From NCBI GenBank assembly GCA_903910705.1, contig CAIWAN010000049.1, positions 1 to 46,553 on the forward strand: DNA of 46,553 nt, written 5' to 3'. Position numbers and translations under genes: made by a program. This document shows positions 1 to 46,553 of the stretch, piece by piece (position 1 is the first letter of the stretch; each line of letters opens with the position of its first letter). The notes below the pieces were generated by a model. That model was not told the origin of the DNA. It did no database searches and saw only the letters and a list, made by a program, of their open reading frames with translations. Source of the stretch: an uncultured Candidatus Marinamargulisbacteria bacterium. GTDB lineage: Bacteria > Margulisbacteria > Riflemargulisbacteria > GWF2-35-9.

Positions 1-123
1 TTAGAGGTATGTGATTTACCCCTAAAAAATTTTGGGGGCCTTTGCCCGCTGTCAAGTGCTTTTATCTCGTTGTTTGTCTGCGCTCAAGCCCATTTAGCTC
101 TCCGGTTTTACTCATCTACCCGA

Positions 124-327
124 CTAAATTTTATGCGCCCGATGCGCAGATTTTCTTAGCCATGTGTCATCGATCTTGTCTACCAGAATAGCCAAGTCGA
201 TATCACTATCTGGGCGTTGGGTACCATTTGAATACGAACCGAAAAGAAACACCTCTTTCGGATGAATATAGTTTTCGATAAGCAGCTTGTACTTTCTTGC
301 AATGTCTATAATAGTTGCTTGATCCAC
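124..327 (-). pseudogene. Truncated MNT-type nucleotidyltransferase (HEPN partner)
   Basis: A 67-residue minimal nucleotidyltransferase of the MNT family. It has the GSYSNG...SDID signature: G30-S31, then the metal-binding pair D42 and D44. The protein stops soon after DxD, whereas the intact homologue at 36937-37239 is 100 residues and carries the later acidic strand (residues RIEPILLD) that usually supplies the third carboxylate. No continuation of that strand was found in any frame of the remaining minus-strand DNA down to base 1, so this copy is probably decayed. Its start overlaps the end of the upstream HEPN gene by 22 bases, as in the intact pair. In the family the MNT protein is an antitoxin that AMPylates or binds its HEPN partner; activity of this copy is doubtful. 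Confidence 0.6.
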
Positions 328-695
328 TGAAGCAGCTCCTTTGTTTCGTCAATCATTGTCCTGCACGTTTTCAGGTCAAGCGATTTGGCCAAAACATCTT
401 TTGTACTGGGATATCTTGCTTCAATATTGAGAGGGTTTAACCTGCTTAGCAACCCGGCATGATCGTCACTAAACTTTTCAAGCAGGCCTGCTTTTTCTGC
501 TAGATTTAACAGATTGTGTGTATACGGTGGAAATTCATCAGAAATTGAACAAATAGCAGCCTTTAGCGACTTCTCAATGACTTGTTGACACATAAACCCA
601 ACGTATAAATATCGGCGGCCATCCAACATCACGTTTGCTGTTTCGATGTCATAGTCGGCAAGATCTAACCAGTAACTTACTTTGGGATTGCTCAT
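306..695 (-). CDS. HEPN-domain protein (HEPN-MNT pair, copy 1)
   Basis: All-helical HEPN protein of about 129 residues. Shared with the copy at 36566-36958 are YW near the N-terminus, RYLYVGFMC, PPYTH and the block PLNIEARYPS; overall roughly half the residues match by eye. ATG at 695 is chosen; a GTG two codons upstream (701) is also possible. The downstream MNT gene starts inside its 3' end. HEPN proteins next to MNT proteins are often toxin RNases with an R-x4-6-H motif. I do not see that motif with correct spacing in either copy, so the RNase role is uncertain and this may belong to the non-catalytic HEPN group. The base composition is AT-richer than the housekeeping genes, in keeping with an accessory gene. 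Confidence 0.75.
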   Translation of the reverse strand: MSNPKVSYWLDLADYDIETANVMLDGRRYLYVGFMCQQVIEKSLKAAICSISDEFPPYTHNLLNLAEKAGLLEKFSDDHAGLLSRLNPLNIEARYPSTKDVLAKSLDLKTCRTMIDETKELLQWIKQLL

Positions 696-738
696 AATCA
701 CTCTAAACTTAGCATTATTTTAAGAATGAAGTCAATGC

Positions 739-773
739 GACCTCTCCCCCGTCCCCTCTCCTAAAGGAGAAGG
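739..773. repeat. Dispersed GC-rich repeat, copy 1
   Basis: A 35-base element beginning GACCTCTCCCCCGTCC and ending CCTAAAGGAGAAGG. It is identical to 1411-1445 and similar to 2061-2095. The core CTCCTAAAGGAG is self-complementary. All three copies lie between genes and just outside the ends of coding regions. Confidence 0.8.
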
Positions 774-789
774 AGGGGAAATTGGAAGA

Positions 790-1325
790 TGCGCCGACGG
801 ATATTTCCTCGCGATCTCATCCCAACGGATGTTTGTTCCCATGTAGGGATGCATTTCATAGCCTGCTTCTATTCTTAAATCAAAGAGAGACGCTCATTGC
901 CGTGTCCCTCTTTGAAACTCCCAGGCTAGTCAGAGGCAAAGACTCGTTTCGTTATCCTTGGGAAGAATTGCGGCTACCCCTCAGACGGGGAGCCAATATC
1001 CGCAATTCTTCGACAGGCTAATCTCAACTCAAACATTCGCCTCTGACGAAAACTATTCTCCCCTGTCCATCGAGAATGATTGAAGAGAGCCCCTCTTCAA
1101 CAATTAAGGAAATGAGAGCTGGTTAATTCATAGATTGGGCTTAAAAGCTCCGATTCAGTTTAGGGAAGAATTTGAGAAACAGAAAGCCTTAATTTGTGCT
1201 TGATTAATTGGGGGCAATACATAAGGATTTTCCCTGCATTTACTTTCCATCGAGAATGATCGAAACGAGATTTCCCTGTAGAAAAGACGAAAAGGGACCC
1301 TGTTTTCAGGCCCTTTGAGTTTTTT
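790..1325 (+). ncRNA. Candidate large structured RNA ending in a terminator hairpin
   Basis: The 780-base gap between the HEPN gene and the RelE-like gene has no convincing ORF but is full of nested complementary segments. Visible helices: TAGCCTG 859-865 with 922-928, enclosing CAAAGAG.GAC 881-891 with 904-914; GTCAGAGGC 929-937 with 1039-1047, enclosing GAAGAATTGCGG 962-973 with 1000-1011 and, inside it, CCCC 977-980 with 987-990; ATTCTC 1055-1060 with 1072-1077; TTGAAGAG 1080-1087 with 1093-1100. The series ends at a terminator-like hairpin with a T run at 1291-1325, which fixes the strand as plus. No match to RNase P, tmRNA, SRP or 6S signatures was recognised. The 5' end is a guess. A cluster of decayed palindromic repeats is the main alternative. 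Confidence 0.35.
1291..1325 (+). terminator. Rho-independent terminator-like hairpin
   Basis: AAAGGG (1291-1296) pairs with CCCTTT (1311-1316); after a 2-base bulge CCTG (1299-1302) pairs with CAGG (1307-1310) around a TTTT loop. Three bases later comes a run of six T (1320-1325). No protein gene lies upstream on the plus strand, so if functional it ends a noncoding transcript. Confidence 0.55.
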
Positions 1326-1410
1326 CCCAAGGGAAACGAAGTAAGCCTTCTCGATGGAATAGGCGGGGTGAAGGGGGGGGGCTATGAGCCCCCTTCGATA
1401 AAGACAATGA

Positions 1411-1445
1411 GACCTCTCCCCCGTCCCCTCTCCTAAAGGAGAAGG
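1411..1445. repeat. Dispersed GC-rich repeat, copy 2
   Basis: Identical over 35 bases to 739-773. It follows a strong hairpin at 1377-1393 (GGGGGCT / AGCCCCC around ATG) and lies just downstream of the RelE-like gene, which ends at 1481 on the minus strand. Confidence 0.8.
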
Positions 1446-1480
1446 GAGTAAGGCACGACCAGATGAATGAGAGAAAAATC

Positions 1481-1747
1481 CTAGATTTTCTTGTAAACGT
1501 CACCACGTTTATCAATGAGAAGAATCCCTACTCGTTTGTTATTTTTATCGATGTCATAAATGACTCGATAGCCACCGATTCGGTATCGATAGAGGTCTTT
1601 TGACTTAAGATATTTGATGTCTTTACCTCGAAAAGGGTTTTGTTCGAGTTGTTCAAAACAAGTACCTAGCTGCAAAGCCAATTCTGGTGAACAGGATTTA
1701 AAGAATTTTGCTGATTTGGACTGCAAAATAACGTCGAACCTATCCAC
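1481..1747 (-). CDS. RelE/ParE-superfamily toxin
   Basis: An 88-residue protein with the RelE fold pattern: an N-terminal helical hairpin (MDRFDVILQ...KFFKSC) followed by the strand series YRYRIGGYRVIYDI and a C-terminal VGILLIDKRGDVYKK. The family cleaves mRNA at the ribosome or, in the ParE branch, inhibits gyrase; which applies cannot be told here. The preceding antitoxin gene overlaps it by 8 bases, the normal antitoxin-then-toxin order. Length is typical. Confidence 0.85.
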   Translation of the reverse strand: MDRFDVILQSKSAKFFKSCSPELALQLGTCFEQLEQNPFRGKDIKYLKSKDLYRYRIGGYRVIYDIDKNNKRVGILLIDKRGDVYKKI

Positions 1748-1973
1748 GTTTTATGTCTCTCCAGTTAGTTCCTTTCCCATCATAGAAGGCTTTCCGTTGG
1801 GCTTCAATTTCGGCCGATTGTTCTGAGCTAAACGAGTCTTGGAGCTTGTCTATCAATGTTTCACGAATCACCGCAGACATCGACTTGTACTCAATCTGAG
1901 AAAAATGCTTGAGTTGTGTATAAATATCGAGAGGCAACCGAACGAGCACTTCTTTATTCATGGTTTTTACCAT
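1740..1973 (-). CDS. Ribbon-helix-helix antitoxin
   Basis: About 77 residues. The N-terminal part (KEVLVRLPLDIYTQLKHFSQ, then SMSAVIRETL) matches ribbon-helix-helix DNA-binding domains, with the strand VLVRLP reading the DNA and two helices after it. The C-terminal tail is charged and probably wraps the RelE-like toxin encoded just downstream. A TTG at 1985 could extend it by four codons, but a GGAGG ribosome site lies inside that extension, 5 bases before ATG 1973, so I use 1973. Such antitoxins repress their own operon. Confidence 0.85.
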   Translation of the reverse strand: MVKTMNKEVLVRLPLDIYTQLKHFSQIEYKSMSAVIRETLIDKLQDSFSSEQSAEIEAQRKAFYDGKGTNWRDIKRG

Positions 1974-2060
1974 TTCATCCTCCAATCGATGTGATATACA
2001 TTATATGCCACATAGATATCGATATCAAACATGAAAATGGGTACAACACATGAAAAATGC

Positions 2061-2095
2061 GACCTCTCCACCACCCCCTCTCCTAAAGGCGAAGG
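2061..2095. repeat. Dispersed GC-rich repeat, copy 3
   Basis: A diverged copy of the element at 739-773, with the same start GACCTCTCC and the same CTCTCCTAAAGG core. It ends 6 bases before the queC stop codon region on the minus strand, so it would be transcribed at the end of the queC message. Confidence 0.7.
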
Positions 2096-2101
2096 GGGAA
2101 T

Positions 2102-2761
2102 TTATTGTAAGAGCGGATCGGGGATGCCGGCGGCGAAAAAGCCTTTAGCGCGGAGTTGGCAAGCGGGACACTCGCCACACGGGGGGCGTTTGCCTTCGTA
2201 GCAGGTGTGCGAATCGGCCAACCAATCTAAGACACCGAGTTTAACGGCCAACTCGACGGTTTTCTTTTTGTCGAAATAAATAAGCGGGGTGTGGATGACG
2301 AACGGAAAATCCATCCCAAGACGAAGCGTTTCTTGCAAGGATTTGATGGTATTGCCCCGACAATCAGGGTAGCCACTGTAGTCGACTTGGGAAACACCAA
2401 TGACGATGTTGGGGGTTTTACTTTGGTAGACCGCTGCTGCCGCGAGCGTCACAAACAACAAATTACGTCCCGGCACAAAGGTTGTCGGAAGGCCATTGTC
2501 TTCGTTGATCTCGATCACCGAGTCTTGGATCATCGCGTTATGGCTAAGGGTTGAAAGGAGCGACAAATCAAGGATACGATGAGGCACCTCGGCCCGAGCC
2601 GCAATACGCGTGGCACACTCTAACTCGACCCGATGACGTTGACCATAGTCGAAGCTGATGGCCGAGACGGTCTTGAATTGTTGTTTGGCCCAACCGAGCG
2701 CCGTTGTACTATCTTGGCCCCCACTGAGCAAAACCACCGCCGCGTCTTTATTCACTTGCAT
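2102..2761 (-). CDS. queC: 7-cyano-7-deazaguanine synthase QueC
   Basis: The 219-residue enzyme makes preQ0 from 7-carboxy-7-deazaguanine, ammonia and ATP, a late step before queuosine in tRNA. The PP-loop SGGQDS sits at residues 13-18 and the zinc site is C187, C195, C198 and C201 in the CYEG...PPCGECPAC block. FDYGQRH and GVSQVDYSGYPDCR are also family blocks. Length is normal. It lies 42 bases downstream of the GH13 gene on the same strand and could share its transcript. No other queuosine gene (queD, queE, queF) is in the window. Confidence 0.96.
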   Translation of the reverse strand: MQVNKDAAVVLLSGGQDSTTALGWAKQQFKTVSAISFDYGQRHRVELECATRIAARAEVPHRILDLSLLSTLSHNAMIQDSVIEINEDNGLPTTFVPGRNLLFVTLAAAAVYQSKTPNIVIGVSQVDYSGYPDCRGNTIKSLQETLRLGMDFPFVIHTPLIYFDKKKTVELAVKLGVLDWLADSHTCYEGKRPPCGECPACQLRAKGFFAAGIPDPLLQ

Positions 2762-2803
2762 ATTAAGAGTTTACTGGATTGGCGATCTTGGTGCAAGTTA
2801 AAG

Positions 2804-4105
2804 TTAAGAACATGAAAGGACCAATATCTTGCCCCATGATGGGTACAAGGTAAACGGCTGGTTGGCCTCGATACTCTCGTCGTTATTAAGCACATCGAGA
2901 TACGTCCCTGACAATCCGCGGGCAGAAAGGGATTCCTGTACCGGATGATCGGCCATATTTAGCAAAATAATGACAACGGACGTCCCTGTTTGTCGAATAA
3001 AGCCGAACTGTTCACTCGCAACAAATAATTGACGATAATCCCCTGTTGAAAGAACATCAAAACGCTGACGAAGCGCGATGAGTTTTTTGATAAACGCATA
3101 TTGGGGCGAGCCTTGAACGGTGGCCGAAATAGCCTCGATATCGACTATCGGTCGTAGCGCATGGTCATCATGCATCCCCTTTTTGCCCTCTATCCCCCAC
3201 TCGCCTCCATAGTAAATGGACGGAGTGCCCGGCATCGTAAACAACAGCAAATATAAGGGATAAAGATGTCGCGCCTCGTGTAACGTACTGGCGATCCGAT
3301 CCACATCATGATTGTCCACGAAGTTTAATAACCTTTGACCTTGGTAAAGACCGTGCTCTCCAAAAAGACGATTCAAGGAAAAGGCGATCTCGAAAAAGTT
3401 TCGATCATTGAAGCTCGAAAAGAGTCCTTTGTAACATTCGTAATTGGTTACACTATTCATATCCAATAGAAACGGGCGATAGTCACCATGAATGGCCTCG
3501 CCGACAATGAAAAAATCGGGATCGATGGCCGTACAGATGGCTTTCAACTCTCGAACAAACGCTGGCAACAAGGAATACCCTACATCAAGCCGCAACCCTT
3601 TTATCCCCCACTGGTGCATCCATTGCCGAACCGCACCAAAGAGATGGTCTCGTAGCGATTGATTTTGAAGATTGAGTTTTACCAGAGAATCGTGCCCTTC
3701 CCAATTCTCATAGCTCAAGGCATCGCCATACCCATTATTTTGATCGAACCGAAGAAAGAACCAATCTGCATAGAGCGAACTTTTACGATTTTTAAGGACA
3801 TCCTGAAAAGCGAAGAAGTCGCGCCCAACATGGTGGAAGACGGCATCAAGCAGGATGTCGAGTCCCTTTGCTTTCAAATCCTTAGCGACCCGCTCAAACA
3901 TCGCGTTATCCCCCAGACGAGGGTCAAGGTGATAATAGTCAACGATATCATATCCATGAGACATCGACGTCAAGACAGGACCAAGCAACACCGTGTTAAC
4001 CCCTAATTGTTGAAGGTATTCGCCCCAAGCGGCCCACACTGACGGGGCACTAGATCCCCCCATCGCTCCAAGTGGAAAAAGATGATAGATGATTCGCCCA
4101 GTCAT
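2804..4105 (-). CDS. GH13 alpha-amylase-family glycosidase
   Basis: A 433-residue (beta/alpha)8-barrel enzyme acting on alpha-glucans or related sugars. The four GH13 regions are present: D87-A-V-F-H-H (I), GLRLD with nucleophile D174 (II), VGEAIH with acid/base E203 (III) and FVDNHD ending at D267 (IV). Residues after about 355 form a beta-sheet domain C. No signal peptide is seen, so it is probably cytoplasmic and may act on glycogen, maltodextrin or trehalose. The exact substrate cannot be read from sequence. Its ATG overlaps the tetR stop (ATGA, 4102-4105), so it is translationally coupled to the regulator, an unusual partner for an efflux repressor. Confidence 0.9.
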   Translation of the reverse strand: MTGRIIYHLFPLGAMGGSSAPSVWAAWGEYLQQLGVNTVLLGPVLTSMSHGYDIVDYYHLDPRLGDNAMFERVAKDLKAKGLDILLDAVFHHVGRDFFAFQDVLKNRKSSLYADWFFLRFDQNNGYGDALSYENWEGHDSLVKLNLQNQSLRDHLFGAVRQWMHQWGIKGLRLDVGYSLLPAFVRELKAICTAIDPDFFIVGEAIHGDYRPFLLDMNSVTNYECYKGLFSSFNDRNFFEIAFSLNRLFGEHGLYQGQRLLNFVDNHDVDRIASTLHEARHLYPLYLLLFTMPGTPSIYYGGEWGIEGKKGMHDDHALRPIVDIEAISATVQGSPQYAFIKKLIALRQRFDVLSTGDYRQLFVASEQFGFIRQTGTSVVIILLNMADHPVQESLSARGLSGTYLDVLNNDESIEANQPFTLYPSWGKILVLSCS

Positions 4106-4674
4106 AGCGCGTAAATCCCGTTCATATACTGCTTGCCGACCGAAACAACAAAGGAACCGCTCATCTGAAACTCGCTATTTAACAAGGAAAGCCCGTAATG
4201 ATTGAGAAGCCCTAATAGCGCATTGACGAGGAAGAGCTCATGCCCTTTGATGTTGCCATGGCCTGAACCCGCACAGATAAACAAATTCAAAAGAATGTCT
4301 TTCACCTTTTGAGCAAAGGGCGCCATTAATTCGAAGGTCCGATTGGCTTTTGGCGAAAAAATCAGGGCCAAGTAAAGTCGAAAATATAGCTCGTTTTGAA
4401 GAACGAACGTTAAATAGGTTTGAATGAGTTGCTCGATCGATCGAACCAAGTCGCCGTCATATTGAGTGGCCTTTTTAAGTTCGCGCTCAAAATCAAAGAA
4501 TCGAGGCTCGATGATCGCCATCAGCAACCCCTCTTTGCTGCCAAAGTAGTGATAAAGCGTGGGCTTGGTGACCCCTGCCTGACAAACGATCTCAGCAACA
4601 CCCACCGCCTCATACCCTCGGTGAGCAAAGAGATCCAAGGCCGTTTTGAGTAGATTATCTTTATTTTCCATCAT
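4102..4674 (-). CDS. TetR/AcrR-family transcriptional repressor
   Basis: 190 residues. The N-terminal DNA-binding domain has the classic helix-turn-helix at about residues 23-45 (VGVAEIVCQAGVTKPTLYHYF, given here from its start V24). The rest is a helical ligand-binding and dimer domain. It is divergent from the tolC-macAB operon, and a perfect palindrome lies between the two (4685-4700), so it probably represses both itself and the pump. The start can be ATG 4674 or the next ATG 4671. The inducer is unknown. Confidence 0.93.
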   Translation of the reverse strand: MMENKDNLLKTALDLFAHRGYEAVGVAEIVCQAGVTKPTLYHYFGSKEGLLMAIIEPRFFDFERELKKATQYDGDLVRSIEQLIQTYLTFVLQNELYFRLYLALIFSPKANRTFELMAPFAQKVKDILLNLFICAGSGHGNIKGHELFLVNALLGLLNHYGLSLLNSEFQMSGSFVVSVGKQYMNGIYAL

Positions 4675-4684
4675 GCGCCCATCG

Positions 4685-4700
4685 TATACCGTTCGGTATA
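4685..4700. promoter_or_regulatory. Probable TetR operator palindrome
   Basis: TATACCG-TT-CGGTATA is a perfect inverted repeat (7+2+7) in the 102-base gap between divergent tetR and tolC. It lies 10 bases upstream of the tetR start. TetR-family operators are palindromes of this kind placed in divergent intergenic regions. Binding is inferred from position and symmetry. Confidence 0.7.
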
Positions 4701-4760
4701 GTCCGTCAAGAGGCTACGATTAAAGTCAGTTCTTTTGGGAACTTTAACCTTCTTCTGTAT

Positions 4761-4769
4761 TGTTATATA
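4761..4769 (+). promoter_or_regulatory. Extended -10 box for the tolC-macAB operon
   Basis: TGTTATATA fits an extended -10 (TGn then TATAAT-like) and lies 7 bases before ATG 4777. A second candidate, TAGAAT at 4773-4778, lies 7 bases before ATG 4786. No good -35 was seen. Either reading gives a nearly leaderless message. Confidence 0.4.
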
Positions 4770-4776
4770 AGATAGA

Positions 4777-6027
4777 ATGAACACAATGAGACGATTTACA
4801 TTATGCCTTGGACTATTATTGGGACTGTCCTTCAGTGCCACTAGCCCAACGATATATTCCTTTAACGATCTATGGACGATGGCCCTCTCCAATAATGTGG
4901 GACTTCGTATTCAAGCCGAGAAAGTCATTCAAGCCAACAGCGATATTACCCTTGCCAAGAGTGCATTGGCGCCTGCGGTCGATCTCGGAGGCAGCCTTCG
5001 AAGTAGCGTCACTTCATCAGGCCTAAAACCCACGGCTGGCCTTTCTCTCAGCGCGTCCCTGCCTCTCTATGATGCAGGTCGACTCGGCAGCAAAGTAGAG
5101 GCCTCGACGCTTTCCAAAAAAATGGCGGACATTCAAGCGCATACAACCCTCGTTGACATTGGCTATTCCCTTAAGGTTCAGGCCCTAGAACTCCTTCGCC
5201 AAGTCAAGCTCCTCGACCTTAATCAGCTCGTCGTCAATCGTCGACAACAGCAAGTCGATCTGGTTCGGCTGCGCTACAAAGCGGGTCTAGAAAATATCGG
5301 CTCGGTTTACACGACCGAAGTCAACTTGACCGTATCACAAGAAGAACGAAAAACGATCCTTCGAAAGATCAACGAACAACAAGAAGCGCTTCGAGCCATG
5401 GCCGGCCTGCCTGCTTCTGCCCCCTTTACGGTCTCACTGAATACCGCAACGCCCACCACGCTGGCACCCCCTTCTGAAACCATACTGAGTCAGCATGACC
5501 GATTAACCTTAAAAACCATAAGCCTTGAACAAGCCAAACTGGACCTCGTTGCTGCCCAGTCAAGTCTTGCCCCGAAACTTAGCCTATCGGGCGGAGCCGA
5601 TGCGTCTCAGTCCCTCAGTACCGGCACATTCGACTCGAGTCTTTCGTTCGGCCTTTCTGCCCAATTCAGTTTGTTTGACGGCGGGGCAACGCTGGCTCAG
5701 ATCCAACGGTCGACCTCGATCATTCGAGAACGTGAACAATTACTTTTGCAAGAAAAGTCGACGCTTCAGAATGAAAGTCTTCAGGCCTTCAACGACTTAC
5801 AAGACGCGATAAGCACACGAATGACCAGTCAAAAATATCGAGAGGCCAATCAAGAAAGATCCATCATCGGCGATAAACGCTACAGCACAGGGTTTATCGA
5901 TTTTGATAGCTGGTTGCTTGTCGAGAATGAGCTGCTTCAATCTGAAAAAAATGAACTCAATGCCCAGATCAATGGCGCAGAAGCGTTTGCAAAGTGGCAA
6001 CAAATCCAAGGAGGTATTGCACCATGA
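4777..6027 (+). CDS. TolC-family outer-membrane efflux channel
   Basis: About 416 residues, beginning with a signal peptide (RRF, then LCLGLLLGLSFSA). Two repeated helical blocks of the outer-membrane efflux family follow, with long amphipathic helices near residues 130-200 and 320-400 and the barrel segments LDLGG-type SLRSSV and LSLSGGADAS. It forms the outer-membrane/periplasmic tunnel for the adaptor and ABC pump encoded next. The stop overlaps the adaptor ATG (ATGA at 6024). The start is ATG 4777 or ATG 4786; both give a working signal peptide. There is no classical ribosome site upstream, in keeping with a leaderless start. Confidence 0.9.
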   Translation: MNTMRRFTLCLGLLLGLSFSATSPTIYSFNDLWTMALSNNVGLRIQAEKVIQANSDITLAKSALAPAVDLGGSLRSSVTSSGLKPTAGLSLSASLPLYDAGRLGSKVEASTLSKKMADIQAHTTLVDIGYSLKVQALELLRQVKLLDLNQLVVNRRQQQVDLVRLRYKAGLENIGSVYTTEVNLTVSQEERKTILRKINEQQEALRAMAGLPASAPFTVSLNTATPTTLAPPSETILSQHDRLTLKTISLEQAKLDLVAAQSSLAPKLSLSGGADASQSLSTGTFDSSLSFGLSAQFSLFDGGATLAQIQRSTSIIREREQLLLQEKSTLQNESLQAFNDLQDAISTRMTSQKYREANQERSIIGDKRYSTGFIDFDSWLLVENELLQSEKNELNAQINGAEAFAKWQQIQGGIAP

Positions 6028-6971
6028 ATCTAAAAAAAGCCGGCCTTATCGTTGTCATTTTGTGTGTTGTCTTTTTCGGGTGGAAACTCACACATCCAAA
6101 GAAAGCCGTCGCCCCCCCCACGATCGTCAGTGCGAGCATCGGCACCCTCACGGATTCGATCGCTGCTAGCGGTATCGTCGAACCTCGAAATCGTGTCAGT
6201 GTGATGCCCCCGCTCAGTGGCCGCGTCGACAGCGTCACGGTGAGCGAAGGGGATTATGTTAAAAAGGGGCAAGTCTTAGCGTGGATGAGTTCGACCGACC
6301 GAGCGACGTTGCTAGATGCTGCGCTTAATGAAGGCCCCGCACGATATAAATATTGGGAAAAGGTCTATCAACCCACTCCGCTCATCGCTCCCATTAGTGG
6401 CTATATTATCGTTCGTGGAGTTGAAAACGGCCAAGCCGTTAATCCAAACAGTGCGGCGATGGTCATTGCGGATAAGTTGATCGTTCGCGCACAGATCGAT
6501 GAGACCGATATCGGACGTGTGAAACTGGGACAATCCGTTCGCATCGACCTTGATGCTTACCCTGCGCTCAAAGTGGCGGGGGTTGTCGACCACGTTTCGT
6601 ATGAATCCAAAAGTGTTAACAATGTGACGATCTATCAGGTCGAAGTGGTTCTTCGCAACATTCCTGCGATGTTCCGTTCTGGGATGAACGCCAATGTCAG
6701 CATCATTCGATCGATCCACAAGAATGTCCTGACCCTGCCCGAACAAGCGATCCAATATCGGAACGGGAAAACATTCGTTTTGGTCAAACAACCCAAAGGG
6801 GCTCGACCTAAAAAAGTTAAAACAGGGCTGAGTGAGAACGGCAACATCGAGATCCTTTCGGGGATCGCCACAACCGACAAGATCCTGATCCCAAGCGTTG
6901 AAGGCGCCTCGACCAAAAAGACGAACAATCCGTTCTTTAATCGTCCTGGCAGCAACCGAAAAACGCGATGA
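6024..6971 (+). CDS. MacA-like periplasmic adaptor (membrane fusion protein)
   Basis: 315 residues. A single N-terminal membrane anchor (AGLIVVILCVVFFGW) is followed by a lipoyl/barrel-sandwich half (SGRVDSVTVSEGDYVKKGQVLAWM), its second half (PLIAPISGYIIVRGVENGQAV) and beta-barrel domains. It links the TolC channel to the ABC pump. The segment between the lipoyl halves is only about 30 residues, far shorter than the long helical hairpin of E. coli MacA, so the contact with TolC must differ. The start ATG 6024 has AAGGAGGT at 6008-6015. The gene overlaps tolC and macB by 4 bases on each side (ATGA). Confidence 0.9.
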   Translation: MNLKKAGLIVVILCVVFFGWKLTHPKKAVAPPTIVSASIGTLTDSIAASGIVEPRNRVSVMPPLSGRVDSVTVSEGDYVKKGQVLAWMSSTDRATLLDAALNEGPARYKYWEKVYQPTPLIAPISGYIIVRGVENGQAVNPNSAAMVIADKLIVRAQIDETDIGRVKLGQSVRIDLDAYPALKVAGVVDHVSYESKSVNNVTIYQVEVVLRNIPAMFRSGMNANVSIIRSIHKNVLTLPEQAIQYRNGKTFVLVKQPKGARPKKVKTGLSENGNIEILSGIATTDKILIPSVEGASTKKTNNPFFNRPGSNRKTR

Positions 6972-8920
6972 CCCTGATCTCGTTAAAAGGCGTCTCGAAG
7001 TCCTACGTCATGGGGCCGACACGGCTTGCGGCTCTCAAGCAGATCGATTTGACCATCGAGTCCGGCGAATTTGTCGCTATCATGGGCGCTTCAGGGTCTG
7101 GCAAGTCGACCCTCCTGCATATTTTGGGACTGCTCGATGTCCCCGAGACCGGTATTTATCAACTCGGTGACGATAATATCAGCACATTGTCGGACGAAGC
7201 GTTGGCCGATCTACGCAATCAGAAGCTAGGGTTTGTTTTTCAACAATTCCATTTACTCTCAGGGATAAACGCCCTCGACAATGTCCAGATGCCACGGGTT
7301 TATTCGCTTCGTGGGGGGGATGACAAAAACGATGCCATCGCCAAACTGACGGCCGTCGGGCTCAAAGACCGCGTCCACCATTTGCCCAACGAGCTTTCTG
7401 GGGGTGAACGACAACGGGTGGCCATCGCCAGAGCGCTTATTAATGATCCGATCCTCGTCCTTGCCGATGAGCCCACGGGTAACCTCGACACCAAAAGCGA
7501 AGAAGAGATCATGGCGATCTTGGAATCGCTGAACGCTGAGGGCATCACGATCGTCATGGTCACCCACGAGATGGAGATCGCCGCCCGCGCAAAACGCATC
7601 ATTACCATGCGTGACGGCAATATCTTGTCTGACGTGGTCAAGAGCAAGTCGGTCAAAAAATCGCCTCAGATCGTCTCGCCCCCGACCCCCATTAAAACGA
7701 TGTTCGTGGCGCAGATCTGGGAAGACATCCGCCAAGCGTTCCGATCGATCGGGGTCAATAAAACACGGAGCTTTTTATCGATGCTGGGCATATTTATCGG
7801 GGTGGGCGCGGTCATCACGATGTTAGCGCTCGGGACCGGCGCCACGAACGCCATCAAGAAAGACTTGTCGACATTGGGGTCGAACCTACTCATCGTTCGG
7901 TCGGGGGCGTCACATAATCAGGGCGTGTCGATGGGCGTGGGGTCGGGAACAGAGCTCTCGATCCTAGACTCGGCACGGCTACAAAAACTCCCCACCGTAA
8001 AAACTGTCTCCGCCATCGTTTCTGGACGTGCCCAAGTCGTCAATGGCAACAAAAACTGGAACACCCAAGTCCAAGGCGTCGAGCCCAGTTATGCCAATAT
8101 CCACTATGAAAGTATCCCACAAGGCCGATTTTTTAATGCTGACGAAAACAGTCAACGGGAACGCGTGGCCATCATTGGTCTTACGGTTGCCACTCAACTC
8201 TTTGGAACCGAGTCGCCGCTTGGACGAACGATCAAAATCAACCGAAATTCATTCCGCGTCATCGGCCTCTTGCCCGCCAAAGGGTTCTCCATGGGGCGTG
8301 ACGGCGATGACCAGATCATTATCCCGATCCACACCGCCATGTACCGATTATTGGGAAGCGACCATATCGGCTCCTTGGAGGTTGAGATAAAATCCGAAGA
8401 CCTACTGGCAATCTCAAAGACAACCATCACCAACACCCTAAAAAAGGCGTATCGCATTCCGGCTGACAATGAAGATTTTCTTGATATTCGGGATCTATCC
8501 GAGATCCAAAAAGCCATCAAGAGCACCGTCGGCACCATGTCCGCCCTACTCGGCGCCGTTGCAGCGATCTCGCTCATTGTCGGGGGTATCGGCATTATGA
8601 ATATCATGCTCGTCTCGGTCGCCGAACGAACACGTGAGATCGGGATCCGCAAGGCACTCGGCGCGACCAAGAAAAGTATTCAGTCACAGTTCTTAGTCGA
8701 AGCAATCATATTGACCCTCTTGGGAGGGATACTCGGCATCATCTTGGGAGAAGGCATTAGCCAAATACTGAAACTCTTTACGGGTTGGCCGATGCAGATC
8801 GGACTCAACAGCGTTATCGTCGCCACAGTATTCCCCACCCTTATCGGGTTGTTCTTTGGCTACTACCCTGCTCGACAAGCAGCTCGACTCAACACCATCG
8901 ATGCCTTACGATATGAGTAA
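6968..8920 (+). CDS. macB: MacB-like ABC transporter, ATPase fused to permease
   Basis: 650 residues. The N-terminal ATPase has Walker A GASGSGKST (40-48), signature LSGGERQ (143-149) and Walker B ILVLADEP (162-169). A linker follows, then an FtsX-type permease: one membrane segment near 275-295, a large periplasmic domain, and three C-terminal membrane segments (for example ALLGAVAAISLIVGGIGIM). This is the layout of MacB, which drives export of macrolides, peptides or lipoproteins by mechanotransmission through an adaptor and TolC. The cargo is not known. It is the third gene of the operon; its stop overlaps the recO start by one base. Confidence 0.93.
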   Translation: MTLISLKGVSKSYVMGPTRLAALKQIDLTIESGEFVAIMGASGSGKSTLLHILGLLDVPETGIYQLGDDNISTLSDEALADLRNQKLGFVFQQFHLLSGINALDNVQMPRVYSLRGGDDKNDAIAKLTAVGLKDRVHHLPNELSGGERQRVAIARALINDPILVLADEPTGNLDTKSEEEIMAILESLNAEGITIVMVTHEMEIAARAKRIITMRDGNILSDVVKSKSVKKSPQIVSPPTPIKTMFVAQIWEDIRQAFRSIGVNKTRSFLSMLGIFIGVGAVITMLALGTGATNAIKKDLSTLGSNLLIVRSGASHNQGVSMGVGSGTELSILDSARLQKLPTVKTVSAIVSGRAQVVNGNKNWNTQVQGVEPSYANIHYESIPQGRFFNADENSQRERVAIIGLTVATQLFGTESPLGRTIKINRNSFRVIGLLPAKGFSMGRDGDDQIIIPIHTAMYRLLGSDHIGSLEVEIKSEDLLAISKTTITNTLKKAYRIPADNEDFLDIRDLSEIQKAIKSTVGTMSALLGAVAAISLIVGGIGIMNIMLVSVAERTREIGIRKALGATKKSIQSQFLVEAIILTLLGGILGIILGEGISQILKLFTGWPMQIGLNSVIVATVFPTLIGLFFGYYPARQAARLNTIDALRYE

Positions 8921-9450
8921 TGGAAGCCATAGAAGCCATCAACCTTCGTTCGTTCGATTATCGCGATAGCAGCCTTATCGTCGTAGCGTTCTCACGGGAA
9001 TATGGGCGAGTTTCGCTTCTCGCACGCGGGGCGAAAAAATCAGCAAAATCCTCAACAGGGCTACTGCAATCGTTTTGTCATAATCGCTATATTTTGGGGC
9101 ACAAACGCGACCTAAGCATTATTACTTCGATCGATAGCTTGAACACCTTTGCCGAGCTATCCGTCGACCTCGACCGGATACAGGCAGGCTATGAATGTCT
9201 ACACCTTATCCAAGCCGTCGTTCAAGACGATCATGCCGCCCCAAAGCTCTTTGACCTTTGCCAAAACACCCTGAAAGCCCTTTGCACCCTCCCCAAAGAT
9301 AACCTGTCGGGGCTGCTTCGTCAGTTCAAGACTCAGCTTCTCCATGAGGAAGGGCTACTCCAACATGCAGAAACGATCCCCGATAATATCGATGAGCTGG
9401 TTGAGCAATATATTCATACAAGGCCAATCAACCTCAGCCCGTCACTTTAA
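8920..9450 (+). CDS. recO: RecO-like DNA repair protein, short form
   Basis: 176 residues. The N-terminal OB-fold region fits RecO: LRSFDYRDSSLIVVAFSREYGRV (start of the block at residue 9), then LLARGAKKS. A helical region follows. RecO loads RecA onto SSB-coated DNA with RecR. Usual RecO length is about 230-250 residues with a zinc-binding cysteine cluster; here the C-terminus is short and no CxxC pair is present. The gene starts in the macB stop (TAATG). It is the last gene of the efflux operon, a link that is probably positional only. Confidence 0.75.
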   Translation: MEAIEAINLRSFDYRDSSLIVVAFSREYGRVSLLARGAKKSAKSSTGLLQSFCHNRYILGHKRDLSIITSIDSLNTFAELSVDLDRIQAGYECLHLIQAVVQDDHAAPKLFDLCQNTLKALCTLPKDNLSGLLRQFKTQLLHEEGLLQHAETIPDNIDELVEQYIHTRPINLSPSL

Positions 9451-9452
9451 AG

Positions 9453-9474
9453 ATTTTGGACTCGAGTCCAAAAT
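9453..9474. repeat. Perfect 22-base palindrome
   Basis: ATTTTGGACTC followed directly by GAGTCCAAAAT, a perfect inverted repeat starting 2 bases after the recO stop. As RNA it would form an 8-10 bp hairpin with little T tail, so it could end the recO message weakly or be a binding site near the glycosyltransferase promoter. Confidence 0.7.
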
Positions 9475-9491
9475 TCGCCACGTAGCGACAA

Positions 9492-9542
9492 TTGCCAGCC
9501 CATTCCCTGCACTTTATACTTCGCCCCGATACCTGTTATACT
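9492..9542 (+). promoter_or_regulatory. Promoter region of the GT4 gene
   Basis: Two overlapping sigma70-type options exist. TTGCCA (9492-9497), 17 bases, TATACT (9515-9520) would give a leader of about 23 bases. TGTTATACT (9534-9542), an extended -10 only 7 bases before ATG 9550, would give a leaderless message. Confidence 0.55.
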
Positions 9543-9549
9543 GGAAAAG

Positions 9550-10695
9550 ATGAATATCGCCATCTTTTCTGACACGTATCTCCCCCAGATCAATGGTGTG
9601 GTGACCTCTATGGAAATGTTTCGTGAGGCGCTCGAGAAAAAGGGCCACAATGTCTACATTTTTGCCCCTCAAATTCGCGGGAAAAAACATCAAGACGATG
9701 CGAATGTTTTTCGTTTTGCGTCGACAACCTTTTTATTCCAACCCGAATACCGCATTTCCTTGCCTTATTCACGCGCTATCAACAAATTCGCCAAACTGGA
9801 CATCGACATCATCCACTCCCAGACCCCTTTTACCATGGGGCTTCTGGCCGTTTACCTCGCCAAGCGACACAATATCCCGCTCGTTCACACGTATCACACC
9901 TTATTTTCGGAATATGTCCACTACCTCCCCATCCCTACCGATTACTCCAAACAATTCGCGATATGGGTCAGCAAGTCCTATTGCAATGTTAATCAGCTCA
10001 TTATTGCCCCCACTGAGCAGATCAAAACCGAACTCATTAAATATAATGTCACGACCCCGATCGAGGTCATCCCGACCGGCATCAAGATCACCGATGTTCA
10101 CAAGGTTCAAACCGCCGAAGTGGAGGCGCAGTTCAAACTCACCAAGGACAAGATCTATTTATCGACGATATCTCGACTCGGAAAAGAAAAGAACGTCCCT
10201 TTTTTACTGCACGCGTTCAAACTGATCCATGATGTCTACCCGAATACCGGCCTCATTATTATGGGGGATGGCCCCGAACGAAAAGCACTCGACCGAGAAG
10301 CGACAAAACTCGGCATTCGTGACGATATTGTCTTTACGGGCTACATCGACCGATCCCAAATTTTCCCGCTCCTCAAGATCTCGACACTGTTTGTTTTTGC
10401 CAGTAAAACAGAGACACAAGGTCTCGTCATCCTCGAGGCGATGTCGATGAAAAAACCCGTTGTGGCGATCGATGCCATGGGGGTTAGCAGTGTCCTTGAG
10501 GACAATCAAGGCGGCTACCTGACCCACGATGATCCAACCCACTTTAGCCAATGCGTCATCGCGCTCCTCAGCAATGCCGAAACCTACGAACAGAAATGCC
10601 TCGAAGCCTACAAGAAAGCGACGGCTCTTTCCTCGAATAAAATGGCCAGAAAACTCCTCAATTGTTACAAATCCCTCCTCTCATCCCCCAAATAA
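9550..10695 (+). CDS. GT4-family glycosyltransferase
   Basis: A 381-residue GT-B enzyme. The N-terminal half begins MNIAIFSDTYLPQINGVVTS, typical of glycosyltransferases that glucosylate diacylglycerol or phosphatidylinositol, with HTYHTLFSEY in the acceptor domain. The C-terminal half has STISRLGKEKN and the E-x7-E nucleotide-sugar site in SKTETQGLVILEAM. Closest by eye to 1,2-diacylglycerol 3-glucosyltransferase and related mannosyltransferases, so a role in glycolipid synthesis at the inner face of the membrane is likely. It is transcribed from its own promoter; the next gene overlaps its end. Confidence 0.88.
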   Translation: MNIAIFSDTYLPQINGVVTSMEMFREALEKKGHNVYIFAPQIRGKKHQDDANVFRFASTTFLFQPEYRISLPYSRAINKFAKLDIDIIHSQTPFTMGLLAVYLAKRHNIPLVHTYHTLFSEYVHYLPIPTDYSKQFAIWVSKSYCNVNQLIIAPTEQIKTELIKYNVTTPIEVIPTGIKITDVHKVQTAEVEAQFKLTKDKIYLSTISRLGKEKNVPFLLHAFKLIHDVYPNTGLIIMGDGPERKALDREATKLGIRDDIVFTGYIDRSQIFPLLKISTLFVFASKTETQGLVILEAMSMKKPVVAIDAMGVSSVLEDNQGGYLTHDDPTHFSQCVIALLSNAETYEQKCLEAYKKATALSSNKMARKLLNCYKSLLSSPK

Positions 10696-11381
10696 ATTTC
10701 GTCCCTCTTTCGGGGAAATGCCGATGGAACTGCCTTCAATGTTCGCTACCCAAGGCCAACACCCCACACGCTATAGAGAAATTGATCGAACTCAGCCCCC
10801 CCCGAACCTTGAATTGTTTCAGCCATATGACACGCGATCTTTCGGCCATTACTCAGCATTTGCCCTTAATTCGAAAGAAAAGACAGCGATGGGCCGCCAT
10901 TCATCAAGGTTGGCAACACAACGAACTGGTTGACGAAAAACCCGACCGGATCTTCTTTCCACTGTTCTCGCTTGATCGGACAAACCACAACACCCTTACC
11001 GGATCAGAATCCTTTGACGCCCTCATTAGCAACCTCAACCATACCCCAAAGCCGATTGTTAAACGGGTACTTTTCTATGCAAATAAAGACAACTTTTCTG
11101 AGCTAGCCGATCTGGACAGTTTTGCCTACGCCCTCAATACACAGGTTTGGATTATTCCCTACGATCTTTTCTCGAATGATGATTTTACACACGAAGAAAT
11201 GCTTTACTTCAAACGACTCAATTCGTCCCCGCGACTGTTTGTTCACCCCGCCCATTTAATGGGGACCGACAAACACATCTCGCAAACGGGGCAATGCCAT
11301 TTACTCAAAGTCGAAGCGTCCTTCTTGCCATGGACCGCCATTTGGAGTACTTATTGGGGCTTAAAACGGATGGGCGGATGA
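10662..11381 (+). CDS. Compact CxxxCxxC protein, radical-SAM-like
   Basis: 239 residues from a TTG start at 10662; no ATG or GTG lies in frame before the key motif. Near the N-terminus, FVPLSGKCRWNCLQC has three cysteines spaced CxxxCxxC, the [4Fe-4S] binding motif of radical SAM enzymes. The rest is unlike a standard radical SAM barrel: there is no GGEP-type block and the protein is short. A strand-rich middle (KRVLFYANKDNF, TQVWIIPYDLF) could be barrel remnants. The TTG start overlaps the 3' end of the glycosyltransferase gene by 34 bases, so the two are likely cotranscribed. Function unknown; the radical-SAM label rests only on the motif. Confidence 0.65.
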   Translation: MLQIPPLIPQINFVPLSGKCRWNCLQCSLPKANTPHAIEKLIELSPPRTLNCFSHMTRDLSAITQHLPLIRKKRQRWAAIHQGWQHNELVDEKPDRIFFPLFSLDRTNHNTLTGSESFDALISNLNHTPKPIVKRVLFYANKDNFSELADLDSFAYALNTQVWIIPYDLFSNDDFTHEEMLYFKRLNSSPRLFVHPAHLMGTDKHISQTGQCHLLKVEASFLPWTAIWSTYWGLKRMGG

Positions 11382-11666
11382 TCAACTAGCCCAATAATTT
11401 GGCCTTCGATGTTGATGAGCAAAGGCTGTCACGAGGATAGAATCTTGTAGAACTTGATAAACGATATAATAGGGAAAACCTTTAACAACAAATCGTTGAT
11501 GCTTTTTATAAAAAAAGCGACCGGAAGATGGAAACTTCCGAATAATCTTTAAACTGTGGATGGCCTCAATGACAAATAAGCTTGATACAAAAGTCGTCTC
11601 CTGACGGTAATACTGGATAATCTCATCAAACTCATTTTTTGCAGCCTCACTGACAACTAATTTCAT
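11382..11666 (-). CDS. ParE/RelE-family toxin
   Basis: 94 residues: helix hairpin VSEAAKNEFDEIIQYYRQE, then SLKIIRKFPSSGRFF, RFVVKGFPYYIVYQVL and a C-terminal strand ending AFAHQHRRPNYW. This pattern is that of plasmid-stabilisation ParE toxins, which poison gyrase or, in RelE relatives, cut mRNA. The antitoxin gene precedes it with a 4-base ATGA overlap. It is convergent with the radical-SAM-like gene and the stops abut, so the pair sits tightly between two chromosomal genes. Confidence 0.88.
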   Translation of the reverse strand: MKLVVSEAAKNEFDEIIQYYRQETTFVSSLFVIEAIHSLKIIRKFPSSGRFFYKKHQRFVVKGFPYYIVYQVLQDSILVTAFAHQHRRPNYWAS

Positions 11667-11872
11667 TGATATTCCCGAATAAAGTCATCAAGATCGATCG
11701 TTTTCAACGCCCCTTGTTGAACCGCGACAAGTCTCCGCTCGGCTTCTTCCCCCCACATTTTATCAATATCCGGCTGCCCTACATCGACACTCTCAAGAAT
11801 AATATTGGCTAAACGAAATTTATCCAAAGGCTTTAATTTCAAGCTTTCTTCAACCAAGGTTTCAATCGTCAC
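11663..11872 (-). CDS. Addiction-module antitoxin
   Basis: 69 residues, helical and acidic. The N-terminal phrase VEESLKLKPLDKFRLANIILESVD and the later WGEEAERRL match the short addiction-module antitoxin family that pairs with ParE/RelE-type toxins. It has no clear DNA-binding domain. A purine-rich AAGGT stretch lies just upstream of the start in the leader. It neutralises the toxin encoded downstream. Confidence 0.85.
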   Translation of the reverse strand: MTIETLVEESLKLKPLDKFRLANIILESVDVGQPDIDKMWGEEAERRLVAVQQGALKTIDLDDFIREYQ

Positions 11873-11969
11873 CTTTCACCTCCGAAGGAAATTACTATAA
11901 AACATCCTACACGACATCGACCCAATTTGTTAAGAATGAATACGCGCAAATGAAAAATCACTTCTTTTT

Positions 11970-11999
11970 TTGACTTTCCCATCAAAATCTAACTATAAT
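11970..11999 (+). promoter_or_regulatory. Strong sigma70-type promoter, nearly leaderless
   Basis: TTGACT (11970-11975), 18 bases, TATAAT (11994-11999). The start codon of the next gene is at 12009, only 9 bases after the -10, so transcription would begin 2-3 bases before the ATG and there is no ribosome site. Confidence 0.75.
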
Positions 12000-12008
12000 G
12001 TAAAGACA

Positions 12009-13058
12009 ATGAAACGCTTCCTCATTATCCTTATTGGAATTCTAACCCTGTCTACGTCCTTTGGGCTCGATATATGGCTGACGGTTGATCCAAGCCAAGA
12101 AACACTGGTTAAGCAACATATCACCCATTTTTTCCCCCAAGCGAATATTCGTGTTTTCTATTGGGATACGGCTCTTCCTCAGATCACTAAACTCATAAAA
12201 AAGAAAAAGCACCCCGACATTCTGCTGACGGGGCATACCTTCGTTCCTTTTATCGCTCAGTACACCTCTTCATTTAGCCAAGTCGACCCGCTCTTCTGGG
12301 ATGTCCGAGCCCTTTATGTATGGGGAAAAAACACGCAACTTCCGGTAAATGATTGGGCCAACACGCTCTATTATATGCAAACCCATCAACAATTTATTGC
12401 ATTTCCCAATAGCTGGACCCCCGACTCTTTCTATAATTTTCAGTCCTTTTTTAATGACCAACTCCCCTTTTGGATCAGCCAAACGCCCCTATCCCCCCAA
12501 AGTATGGCCTATACCGCCAAACTTCTGACGACGCTTAAAACCGTCTACCCCGCTCTTTTCACCAATAAGCCCGTCGAAGCGTTCCTTCATAAAGACAACT
12601 TCGCCATTATTTCCGGCGTATGGATGTTCAATTTGTTAAAACAACAAAAAGATCCGTTCTCCGTCTTCCCTGTCCCCGAATCTCAAAATGGAAGTCGAGA
12701 GTTCAAGGGAGCCTATGTCGCTCTATTTTTTGGCGATAAAATCAAACAAAAGAGTGCACGTCAGATCATGAATTCTTACAAATTTCAAAAGGATCTTTGG
12801 CCGATCCTTCAGCTCCTCCCCAATAATGCTCAGCTTCAAAACGAGATCGCCAAAGACCCTCAAATTGCCACGCTACTCGAGATCACCAAGTCAACCAAGT
12901 GGGCCAGTACCGCCGAGCCCAAGGTTCTTCAAGACCGCATGAATGTCTTGAACATGATCCTTCATAACAAGAAAATGCAAAAGGAATTCAATGAACCCAA
13001 AGCCTTGCGATTATTTGCCAACAAGCTGTACGTTACGTGGTCTAAATGGTTTAATTAG
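12009..13058 (+). CDS. Orphan extracellular solute-binding protein, MalE-like
   Basis: 349 residues. A signal peptide (KRFLIILIGILTLSTSFG) precedes a two-lobed binding protein. The C-terminal lobe has the sugar-binding-protein pattern FLHKDNFAIISGVWMFNLLKQ followed by the SVFPVPES and AYVALFFGDK segments. No lipobox cysteine is seen, so it is probably a soluble periplasmic protein. No ABC permease or ATPase of the sugar type is nearby, so partner and ligand are unknown. ATG 12009 is chosen over an earlier in-frame start at 11970 because that one falls on the -35 box. Confidence 0.75.
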   Translation: MKRFLIILIGILTLSTSFGLDIWLTVDPSQETLVKQHITHFFPQANIRVFYWDTALPQITKLIKKKKHPDILLTGHTFVPFIAQYTSSFSQVDPLFWDVRALYVWGKNTQLPVNDWANTLYYMQTHQQFIAFPNSWTPDSFYNFQSFFNDQLPFWISQTPLSPQSMAYTAKLLTTLKTVYPALFTNKPVEAFLHKDNFAIISGVWMFNLLKQQKDPFSVFPVPESQNGSREFKGAYVALFFGDKIKQKSARQIMNSYKFQKDLWPILQLLPNNAQLQNEIAKDPQIATLLEITKSTKWASTAEPKVLQDRMNVLNMILHNKKMQKEFNEPKALRLFANKLYVTWSKWFN

Positions 13059-13065
13059 ATCCACA

Positions 13066-13617
13066 ATGGATCTCCTTTTTACCAAAGAAATTACAGACGT
13101 CCTCCTCGGCATCGCTCGTGACGCAATCGGGGCCCAATTAAATAATAAACCTATTCACTTAATTGAAAACTCGGATCCCGAATTAGAACAGGTTCTGGGA
13201 GTATTCGTCACCCTTTCTTTAGACGGAAAACTTAGAGGCTGCATCGGCAATATTATCGGCCAATATCCGCTATATTTAGGTGTTCAAAACATGGCGATAC
13301 AAGCCGCTTTTCATGACCCCCGCTTTCCTTCGCTTACCCCTGAGGAATTTGACGCCCTTCATATTGAGATCAGTATTCTGTCGCCGTTAACCCCCATACA
13401 CCCCCAACAGGTCAAGGTCGGCACCCACGGGCTTTTACTTCGATACCATGGACTCTCGGGTGTACTGCTCCCCCAAGTTCCGACCGAACAGGGTTGGGAT
13501 AAAAAAGAGTACTTAGAAGGGCTTGCGCATAAAGCCGGCGTTTCGATTGACGCCTTGAATCACAAGGACGCGCAGCTATACGGATTCACAGCGACGATCC
13601 TCAAAGAGGCATCCTAA
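13066..13617 (+). CDS. AMMECR1-domain protein
   Basis: 183 residues. The AMMECR1 signature LRGCIGNI is present in the block FVTLSLDGKLRGCIGNI, followed by AAFHDPRFPSLTPEEF and IEISILSPLTPI. GLLLRYHGLSGVLLPQVPTEQGWDK is the second conserved block. In many prokaryotes this domain travels with a Memo-like protein and a radical SAM enzyme (AmmeMemoRadiSam), with no settled function. Neither of those is adjacent here. It begins 7 bases after the solute-binding gene and ends by overlapping the next start, so it is part of the same operon. Confidence 0.92.
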   Translation: MDLLFTKEITDVLLGIARDAIGAQLNNKPIHLIENSDPELEQVLGVFVTLSLDGKLRGCIGNIIGQYPLYLGVQNMAIQAAFHDPRFPSLTPEEFDALHIEISILSPLTPIHPQQVKVGTHGLLLRYHGLSGVLLPQVPTEQGWDKKEYLEGLAHKAGVSIDALNHKDAQLYGFTATILKEAS

Positions 13618-13832
13618 TGGCAGGAAAAATAGACTTTCAACCCATTAGTTGGAACCGATTCGACCAGATGAAGGCACTCGACAATGCCTTCGCAAGAATT
13701 GAGGCCACGTCGATCCAAGCCATCGTTCCCGATGTTGAGATCAAGCAAACCGCCTCGATCAGTAAAGCGGCTTATTCTAACGATCAGATCAAGAGCGATG
13801 TCGTCGGCATGTTTTTTGACCGCTTTGCCTAA
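13617..13832 (+). CDS. Small protein of unknown function
   Basis: 71 residues, starting in the stop of the AMMECR1 gene (TAATG). It is mixed polar, without signal peptide, membrane segment or known motif; the C-terminus VVGMFFDRFA is hydrophobic. The tight overlap and the 7-base gap to the K+ channel gene argue that it is a real gene of this operon. I do not recognise it. Confidence 0.6.
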   Translation: MAGKIDFQPISWNRFDQMKALDNAFARIEATSIQAIVPDVEIKQTASISKAAYSNDQIKSDVVGMFFDRFA

Positions 13833-13839
13833 CACCCCC

Positions 13840-14865
13840 ATGATCCCGCTTCACGTTAAACGGAAAATATTCACCGCGATTTTGCTCTTCACCATTACGA
13901 TGGGCACGGGGATGTTGGGCTATCATCTCTTGTCGCCCACTTCAACATGGCTGGATGCGATCTATATGACCGTCATTACCCTCGCCACTGTGGGATATGG
14001 GGAGATCATTGACCTGAGTCATAATCCCGCTGGCCGAATCTTTACGATGGTTCTTATTCTCTTCGGCATGGGGAACATCTTGTTCGTTGCAAGTACCTTT
14101 ACCGAGTTTATTACCGATGGTGAGTTGCAAAAAATGATGAGGAGGCGGAAAATGCAGAAAATGATCGATCGTATCAATAACCATATCGTGCTTTGTGGAA
14201 GTGGACTGATCAATCGCAAGATCATCGACGAATTATTTGAAACGAGCACACCCTTTGTCCTGATTGCCCAAGACGAACACGAACTCGCTAGGCTCATCAC
14301 GCAACACCCTGATCTGTTGTATATTTCAGGTGATGCGTCTCATGATTCGGTTCTATTAGACGCGGGGATAAAAACAGCCAACGGCCTCATGACCGCCTTA
14401 ACCGATGACCGTGACAATCTCTTTGTTATTATTACCGCCAAGCGGTTAAATGATTCGCTACGTATTGTGTCGAGCGCCAATAATCCTGACAATATCGATA
14501 AATACAAAAGCGTTGGGGTCAACTCGATCATCTCCCCCAATCAAATCGGCGGGCTCCGCATGGCGTCCGAAATGATCCGCCCCTCGGTCGTCACGTTTCT
14601 TGATATTATGATGCGCGGTACCACGGGGCACACTCGATTTAGCGAAGTGGTCGTCGCGGCTGAGTCGTCGCTTGATGGCAAAACCATTGGAGAGATGCGT
14701 ATTCGCGACAAAACAGGGCTGGTCGTCATCTCGCTAAAACAAGTCAATGAGGATTCGTTTATGTACAACCCCGCACCCGATACTCGTCTTCAAACTGGCA
14801 CGGCCATCATTGTCATCGGCAGTGTCGAGCAAGTAGCCACACTGACGAAGTTAGCGCAAGGGTAA
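13840..14865 (+). CDS. Potassium channel with RCK/TrkA-N domain
   Basis: 341 residues. Two membrane helices (IFTAILLFTITMGTGMLGY and IFTMVLILFGMGNILFVAS) flank a pore loop with the selectivity filter TVGYGE at residues 50-55. The cytoplasmic part has an RCK Rossmann domain starting HIVLCGSGLINRKII near residue 112, and a TrkA-C domain at the end (SLDGKTIGEMRI...GTAIIVIGSVEQV). This is the MthK-like layout; tetramers open in response to ligands such as Ca2+ or nucleotides. ATG 13840 is chosen because upstream in-frame codons read through the previous gene. It is convergent with the next gene, 6 bases away. Confidence 0.95.
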   Translation: MIPLHVKRKIFTAILLFTITMGTGMLGYHLLSPTSTWLDAIYMTVITLATVGYGEIIDLSHNPAGRIFTMVLILFGMGNILFVASTFTEFITDGELQKMMRRRKMQKMIDRINNHIVLCGSGLINRKIIDELFETSTPFVLIAQDEHELARLITQHPDLLYISGDASHDSVLLDAGIKTANGLMTALTDDRDNLFVIITAKRLNDSLRIVSSANNPDNIDKYKSVGVNSIISPNQIGGLRMASEMIRPSVVTFLDIMMRGTTGHTRFSEVVVAAESSLDGKTIGEMRIRDKTGLVVISLKQVNEDSFMYNPAPDTRLQTGTAIIVIGSVEQVATLTKLAQG

Positions 14866-14871
14866 GCGCTC

Positions 14872-17490
14872 CTACAGCCCCAGCCCCAACGAAAAAATAA
14901 CCATCAGATCCGCTTTGCCGGTATGGGCGAGGCCGAGGCCAAGGCTTAACGGATACATGTTCGCCGCGATGGATTTGATGCCCCACAAGTAACCGTAGCT
15001 GTAATAGGGTACTTGGCCAAAAAGGGCGCTAGTATTGGCATCCCCCACATCCGCAAAGATCGTCCCATACGTCTGATAACCATAGAGGCCAAAGAACCAT
15101 GTTGCATCGTCGATCACACCCATCGGATAGATATATTCAAGCCCCATCCGTCCAGCCACTTGGCCTTCTTTAATATCGCCATAGGGATAGCCTCGAACGG
15201 ATAAACTATTCAAGAACCCACCCAACGAATAAACCCCTGTCTGGCTATTGGCATAGGTTGCATCAAAATGAACGACATGGTTTTGCCCCATTCCGGGCAA
15301 GAACACATTGACTTGGTCGACGATTTGCGTCTTTTGATCGGTCTGACGGACATAATACGTGGCTTGATTTTGGAAACTATTCTCAGGCGTCAAGGAATAC
15401 AGGAATCGCTCCCCGATCTGAAACGAATGACCCACCTTCCAGTAACTATTGTCCTCGCTATCACTTGCGGTATGGTCAATCCCTGCTGATAACTGCTGCA
15501 TGTAACGCCCGCCCCACATCCAGGGCAATTGCAATTCAAGCGAACTGGTCTCGGTTCCGTTTTGTTTTTTCGCTTGAAACGAGAAGAACGGATATAGCCA
15601 TGTGTTTAAATACTGGATCTGATAACTTTCGACCCCTGCGTTACTCATAAAGGTCATCGCAAGCTGCTGATATTGCAAGGGGTCCGCCATCATCATATTA
15701 AACCCAACATAATTGCCATACGTGCTAAAGGTGACATAGGGTACGATGTAGAGCAGATTATACGAAAATGGCTCGTAGTCGTGAGGTGTTTTTCGAAAGA
15801 CGGGCTTAAATAGATCTGTTCGAAGCACGCGACGATCCGGCGTGGCTAGGACGTCCACATTCCATGTCGGTACCGTCGTCGCAGGGGGTATCAGCAGATC
15901 ACTGACCGCAACAATCTGGTCATCAGGGCTAACCAACACGAGGTCCCTCCCCATATCGGTCAACGTCAGGTAGACCAACCCCGACGATGCCCAGACCGGC
16001 GAGTAAACGCCAGTCACCTCATGGGTCAGCTGTTTAATGGTTTGGGTTTTGGGGTTGAAACGAAACGCCTGACTCAGTCCATTGATGTCGGCAACAAATA
16101 GGAGATCAGCACTCGGCGCTCGGGATAAATCCCGAACAGGACAGGTCAACATCGTCCGCAGAGAACCCGAAGGAATATTGACTTGGATCAATTGATTATC
16201 GATCCCCGTCCTCATTGCGACAAAAGCGAGCTTAGAGGATATTAATAATGGTGAAGCCATCGCATCCGCCGTCATGATTTGGGAAGACTTTCCTTCCGAA
16301 TCCGTCAACATGAGAACCTCCCCCGAACCGACCGATCTCACCCACAAGATAACCCCATCGAGGACATCGAAATCATTAACATGCTCTGCAACAACCGTTT
16401 CAGACGATGGAGTTTTCATCACCAGATCCTGCTGCGCCTGATAAAGGCTGGCTTGGTTGTAACGCAAAAAATAAACAGCCCGATCATCCACTAACGCGTT
16501 CCCGATGAGGAACGGATCAGCAATGATCGTTTGGGGTCGCACCTTTGACTGAATAGGCCAGCAGATGATTCGCGCCGGCGAATGAAAGTCGTTCTCATAC
16601 CAGACCAAACTCTCGCCATATAAAGATAGTTTATCGCGCATAAGGGGGCCCGTTTGAAGAACCTCGCTAGAGACTTCTTCTTTCGCACGATTGAGATAGC
16701 GCAGATTTTGATAATCCTGAAAGGATAGATAGGCTTTAGACAGGGGTTCTTTAATGATGGATTCAAACGCTCCTTCAAATCCCCCCAAGTAGGACTCGCC
16801 CGTAAACTCGTGATAAATATCCATCAATTTCGTGCGACCATATTGATTAACGAGATAGTCAACAAACTTTGCCCCCACGATATAAGGTCCATTGCCATGT
16901 GGCCAACGCAACATTTGACGATTGGTGATCTGGGCTAAGGTCGGGAAGGACTTGGCTTTTGCAAAAGCCATCATCTGCTCTTCGAAAGCAGAACCGTCGA
17001 GTCGGCCACCTTGGGCCAAATACTTCTCATCATAGACCGCCTGCCCCTCGATCATAAACTGAGGGTAAAGAAAGCCTTTACTGCTTAATCGCTTGGTTAG
17101 GCGATAGACAAGCGGGGTTGAGTAATTCATCCCCAAATGGACAATATGGGTCAACTCATGTGCGATCAGATTATAAAGGGGGGGCTTGCGAAACGGCCCA
17201 AGCATTGACTGAGAAATAGGCGACACTTCGATGACGATCATATTCGAAAAGTAGTCGGCATAGCCATTCGCTTGATCGTCTTGATCGGTAAATACCAACT
17301 CAACTTTATCCGGCGGGATATAACCCAGTGTCCGAGTTACGTCCGAAAAGATCGGCTCGACCATATCATACGCTTGACTCGCAACCTCGGCGGTTCCTTT
17401 AGTAAAATGCAAACGGAAATGCTCAGTCTCATAATATGACCATTTCAGTTCATGGGAGAAAGGATAGCCAAAGGCCAATCCAAGAAGCAC
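14872..17490 (-). CDS. Secreted gluzincin-like protease / propeller / outer-membrane barrel protein
   Basis: About 872 residues. Residues 20-210 resemble the peptidase-MA metalloprotease family: NLIAHELTH with zinc ligands H111 and H115, and E148 in IEGQAVYDEKY. The middle (about 290-560) has repeated short strands as in TolB-type beta-propellers. The last 270 residues alternate aromatic and polar strands like an outer-membrane barrel, with GGFLNSLSVRGYPYGD resembling the Omp85 RGY turn. It probably sits in the outer membrane. The only usual start, GTG 17490, gives a signal peptide lacking its basic end; the frame stays open upstream with HRLRPWIVSI but has no ATG, GTG or TTG, so an ATT start is possible. 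It is 54 bases after leuA. Confidence 0.75.
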   Translation of the reverse strand: MLLGLAFGYPFSHELKWSYYETEHFRLHFTKGTAEVASQAYDMVEPIFSDVTRTLGYIPPDKVELVFTDQDDQANGYADYFSNMIVIEVSPISQSMLGPFRKPPLYNLIAHELTHIVHLGMNYSTPLVYRLTKRLSSKGFLYPQFMIEGQAVYDEKYLAQGGRLDGSAFEEQMMAFAKAKSFPTLAQITNRQMLRWPHGNGPYIVGAKFVDYLVNQYGRTKLMDIYHEFTGESYLGGFEGAFESIIKEPLSKAYLSFQDYQNLRYLNRAKEEVSSEVLQTGPLMRDKLSLYGESLVWYENDFHSPARIICWPIQSKVRPQTIIADPFLIGNALVDDRAVYFLRYNQASLYQAQQDLVMKTPSSETVVAEHVNDFDVLDGVILWVRSVGSGEVLMLTDSEGKSSQIMTADAMASPLLISSKLAFVAMRTGIDNQLIQVNIPSGSLRTMLTCPVRDLSRAPSADLLFVADINGLSQAFRFNPKTQTIKQLTHEVTGVYSPVWASSGLVYLTLTDMGRDLVLVSPDDQIVAVSDLLIPPATTVPTWNVDVLATPDRRVLRTDLFKPVFRKTPHDYEPFSYNLLYIVPYVTFSTYGNYVGFNMMMADPLQYQQLAMTFMSNAGVESYQIQYLNTWLYPFFSFQAKKQNGTETSSLELQLPWMWGGRYMQQLSAGIDHTASDSEDNSYWKVGHSFQIGERFLYSLTPENSFQNQATYYVRQTDQKTQIVDQVNVFLPGMGQNHVVHFDATYANSQTGVYSLGGFLNSLSVRGYPYGDIKEGQVAGRMGLEYIYPMGVIDDATWFFGLYGYQTYGTIFADVGDANTSALFGQVPYYSYGYLWGIKSIAANMYPLSLGLGLAHTGKADLMVIFSLGLGL

Positions 17491-17543
17491 GATACTAACT
17501 ATCCACGGCCTTAATCTATGAATCGTGAACCCCCAACTACATT

Positions 17544-19064
17544 CTATCGTTGATGATCGAGAAGCATTTTGTTAATGGCTGAAAGGAACGCTTGCGCACT
17601 CGCGACCATCACATCGGTATCCGAACCCCGCCCGGTGTAGACACGGCCATCTTCGTTAATTCGAACCGTTACTTCACCTAGCGCATCGGTACCTTCTGTC
17701 ACCGCATGGACGATGTAGTCTAAGAGATTGATCTTTCGACCAATAAGCGCCTCGACAGCATTGAATATCGCATCAACTGGCCCCGTGCCTTCGGACGTGT
17801 TCGTAATGGGCTCACCCGTTTTATTAATGATCGAGACCGTTGCCCTTGGCGTGATATCGGTACCACATTCCACATGGACAGTGTTGAGCTGGAACACTTC
17901 CTCGACAGGGACGGCATCCTTAAGGACGATCGACTCGATGTCACGATCGGATACCAATTTTTTCTCATCGGCCAAACTCTTAAAGGTTTCAAAGGCCTTT
18001 TGTAATTGCTCTTCATCGACATGAAAACCTAAATGATCCAAACGATCCTTAAAAGCCGCCCGACCTGAGTGCTTACCCAAGACCAACGCTTGGGGCATTA
18101 AACCGATCACTTCAGGCGCTAATATTTCGTAGGTTTCGCGGTGCTTGAGCATCCCATCTTGGTGAATACCCGATTCGTGTAAAAAAGCATTAAAGCCGAC
18201 AATGGCCTTATTGTTTTGAACGTGGACGCCGGTAATATTAGACAATAACTTTGAGGTCCGATAGATCTCTTTATGGTTGATGTTCGTCTTAGCATCAAAG
18301 TAATTCCCGCGGACATAAAGAGCCATGGCCACTTCTTCAAGAGCAGCATTGCCTGCGCGCTCACCAATGCCATTCACCGCGGCCTCAACTTGGGTCGCCC
18401 CATTCAAAATAGCGGCCAAACTATTGGCGGTCGCCAAACCCAGATCGTTATGACAGTGAACACTAATGTCCACATTAGAAATATTGGACACGTTCTCTCT
18501 AACCGAACGGATCAAGCCACCAAACTCGTCCGGAATGGCATACCCAACGGTATCCGGAATATTGATAACTGTTGCACCCGCCTTGATCGTCGCTTCGATA
18601 ATGCGATACAAAAATTCACGATCAGTCCGTGAGGCATCCTCGGCCGAAAACTCGACATCCTCACACAAGGCCTTAGCATATTTGACCATATCGACCGCCA
18701 TTTGCAGCACCTGTTCAGGTGACTTTTTCAGTTTATACTGCATATGCAACGGACTCGTCGAAATGAACGTATGGATACGGGGACGCGCACTTGCCTTAAC
18801 CGCATCCCATGCTGCATCAATGTCTTCTTTTCGAGCTCGGGCCAGACTCGCGATAACTGGGCCTTTCACTTGCTGGGCGATCGCCTTTACGGAATCAAAA
18901 TCGCCCTTTGAACTGATCGCAAAGCCCGCTTCGATAATATCCACATTAAGATAGGCAAGCTGCTTAGCCATCTGGAGTTTTTCATCCAGCGTCATGCTAT
19001 TACCGGGGGATTGTTCCCCATCTCTTAAGGTGGTATCAAAGATTTTGATTATACGATCAGCCAT
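17544..19064 (-). CDS. leuA: 2-isopropylmalate synthase
   Basis: 506 residues. It condenses 2-oxoisovalerate with acetyl-CoA, the first step of leucine synthesis. The barrel domain has DTTLRDGEQ (residues 10-18) and the metal site HCHNDLG; GKHSG follows, and the C-terminal third is the LeuA regulatory domain that binds leucine. The leucine-sensing domain and GERAGN block favour LeuA over citramalate synthase. ATG 19064 has AAGGAG 8 bases upstream; a longer reading from 19115 would cover that site. It is the last ilv/leu gene in this operon; leuB, leuC and leuD are not in the window. Confidence 0.95.
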   Translation of the reverse strand: MADRIIKIFDTTLRDGEQSPGNSMTLDEKLQMAKQLAYLNVDIIEAGFAISSKGDFDSVKAIAQQVKGPVIASLARARKEDIDAAWDAVKASARPRIHTFISTSPLHMQYKLKKSPEQVLQMAVDMVKYAKALCEDVEFSAEDASRTDREFLYRIIEATIKAGATVINIPDTVGYAIPDEFGGLIRSVRENVSNISNVDISVHCHNDLGLATANSLAAILNGATQVEAAVNGIGERAGNAALEEVAMALYVRGNYFDAKTNINHKEIYRTSKLLSNITGVHVQNNKAIVGFNAFLHESGIHQDGMLKHRETYEILAPEVIGLMPQALVLGKHSGRAAFKDRLDHLGFHVDEEQLQKAFETFKSLADEKKLVSDRDIESIVLKDAVPVEEVFQLNTVHVECGTDITPRATVSIINKTGEPITNTSEGTGPVDAIFNAVEALIGRKINLLDYIVHAVTEGTDALGEVTVRINEDGRVYTGRGSDTDVMVASAQAFLSAINKMLLDHQR

Positions 19065-19083
19065 AGTAAAAAACTCCTTACCC

Positions 19084-19132
19084 TTCCGGCCCTTCAGGCC
19101 ACCTTCCCTTAGCAAGGGAAGGATATTTTTTA
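19084..19132 (-). repeat. Palindromic repeat element (same family as the one inside wecB)
   Basis: Read on the minus strand: TATCCTTCCCTTGCTAAGG then GAAGGTGGC, a variable middle, and CCGGAAGGGT. The element at 33564-33613 matches at the first 28 bases with two differences and has the same closing GGAAGGGT. It forms the 5' part of the leuA leader. Confidence 0.8.
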
Positions 19133-19143
19133 TGCCCCTAAAT

Positions 19144-19184
19144 CCTCCCCTTAATAAGGGGAGGTCCCCATCGGGGGGAGGGGT
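19144..19184 (-). repeat. Second palindromic repeat, tandem to the previous one
   Basis: It has the same plan as the neighbouring element but a different sequence: CCTCCCCTT-AAT-AAGGGGAGG hairpin, a short variable part, and GGGGGGAGGGGT. It begins just after the ilvC stop. It may act as an mRNA-stabilising or terminating structure between ilvC and leuA. Confidence 0.7.
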
Positions 19185-19185
19185 A

Positions 19186-20202
<1,017 letters not shown>

Positions 20203-20676
20203 TTACCCTCTCGCTATCCCTACCGTCCCCGTGCGAACCATCTCCATGATCCCAAAACGACGTAGTAAGGAGATGAACCCTTCGATCTTATCGCTGTCGC
20301 CCGTGATCTCTGTAACTAAGGATTTATCGCCCACATCAATGATCTTGGCGCGGAATACATTGGCGATCTCGATCACTTCCGAACGGGTTGTCGGCGTTAC
20401 GCTAACCTTCACCAGCAACATTTCACGATCGATATGATTCAGTGGCGTTAAATCCACTACTTTATAAGTGTCGATAAGTTTATAGAGTTGCTTCGAGATC
20501 TGCTCGATGACTTGATCATCCCCCGTCACCACCAGAGTAATACGTGAAAATGCGGAATTTTCGGTCTCGCCGACCGCCAAACTATCGATATTAAAACCCC
20601 GACGACTGAACAGGCCAGCAATACGAACGAGCTCACCCGGTTTGTTATCCACGATAACCGATATGATATGTCTCAT
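20203..20676 (-). CDS. ilvN: Acetolactate synthase small (regulatory) subunit
   Basis: 157 residues. An N-terminal ACT domain (HIISVIVDNKPGELVRIAGLF start, with NIDSLAVG) and the C-terminal ACT-like domain (VSVTPTTRSEVIEIANVFRAKIIDVG) match IlvH/IlvN. It activates the catalytic subunit and gives feedback inhibition by valine. Its ATG overlaps the ilvB stop by 4 bases, which couples production of the two subunits. Confidence 0.96.
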   Translation of the reverse strand: MRHIISVIVDNKPGELVRIAGLFSRRGFNIDSLAVGETENSAFSRITLVVTGDDQVIEQISKQLYKLIDTYKVVDLTPLNHIDREMLLVKVSVTPTTRSEVIEIANVFRAKIIDVGDKSLVTEITGDSDKIEGFISLLRRFGIMEMVRTGTVGIARG

Positions 20677-22376
20677 AATTCAAGCCCACCTTTCTCGCCG
20701 ATCATTTTATTAAGCACCCCACCCGCAGGCACCATGGGGAATACATTTTCTTCACGATTGACCACCACATCTACAAAAACGGGGCCATTATGCGCGAACG
20801 CCTTTTCTAAAACACCGGGCAATTCTGCAGGAGTACTCGCCCGCAATCCCATAACATCATAGGCCTGAGCAACTTTAACAAAATCAGGCTGTTTACCCTC
20901 AAGATCCACGGATGAGTAACGATTATTATAAAAGAGTTCCTGCCACTGGCGAACCATCCCCAAGTACCGATTGTTCAAGATGATGACCTTGACGGGCAAG
21001 TTGTAATTAGCCACCGTCGACAGCTCTTGTATATTCATCTGGATCGAGCCATCCCCAGTAATATCGATAACCAGTTTATCGGGATTAGCCACCTGCACAC
21101 CCATCGCTGCAGGGAATCCAAATCCCATCGTCCCCAATCCACCCGAACTAATAAATTGTCGAGGGTTTTGATGATCTAGGTATTGCGCCGACCACATTTG
21201 ATGCGTCCCAACATCCGTACACATAATCGCCTGACCTGCCGTCATCTTGGCTATGGTCTCAACGGCGAACTGAGGATTAATGAACTCGTCAGAGCGCTTG
21301 TACTGTAAAGGAAACTTGGCCTTTAAGGCATCTATTTCAGCTAACCACGCTTTTTTGGGTTCAAGCGGATTCTCAATTAAGTAATGGATCATATCCTTTA
21401 GCACAACCCGCGCATCGCCAACGATGGGAACAAGCGTTGGCATACATTTGCCAATTTCTGCGGGGTCGATATCGATGTGAATGATCTTTGCTTTAGGCGC
21501 GAAGGTTGATAATTTACCGGTGATCCGATCATCAAAACGCATCCCGATCGAGATGAGCAGATCGGCTTCATGTATCGCATGATTCGCAAACGCTGTCCCG
21601 TGCATGCCGGGCATCTTTAAAGAAAGCGGGCCATTATACGGATAAGCCCCCAACGCCATCAACGTCGAAGCAACAGGAAGTTGAGAAAGCTCCACAAATT
21701 GACGCAATTCTTCGGAAGCATTAGCCGCAACGATCCCGCCTCCGGCTAAAATAACCGGCCTCTCAGCTTTGTGGATCAGGTCGATCGCCGACTTGATCTG
21801 CTTAATGCTGCCCTTTATCGTCGGACGATAGGACGGAATATCCACCTCGTCAGGGTAAATAAACGGTGCTTTATTGGCCGTAACATCTTTGGGGATATCG
21901 ATCAGAACCGGCCCAGGGCGACCCGAACGGGCGATATGAAACGCTTTTTTTACGGTCACAGCCAGATCATTAACATCTTTGACCAAGAAATTATGTTTAG
22001 TAATCGGCATGGTAATACCGGTGATATCGGCCTCTTGGAAAGAATCTTTGCCGATCAACCATGTCGAGACATTCCCCGTAATGGCGACCATGGGCGTAGA
22101 GTCCATATAAGCGGTTGCGATACCGGTAACTAAATTAGTCGCGCCTGGTCCTGATGTAGCTAAACAAACCCCTACTTTACCCGACGAACGGGCATACCCA
22201 TCGGCAGCGTGTGCGGCAGCTTGTTCATGGCGAACAAGATAATGTTTGATCTCTGCATCATACAGCTCGTCATAAATCTCAAGAACCGTACCACCCGGAT
22301 AGCCGAAAATGTGATCTACGTTTTCTTTTTTCAACGATTCGATTAATATTTTGGAGCCTTTTAATTTTTCTGTCAT
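20673..22376 (-). CDS. ilvB: Acetolactate synthase large (catalytic) subunit
   Basis: 567 residues. A thiamine-diphosphate enzyme joining pyruvate to pyruvate or 2-oxobutyrate. RHEQAAAHAADGYARSSGKVG holds the catalytic glutamate; the ThDP-binding GDGS...NN motif is GDGSIQMNIQEL through ILNN; the central FAD-binding domain has SIGMRFDDRITG. ATG 22376 has AAGGGG upstream. The length is typical. It follows ilvD by 71 bases and overlaps ilvN. Confidence 0.97.
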   Translation of the reverse strand: MTEKLKGSKILIESLKKENVDHIFGYPGGTVLEIYDELYDAEIKHYLVRHEQAAAHAADGYARSSGKVGVCLATSGPGATNLVTGIATAYMDSTPMVAITGNVSTWLIGKDSFQEADITGITMPITKHNFLVKDVNDLAVTVKKAFHIARSGRPGPVLIDIPKDVTANKAPFIYPDEVDIPSYRPTIKGSIKQIKSAIDLIHKAERPVILAGGGIVAANASEELRQFVELSQLPVASTLMALGAYPYNGPLSLKMPGMHGTAFANHAIHEADLLISIGMRFDDRITGKLSTFAPKAKIIHIDIDPAEIGKCMPTLVPIVGDARVVLKDMIHYLIENPLEPKKAWLAEIDALKAKFPLQYKRSDEFINPQFAVETIAKMTAGQAIMCTDVGTHQMWSAQYLDHQNPRQFISSGGLGTMGFGFPAAMGVQVANPDKLVIDITGDGSIQMNIQELSTVANYNLPVKVIILNNRYLGMVRQWQELFYNNRYSSVDLEGKQPDFVKVAQAYDVMGLRASTPAELPGVLEKAFAHNGPVFVDVVVNREENVFPMVPAGGVLNKMIGEKGGLEL

Positions 22377-22447
22377 CGTTATACCCCTTTGTTATTGGTC
22401 ATTTTATCACAGCTTATTCGTGAAGAATATGGGAGCGCGAAGGAAGT

Positions 22448-24118
22448 TTACTCGCAAACGGCTCCGTCAAGAACAGCCCCAGTACTGGCCGACTTAACGA
22501 GTTGTTGATAGCGATGGAGTGCGCCTTGATACACCCGTATCGGTGTGCGAATGTCAGCCATGCGTGCTTTGATCTGCTCGTCGCTCAGACGAACATTCAT
22601 GGTTTTGTTAGGAATATCGATATCGATAATATCTCCGTCCAAAAGAGCCGCGATTGGGCCCCCTTCGGCGGCTTCTTTAGAGACATGTCCGATCGCCGCA
22701 CCTTGTGTTGCCCCCGAGAAGCGTCCATCGGTGATGAGCGCGACATCTTTATCGAGCCCCATGCCCACAATGGTCGCCGTTGGAACGAGCATCTCTCTCA
22801 TGCCGGGGCCACCTTTCGGCCCTTCGTACCGAATGACGACGACATCGCCTTTAACGATTTTGCCCGCCTTCATGGCATTCACGGCATCGTCCTCATTATC
22901 AAATACTTTGGCGGGGCCACTGTGTTTAAGCATTTTTTCGGATACCGCTGATTGTTTGACTATCGAGCCCTCAGGCGCAATATTACCAAAAAGAGCCGCC
23001 AACCCGCCGATCGGATGATACGGATTTTCCATCGTTCGAATCACGTCGGTGTCTTTATTCTTTAGATTGGCAATGTTTTCTTTGATCGTCTTTCCGGTCA
23101 CCGTGATGAGGTCATCATGGATACGCCCTTTAGCCGCAAGTTCTTTGATGACGACTTGTATTCCCCCTGCTTCATCAAGGTCTTCGATATGATAGTTCCC
23201 CGCTGGTCGAAGTGAAACTAGATGGGGCGTATGGTCGCTCACCTCATTAATCAGATTCAAGCCGATCTCAACCCCTGCCTCACGAGCAATAGCAGGCAAA
23301 TGAAGGGCGGTATTGGTCGAACACCCAAGCGCCATATCGACGGTAAGCGCATTTTTGAAACTCTTCACCGTCATAAAGTCACGCGCTTTGATATCTTTAC
23401 TGACCATATCCATCACCGCGATACCCGCTTTTTTAGCCAAGGCGATCCGCTCACCCTTAACGGCTGCGATCGTCCCATTACCAGGCAAAGCGATCCCCAA
23501 GGATTCCGCCAAACAGTTCATCGAATTCGCGGTAAACATCCCTGAACAACTCCCCACCCCAGGGCAAGCGGTACACTCGATCTCGGTCAGCTCTTCTTGC
23601 GTGATCTTGCCCGCATTAAAAGACCCCACCGCTTCAAAAACATGGGTCAAATCGAGGCGTTTCTTTTGAGTCCCGCCAGCAAGCATCGGGCCACCCGACA
23701 CCATCACCGTCGGAATATTGCATCGTGCCGCAGCCATGAGCATTCCGGGAATGATCTTATCGCAATTAGGAATAATGACGAGTCCATCAAATTGATACGC
23801 CCGCACCATCGCTTCGACGGAGTCGGCGATCAACTCACGAGTAATCAGCGAATATTTCATCCCTTCATGCCCCATCGCAATGCCATCACAGACCCCGATG
23901 GTATGGAAAAGAGCCGGTGTCCCCCCCGCGATACGCACCCCCGTCTTGACGGCTTCCGCGATCTTATCGAGGAAAATATGCCCTGGGATCAACTCGTTAT
24001 ACGCGGCAGCGATTCCAATAAAAGGTCGACGAAGCTCTTCATCAATATAACCCATCGCTTTAAACAGTGAACGGTGGGGCGCTTTGTCGGGACCTTTTTT
24101 TATGATATCGCTACGCAT
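22448..24118 (-). CDS. ilvD: Dihydroxy-acid dehydratase
   Basis: 556 residues. An Fe-S dehydratase giving the 2-oxoacid precursors of valine, leucine and isoleucine. Cluster cysteines are visible in NCDKIIPGM and [19 protein letters not shown], with a third conserved one in [30 protein letters not shown] is the C-terminal block. ATG 24118 has AGGAGG 7 bases upstream. It is the first recognised gene of ilvD-ilvB-ilvN-ilvC-leuA. No T-box or attenuator was seen upstream; a small ORF lies there instead. Confidence 0.97.
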
Positions 24119-24127
24119 GAATGCCTC

Positions 24128-24316
24128 CTAGTTTAATAATTGGTCGATCGAATGAAACGTTGCCTTGCCTTGAGATTCTTTTTCCTCAAACTCATCGATA
24201 ATTTGATGGTCTGAAAAACAGTCCACGATGGTTTTCGAATAACCCTCTGCATCGAAAGAATCAATACTATCTAGTTTACTAGAAACAAACTTTTTGGAGA
24301 TTGCCATATAAAACAT
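24128..24316 (-). CDS. Small acidic protein of unknown function
   Basis: 62 residues, or 59 from the ATG at 24307. It is acidic, with the C-terminus EFEEKESQGKATFHSIDQLLN. This tail resembles the charged end of some type II antitoxins (a short helix, then a small polar residue and LDELL-like ending), but no DNA-binding motif and no toxin gene are visible beside it. It ends 9 bases before ilvD on the same strand. It is not rich in Val, Leu or Ile codons in a run, so it is not an attenuation leader. An orphan antitoxin remnant is one reading. Confidence 0.45.
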   Translation of the reverse strand: MFYMAISKKFVSSKLDSIDSFDAEGYSKTIVDCFSDHQIIDEFEEKESQGKATFHSIDQLLN

Positions 24317-24350
24317 AATAACATTTATATTTAGACTTTAAAATTTTTAT

Positions 24351-24854
24351 TCATCGAAAACCAATCTTTTTAGGTTCTTCAATAGGCGGCTCTAAAATCA
24401 TATTTACCGCAGAGATCAACATTTGGATATCCTCTTCAGACCTATTTTGACGAGACTCTAAGTCTTGAATTTTATGACGAAGTTTTTCATTATTCGCATA
24501 CAAGGCTCTTAACTTTCCGAACACCCTCATTATAGAAATATTAACTTGAAGGGCAATTTCACTTCTAAGAACCGATGACAACATAGCAATTCCGAATTCA
24601 GTAAACACAAGAGGTAATTTTCTGGTTCCGCCCCAACTTGAAGTTCCATTTTGGAACATCAAGTCAAACTCTTCTTTATTAAGTTGAAACATGAAATCAT
24701 TTGGGAAACGATCTAAGTTTCTACTGACGGCTTTATTAAGTATCTTGGTTTCGACCCCATACAAACTCGCTAGGTCGCGATCTAACATCACTTTCTGACC
24801 TCTAACAAATCGTATTTGAGACATAACTATCTCAATCGAGACAGGGATTTCCAT
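24351..24854 (-). CDS. ORF6N-domain DNA-binding protein
   Basis: 167 residues. The N-terminal ORF6N (KilA-N-like) domain is clear: IRFVRGQKVMLDRDLASLYGVETKILNKAV, given here from its first half RGQKVMLDRDLASLYGVE, then NLDRFPNDFMFQL and FTEFGIAMLSSVLRS. The C-terminus is a coiled coil (about 110-150). The domain is common in phage and mobile-element antirepressors and in chromosomal orphans. No phage genes flank it. It is AT-rich relative to the ilv and gcv genes, which suggests acquisition. Role unknown, probably gene control. Confidence 0.88.
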   Translation of the reverse strand: MEIPVSIEIVMSQIRFVRGQKVMLDRDLASLYGVETKILNKAVSRNLDRFPNDFMFQLNKEEFDLMFQNGTSSWGGTRKLPLVFTEFGIAMLSSVLRSEIALQVNISIMRVFGKLRALYANNEKLRHKIQDLESRQNRSEEDIQMLISAVNMILEPPIEEPKKIGFR

Positions 24855-24938
24855 ATCAAACTATTATTATTCAATTTAATGGTTAAGTCAATATATGAGA
24901 TATTTATTTTTCTGCGTCAACATTAAAGAGTAGCAAAA

Positions 24939-25511
24939 CTATTCCAATCCTGTCTGCAACTGCTTCGCGAGGGCTTCTTTGAACGTCATCGGGACGACCC
25001 CAAACACTTGGGTTTGTTGCAATAGGGCGAATTGTCCTTTTCGTTGAGCAGAGCCAATGAGTTTGTTACCCGTGGCATCGACGATCTCGTACTTAGCGGG
25101 GAAGTCGATACAGACCTCATGGTAGCGTTTGTCTTGATATTCCGGCAACGATTCTTGTCGAAGGAACGCCTCAACCCCAACAGCCGCAAGGGCAAAAACA
25201 ACTTTCTCGCTCAGCCATCGGTACGAGGCGACCAGTTGAGTCGAAGGCAAGAAACTTAAGGGGATGACCAAACTATACGTTATATCTCCCGGTTGATGAG
25301 CAACTCGTCCGCCCCCTGTTGGACGACGCACGCAAGCCCCCTCTTTAGGTGGCTTCTGGTTCAAGCCATAGGATATACAGGGTTCTGTCCAATCATAGAA
25401 ACGAATGAACGCGCGATCAGGACTCGCCTCCACTCGCTGCCAAAGCGCCACATCTTGCACCATATTAGTGATGGGGGCTTGGGCAACGTCACGAATGACG
25501 ATTAGTTCCAC
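24939..25511 (-). CDS. Lipoate-protein ligase/lipoyltransferase family protein
   Basis: 190 residues of the BPL/LplA/LipB fold. The lipoyl-binding motif RRPTGGGR is at residues 62-69 and the catalytic-type lysine is K150 in GNKLIGSAQRKG. The protein is shorter than LplA (about 330) and has no C-terminal accessory domain, so it may be an octanoyl or lipoyl transferase of the LipM/LipL type or need a partner for activation. It overlaps the end of the gcvP gene and is the last gene of the glycine cleavage operon, so its likely target is lysine 64 of the GcvH encoded here. Confidence 0.88.
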   Translation of the reverse strand: MELIVIRDVAQAPITNMVQDVALWQRVEASPDRAFIRFYDWTEPCISYGLNQKPPKEGACVRRPTGGGRVAHQPGDITYSLVIPLSFLPSTQLVASYRWLSEKVVFALAAVGVEAFLRQESLPEYQDKRYHEVCIDFPAKYEIVDATGNKLIGSAQRKGQFALLQQTQVFGVVPMTFKEALAKQLQTGLE

Positions 25512-28219
25512 AGGGTCAGCCTAGGCTCCTTCACCGCTTTTGCTTCATCCAAACGACGTAAATAGGTTTTCTGAGGGGCCAGCTTAAGTGTTTCAGGATG
25601 CTGGTGAGCTTGCTCGACGAGTGTTGTAAAGATGGACACAAAACGATCTAGCCCTGCCTTTGTCTCCGACTCGGTCGGTTCGATCATCATACACTCATGA
25701 ACGACCTGCGGGAAATAGATGGTTGGCGGATGAACACCCTCGTCCATCAACCCTTTGGCTAGATCAAGTGCGGACACACCGACTTCTTTTTTAAGTTTTG
25801 CCGCGGACAAAACAAACTCGTGCATACAGACCCGTTCATAAGGAAGCTTCAAGCTGTCTTTAAGTCGAAGCTGCAAATAATTAGCAGCCAAAATGGCGTG
25901 CTCACTCACTTGTGTTAAGCCATCACGACCCATTAATAGAATATACGCATACGCCCGAAGCACAATGGCCACATTCCCGTACATCCCATGGACACGACCG
26001 ATACTATGTTTGTTCGGTGATTCCCATACAAAGCCCGTCGGAGACTTTTTCACGCGTGGACAGGGCAGGAACGGAACCAGAAAATCTTTGACCCCAACAG
26101 GGCCCGAACCCGGTCCACCGCCACCGTGAGGGGTATCGAATGTTTTATGTAGATTTAGGTGACAAACGTCAAACCCCATGTCCCCTGGGCGAATGATCCC
26201 TAACAGCGCATTGGCATTGGCTCCATCGTAATACAAAAGCCCGCCTGCTTGATGGACAATGTCCGCGATTTGAAGGATCTGCGTTTCAAAAAGACCTAAA
26301 GTTGAAGGGTTGGTCAGCATCAAGGCCGCAACTTTATGCTTAAGTACGGCCGCCTTTAGGGACACGATGTCGACATTTCCATTGGGATCTGTCGCGACCT
26401 TGACAACGCTAAACCCAGCAACAGCAGCACTAGCGGGATTGGTTCCATGGGCTGTGTCAGGAATAAGAACCACTTTACGATCAGACTCCCCTTTGGACTC
26501 ATGATACGCACGAATAATAAGCAACCCCGTATGTTCGCCATGCGCCCCTGCTGCGGGCTGAAAGGTAAAAGCTGCATACCCAAAAAGCTCGGACAAAGCG
26601 ATGTCCATTTTGTACAACACGTCCAGCGTGCCTTGGGCTTCGCTGCTGTGCTGAAACGGATGAAGCCACGCAAAACCCGCAAGGGCAGCGATGCGTTCTT
26701 GAATTTTGTAGTTATATTTCATCGTACACGAACCGAGCGGATAGAACCCCGAATCAACCCCAAAATTGAGCGTTGAGAGATAGGTATAATGGCGAGCCAC
26801 CTCCATCTCACTTCGATCGGGCAAACGAAGGGGCTTTTCCCGACCAACCAGAACCTGTCGATCCGCTTGTTTTGGAACGGACAAATCCACCTTCAAAACA
26901 CTCGCAATCAGCGCGATTAGCTCGTCGATCATTTCCGTGGTCGTAAAATCATTCACGGCAAAAAGCACGCTATTATCCCAATAAGCGTTCACCGCTTCAA
27001 GCTCAAGCCCCATCTCAAAACCGTTGGTTTTTAAGGCCGTCCGAACGGCGTCCCATTCCACACCCTCTGACTCGACCAAAACATCTTGGAATCGATCAAC
27101 TTTTTGGACATGAAGCTTGGGAACACGTCGAAGCTGATCGGCCAGATAATGAGTCTTTTCGAGGATCTCGGTCGCCAAAGACTGAAGTCCCTGAGAGCCC
27201 AATACACTCAGATACATTGTTGCTCGTAAAGCCATTAAGGCTTGATTGCTACAAATATTAGACGTCGCACTTTCACGACGAATATGTTGCTCGCGGGTCT
27301 GATAGGTAAGGACATAGCCTGCTTTACCGTCGGTATCCTGTGTTTGTCCCACCAGACGTCCCGGAATATGACGAACAAACTCAATTTTGGTGGCGATAAA
27401 CCCTAATGCGGGCCCCCCAAAAGATATTGGATTCCCCAGTGACATGGCTTCTCCACACACAATGTCCGCACCTTGTTCGCCTGGCGTTTTATACATGACC
27501 ACCGCCAACGGATTCAAAACGGCCATAATGACGCCGATCCCGCGCCGTTTGGCCTCGGCAATAAGGACAGAATAATCGTTCACCACCCCGAAGAAATCAG
27601 GCATCGGCAAAACGATGGCCACGGTCTGATCGGTCAGTGACAAAAGAGTCGACTCCTCGTCAAAAACAATATCAAGGCCATACCCCGCATTGTAGGTCTC
27701 GATCACGCTGATCCAATTCGGCGACAACACACCGGCGACAACAACATGATCTTTCCCTTTGGGCGCCAATCGTTTGGCCATCTGAATAGACTCGGCTACC
27801 GAGGTCGCGCCATCATAGAGACTGGCATTCGCCATGTCCATGCCCATTAAATCGGCGATATAGCTTTGGAATTCGAATATAGCGGTCAGCGTCCCTTGGC
27901 TGATCTCGGGTTGGTACGGGGTATAGGCGGTATAAAACTCACTTCGAGACGACAGCATGTCCACCATCGCGGGAATATAGCGATGATAGTATCCTGCCCC
28001 TAAAAACTGTTTAGATGGATCGACGATCTGATTACTGGCCGCTAACGCAGACAGCTTAGTAAACACCTCGCGCTCGGACAAACCCGTTGGCAGATCAAGT
28101 TGCGTGACCCGATGTGAGGCGGGAATATCAGACAATAGATCTTGTACGGATTTTATTTGGAGTGCGCCAAGCAGCGCTTTCTCATCCTCGACACTTAGAC
28201 TGGGGGTTGGCGCCCCCAT
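25502..28219 (-). CDS. gcvP: Glycine decarboxylase, fused GcvPA-GcvPB
   Basis: 905 residues. PLP enzyme of the glycine cleavage system: it decarboxylates glycine and passes the aminomethyl group to GcvH. The first 435 residues look like subunit 1 of the two-subunit type (SLSVEDEKALLGALQI, FLGAGYYHRYIPAMVDML, AYTPYQPEISQGTL). From about 450 on is subunit 2 (HYTYLSTLNFGVDSGFYPLG, then SCTMKYNYKI) with the PLP lysine in LNLHKTFDTPHGGGGPG. The two halves are joined in one uninterrupted frame. Most single-chain GcvP proteins are about 950 residues and differ in the linker. The ATG overlaps the gcvH stop by one base (TAATG). Confidence 0.95.
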   Translation of the reverse strand: MGAPTPSLSVEDEKALLGALQIKSVQDLLSDIPASHRVTQLDLPTGLSEREVFTKLSALAASNQIVDPSKQFLGAGYYHRYIPAMVDMLSSRSEFYTAYTPYQPEISQGTLTAIFEFQSYIADLMGMDMANASLYDGATSVAESIQMAKRLAPKGKDHVVVAGVLSPNWISVIETYNAGYGLDIVFDEESTLLSLTDQTVAIVLPMPDFFGVVNDYSVLIAEAKRRGIGVIMAVLNPLAVVMYKTPGEQGADIVCGEAMSLGNPISFGGPALGFIATKIEFVRHIPGRLVGQTQDTDGKAGYVLTYQTREQHIRRESATSNICSNQALMALRATMYLSVLGSQGLQSLATEILEKTHYLADQLRRVPKLHVQKVDRFQDVLVESEGVEWDAVRTALKTNGFEMGLELEAVNAYWDNSVLFAVNDFTTTEMIDELIALIASVLKVDLSVPKQADRQVLVGREKPLRLPDRSEMEVARHYTYLSTLNFGVDSGFYPLGSCTMKYNYKIQERIAALAGFAWLHPFQHSSEAQGTLDVLYKMDIALSELFGYAAFTFQPAAGAHGEHTGLLIIRAYHESKGESDRKVVLIPDTAHGTNPASAAVAGFSVVKVATDPNGNVDIVSLKAAVLKHKVAALMLTNPSTLGLFETQILQIADIVHQAGGLLYYDGANANALLGIIRPGDMGFDVCHLNLHKTFDTPHGGGGPGSGPVGVKDFLVPFLPCPRVKKSPTGFVWESPNKHSIGRVHGMYGNVAIVLRAYAYILLMGRDGLTQVSEHAILAANYLQLRLKDSLKLPYERVCMHEFVLSAAKLKKEVGVSALDLAKGLMDEGVHPPTIYFPQVVHECMMIEPTESETKAGLDRFVSIFTTLVEQAHQHPETLKLAPQKTYLRRLDEAKAVKEPRLTLWN

Positions 28220-28608
28220 TACTCTTCTTCGCTGATTAGTTCTTCATACTCTTCCGAACTCTTCAAATCCTCAAGTTCGGCTGGCTCGTAAATGTCGAGC
28301 TTTAAGAGCCAACCCTCGTCATAGGGGCTAGAATTGACAATAGAAGGATTCTCAAGAACGGCTTCATTAACCTCGACCACTCGGCCACTCACAGGAATAT
28401 ATAAATTACTAACGGTTTTAACCGACTCAATGACACCAACTTGATCCATTTGTGTACAGTCATCACCAATAACAGGCAATTCAATAAAGACAATATCACC
28501 AAGTGCATCTTGGGCATAATCAGTGATCCCGATGATGGCATTATTCCCCTCAACACGAACCCACTCGTGTTCATCAGAATAAAAAAGATTTGGTGCTATT
28601 AAAGTCAT
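28219..28608 (-). CDS. gcvH: Glycine cleavage system H protein
   Basis: 129 residues. It carries the lipoyl arm that shuttles the aminomethyl group between GcvP, GcvT and dihydrolipoamide dehydrogenase. The lipoylated lysine is K64 in GVIESVKTVSNLY. HEWVRVEGNNAIIGITDYAQ is the N-terminal block. The C-terminus is unusually acidic (DLKSSEEYEELISEEE). ATG 28608 has AAAGGGG upstream. It is cotranscribed with gcvT and gcvP. Confidence 0.97.
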   Translation of the reverse strand: MTLIAPNLFYSDEHEWVRVEGNNAIIGITDYAQDALGDIVFIELPVIGDDCTQMDQVGVIESVKTVSNLYIPVSGRVVEVNEAVLENPSIVNSSPYDEGWLLKLDIYEPAELEDLKSSEEYEELISEEE

Positions 28609-28680
28609 GAAGTCAATCCCCTTTCACTTGCTATGCTTCGACAGAAGCTCAGCATCCTCTTGATTTGTACGGTAACTATA

Positions 28681-29742
28681 TCAAACGGTTGCGTCTTTGT
28701 TAATACCCTTTTTAATGAATGGCAACTTGATGATCGTCGCATCATAAGCCTTATCACGAACCTTCACCGAAACATGCCGATCATTGGGTATATCTCGTTG
28801 GGTCATGAACATCGCGATCGACTTCCCCAAAGATGGACTGAACGTACCACTGGTTACTACGCCATAGTGCAACACTTCTGTACCTTGACGAGGAATGACC
28901 TTTTCTTCCAAAACAATGCCAAATAATTTTCGCGTATGCGAGGATCGGGACAAAAACGCTTTCCCAATAAAGTCTCCTTTATCAAGTTTAACGATCCAAC
29001 CGTATCCCAGATCAAATGGTGTTACCAACCCATAGATCTCATGCCCGTAGAGGGGTAGCCCCGCTTCAATACGCAACGTATCTCTAGCCCCTAATCCAAC
29101 AGGAGCGGCACCCTTTTCAATAAACAAACGCCATAATTTCACCACATCATCATCATGCACAAACACTTCATAACCAAACTCGCCCGTATACCCCGTTCGA
29201 CTCACCAGCACATCAACACCCGCCAATTTGGCATACATAACATTAAAGCTACCCCCCACCCACAAGGTATCAAGAAGAGGTTCTAACATGGACTTTGCGG
29301 CAGGACCCTGTAAGGCCAAGATATTGAGGTCATCATGGATCGTCAGATGAACCGAGAAATTATTTTTATGGAGTTGCATCCACGCAATGATCTTATCTTT
29401 GTTGCTGCAATTAACGACCAAGCGATACCGAGCCCCAAGACGTGTGATGATCATATCATCAAGGACTCGCCCTTTCTCATCAAGCATCATCGTATATTGG
29501 GATTGAAAAGGCTCAAGTCGACTTACATCATTAACTGTTAAATACTGCAGATATTGGAGGCTTTGTGTTCCCTCAACATCGATTATGCCCATGTGTGAGA
29601 CATCGAACAAACCCGCTCTTTGACGAACGGCGTTATGTTCCTCGATGATCCCTTTATAGGAAACCGGCATACTCCAATCGGCAAAATCAACCATCTTGGC
29701 GCCAAGCGCCTTGTGTTCCGCATGTAATGTTGTTTGATTCAC
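28681..29742 (-). CDS. gcvT: Glycine cleavage system T protein (aminomethyltransferase)
   Basis: 353 residues. It transfers the methylene group from the GcvH arm to tetrahydrofolate, releasing ammonia. MVDFADWSMPVSYKGIIEEH, VSHMGIIDVEG, the folate-site strand DEKGRVLDDMI and SRTGYTGEFGYEVFV are conserved blocks. The start is a GTG that directly follows the hisC stop (TAA GTG), so the two are cotranscribed. Its end is 72 bases before gcvH. Confidence 0.96.
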   Translation of the reverse strand: MNQTTLHAEHKALGAKMVDFADWSMPVSYKGIIEEHNAVRQRAGLFDVSHMGIIDVEGTQSLQYLQYLTVNDVSRLEPFQSQYTMMLDEKGRVLDDMIITRLGARYRLVVNCSNKDKIIAWMQLHKNNFSVHLTIHDDLNILALQGPAAKSMLEPLLDTLWVGGSFNVMYAKLAGVDVLVSRTGYTGEFGYEVFVHDDDVVKLWRLFIEKGAAPVGLGARDTLRIEAGLPLYGHEIYGLVTPFDLGYGWIVKLDKGDFIGKAFLSRSSHTRKLFGIVLEEKVIPRQGTEVLHYGVVTSGTFSPSLGKSIAMFMTQRDIPNDRHVSVKVRDKAYDATIIKLPFIKKGINKDATV

Positions 29743-30846
29743 TTAAAATACCTCTTTCAGCGCTGTGATAAACGCGTCATTTTCATTGGGAAGGCCCACC
29801 GTTACACGTATAGCTTGTGGAAAGCCGAACCCATCCATCGCTCTAATAATAACACCTTTTTGAAGGAGTTTATCAAAGAGTTTACTCCCAGGTTGATTAA
29901 CCTCAACAAAAATAAAATTCGCGGAACTCTTTATCGGCGAAAGCCCAATGGCTACAAGCCCATCCATAAGACGAGACTTCTCGGCATCGACGAATGAACG
30001 GATCTCCGTTTCCCATGAAGTTTGCTTTAGCATGAGCAAAGCCGCTTCTTGAGCATATCGATTCACATTAAAGGGCTGCCGAGCCTTGTTAAGTGCCTCA
30101 ATGATAGCCGGAGAGGCCATGCCATACCCGATACGACATCCCGCAAGCGACCACATTTTAGAGAAGGTTCGAAGCACAATAAGATTGTCGTAGTGTCGCA
30201 GAAAATCACGTCCATCGGGATAGACGCTCCCGTCTGGAGTCGTCGAGCCAACTGCAAACTCAAAATAGGCTTCATCTAATACCACCAAGACATTCGATGG
30301 AACCTTTTCGATAAAGGAATCCAACGCTGCTGAGGAGAAAATAGTCCCTGTGGGATTATTGGGGTTGCACAAAAAGATGACCCGCGTTTGGGGCGTTATC
30401 GCCGCCGCAAAGGCGTCTAGGTCATACGTATAATCCTTTAAAGGGACGGTTTTGATCGGCGCGTTGACGACATGAGCTGAAAAAGCATACTCCGAAAACG
30501 TGCCCTCAGAGACAAGCGCTTCTTTATTGGGGCCCAGATAGGCCAAGGCGATAAGCAGCAGTAATTCATCCGACCCATTACCAAAGACAAACGCTGATTC
30601 ATCTAGCTGATGACGTTTAGCCAAGGCCTGACGCAGCTTAAAGACGGCTCCATCGGGGTAAAGGAACAGCTCAGCGATCTTAGTCGTCAGTTCTGCCTGA
30701 ACCGAAGCAGGAAGGCCCATATTATTCTCGTTACTGGCTAGTTTGATCACCCGTGATAGACCGAATTCGCGCTGAACATCTTCGATGGGCTTACCCGGAG
30801 TGTAGGGCTTGATCGCTGCGATATTGGGATTAACATCAATCACCAT
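29743..30846 (-). CDS. hisC: Histidinol-phosphate aminotransferase family protein
   Basis: 367 residues, fold-type I PLP aminotransferase. The PLP lysine is K230 in TFSKMWSLAGCRIGY; LASNENNMG near residue 37, FGNGSDELL and NPNNPTGT are HisC-family blocks. It makes histidinol phosphate from imidazole-acetol phosphate; some relatives act on aromatic 2-oxoacids, and no other his gene is nearby, so the substrate is not certain. It is the first gene of the gcv operon. A TGCGATAAT extended -10 lies 9 bases before its ATG (minus strand, -10 at 30856-30861). Confidence 0.88.
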   Translation of the reverse strand: MVIDVNPNIAAIKPYTPGKPIEDVQREFGLSRVIKLASNENNMGLPASVQAELTTKIAELFLYPDGAVFKLRQALAKRHQLDESAFVFGNGSDELLLLIALAYLGPNKEALVSEGTFSEYAFSAHVVNAPIKTVPLKDYTYDLDAFAAAITPQTRVIFLCNPNNPTGTIFSSAALDSFIEKVPSNVLVVLDEAYFEFAVGSTTPDGSVYPDGRDFLRHYDNLIVLRTFSKMWSLAGCRIGYGMASPAIIEALNKARQPFNVNRYAQEAALLMLKQTSWETEIRSFVDAEKSRLMDGLVAIGLSPIKSSANFIFVEVNQPGSKLFDKLLQKGVIIRAMDGFGFPQAIRVTVGLPNENDAFITALKEVF

Positions 30847-30855
30847 AATAGGGTC

Positions 30856-30864
30856 ATTATCGCA
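30856..30864 (-). promoter_or_regulatory. Extended -10 box of the hisC-gcv operon
   Basis: On the minus strand TGC then GATAAT, 9 bases before ATG 30846. The -35 is poor. A start of transcription about 7 bases after the box would leave 2-3 leader bases. It lies in the short gap to the divergent endolysin-like gene. Confidence 0.5.
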
Positions 30865-30920
30865 TAAAGAAAGGTGAATTTAAATGTTTAACCCTTCGCA
30901 ATACGGGGCATAACTGGACT

Positions 30921-31859
30921 ATGACCGCCGTGAAAAGCCACCATAGCCAAATCCCCATTGGAAATCGATATATTCATGAGCCACATGCTTGCATTAGTTA
31001 TACCGAATTCCAACGAATGAAACAAACAAACAACGACAAATATACCAAGGCTATTCATGCGCTCAAATTACCCCATCATTTTAGCTCCAACGACTACACC
31101 GCTGCTATAAGAAAGTTCCAACGTCTAATTGGGATAAATCCCACTGGAAATCTTGGAAAAATAACAATGGATAAAATTTTTCATGCACCCCCAAAGAAGC
31201 TAGAATCACTCCCCGCCCCTGTTACCAGCCCCCCCTTTGATCCAAGCTCAATTGCCCCACCAGAAACAAGCGAGACCGAATCAACAACCAAACCTAAAAA
31301 AGACGTCCTAGAGGAATATTCCGAGAAACAGAAACCATATTTAAAAGCACTTCATCCAACGATTGGAGACATCGAGAACTATAAAAACGCTCCTGATGAA
31401 GGATATAAATCCTTGGTGGGTGGCAGGCAATTTGAGAGTTATTACGATCATCCCCGCATAAGTGTGCCCGTAAAGATTCATGGAAAAACGATTTACTCAA
31501 CCTGCGCGGGTCGATATCAGATCCGGGCAAGAAACTGGGACTTTTTAACAAAAACATACCGTGATTACTTTGTTCCAGATAAAGCTGGGCATATTTGGTT
31601 TTCCCCTCAAAACCAAGATATTGCCGCCTTACTCCTTATCACAAGAGTCCGAGGCTTAACACCAAAAGTTCTTCAAAAAATAATAAATTCAGGCAATTTA
31701 AAGCAAATTTTCAGGCGTCTCAGAAATGAATGGGTCTCTCTCCCTAGCAATAATTACAATCAAAATCCAAAGAGTATGGAAGAAGTTCTTAAGATCTATC
31801 ATAAATATTTGGAAATTGAAAAAGCCAAGGCATTACAACCTCCCGACCTGAATGTTTAA
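30921..31859 (+). CDS. GH104 lambda-R-type lytic transglycosylase with peptidoglycan-binding domain
   Basis: 312 residues. An N-terminal peptidoglycan-binding domain (about 40-88: YTAAIRKFQRLIGINPTGNL) is joined by a Pro-rich linker (95-125) to a catalytic domain. The latter (145-290) matches the phage lambda R endolysin: GYKSLVGGRQFESYYDHPR, TCAGRYQIRARNW, FSPQNQDIAAL and RLRNEWVSLP. E152 in GDIENYK aligns with the catalytic glutamate of lambda R. Such enzymes cut murein to 1,6-anhydro products. There is no signal peptide, so export would need a holin-like or other route. No phage structural genes are near, so it looks like a domesticated cell-wall enzyme. It starts an operon with two unknown genes. 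Confidence 0.85.
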   Translation: MTAVKSHHSQIPIGNRYIHEPHACISYTEFQRMKQTNNDKYTKAIHALKLPHHFSSNDYTAAIRKFQRLIGINPTGNLGKITMDKIFHAPPKKLESLPAPVTSPPFDPSSIAPPETSETESTTKPKKDVLEEYSEKQKPYLKALHPTIGDIENYKNAPDEGYKSLVGGRQFESYYDHPRISVPVKIHGKTIYSTCAGRYQIRARNWDFLTKTYRDYFVPDKAGHIWFSPQNQDIAALLLITRVRGLTPKVLQKIINSGNLKQIFRRLRNEWVSLPSNNYNQNPKSMEEVLKIYHKYLEIEKAKALQPPDLNV

Positions 31860-31891
31860 CCGCTCAATAATAAGGGCATCCTCTAGGTAAT

Positions 31892-32731
31892 ATGGGACTT
31901 GCTGAACTTAATATTAATCCGATAAACACCAACGCTAAAACGCAAAGTAAAAGCAATCAGCAACGCTTTGAGGACGCCGTCGTTGATTACAGCAACACCA
32001 CGGGACGCACACCACCCGCTAAGGCTGACATCAAAGACGCGGCAACCTTGCTCCAAAAAGGAACACTGACGATCAAAGACCTCGCTAAAAGCCTGTTCCT
32101 CAGTCAAAACAGTCAGGATATCAAGGCGTTGGCTCAACTCGTTAAACAAACCGGACTGCTAAGCGCCCCCGCCCCTACGCCCCAAGGTCAGATCAAACCA
32201 AGCACAGCAAGCCTAGCCAACAATAAAGCACCGATCGCCTCCTCAAGCGAGAACGCTCAAGGCATGCAAAACCTCAACATCACCACGACGCGCGTCGAAA
32301 ATCAAATTATTTTGGGGCACATTATCAATCTCATTAAAACCGGCTCCTCGAAGCAAGCGTACGAAACCGCATCCAGCGACCCCGATCTTTTCAACTCAGT
32401 CCTCGAAACCTTTAACAAACAAAATCAGGCCGACCAATCGCAGCTTCGCAGTATGCTTGGCTTCTTAGCTGCCATGGCAGGCAATATCAGCGCACACAAA
32501 CCGGAGGTGCTGTCACAAGCCAGACGACTTTACAGCAGACTTCAAAAAGAGCTTGAAGAACTCGAAGAAACCGATAGTGACGAGTCGACCCTTTCAGAAC
32601 AAGCCAAGCAGTTTATGGGGGACCTGCGAAATCTCTCGGGCCAGTTGCAACAGTTAAACGGTGAATGGCCTAAAGACGTCCAAGAATCATATAATCAATT
32701 AGTGAATTTATTAGGGATCGACCATGGCTAA
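31892..32731 (+). CDS. Unknown helical protein downstream of the endolysin
   Basis: 279 residues, without signal peptide or membrane segment. It has a polar N-terminus, a short helical repeat-like stretch (AATLLQKGTLTIKDLAKSLFLSQ, named here by its first part AATLLQKGTLTIKD), a Pro/Ser linker around 90-120, and a C-terminal helical domain with the acidic segment QKELEELEETDSDEST. No known domain was recognised. It begins 32 bases after the endolysin gene and its stop overlaps the next start, so the three genes probably work together in cell-wall turnover or release of some particle. Function unknown. Confidence 0.7.
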   Translation: MGLAELNINPINTNAKTQSKSNQQRFEDAVVDYSNTTGRTPPAKADIKDAATLLQKGTLTIKDLAKSLFLSQNSQDIKALAQLVKQTGLLSAPAPTPQGQIKPSTASLANNKAPIASSSENAQGMQNLNITTTRVENQIILGHIINLIKTGSSKQAYETASSDPDLFNSVLETFNKQNQADQSQLRSMLGFLAAMAGNISAHKPEVLSQARRLYSRLQKELEELEETDSDESTLSEQAKQFMGDLRNLSGQLQQLNGEWPKDVQESYNQLVNLLGIDHG

Positions 32732-32933
32732 CGAGATCCAACACCGCGCCATTGTTGGCGAAATTCAGCGCCTTATCCAGATGTATAGTGTTCTGCCAAA
32801 TGATGTCAGACTAGAAATTCTGCGTTTCCTTAAAACACCTGAAATGACCACGAATTTCAACTTCAAATCAGCCAACAAATGGATATCCAAACACGAATCC
32901 CCTATGCGGATTATTAATTATTACGTGGTGTAG
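32724..32933 (+). CDS. Small unknown protein
   Basis: 69 residues, overlapping the previous gene by 8 bases. The N-terminal half is helical (HRAIVGEIQRLIQMYSVLP), the rest polar and basic. There is no membrane helix long enough for a holin. The stop codon is inside the promoter region of wecB. Unrecognised; believed real because of the tight coupling. Confidence 0.55.
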   Translation: MANEIQHRAIVGEIQRLIQMYSVLPNDVRLEILRFLKTPEMTTNFNFKSANKWISKHESPMRIINYYVV

Positions 32934-32939
32934 TATAAT
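32934..32939 (+). promoter_or_regulatory. -10 box of wecB, nearly leaderless
   Basis: Perfect TATAAT 9 bases before ATG 32949, right after the stop of the preceding gene. There is no Shine-Dalgarno sequence between (GCCGCCGTC). The -35 (TTATTA at 32911-32916, 17 bases upstream) is weak. Confidence 0.55.
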
Positions 32940-32948
32940 GCCGCCGTC

Positions 32949-34124
32949 ATGAGCGGCAAAAAAATCCTTTTTGTATTTGGTACGCGACCCGAGGCGATCA
33001 AGATGGCGCCGTTAGTCAAGACCCTTCAAACCGATCCATTCTTTGATGTGAAGATTGCGGTCACTGCCCAACATCGGCACATGCTCGACCAAGTATTATC
33101 GCTCTTTGAGATCATCCCCGACATCGATCTTAACCTGATGAAACCGGATCAAGATCTGACCGATATTACGGCCGCCGTGCTCACCCAACTGCGAGCGGTC
33201 TATCAAGACCTTCAACCCGATATCGTCCTTGTCCATGGCGACACCACCACCAGTCTTGCTGCTGCCCTAGCCGCCTTTTATGCGCGTATCCCCGTCGGCC
33301 ATGTCGAGGCAGGGCTTCGAACCTTTGATCTATCATCACCCTACCCCGAGGAGATGAATCGTCAACTAACCGACCGGATCACCACCTATCATTTTGCGCC
33401 AACCCAAGCCAACATTGATAATCTTAAGCAAGAAAACATCGCTATTCATCACGCGATCATTACCGGCAACACGGTTATCGACGCCCTTAAATGGGTCATC
33501 GATAAAATCGAACGCGAGCCCGCATTAAAAGAGAGTCTCTCAAATAAAATTCTCAAAGCGGGTTATCCTTCCCTTGCCAAGGGAAAGTGGCAGGCTTCGA
33601 CTGACGGAAGGGTGAATAAACTGATCCTTATTACCGGTCATCGACGAGAGAACTTTGGTCGCGGGTTTGAGTCGATGTGCAACGCTATCAAAGACATCGC
33701 CCTTCAACACCCCGACATTGAACTCGTCTACCCCGTCCACCTAAACCCCCACGTCAGGGAGCCTGTCTTTCGGCTTTTAAAAGAGATCCCTAACGTCTAT
33801 TTGATCGAGCCTCTCGACTATTCGCCCTTTGTTCATTTGATGCATCACGCCACGCTTGTCCTGACCGACAGTGGAGGCATTCAAGAAGAAGCACCCGGAC
33901 TAGGCATCCCCGTGTTGGTCATGCGCGACACCACCGAGCGCCCCGAAGGGATCACTGCAGGGACAGTCAAGTTGGTGGGTACCGACCGACAAATCATCAC
34001 TCAAACCGTCAAGGAGCTACTTACCAACCCCGCTACCTATACCCAAATGGCCAAAGCCGTTAATCCTTACGGAAATGGGCAAGCCAGCCAATTTATACTC
34101 AACTATTTAAAGGAGCATTTATGA
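32949..34124 (+). CDS. wecB: UDP-N-acetylglucosamine 2-epimerase (non-hydrolysing)
   Basis: 391 residues. It interconverts UDP-GlcNAc and UDP-ManNAc for envelope polysaccharides. Family blocks: [13 protein letters not shown] at the start, [44 protein letters not shown] and [26 protein letters not shown]. Residues about 206-222 are an insertion not found in the E. coli enzyme at this point; it is encoded by a genomic palindromic repeat (33564-33613) read in frame. The surrounding sequence is intact, so the enzyme is probably active. Its stop overlaps the mntP start (ATGA). Confidence 0.95.
33564..33613 (+). repeat. Palindromic repeat inserted in frame in wecB
   Basis: TATCCTTCCCTTGCCAAGG then GAAAGTGGC, a variable middle and CGGAAGGGT. 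It matches the intergenic element at 19084-19132 (read on the minus strand). The protein reads [18 protein letters not shown] across it, about 15 residues longer than E. coli WecB at this place. Confidence 0.8.
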
Positions 34125-34678
34125 CATTAATCACCACCCTACTCACCGCGATCGGCCTTTCGATGGACGCGTTTGCCGTCGCCATTACCGAAGGCATGTC
34201 GATCCGAAAACGGATGCTATCCTCGGCTATTTTGTTCGGGCTATTCTTTGGCGTCTTTCAGGCCTTGATGCCGATCCTTGGATGGTTTTGTGGCAATATC
34301 CTTCATGCGTTTCCGATAGCCCAATGGGACCATTGGATCGCCTTTATTCTTCTTGCGCTTATCGGCGCCAAAATGATCAAAGAATCCACCGAAACCAAAC
34401 CCATCGTGCGCGAACATCGCCACGGCTTTCGATTGATGGTAGGACTCTCTATTGCGACGAGCATCGACGCATTAGCCGTCGGGGTCAGTCTTTCCTTTTT
34501 AAATGTGAACATCCTCGCTCCGGCTCTCATTATTGGCTGCATCACCTTCGCCTTTTCGTTCGCAGGCATCTATTTAGGTCGACTCATTGGGAGTTTTCTG
34601 GCCAATAAGGCCGAACTCATCGGCGGCCTCGTCCTGATCGCCATCGGACTGAAAATTCTGATCGAACATAGCGTTTAA
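34121..34678 (+). CDS. mntP: Manganese efflux pump MntP family
   Basis: 185 residues, six predicted membrane helices in two repeats. Each repeat has the family motif: [12 protein letters not shown] (residues 14-25) and [11 protein letters not shown] (about 113-123), whose aspartates lie in the Mn2+ path. A histidine-rich loop (EHRHGF) separates the halves. It exports Mn2+ across the inner membrane. It overlaps wecB by 4 bases, so a yybP-ykoY-type manganese riboswitch is not placed directly in front of it. Confidence 0.93.
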
Positions 34679-34688
34679 AGCCCCCTGC

Positions 34689-34717
34689 TTGCCGGTTGTT
34701 CGCTTTCATATTACAAT
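34689..34717 (+). promoter_or_regulatory. Promoter of argB-argF
   Basis: TTGCCG (34689-34694), 17 bases, TACAAT (34712-34717). Downstream AAGGGG (34729-34734) is the ribosome site. It begins 10 bases after the mntP stop. No ARG-box-like palindrome was evident. Confidence 0.55.
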
Positions 34718-34746
34718 AAGCGCATATTAAGGGGTTGTTAGCCGTG

Positions 34747-35601
34747 ATGGAAAAATACATCGAAAAAGCAAAGACCCTTCTTGAGGCACTGCCTTACATT
34801 CAACAATTTTCTGGTAAAACCGTCGTTATAAAATACGGTGGCAGTGCAATGGAAGATGAAAAACTTAAGCGATCCGTCGCTACCGACATCGTTTTGTTGA
34901 AGTTTGTCGGCATCCACCCTGTCGTGGTTCATGGTGGCGGCATCGAGATCAACGATTGGCTCGAAAAACTCAATATCAAGAGCCACTTTATCGACGGTCA
35001 ACGCGTCACCACCCCTGAAGCGATGGATGTCATCGAAATGGTCTTAACTGGGCGGGTGAATAAAAGCCTTGTCAATCTAATCAATCAAGCGGGTGGCAAA
35101 GCAGTCGGGTTGAGCGGCAAAGACGCCAATCTTATTCTCGCAGAGCAACATCCAAATACAGCGCTTGGGCTCGTTGGCAAAGTTAAATCCATCAACCCAG
35201 ACATCATCAAACAGCTACTCGAAGACGGGTATATTCCGGTCATCTCGACGGTAGGGGTTGATGAAAAGGGTCAAGTCTATAACATCAATGCTGACGTGGC
35301 CGCCGGTGACATCGCCATTGCTCTTCAAGCCGAAAAACTCATCGCCCTCTCAAATGTTGCAGGCATTCTCGATAAAGACAAACAGCTCGTCAAGCAAGTC
35401 ACTTCACTCCAAATTCAAACCATGATCGAAAACGGAACCATAACCGGCGGCATGATCCCCAAAGTCGAATCGTTGCTTAGAGCGATTAATTCTGGTGTTC
35501 GAAATGTTCATGTGATCAGTGGCGAAAGTGAACACTCCATCTTACTCGAACTTTTCACCGATTTTGGTATTGGTACGATGATAAAGGCGGGATCATGGTA
35601 A
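34747..35601 (+). CDS. argB: Acetylglutamate kinase
   Basis: 284 residues from ATG 34747; GTG 34744 is equally placed relative to AAGGGG and would add one residue. It phosphorylates N-acetylglutamate, the second step of the cyclic arginine pathway. KYGGSAMEDEKLKRSVATDI, VVHGGG, GLSGKDANLI and GGMIPKVES are conserved. INADVAAGDIAIAL is the ATP-site block. The argF start lies within its last codons (7-base overlap). Confidence 0.96.
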   Translation: MEKYIEKAKTLLEALPYIQQFSGKTVVIKYGGSAMEDEKLKRSVATDIVLLKFVGIHPVVVHGGGIEINDWLEKLNIKSHFIDGQRVTTPEAMDVIEMVLTGRVNKSLVNLINQAGGKAVGLSGKDANLILAEQHPNTALGLVGKVKSINPDIIKQLLEDGYIPVISTVGVDEKGQVYNINADVAAGDIAIALQAEKLIALSNVAGILDKDKQLVKQVTSLQIQTMIENGTITGGMIPKVESLLRAINSGVRNVHVISGESEHSILLELFTDFGIGTMIKAGSW

Positions 35602-36509
35602 ACAAAGACTTTCTCAGCCTCGCCGGCTACACCAAGACGCAACTCGATCAGCTCATCAAAGAAGCTATTATCCTTAAAGCCGAACGGTCTGAGGGTCTTC
35701 TTCGCGACACCCTAAAAGGCAAGTCCATCGCTATGCTCTTTGAAAAACCATCCACTCGAACACTTGTCTCTTTTGACGTGGGGATCTACGAACTGGGGGG
35801 GCATACGGTCACCCTTCCCTCTAGTTCGCTTGGCGGACGAGAAGCATTTGAGGATATCGCCAACACTTTAAACCGTTATGTTAGCGGTATCATCATTCGA
35901 ACCTTCCATCAAGACAGTCTTGAGAAATTCTCGAAGGCAGCCAGCGTCCCTGTCATCAATGCACTTTCAGACAAGTTCCACCCCTGCCAAATTTTGGCAG
36001 ACTATCAAACCATCATCGAGCACAAAGGAAACGGGCATTTAAAGGTCGCCTACCTTGGAGATGGGTTCAATATCGCCAATACGCTCCTTCAACTTTGCAG
36101 TATCGTCGGCTACGACCTCTACATCGCAACGCCGGTTGGTTACGAACCGCATAAAGATCATGTCGAAGCGGCCAAAGTCACCGCTCGAAAAACAGGCTCA
36201 AAAATCGTCATCTCGAACAACCCTTACGAGGCGGTTCAAGGTGCCGACATTATCTATACTGACACCTGGACCTCGATGGGGTTAGAAGAAGAGTCTCATA
36301 TTCGCATTCCGTTGTTCCAACACTATCAAGTGAACGCCCACCTACTTGTCGAAGCCAAACCCGGCGCCAAGGTTATGCATTGCTTACCGGCCCATCGTGG
36401 ACAAGAGATCACCAACGAGGTAATCGACGGCCCCCAATCCATCGTCTTCGACCAAGCCGAAAACCGACTCCATGCCCAGAAAGCGATCCTGCTCAGTTTG
36501 TTTAGGTAA
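35595..36509 (+). CDS. argF: Ornithine carbamoyltransferase
   Basis: 304 residues. It makes citrulline from ornithine and carbamoyl phosphate. The carbamoyl-phosphate site STRT is at 53-56, HPCQILADYQT is present, ornithine-site residues lie in TDTWTSMG, and HCLPAHRGQEIT is near the C-terminus. The last codons and stop form the left copy of a 16-base direct repeat that recurs at 37272-37287 beyond the HEPN-MNT genes. No other arg gene is in the window. Confidence 0.96.
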   Translation: MVNKDFLSLAGYTKTQLDQLIKEAIILKAERSEGLLRDTLKGKSIAMLFEKPSTRTLVSFDVGIYELGGHTVTLPSSSLGGREAFEDIANTLNRYVSGIIIRTFHQDSLEKFSKAASVPVINALSDKFHPCQILADYQTIIEHKGNGHLKVAYLGDGFNIANTLLQLCSIVGYDLYIATPVGYEPHKDHVEAAKVTARKTGSKIVISNNPYEAVQGADIIYTDTWTSMGLEEESHIRIPLFQHYQVNAHLLVEAKPGAKVMHCLPAHRGQEITNEVIDGPQSIVFDQAENRLHAQKAILLSLFR

Positions 36510-36510
36510 A
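36495..36510. repeat. 16-base direct repeat, left copy (argF 3' end)
   Basis: CAGTTTGTTTAGGTAA, including the argF stop codon. An identical copy is at 37272-37287, just beyond the HEPN-MNT pair. It is likely an insertion-site duplication or att-like sequence. Confidence 0.8.
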
Positions 36511-36553
36511 CTGAGACACGGTTCGTTCCCTATAAACTTATCTCAATAAATGG

Positions 36554-36559
36554 TAAGAT
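36554..36559 (+). promoter_or_regulatory. Extended -10 box of the HEPN-MNT pair
   Basis: TGG then TAAGAT, 6 bases before ATG 36566, with no ribosome site. A leaderless message is likely. Confidence 0.45.
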
Positions 36560-36565
36560 TGGCTT

Positions 36566-36958
36566 ATGGGAACAGAAGAAAAGATTACCTATTGGCTTGA
36601 AGTTTCAGTCTACGACATTGATACTGCTAAGGCTATGCTGGATACTGGCCGATACCTGTATGTTGGATTTATGTGTCATCAAGCAGTTGAGAAGATTCTC
36701 AAAGCCTTGTTTGTTCGCAACAATACCGAAGTCCCACCGTATACACATAGTTTACTCAAACTTGCAAAGGGAGCTGGATGTTATACTGATTTATCGGAAA
36801 CTCAAAAAGACTTACTTGACCAGCTTGACCCGCTGAACATTGAAGCAAGATATCCCAGTTATAAAGAGCAATTACTTAAGCAGTTAAGTAAGTCAATTTG
36901 TACAAAGATGTTTTCTGAAACAAAGGAGTTCACTGAATGGATCAGCAAGAAGTTATAG
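36566..36958 (+). CDS. HEPN-domain protein (HEPN-MNT pair, copy 2)
   Basis: 130 residues, intact partner of the MNT protein that follows. Conserved with copy 1 (306-695): YWLE, RYLYVGFMCHQAVEK, PPYTHSLLKLA, PLNIEARYPSYKE. HEPN-MNT pairs act as toxin-antitoxin or phage-defence modules in which the MNT enzyme silences the HEPN RNase. The standard R-x4-6-H is not seen (only R..x8..H), so the mode of action is open. The pair lies between two copies of a 16-base direct repeat, and its AT content is higher than that of argF. Confidence 0.85.
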   Translation: MGTEEKITYWLEVSVYDIDTAKAMLDTGRYLYVGFMCHQAVEKILKALFVRNNTEVPPYTHSLLKLAKGAGCYTDLSETQKDLLDQLDPLNIEARYPSYKEQLLKQLSKSICTKMFSETKEFTEWISKKL

Positions 36959-37239
36959 AAAAGCTTAAACTTTATAATCGACTTGTCCAGAATCTCATTA
37001 ACCCGAGTCAATTATTTTTATACGGTTCGTATGCCAAGGGCACAAATCGACCTGACAGCGATATCGATGTTGCGGTTATCGTTGACCACTTTGATGGAAA
37101 TATTCTTAAAACATTAACCGCTCTATATAAGCTTCGCAGACAAATCGATGATCGTATCGAGCCAATTCTACTCGATATTCACAGTGATCCTAGTGGGTTT
37201 GCCGAGGATATAATGGCTCATGGCAAAGTTGTTGCCTAA
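36937..37239 (+). CDS. MNT-type minimal nucleotidyltransferase
   Basis: 100 residues, full length. GSYAKGTNRPDSDIDVAVIV carries the GS...DxD signature, and the later strand RIEPILLD provides the third acidic residue. It overlaps the HEPN gene by 22 bases, exactly as in copy 1. In characterised pairs this protein transfers AMP to the HEPN partner and blocks it. The same order and overlap in two loci show a conserved translational coupling. Confidence 0.9.
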   Translation: MDQQEVIEKLKLYNRLVQNLINPSQLFLYGSYAKGTNRPDSDIDVAVIVDHFDGNILKTLTALYKLRRQIDDRIEPILLDIHSDPSGFAEDIMAHGKVVA

Positions 37240-37271
37240 CCCTACTCTGCCGTTAACGTTCAATATTTAAC

Positions 37272-37287
37272 CAGTTTGTTTAGGTAA
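37272..37287. repeat. 16-base direct repeat, right copy
   Basis: CAGTTTGTTTAGGTAA, identical to the argF end at 36495-36510. It overlaps the end of the vapC gene (stop at 37280-37282 on the minus strand), so vapC lay directly beside argF before the HEPN-MNT segment came in. Confidence 0.8.
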
Positions 37288-37654
37288 TCGGGATATATTT
37301 TACGCCTGATAATCCTGAAAAATGAGCATCTTGTGTCCAAATGGTCGCGCTATGCACGTAGCCCGTAGCAAGTACAATGCTATCAGCCATGGGTAATTTA
37401 TCTTTTATGCTCAGCTCGGCAGCATATAAGGCAATCTGACTCGTCGCATCAACAACATGCCCTTGTTGCATTTGGGCACAAACCGTTGCTGCAAGTTCAT
37501 CCCCTCTTTCAAGATAGATCTTTTTATAAACTTCATACAGACAAAGGGTGGGGACGATCAGATTTTGAGTATCAAGAATAATCGGTTCAAAAAAAGATGC
37601 ATTCTTGGCGTTTGCAAAGTATTCGATCCATCCACATGAATCGACCAGATTCAT
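37280..37654 (-). CDS. vapC: PIN-domain toxin, VapC family
   Basis: 124 residues. PIN ribonuclease with acidic metal ligands D5 (NLVDSCGW), E41 (LYEVYKK), D91 (MADSIVLA) and D109 (TQDAHF). VapC toxins cut tRNA or rRNA. The antitoxin gene overlaps it by 4 bases upstream. The last codons fall in the 16-base direct repeat. Confidence 0.92.
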   Translation of the reverse strand: MNLVDSCGWIEYFANAKNASFFEPIILDTQNLIVPTLCLYEVYKKIYLERGDELAATVCAQMQQGHVVDATSQIALYAAELSIKDKLPMADSIVLATGYVHSATIWTQDAHFSGLSGVKYIPIT

Positions 37655-37848
37655 AACCGATCTTCATCTCGACTTAGCGAGGTATCCATACCCGACAAAA
37701 CACCCTTCATTTCGGCCAAATTTCGTTCGGGAACAAGCTCAATTCGCCCCGGAAGTGCCAACATGATCAGCCGCTCCCCTACTTTTAGATTAAGCGAGTC
37801 CCGCAGCAATTTGGGAATCGAGATCTGATATTTGGATGAGAGCTTCAC
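37651..37848 (-). CDS. vapB: AbrB/SpoVT-type antitoxin, VapB family
   Basis: 65 residues from a GTG start at 37848. The swapped-hairpin domain is clear: KLSSKYQISIPKLLRDSLNLK, given from its first part SSKYQISIPKLLRDSLNL, then VGERLIML. The tail binds the VapC toxin encoded next. An AAGGAG element lies about 15 bases upstream, rather far for ideal spacing, and TATAAT lies further upstream. It should repress its own operon. Confidence 0.9.
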   Translation of the reverse strand: MKLSSKYQISIPKLLRDSLNLKVGERLIMLALPGRIELVPERNLAEMKGVLSGMDTSLSRDEDRL

Positions 37849-37927
37849 TGCCGTTATTTTACAGACTCCTTATCGACAAGCGATGAGTAAAATTATAATG
37901 AGGTTTAAGCAAACTGTCTAGAGGCGT

Positions 37928-40900
37928 CTATAACGTTGGAACGCGCTTAAACCATTTCATCCAGAGTTTGGTTTTGATCTCGTCGGTGAGATAATAAGCC
38001 ACCGGAACCACCACCAAAGTCAGGATAGTCGCGAAGGCAAGGCCGAAGATGACGGCGTTCGACATACTGGCCCACCACTCTGACGCTTCGGAGTGGGTCA
38101 CCCATTCCCATTTATGGAAGTCGTACGAAATCCCCGTCGACATCGGGAGCAGCCCCAGAATAGCGGCGATAGCCGTCAGCATAACGGGTCTGAATCGGAT
38201 CTTGGAGGCTTCGATACAGGCATCCCGCTTGGAGTAGCCTTCCTTGCGCAAAATCACCAAAAAGTCGAGCAAGATGATCCCATTCTTTACCACCAACCCC
38301 GCCAACGTAATGACCGCAACCCCCGTCATAATGATACAAAAAGGCGTACCGGTAAGGATCAACCCCCAAAAGAGGCCGATGAAAGACAGTAAGATCGTCC
38401 CCAAGATAATGAACGGAATAATGAACGAGTGGAACTGGGTCACGAGAATAATAAAGATAATAAAGACCGTTACCAAAAACGCACTCCCAAGGAATGAAGC
38501 GGCCTCTTGCTGAGACTGTTCTTCGCCTCCTTTTAAGTAGGCATAACCCTCGGGCAACGTGATCTGACTTTTGACTAACGCCATGGCTTCCTTGCGCTTG
38601 AGCATATTGTTCTCGCCCTTTTCGACCTCGGACGATACCTCGATCACTCGATCATATTCTTTATGCTGAATGTAGCCGATCCCCTCGGTGAAGCGAATAG
38701 TCGCAAAGACCTTCAGTGGCACATTAACGCCCTTGAACGTGGGGATAATGATATTCTCGACATCCTCGATGCTGCGACGGCTCTCCTTGGGATATCGAAG
38801 GACAATGTCATATTCGTCATTATTTGACTTATCGCGAAATACCGAGACTTTCGAACCATAAACAGCCGTTCGTATGGCCGAGGCAGCGGCAGCGGTATTA
38901 ATGCCTATCAACGCCATTTTGCCACGATCGAGATCGACACGCAGCTCGGAAAGGCCCTCTTCGTAGTCATCTTTGATGTTAACCAGTCCTGGTATCTGAT
39001 GCAGTGTTCGTTGAACCTTGTCCGACAGCAAGCGAAGTTGGTCAAAATCCTCGCCCGTAATTTTAAAGGAGATCGCCGCGCCGCGAGGGGGGCCGCCTTC
39101 GGGCTTGGTCAACTCAAACGTCGCTCCCGGAATAAGCTTTAACTCCTCACGAATTTGCTTGATGGTTTCGCGAGGGTCAAAATTCGGAGGCAACACATCA
39201 ATCCCTCGTTCTTTAAAATCGATCACTATTTGCGCCTTGTTCGGATTGGTCTGCCCTGACGACATTCCGCCCGTTTGTCCGCCGATATTAGAAGAAAAGT
39301 CGCGGATCGTATCATACTTCAGCATTCGCTTTTCGACTTGCAACGCCATTTTGTCGGTATCTTCAAGCAATGCCCCTGGGGGCATCGTGATGGAAACATA
39401 CCCCTGTTTGGGCGTAATATCAGGAAAAAATATAGGCGGTTTACCCAAAACTTTATAAGCGAAGAAAGAAAAAATGAACAAAGCAAACACGAGTAGCAAG
39501 GTTCGCGCCGGATGATCAAGCGACTTCTCTAGCATTAAATGGTAAAACTCCATGATCCGATCGAGTAAACTGGGATTATCCAGTTGATGTTGGGTCTTCT
39601 CGACTTTATCCTCGAGCTTCATCGTGCGTGCGGCGATGACCGGATTGACCAAGAGCGCCACAACGAGCGACGAGGTCATGGTGATTAAGACGGTTTTGGG
39701 CATATTCCCCATAAATTGCCCCATAATTCCGGGCCAAAACAATAGCGGCAAAAAGGACGCCATCGTTGTCATGGTCGAGGTGATAACGGGAACGGCGACT
39801 TGTTTAGCTGCCTGAAAAGCCGCTTTTCGACGCTCTACACCCTTCTCCATTAAGCGGTAGGTGTTCTCGATAACGACGATCGCGTCATCGGCCAACATGC
39901 CCGACACCAACACCAGCGAGAACAACACGATCATATTTAGCGTAAACCCAAGTTGACCAAAAACAACGAAGGAGATGAACAGCGAAAAGGGGATCGACAA
40001 CGCAACAATAAAAGCGGTTCGAAATCCCAAACTAAAAAAGAGGACGAGCATCACAAGCAAGAACCCCGAAAAAATACTGTTCTCGAGGTCGCTGAGCATA
40101 AACTTGATCGTCTTTGATTGGTCACTCATAAACCCGATCTTGAGCCCCTTGATCTGCCGCTTGTTATTAAAGGCAGCAGAATGATCTTTGACCAACTGAG
40201 AAAGCTTCAATAGATTCGTTCCACTTCGCTTGGTCAACGAGATCATAATATTTGGCTGACCATCGTAGCGAGATAAACTCGTTTGATCACTAAACCCATC
40301 GCGAATCGAGGCGATATCTCGCAAATAAATAGGGGTTCCTTTGTCGTTTTTGACAATGATGGTTTGCAAGTCCTCAACGGAATTAAACTCACCCGGCACC
40401 CGAATACTGTAGCGCGACGCCCCCAAGTCCATATTTCCACCCGGAATATTGATATTCTCGCCTTGGATCGCCTTATTGATATCGCTAAAGGCAAGCCCCT
40501 TTTCTTGCATCTTCTCGGGGCTGACGATGATTTGGATCTCGCGATCTTGGCCGCCGATGATATTGACGTCTAAGATCCCGTCTAATTTTTCGAGTTCCTT
40601 TTTCAAGTCATCTGCGACGGTTTTGAGCTGGACGAGATCAAGACGACCATAAAGCACCACATAGATAAAGGGAAACTCTTCAAAACTGAACTCTTTAACA
40701 TTGGGGGGTGACGGCAGATCTTTGGGTAGATCGGGAACAGCGGTATCGACTTTGTCTTTAACCTTTTGAAGCGCCTGCTCGATATCCACATCAGGATTAA
40801 ACTCGATAAAGATACTCGACATACTATCCGCGGAAGTCGAGCTGATATGTTTGATGCCCTTTAAGGTCTTGAGTTTACGCTCGATCGGATTGGTCACCAG

Positions 40901-41083
40901 CGACTCCATATCCTTTGGCGATACCCCTAAATACATCGTATTGACGAAAACATAGGGCACTTTGATGTCGGGAAAGGTTTCACGCGGGAAGGAGAAATAA
41001 GACTTCATACCAAAAATCGCCATAACCGTCATGACGAGAAGAACGGTTACATAGTTCTTGATGGCAAGTTTAATGAGATTCAT
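37928..41083 (-). CDS. RND-type efflux pump, inner-membrane transporter
   Basis: 1051 residues, AcrB-like with 12 predicted membrane helices and two large periplasmic loops. The proton-relay pair D399-D400 is in GMLADDAIVVIEN. NTMYLGVSPKDMESLVTNPI and FFPDITPKQGYVSITMPPGA are hydrophobe/amphiphile-efflux family blocks. It uses the proton gradient to export drugs, lipids or other amphiphiles through the adaptor and TolC protein encoded upstream. It follows the adaptor gene without a gap. The GG-rich loop GGQTGGMSSGQ is unusual but probably a surface loop. Confidence 0.95.
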   Translation of the reverse strand: MNLIKLAIKNYVTVLLVMTVMAIFGMKSYFSFPRETFPDIKVPYVFVNTMYLGVSPKDMESLVTNPIERKLKTLKGIKHISSTSADSMSSIFIEFNPDVDIEQALQKVKDKVDTAVPDLPKDLPSPPNVKEFSFEEFPFIYVVLYGRLDLVQLKTVADDLKKELEKLDGILDVNIIGGQDREIQIIVSPEKMQEKGLAFSDINKAIQGENINIPGGNMDLGASRYSIRVPGEFNSVEDLQTIIVKNDKGTPIYLRDIASIRDGFSDQTSLSRYDGQPNIMISLTKRSGTNLLKLSQLVKDHSAAFNNKRQIKGLKIGFMSDQSKTIKFMLSDLENSIFSGFLLVMLVLFFSLGFRTAFIVALSIPFSLFISFVVFGQLGFTLNMIVLFSLVLVSGMLADDAIVVIENTYRLMEKGVERRKAAFQAAKQVAVPVITSTMTTMASFLPLLFWPGIMGQFMGNMPKTVLITMTSSLVVALLVNPVIAARTMKLEDKVEKTQHQLDNPSLLDRIMEFYHLMLEKSLDHPARTLLLVFALFIFSFFAYKVLGKPPIFFPDITPKQGYVSITMPPGALLEDTDKMALQVEKRMLKYDTIRDFSSNIGGQTGGMSSGQTNPNKAQIVIDFKERGIDVLPPNFDPRETIKQIREELKLIPGATFELTKPEGGPPRGAAISFKITGEDFDQLRLLSDKVQRTLHQIPGLVNIKDDYEEGLSELRVDLDRGKMALIGINTAAAASAIRTAVYGSKVSVFRDKSNNDEYDIVLRYPKESRRSIEDVENIIIPTFKGVNVPLKVFATIRFTEGIGYIQHKEYDRVIEVSSEVEKGENNMLKRKEAMALVKSQITLPEGYAYLKGGEEQSQQEAASFLGSAFLVTVFIIFIILVTQFHSFIIPFIILGTILLSFIGLFWGLILTGTPFCIIMTGVAVITLAGLVVKNGIILLDFLVILRKEGYSKRDACIEASKIRFRPVMLTAIAAILGLLPMSTGISYDFHKWEWVTHSEASEWWASMSNAVIFGLAFATILTLVVVPVAYYLTDEIKTKLWMKWFKRVPTL

Positions 41084-42157
41084 TTAAGGCTTTACCGAAA
41101 CACGTGTCCCATCCGAAACAAATTTATACCCTTCGACAATGACATTATCACCACTGACAAGGCCACTCTCGATACGGGCGAAGTCTTCGAGGACATCCCC
41201 CACCAACACCGATCGTTTAACCGCTTTATCCCCCGACAAAACGAAAACATACGCCTCGCCATCGGTTGATTTTTGAATGAGATCAAAGGGCACGACGATG
41301 GCGCTTGGATAGGTTGTCGACTTAATTTTGAGATCGCCGATCATCCCGCCCTTCATATTTGAAGAGGGGTTAAGGAACTGCACTTTGACGGGAAACGTTT
41401 TGTTGTCCTGATTGCCTTGAAGCCCGACCTGAACCACTTTGCCCATAAAGATTCGCCCAAGCATCGAACTGATTTGCAGCTCGGCGAGATCGCCGATATT
41501 GATACGACCGACATTTTTCTCGCTGAGCCCCACTTCGATCTCGATGAGGGTTGGGTTTACCACTCGCACCACCGGACGACCCGGCGAGGCAAAAGCATAG
41601 AGCTCGACATATTTCTCTGCGATCACGCCATTGATGGGGCTGATCACCGAGGCATATTTTAGATTGATCGACGCCAATCGAAGCCCTGACTGAGCCACCG
41701 TAAATTGCGTTCTAGCCGCTTCAAATTGGGTATCTGAAATAAGGTTCTTTTGGGCCAACTGCTTTTGGCGTTCATAATTGCTTTTGGCCATATCAAAATT
41801 AGCCTGCGCCTGACGCAAACTGGCCTCAGCCATTTCGGGGTTGATACGAGCAAGAACTTGACCCTTTCGAACGGGTTGGCCGATCTCAGCATTGAGGAAC
41901 GTGATCTCCCCTGCGGACTTGGCGCTAAGGATATAGTCTTCTTTCGCCTTTACCGTGGCAACCGTTTGTATAACGGCGGTAAACGGCTGGGGAACCAAAG
42001 CGGCTACCCGAACGGGCACCACTTCTTCTCGGATCGTCGCAACCTTTTGGGATAATGTCATCTGGGGTGGCGGTTGATGGGTCGCCTTTTGAATGACGGT
42101 CGCTACAATAGAGACAAACACGATAAAAGCGATAAAGCCGATCGTCTTTTTATTCAT
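41084..42157 (-). CDS. RND adaptor protein (membrane fusion protein)
   Basis: 357 residues from ATG 42157. One N-terminal anchor (KKTIGFIAFIVFVSIVATVI), then a lipoyl half (AGEITFLNAEIGQPVRKGQVL), a helical hairpin of about 60 residues (NPEMAEASLRQAQANFDMA to the TQFTVAQSGL segment), the second lipoyl half (KYASVISPINGVIAEKYVE), and barrel domains. It bridges RND pump and TolC. GGAGG lies just upstream. The ATG overlaps the TolC stop (4 bases). A longer reading from 42211 would run through that stop region and is rejected. Confidence 0.94.
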   Translation of the reverse strand: MNKKTIGFIAFIVFVSIVATVIQKATHQPPPQMTLSQKVATIREEVVPVRVAALVPQPFTAVIQTVATVKAKEDYILSAKSAGEITFLNAEIGQPVRKGQVLARINPEMAEASLRQAQANFDMAKSNYERQKQLAQKNLISDTQFEAARTQFTVAQSGLRLASINLKYASVISPINGVIAEKYVELYAFASPGRPVVRVVNPTLIEIEVGLSEKNVGRINIGDLAELQISSMLGRIFMGKVVQVGLQGNQDNKTFPVKVQFLNPSSNMKGGMIGDLKIKSTTYPSAIVVPFDLIQKSTDGEAYVFVLSGDKAVKRSVLVGDVLEDFARIESGLVSGDNVIVEGYKFVSDGTRVSVKP

Positions 42158-43446
42158 AGCCCAGCCTCCTTTTTGATATAGGGCAGTAAGGTTCCATTGG
42201 CTTTCATCCACTTCAAGGCCAACCCCGCGTATTCGATCTTGGCTTCGACAAGTTTTTTCTTGGCCGTTAAAAACTGGGTATGGGCATCGATCAGCTCAAG
42301 GTTGGTGACTTCACCCAGCACATATCGACTATTCATCAACTCGTAGGCATCGGCATTCGCTTGCACTTCTTCACCAATGGCATCGATCTTATCAAAGGTA
42401 GCCTTCAAGCTAAGTTGAAGGGAGTCGAGGTCGTTGGCTATCGCCTTTTTAAGCTGTTCGAGTTGTTTGCGCATCTGGGCCGCATTGTTATCGGACTCTT
42501 TAATCTTCCCTTCGGTCGTGCCAAAATCCATAAACGACCAGCTCGCATTAACCCCAATTAGCCAATCACGATTAGCGTCTGTAAAACTAAATCCATTTGT
42601 CCCTTGATAGCCATACGAACCGATGAGCATTACGTTGGGCAACCCCGACCATCGGGCGATATCAACCGTGGCGTCCATTAATTTGACCGTATTGATCAAT
42701 TGCACATAATCGTAGCGCTTCTCTAGCACAGCCGCGACCTCAACCTTCGAGGGTACGGGAAAGGTTTTATAGAGCGTCTCGATGATCTGACCATCCACCG
42801 TGCGGGAGGGCAACGGCGCATTGACAACCATTTCGAGCGTGTTATACATGCCCTGTAAAGCATTTTGAAGCGCGATGATCGAGACATTCAATCCGGCCAA
42901 ACTCGCTTTGGTTCGAAGCACATCGATCCGAGTCGCCAGCCCGTTCTTTTGCAGCTCGATCACTTTATTATAAACGCCCTGCAACTGTTTTTTGGATTCA
43001 TTCATCACATCCAAACTCTTTTGGGTCTGGATGATCGAAAAGGCCAAATTTAAAACACCAAGATAGGCGTCTTCCTTAGCGGCACTAAACTGAGCCCGCG
43101 CGGCCGCAAGCCCATAATCACTGACGCCGATCGCGGTGATCGCGCTGCCGTTCCATAGGATTTGATTGAGTTGAAGTTTTTCAGAATAGGCATCCGCAAG
43201 TGAAGGCGCGCCCAATGAACGAAGGCTATAACTATCCATGCGGTTGTAACCCGCAGACAAAGAGAGCTTGGGCCAAACGGTCGACCACGCTTGGTCGGTC
43301 TGAGCGGCAACCACGCCCAATTTATTTTGCGCGATCTGAATTTGAAGACTATTTTGATCCGCCAATTTGACCAAATCCATCACAGGAACCGACGTTTCGG
43401 CAAAGACAAGACAGCCAAAAAGGACAAGCAGCTTTACAAACTTCAT
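42154..43446 (-). CDS. TolC-family outer-membrane channel
   Basis: 430 residues from ATG 43446. A signal peptide (KFVKLLVLFGCLVFAET) is followed by two outer-membrane efflux repeats: QNSLQIQIAQNKLGVVAAQ, the strand LSLSAGYNRMD, helices around 130-210, and the second repeat with ANRDWLIGVNASWSFMDFG and SRYVLGEVTNLELIDAHTQ. It forms the exit duct of the RND pump. It is the first gene of the three-gene operon; its start codon lies 9 bases after a TACATT -10 box. Confidence 0.92.
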   Translation of the reverse strand: MKFVKLLVLFGCLVFAETSVPVMDLVKLADQNSLQIQIAQNKLGVVAAQTDQAWSTVWPKLSLSAGYNRMDSYSLRSLGAPSLADAYSEKLQLNQILWNGSAITAIGVSDYGLAAARAQFSAAKEDAYLGVLNLAFSIIQTQKSLDVMNESKKQLQGVYNKVIELQKNGLATRIDVLRTKASLAGLNVSIIALQNALQGMYNTLEMVVNAPLPSRTVDGQIIETLYKTFPVPSKVEVAAVLEKRYDYVQLINTVKLMDATVDIARWSGLPNVMLIGSYGYQGTNGFSFTDANRDWLIGVNASWSFMDFGTTEGKIKESDNNAAQMRKQLEQLKKAIANDLDSLQLSLKATFDKIDAIGEEVQANADAYELMNSRYVLGEVTNLELIDAHTQFLTAKKKLVEAKIEYAGLALKWMKANGTLLPYIKKEAGL

Positions 43447-43455
43447 AGGGCATAA

Positions 43456-43484
43456 AATGTACACCTTTTGCCCACGATAGACAA
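43456..43484 (-). promoter_or_regulatory. Promoter of the RND efflux operon
   Basis: On the minus strand TTGTCT (43479-43484), 17 bases, TACATT (43456-43461), then 9 bases to ATG 43446. There is no ribosome site, so the message is nearly leaderless. Confidence 0.55.
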
Positions 43485-43567
43485 CCACCAATAACATAAA
43501 TTACCCGACTAAGTTCCACTGTCAAATGGACACCCCAAAAAAGAAACACAATTTTGCGATGCGTCAT

Positions 43568-43585
43568 TTTCACCTTTGGGTGAAA
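43568..43585. promoter_or_regulatory. Inverted repeat in the gap between the RND operon and the unknown gene
   Basis: TTTCACC-TTTG-GGTGAAA, a 7-base perfect stem. It lies 65 bases before the start at 43650. It may be an operator or a weak terminator; nothing decides between them. Confidence 0.4.
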
Positions 43586-43649
43586 TTATTGCTTTTCGGT
43601 TTCGATAATTTCTTTGGAAGTAAAAAAAATCGAAAACAAGGAGACGATC

Positions 43650-44399
43650 ATGGTCAATCATAAAGTGGTTAGTTTAGAGAGCAAAACAGATAACGGGTCT
43701 GTTCGTATTGTAGAAATCATAAAACAGCTCATGGAATCTACCGAATGGACAGGAGCTAAAGCTGCTTTTGACGCTGTCGGAAAAGAAGGCTCGTTGGGCC
43801 TTATTACGGCTCTAGCAAAAAAATCTCTGTCAGACACAACTAGACTAATTAACAAGTTATCCGACTTCTTTGCAGAAAAGCAATTACATGAAGCCCAATT
43901 GTATAGAGCTTTAGGAAAAGGAATACAGAAACATTCAAAAGACCCCTCAGTCATTTTCACAGCATTAACACATGCTCAAATCCATGAGAGTGGCAGTCAA
44001 ATATTTCAGGCCATCTTCGAGGCTTCCGGCGCTGAAATTCAGGAAATAATTTTAGATAGTCTACGCAGCATAAGAAAAGTATTTACGGAGCATAAAGCTC
44101 CGTTTGTCGATAATACAAAGATCTTTTCCATGGCATTAAGTAAAGCTGCGGCAGTGTACGCCCTATTTTCCGAAGAGTGGAATATAGTTTATGCGCCCTT
44201 AAGTCTTAGCAACGCTGGCAACGGTTCTGACAATAACAAGGAGGAAGCTACTGCTGCTGTACAAGCCGCGTTAAAATTAATTAAACCATTCATTCCCGAT
44301 ATGACGGAAATATCAAAGGGTGAATTAAGGGGGCGCATGGCCGATAATTTTACATTCAAGAATTATCTTGATTTGTTTGACGAAGCTGTCGGGGGTTAA
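43650..44399 (+). CDS. Unknown all-helical protein
   Basis: 249 residues from ATG 43650, which has AAGGAG at 43638-43643; an earlier start at 43614 would overlap that site. The protein is almost entirely amphipathic helix (IVEIIKQLMES, LGLITALAKKSL, TRLINKLSDFF, IFQAIFEASGAEIQEI), with no signal peptide, membrane helix or recognised domain. A Gly/Asn-rich loop lies near 200. It is AT-rich relative to its neighbours. It stands alone between a divergent efflux operon and the GlmU-like gene. Function unknown. Confidence 0.65.
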   Translation: MVNHKVVSLESKTDNGSVRIVEIIKQLMESTEWTGAKAAFDAVGKEGSLGLITALAKKSLSDTTRLINKLSDFFAEKQLHEAQLYRALGKGIQKHSKDPSVIFTALTHAQIHESGSQIFQAIFEASGAEIQEIILDSLRSIRKVFTEHKAPFVDNTKIFSMALSKAAAVYALFSEEWNIVYAPLSLSNAGNGSDNNKEEATAAVQAALKLIKPFIPDMTEISKGELRGRMADNFTFKNYLDLFDEAVGG

Positions 44400-44454
44400 T
44401 CCTTAAATAACGACTGGAACAAATACCGACATCGAGGGATAATGCCCGTTAATC

Positions 44455-45423
44455 ATGACACTTAACACCATTATCCTCGCGGCCGGTATGGGGAAACGGC
44501 TCAAAACCAACACCTGCAAGGTGATCGTTCCGCTTATCCATAAGCCCTTGATCATTCATTTGTTGGATAATCTGGGCGAGACCCTTTCCCCTGAAAACAC
44601 CGTAGTCATCATTGGCCATCAAGGCGACGAGGTCAAAGCGGTCGTCGAACAACATGTCAACGGCGTTCAGTTCGCTTGGCAACACGAACAAAAAGGTACC
44701 GGCCATGCAGTTATCCAAGCCAAGCCCTATATCACCCAATTTGACAACCCGACGCTGATCCTTGCGGGCGATGTTCCCCTCGTCAACGAAGCCATGATCC
44801 TTCCTTTTCTTGACTATCACAAAACCCATAAAGCTGACATCACTGTGCTGACCACCACCCTCCCCGACCCGACGGGTTATGGTCGGATCGTGAGGGATAA
44901 AAGCCAAAACAATGTCGAGCGCATCGTCGAACACAAAGACGCTAGTGAGGCCGAAAAACTCATTAACGAGATCAATTCCGGCATTTATCTGGTCAACTCG
45001 TCGCTGCTTTTTGAGCTGCTCGACGACATTCAGCCCAACAACGCTCAAAACGAATATTATTTAACCGATATCATTACCCTCGGCATTCAGCGAAAACTCA
45101 ATATCCAAGCCTATCTGTTTGAAGAGGCCGACCTGCTCCGTGGGGTCAATTCGCGCGAAGACCTCGCCATCCTCGCCAGCTACATCTATCGCCAATCCGT
45201 CAAAAAACACCTAGAAAATGGCGTGACCATCCTCTCCCCCGACACCACCTTTATCGAACCCGATGTTGTCATCGAAAAGGATGTCATTCTCGAACCGATG
45301 GTGACACTACGAGGCAAAACCGTCTTGGCTGAAGGCACCCATGTGGCGAGCTTTGCCTATGTTAAGGACTATACGTCAAAGCCGAATGAAGTGATTAAGG
45401 CGTATACGGAGTTGCAAGGGTAG
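44455..45423 (+). CDS. Nucleotidyltransferase resembling GlmU with a stub acetyl domain
   Basis: 322 residues. The first 230 are a sugar-phosphate uridylyltransferase: ILAAGMGKRLKT with the nucleotide loop at 11-22, HEQKGTGHA, ILAGDVPLV, GYGRIVRD and EINSGIYLV, as in GlmU, which makes UDP-GlcNAc from GlcNAc-1-P and UTP. After a linker helix only two or so left-handed helix turns remain (FIEPDVVIEKDVILEPMVTL, shown from FIEPDVVIE). E. coli GlmU is 456 residues with a full acetyltransferase; that part is missing here. It could supply UDP-GlcNAc to WecB (32949). It is convergent with the next gene. Confidence 0.85.
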   Translation: MTLNTIILAAGMGKRLKTNTCKVIVPLIHKPLIIHLLDNLGETLSPENTVVIIGHQGDEVKAVVEQHVNGVQFAWQHEQKGTGHAVIQAKPYITQFDNPTLILAGDVPLVNEAMILPFLDYHKTHKADITVLTTTLPDPTGYGRIVRDKSQNNVERIVEHKDASEAEKLINEINSGIYLVNSSLLFELLDDIQPNNAQNEYYLTDIITLGIQRKLNIQAYLFEEADLLRGVNSREDLAILASYIYRQSVKKHLENGVTILSPDTTFIEPDVVIEKDVILEPMVTLRGKTVLAEGTHVASFAYVKDYTSKPNEVIKAYTELQG

Positions 45424-45441
45424 CTGGGGTTTATCCCCCGG
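45424..45441. terminator. Small hairpin between convergent genes
   Basis: GGGG-TTTAT-CCCC within the 18-base gap between the GlmU-like gene and the convergent unknown gene. There is no T run; at best a weak bidirectional terminator. Confidence 0.3.
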
Positions 45442-46362
45442 TTAATCTAATTCCTTAAGAATCTCTGGGTTTTCTTGCAAATTGTAGCGAAAAGCAATGG
45501 AATAATTTTCAGAAGGAAACTCTCCAGCTGAAAACGATTCACTACTCTGTGCAATGGCTATAGCAACGGCCTTGGGCGTATGAACAACCCATGAATTTGG
45601 TTTTAAAAATTGACTAATGGCTATAGCAATTTCTGTTTGAGATAAACGTTGGTTCCATGAAACTGATCCCGTGATATTTGAAAGGAATACAACATCTGCC
45701 TTAAGTTCATTCAAGACTGGCTCAGAAAATTCGTTATTTCTTAAAAGGTCAAGTTTTGCTGGAACAATGGCTCCCCGAAGAACTAACTCCCTGACTCGCT
45801 TAAAGGCATAATCACTTTCCATCCACAAACGAGAGTTTGATTTAAATGAAAGGACCATATCCAATAGGCTCGTTTTAAAACTCTGAAACAATGATTCAAG
45901 TTTTCCATCATACTCCTTCAAATCGAAAGGGCCATTTTGGCATAGCTTGAACATAACCCTATTAAATGTAGTCTTATCCATTTGATAATATCGAAAAATT
46001 TCAGCTTTCATATCTTGGAGATTTCTTGCTCTAGAAAACAAATACAAGTAAAAAGGAAGTTGTATCCATAGGAGTTCATCAGTGAGAGAAACGATCGTAA
46101 CTCGGCTAATGCCTTCTATCGTTGCAAGTTGAAGACATGAATCAACAGAAACTCCCAATAAATGATTATTCTTGCCAATATCCTTTAATTGTCTCTTAAC
46201 TACGGAAAATGTTGTCTCATCTGCATTCCACATCCCATGAAAGCTTTGCGAGAACACATCTTTATTTTGAGAATATCTTTGATAAGGTTCAATCATATGG
46301 CGAACTAAATCCCCGATCAAGGGAAAGCCTCCATTACAAGCAATAATCTTTAGGTTCAACAT
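45442..46362 (-). CDS. Unknown protein, possibly Rossmann-like at the C-terminus
   Basis: 306 residues. The start MLNLKIIACNGGFPLIGDLVR has a short hydrophobic strand; the middle is helical and aromatic (DKTTFNRVMFKLCQNGPFDL); the C-terminal part has alternating strand-helix segments (ADVVFLSNITGSV, AIAISQFLKPNSWVVHTPKA) like the last strands of SAM-dependent methyltransferases, but no clear SAM-binding GxGxG is seen. No known family recognised. AT-rich relative to its neighbours. ATG 46362 is used; TACGAT lies 8 bases before it. Confidence 0.65.
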   Translation of the reverse strand: MLNLKIIACNGGFPLIGDLVRHMIEPYQRYSQNKDVFSQSFHGMWNADETTFSVVKRQLKDIGKNNHLLGVSVDSCLQLATIEGISRVTIVSLTDELLWIQLPFYLYLFSRARNLQDMKAEIFRYYQMDKTTFNRVMFKLCQNGPFDLKEYDGKLESLFQSFKTSLLDMVLSFKSNSRLWMESDYAFKRVRELVLRGAIVPAKLDLLRNNEFSEPVLNELKADVVFLSNITGSVSWNQRLSQTEIAIAISQFLKPNSWVVHTPKAVAIAIAQSSESFSAGEFPSENYSIAFRYNLQENPEILKELD

Positions 46363-46520
46363 ATAAATATATCGTAAACACTCTGGAGGTATTGCATCAA
46401 AAGGAAAACTTTTGTGGCGGATATACCCACATCGTGTGCAACATATTGACAGGAATTGGTGCTATGTCCGAGATCTAACGAAATCTCTCAAGCACCCCCT
46501 AACAATACGGGAGGCACAGA

Positions 46521-46553
46521 TGATATTAGCAGAATCAGAATCAATACCGAAAA
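46521..46553 (+). CDS. Start of a gene cut by the window end
   Basis: ATG 46521 is preceded by GGGAGG (46510-46515) at ideal spacing and opens a frame MILAESESIPK that runs to the window edge. A TTGACA at 46446-46451 could be its -35. Too short to identify. Confidence 0.4.

Follow-up and report, generated by a model that had tools for sequence, protein, structure and literature searches.

In the DNA of an uncultured lake bacterium (Candidatus Marinamargulisbacteria), a two-gene HEPN-MNT module lies between argF and vapC, bracketed by two copies of a 16-bp sequence of which a congeneric genome carries one copy at an empty junction. We consider it probable that the module entered this junction by illegitimate insertion with target duplication of variable length and that it was retained by selection. 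Insertions with target duplication recur in the lineage, and the argF event is one among many, in which single-operon accessory modules, mostly toxin-antitoxin, were inserted with duplications of 12-117 bp. Coordinates refer to the window, i.e. the whole analysed stretch of 46,553 nucleotides.

The argF-vapC junction in occupied and empty form

The exact 16-mer CAGTTTGTTTAGGTAA is present in the window at 36494-36509 and again at 37272-37287, the copies being 778 bp apart with 762 bp between them. The left copy consists of the last codons of argF with its stop TAA (36507-36509), the right copy includes the stop codon of the convergent vapC, and both genes are whole in the window. The sequence-only reading had described a perfect repeat over the argF stop codon that overlaps the end of vapC, which was correct, except that it began the repeat at 36495 and not at 36494. 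It had also held a chance match of this length to be very unlikely, and the comparison bears this out, as random pairs of 206-bp stretches from the window shared at most 13 bp (mean 7.7) vs the 16 bp observed. The 16-mer is not a common dispersed repeat, since its own 2.2-Mb genome (G000) contains no further exact copy and the next best match carries 2 mismatches. Among the window ORFs none inside the insert encodes an integrase or transposase, as that reading had noted. Features of the region are listed in Table 1.

Table 1. Features of the occupied argF-vapC region, in window coordinates
Feature	Position	Strand	Basis and remarks
argF (ornithine carbamoyltransferase), target gene	35595..36509	+	PF02729/PF00185, ORF; G001 orthologue 92% aa; last 16 bp including stop duplicated
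Left target-duplication copy	36494..36509	+	Exact match; single copy in G001
12-bp junction filler, left copy to mobile unit	36510..36521	+	Absent from G001 module copy
Conserved mobile unit of ~719 bp (short upstream region, HEPN, MNT)	36522..37240	+	90-93% identical to copy elsewhere in G001
HEPN-domain protein, 130 aa, HEPN-T type	36566..36958	+	PF05168, E 1.4e-24
MNT (minimal nucleotidyltransferase), 100 aa, motif GSYAKGTNRPDSDID	36937..37239	+	PF18765/PF01909; homology to MntA structures 5yep/6m6u; start overlaps HEPN gene
31-bp junction filler, mobile unit to right copy	37241..37271	+	Absent from G001 module copy
Right target-duplication copy	37272..37287	+	Contains vapC stop codon 37280-37282, minus strand
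vapC-like PIN toxin gene	37280..37654	-	PF01850; 3' end overlaps argF 3' end in empty site
MazE/AbrB-type antitoxin, partner of PIN gene	37651..37848	-	PF04014

An empty argF-vapC junction with a single 16-mer, which the sequence-only reading had proposed to seek in a relative, was found in the congeneric Marinamargulisbacteria genome G001. There argF is joined directly to vapC, the gene ends overlap, and the junction reads ...AGTTTGTTTAAGTAGTTGAGATAT... with one copy of the site. The window aligns to it without a gap up to the end of argF and the alignment resumes at the repeat, the 762 bp between the copies being missing from G001. Flanks on both sides are 82-87% identical between the two genomes. 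The module had thus been rightly read as having entered between argF and vapC with duplication of the site. Both genomes are metagenome-assembled (MAGs), G000 being 97.7% complete.

The module has other homes. Its G001 orthologue, in which the HEPN gene is damaged, lies at a different locus (contig C118) with 90-93% DNA identity (about 91%) over 36522-37240. The unit common to the two genomes (~719 bp) begins 44 bp ahead of the HEPN start and ends shortly after the MNT stop, and the 12 left and 31 right bases of the window insert fall outside it. The left filler starts with ACTGAG, the reverse complement of a nearby CTCAGT, the inverted match being weak. A HEPN protein of 74% identity occurs in a third genomic setting, in a genome of another family (G006). 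Since the common unit lacks the argF gene-end sequence, the repeat derives from the target. Copies of this module that lack a second repeat copy sit at other insertion sites, not at argF. The flanks of the C118 locus had no match in G000, so a reciprocal empty site was not found there.

The 16-bp repeat covers the stretch in which argF and vapC overlap; without duplication of that stretch, an insertion there would disrupt at least one of the two genes. We propose that a segment whose HEPN-MNT operon is self-contained entered where the 3' ends of the two convergent genes overlap, and that 16 bp of target were copied such that each gene retained an intact end. The direction of change at argF, insertion in G000 vs loss in G001, we infer from comparison with one congeneric genome; precise excision in G001 via the 16-bp repeat gives the same picture, yet presupposes an earlier insertion.

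The two genomes differ at further points along the window. About 750 bp at 24204-24953, with a 167-aa gene that is ORF6N-domain-like by eye, are replaced by 44 bp in G001, and ~870 bp at 43531-44404, with a 261-aa gene of unknown kind, correspond to ~98 bp there. Conversely, 397 bp of G001 (L005:467-863) with broken reading frames, between an antitoxin gene and an RND transporter gene, are absent from the window.

The HEPN-MNT pair as a putative toxin-antitoxin system

HEPN and MNT domains are encoded in one operon at this site, and the pair is, judged by its sequences, homologous to known type VII systems. Type VII HEPN/MNT (HepT/MntA) systems (PMC7641770, PMC11586414) likewise form a two-gene HEPN plus MNT operon, and the MNT protein described here matches MntA structures by sequence and possesses a catalytic motif of GSX10DXD type. 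It differs from them in that the HEPN protein belongs to PF05168 (HEPN-T), without the canonical Rx4-6H, and in its gene order, with HEPN ahead of MNT, where the MNT gene usually leads (PMC3710099). Alignment of eight relatives revealed no Rx4-6H RNase motif in the HEPN protein but a near-invariant RYP without a following H, and an invariant H61 elsewhere. A comparable motif state is described for PF05168 members in the same source (PMC3710099). Because Rx4-6H is absent and the invariant histidine lies elsewhere, RNase toxicity of the HEPN protein is not established, and an addictive function of the module is presumed.

A second HEPN-MNT pair is located on the minus strand at window 154-689, near the contig edge, its HEPN being 52% identical to the first and its MNT match partial. 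A 35-bp exact C-rich repeat, probably a dispersed one, occurs at 739-773 and 1411-1445 beside a RelE-like ORF pair (1481-1985).

Bracketed modules elsewhere in the lineage

Exact direct repeats were scanned over 735 kb of G000 and 612 kb of G001, and the genome-wide rates refer to these parts. Repeats of 20-120 bp with a spacing of 400-2600 bp occurred at 23.1 (G000) and 22.9 (G001) per Mb, vs 1.4 and 1.6 per Mb, respectively, at a spacing of 2600-4800 bp. The density at short spacing was ~14-17-fold higher in both genomes, whereas unrelated control contigs gave 5.2 at short vs 7.7 at long spacing. The bracketed stretches often correspond to one small operon, mostly toxin-antitoxin or AAA-ATPase. 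Their Pfam cargo includes HEPN/MNT, AbiEii, BrnT/CopG, ParE/RelB, PIN, Fic and DUF4160/DUF2442, as well as DUF4143-AAA ATPases, DUF3800, AlbA_2 and DUF1697/DUF1801. The process is genome-wide, not confined to HEPN-MNT and variable in duplication length, which extends what had been read from the window.

For further counts we used a set of 23 duplications, from which paralogous repeats, a tRNA end with a transposase fragment and retroelements had been left out. Duplication lengths in this set were continuous from 12 to 117 bp, the 16 bp at argF being at the short end, and the sequence was different at each site. A gene 3' end fell inside 9 of the 23 in the two main genomes, vs 5.3% expected from random windows. 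Inserts measured 443-1894 bp and were mostly of lower G+C than their flanks. No terminal inverted repeats or conserved end columns were found among them, and module edges may fall inside cargo ORFs (L064, L307).

HEPN-MNT pairs with flanking duplications, which the sequence-only reading had suggested searching for, are present in the same genome and in the phylum, with different repeats. G000 has 13 HEPN and 13 MNT matches, and other repeats bracket such modules at an lptG-like gene end (117 bp), at L061 (28 bp) and at L064 (26 bp, in three copies around two modules). Arrays with the target sequence in three copies around two different modules were observed at L060:6375-8292, L064:9567-10910 and L061:140-1675, which means that insertion recurred at one spot. 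In L064, successive proteins end in KRRGQGW, a C-terminus that the repeat encodes.

Empty alleles were found for other insertions, in both directions. In the lptG-like gene of G000 an MNT-HEPN module lies between two copies of ~113-117 bp where G001 has one, and the right copy runs into the same downstream sequence as in G001. The two copies show 4 differences over 117 bp vs about 16% between the genomes, which suggests that this insertion is younger than the G000/G001 split. Conversely, at a 475-aa gene of G001 a VapBC-type module lies between two ~68 bp copies of the gene end, and G000 has the empty form. An insert of BrnTA plus AAA ATPase in G000 is flanked by a 12-bp duplication that is single in G001. 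At some inserts of like cargo 17-46 bp of target are missing instead, which means that an insertion need not come with a duplication.

In other Margulisbacteria families, three HEPN loci had clear bracketing repeats (ilvB-, mutS-, asd- and lptG-like being our own reading of the protein sequences). The duplicated stretch comes from the start of an ilvB-like gene at L307 (26 bp), where the HEPN protein opens with that gene's first codons, from the start of a mutS-like gene at L314 (43 bp), and from the 3' region of an asd-like gene at L298 (51 bp). Judging from L307 and L314, a gene can be struck at its 5' end just as at its 3' end. What these insertions have in common is an undamaged gene, and this points to selection among insertions, not to a recognised site. 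The L307 protein is a hybrid HEPN made by insertion, with its start (L307:1480-1505) duplicated from the adjoining acetolactate synthase-like gene.

Duplicated tRNA 3' ends were observed in G001 at L207:1457-1509/2558-2610 (53 bp) and L180:5589-5609/6915-6935 (21 bp); the L207 repeat brackets an ISL3-type transposase fragment. An Rfam scan of six loci returned tRNAs and no other known RNA elements.

Routes of insertion and known systems

An artefact of assembly or a chance match is hardly credible as the source of these repeats. The contigs are from MAGs, which would allow it, whereas the 16-bp match is far beyond random pairs and unique in its genome, and the empty sites found in two assemblies and in both directions already contradict it. 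A tyrosine (site-specific) recombinase acting in trans, which would integrate circular modules at gene ends and leave the repeats as attL/attR cores, is unlikely. It would account for the frequent location of repeats at gene 3' ends, which they restore as phage or island att sites do, for the two duplicated tRNA ends (L207, L180) and for the three-copy arrays (L064, L060, L061). Against it, the repeat differs in sequence at every site and in length from 12 to 117 bp, the ilvB- and mutS-like genes were struck at the 5' end, and the HEPN-MNT unit is common with G001 without an argF-derived core. The genome has only three tyrosine recombinases (PF00589; one XerC/D-like, one beside a primase and one of 484 aa), none adjoining the modules studied. 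Integrative elements whose att repeats lie in the 3' ends of genes or tRNAs likewise restore the target, but the repeat here has a different sequence each time and some targets are 5' ends; among the insert ORFs at argF-vapC and the recombinases of the genome no integrase gene was found in or beside the element. Integron gene cassettes are likewise small single-operon toxin-antitoxin modules, sometimes in tandem, whereas the modules here share no attC-like element and are scattered among core genes; none of the three PF00589 matches is an evident integron integrase, being judged XerC/D-like or phage-type by size and neighbourhood.

A transposase or Cas1-type integrase in trans, making unusually long staggered cuts, is very improbable. 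The true target duplication at empty sites agrees with such a reaction, whereas duplication length is not constant, inverted repeats and conserved end columns are wanting as they would not be in a transposon or insertion sequence, edges may cut into cargo ORFs, and independent insertions of one cargo have different ends so far. The sole cas1 adjoins cas2-like and cas6-like ORFs and a repeat array of 75-bp period and looks like ordinary CRISPR adaptation; a casposon (Cas1 outside CRISPR-cas) was rejected on this basis. Variable length, site-specific sequences, missing inverted repeats and conserved ends, and edges within cargo ORFs argue strongly against a defined-end transposon or a fixed-core integrase. 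Target-primed reverse transcription, with a reverse transcriptase inserting the operon from an RNA copy, is expected to give variable target duplications with occasional target loss. The observed duplications fit this pattern, module edges are tight around one operon and the genome encodes RT+bAvd pairs, but these RTs belong to apparently ordinary diversity-generating retroelements with template/variable repeats (L129), and the ~44 bp ahead of the HEPN gene, also conserved in G001, would need to be transcribed; we regard this route as highly improbable. The RT and bAvd genes lie at L129:837-2486 and L065:4504-6526 (G000 contigs C21 and C39), and L129 has a 108-bp repeat pair with 21 differences, template/variable-repeat-like, in keeping with diversity-generating retroelements. 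Direct repeats around these genes had been candidates for modules and were removed.

Other candidates were tried and set aside. Ku-type end joining was rejected, as no Ku (PF02735) was found in G000 or G001. A phage or plasmid vector was not supported, as viral contigs gave no HEPN relative and the one match, of 53%, was in a Bacteroides plasmid. The 16-mer occurs in 47 viral contigs, once each, which is near chance for that much DNA by our estimate, so it was rejected as an element end.

With no defined ends or core, no recombinase beside the modules studied, an ordinary-looking cas1, no Ku and ComEC present, an end-non-specific insertion is favoured. ComEC is encoded in both genomes, which would make DNA uptake possible. 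Biochemically, we infer an end-non-specific, illegitimate insertion without a transposase or integrase reaction: replication may have switched templates, or a break with widely staggered ends may have been filled in while DNA was taken up or repaired. No clear microhomology or hairpins, the signature of template switching, were seen at the junctions; inverted matches at left junctions showed a weak excess (mean 4.83 vs 4.35), in one of four tests and with left and right arbitrary, and we place no weight on it. Retention would be by selection, the duplication rescuing the struck gene and the cargo being costly to lose.

The nearest known process is insertion with long target duplication (ILTD), described for restriction-modification genes of Helicobacter pylori (Nobusato et al. 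2000, Gene 259:99, as related in PMC3031569, PMC1643837 and PMC3874152). According to these papers, ILTD was found from two H. pylori genomes and tied to restriction-modification mobility without a mobile element, and the duplication is of the order of 100 bp (PMC3874152). Both cases were seen by comparing two related genomes, involve an accessory, potentially addictive module without its own mobility gene, and duplicate the target over a long, variable stretch. The ILTD allele pattern, with the target once in the empty and twice in the occupied form, holds at argF, lptG, the 475-aa gene and the 12-bp case. Here, in contrast, the cargo is mainly toxin-antitoxin and AAA-ATPase instead of restriction-modification, lengths are continuous from 12 to 117 bp, each genome has dozens of candidate cases, three-copy arrays arise where insertion was repeated at the same spot, and the phylum is another. 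We read the insertions as an ILTD-type process that moves toxin-antitoxin modules and extends to a new phylum, of which the mechanism would be as proposed above. A full-text search combining both terms led to papers citing the H. pylori findings, in whose consulted passages ILTD with toxin-antitoxin cargo was not reported.

How chromosomal toxin-antitoxin modules enter genomes without a nearby mobile element has long been asked. At the present loci, occupied and empty sites align base by base, in both directions, and many more candidates are available per genome. A dedicated in-trans machine in Marinamargulisbacteria, perhaps in other lineages, that moves bare single-operon toxin-antitoxin modules with variable duplications while choosing or tolerating gene ends is doubtful; if true, it would be a mobility route for genes without any mobility functions. 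ILTD, described mainly for H. pylori restriction-modification genes, becomes testable on cargo that need not cut DNA, and this speaks against restriction cleavage as the driver of the process. For the organism, the duplication explains how insertions are tolerated in tightly packed or important genes such as argF and the lptG-, ilvB-, mutS- and asd-like genes.
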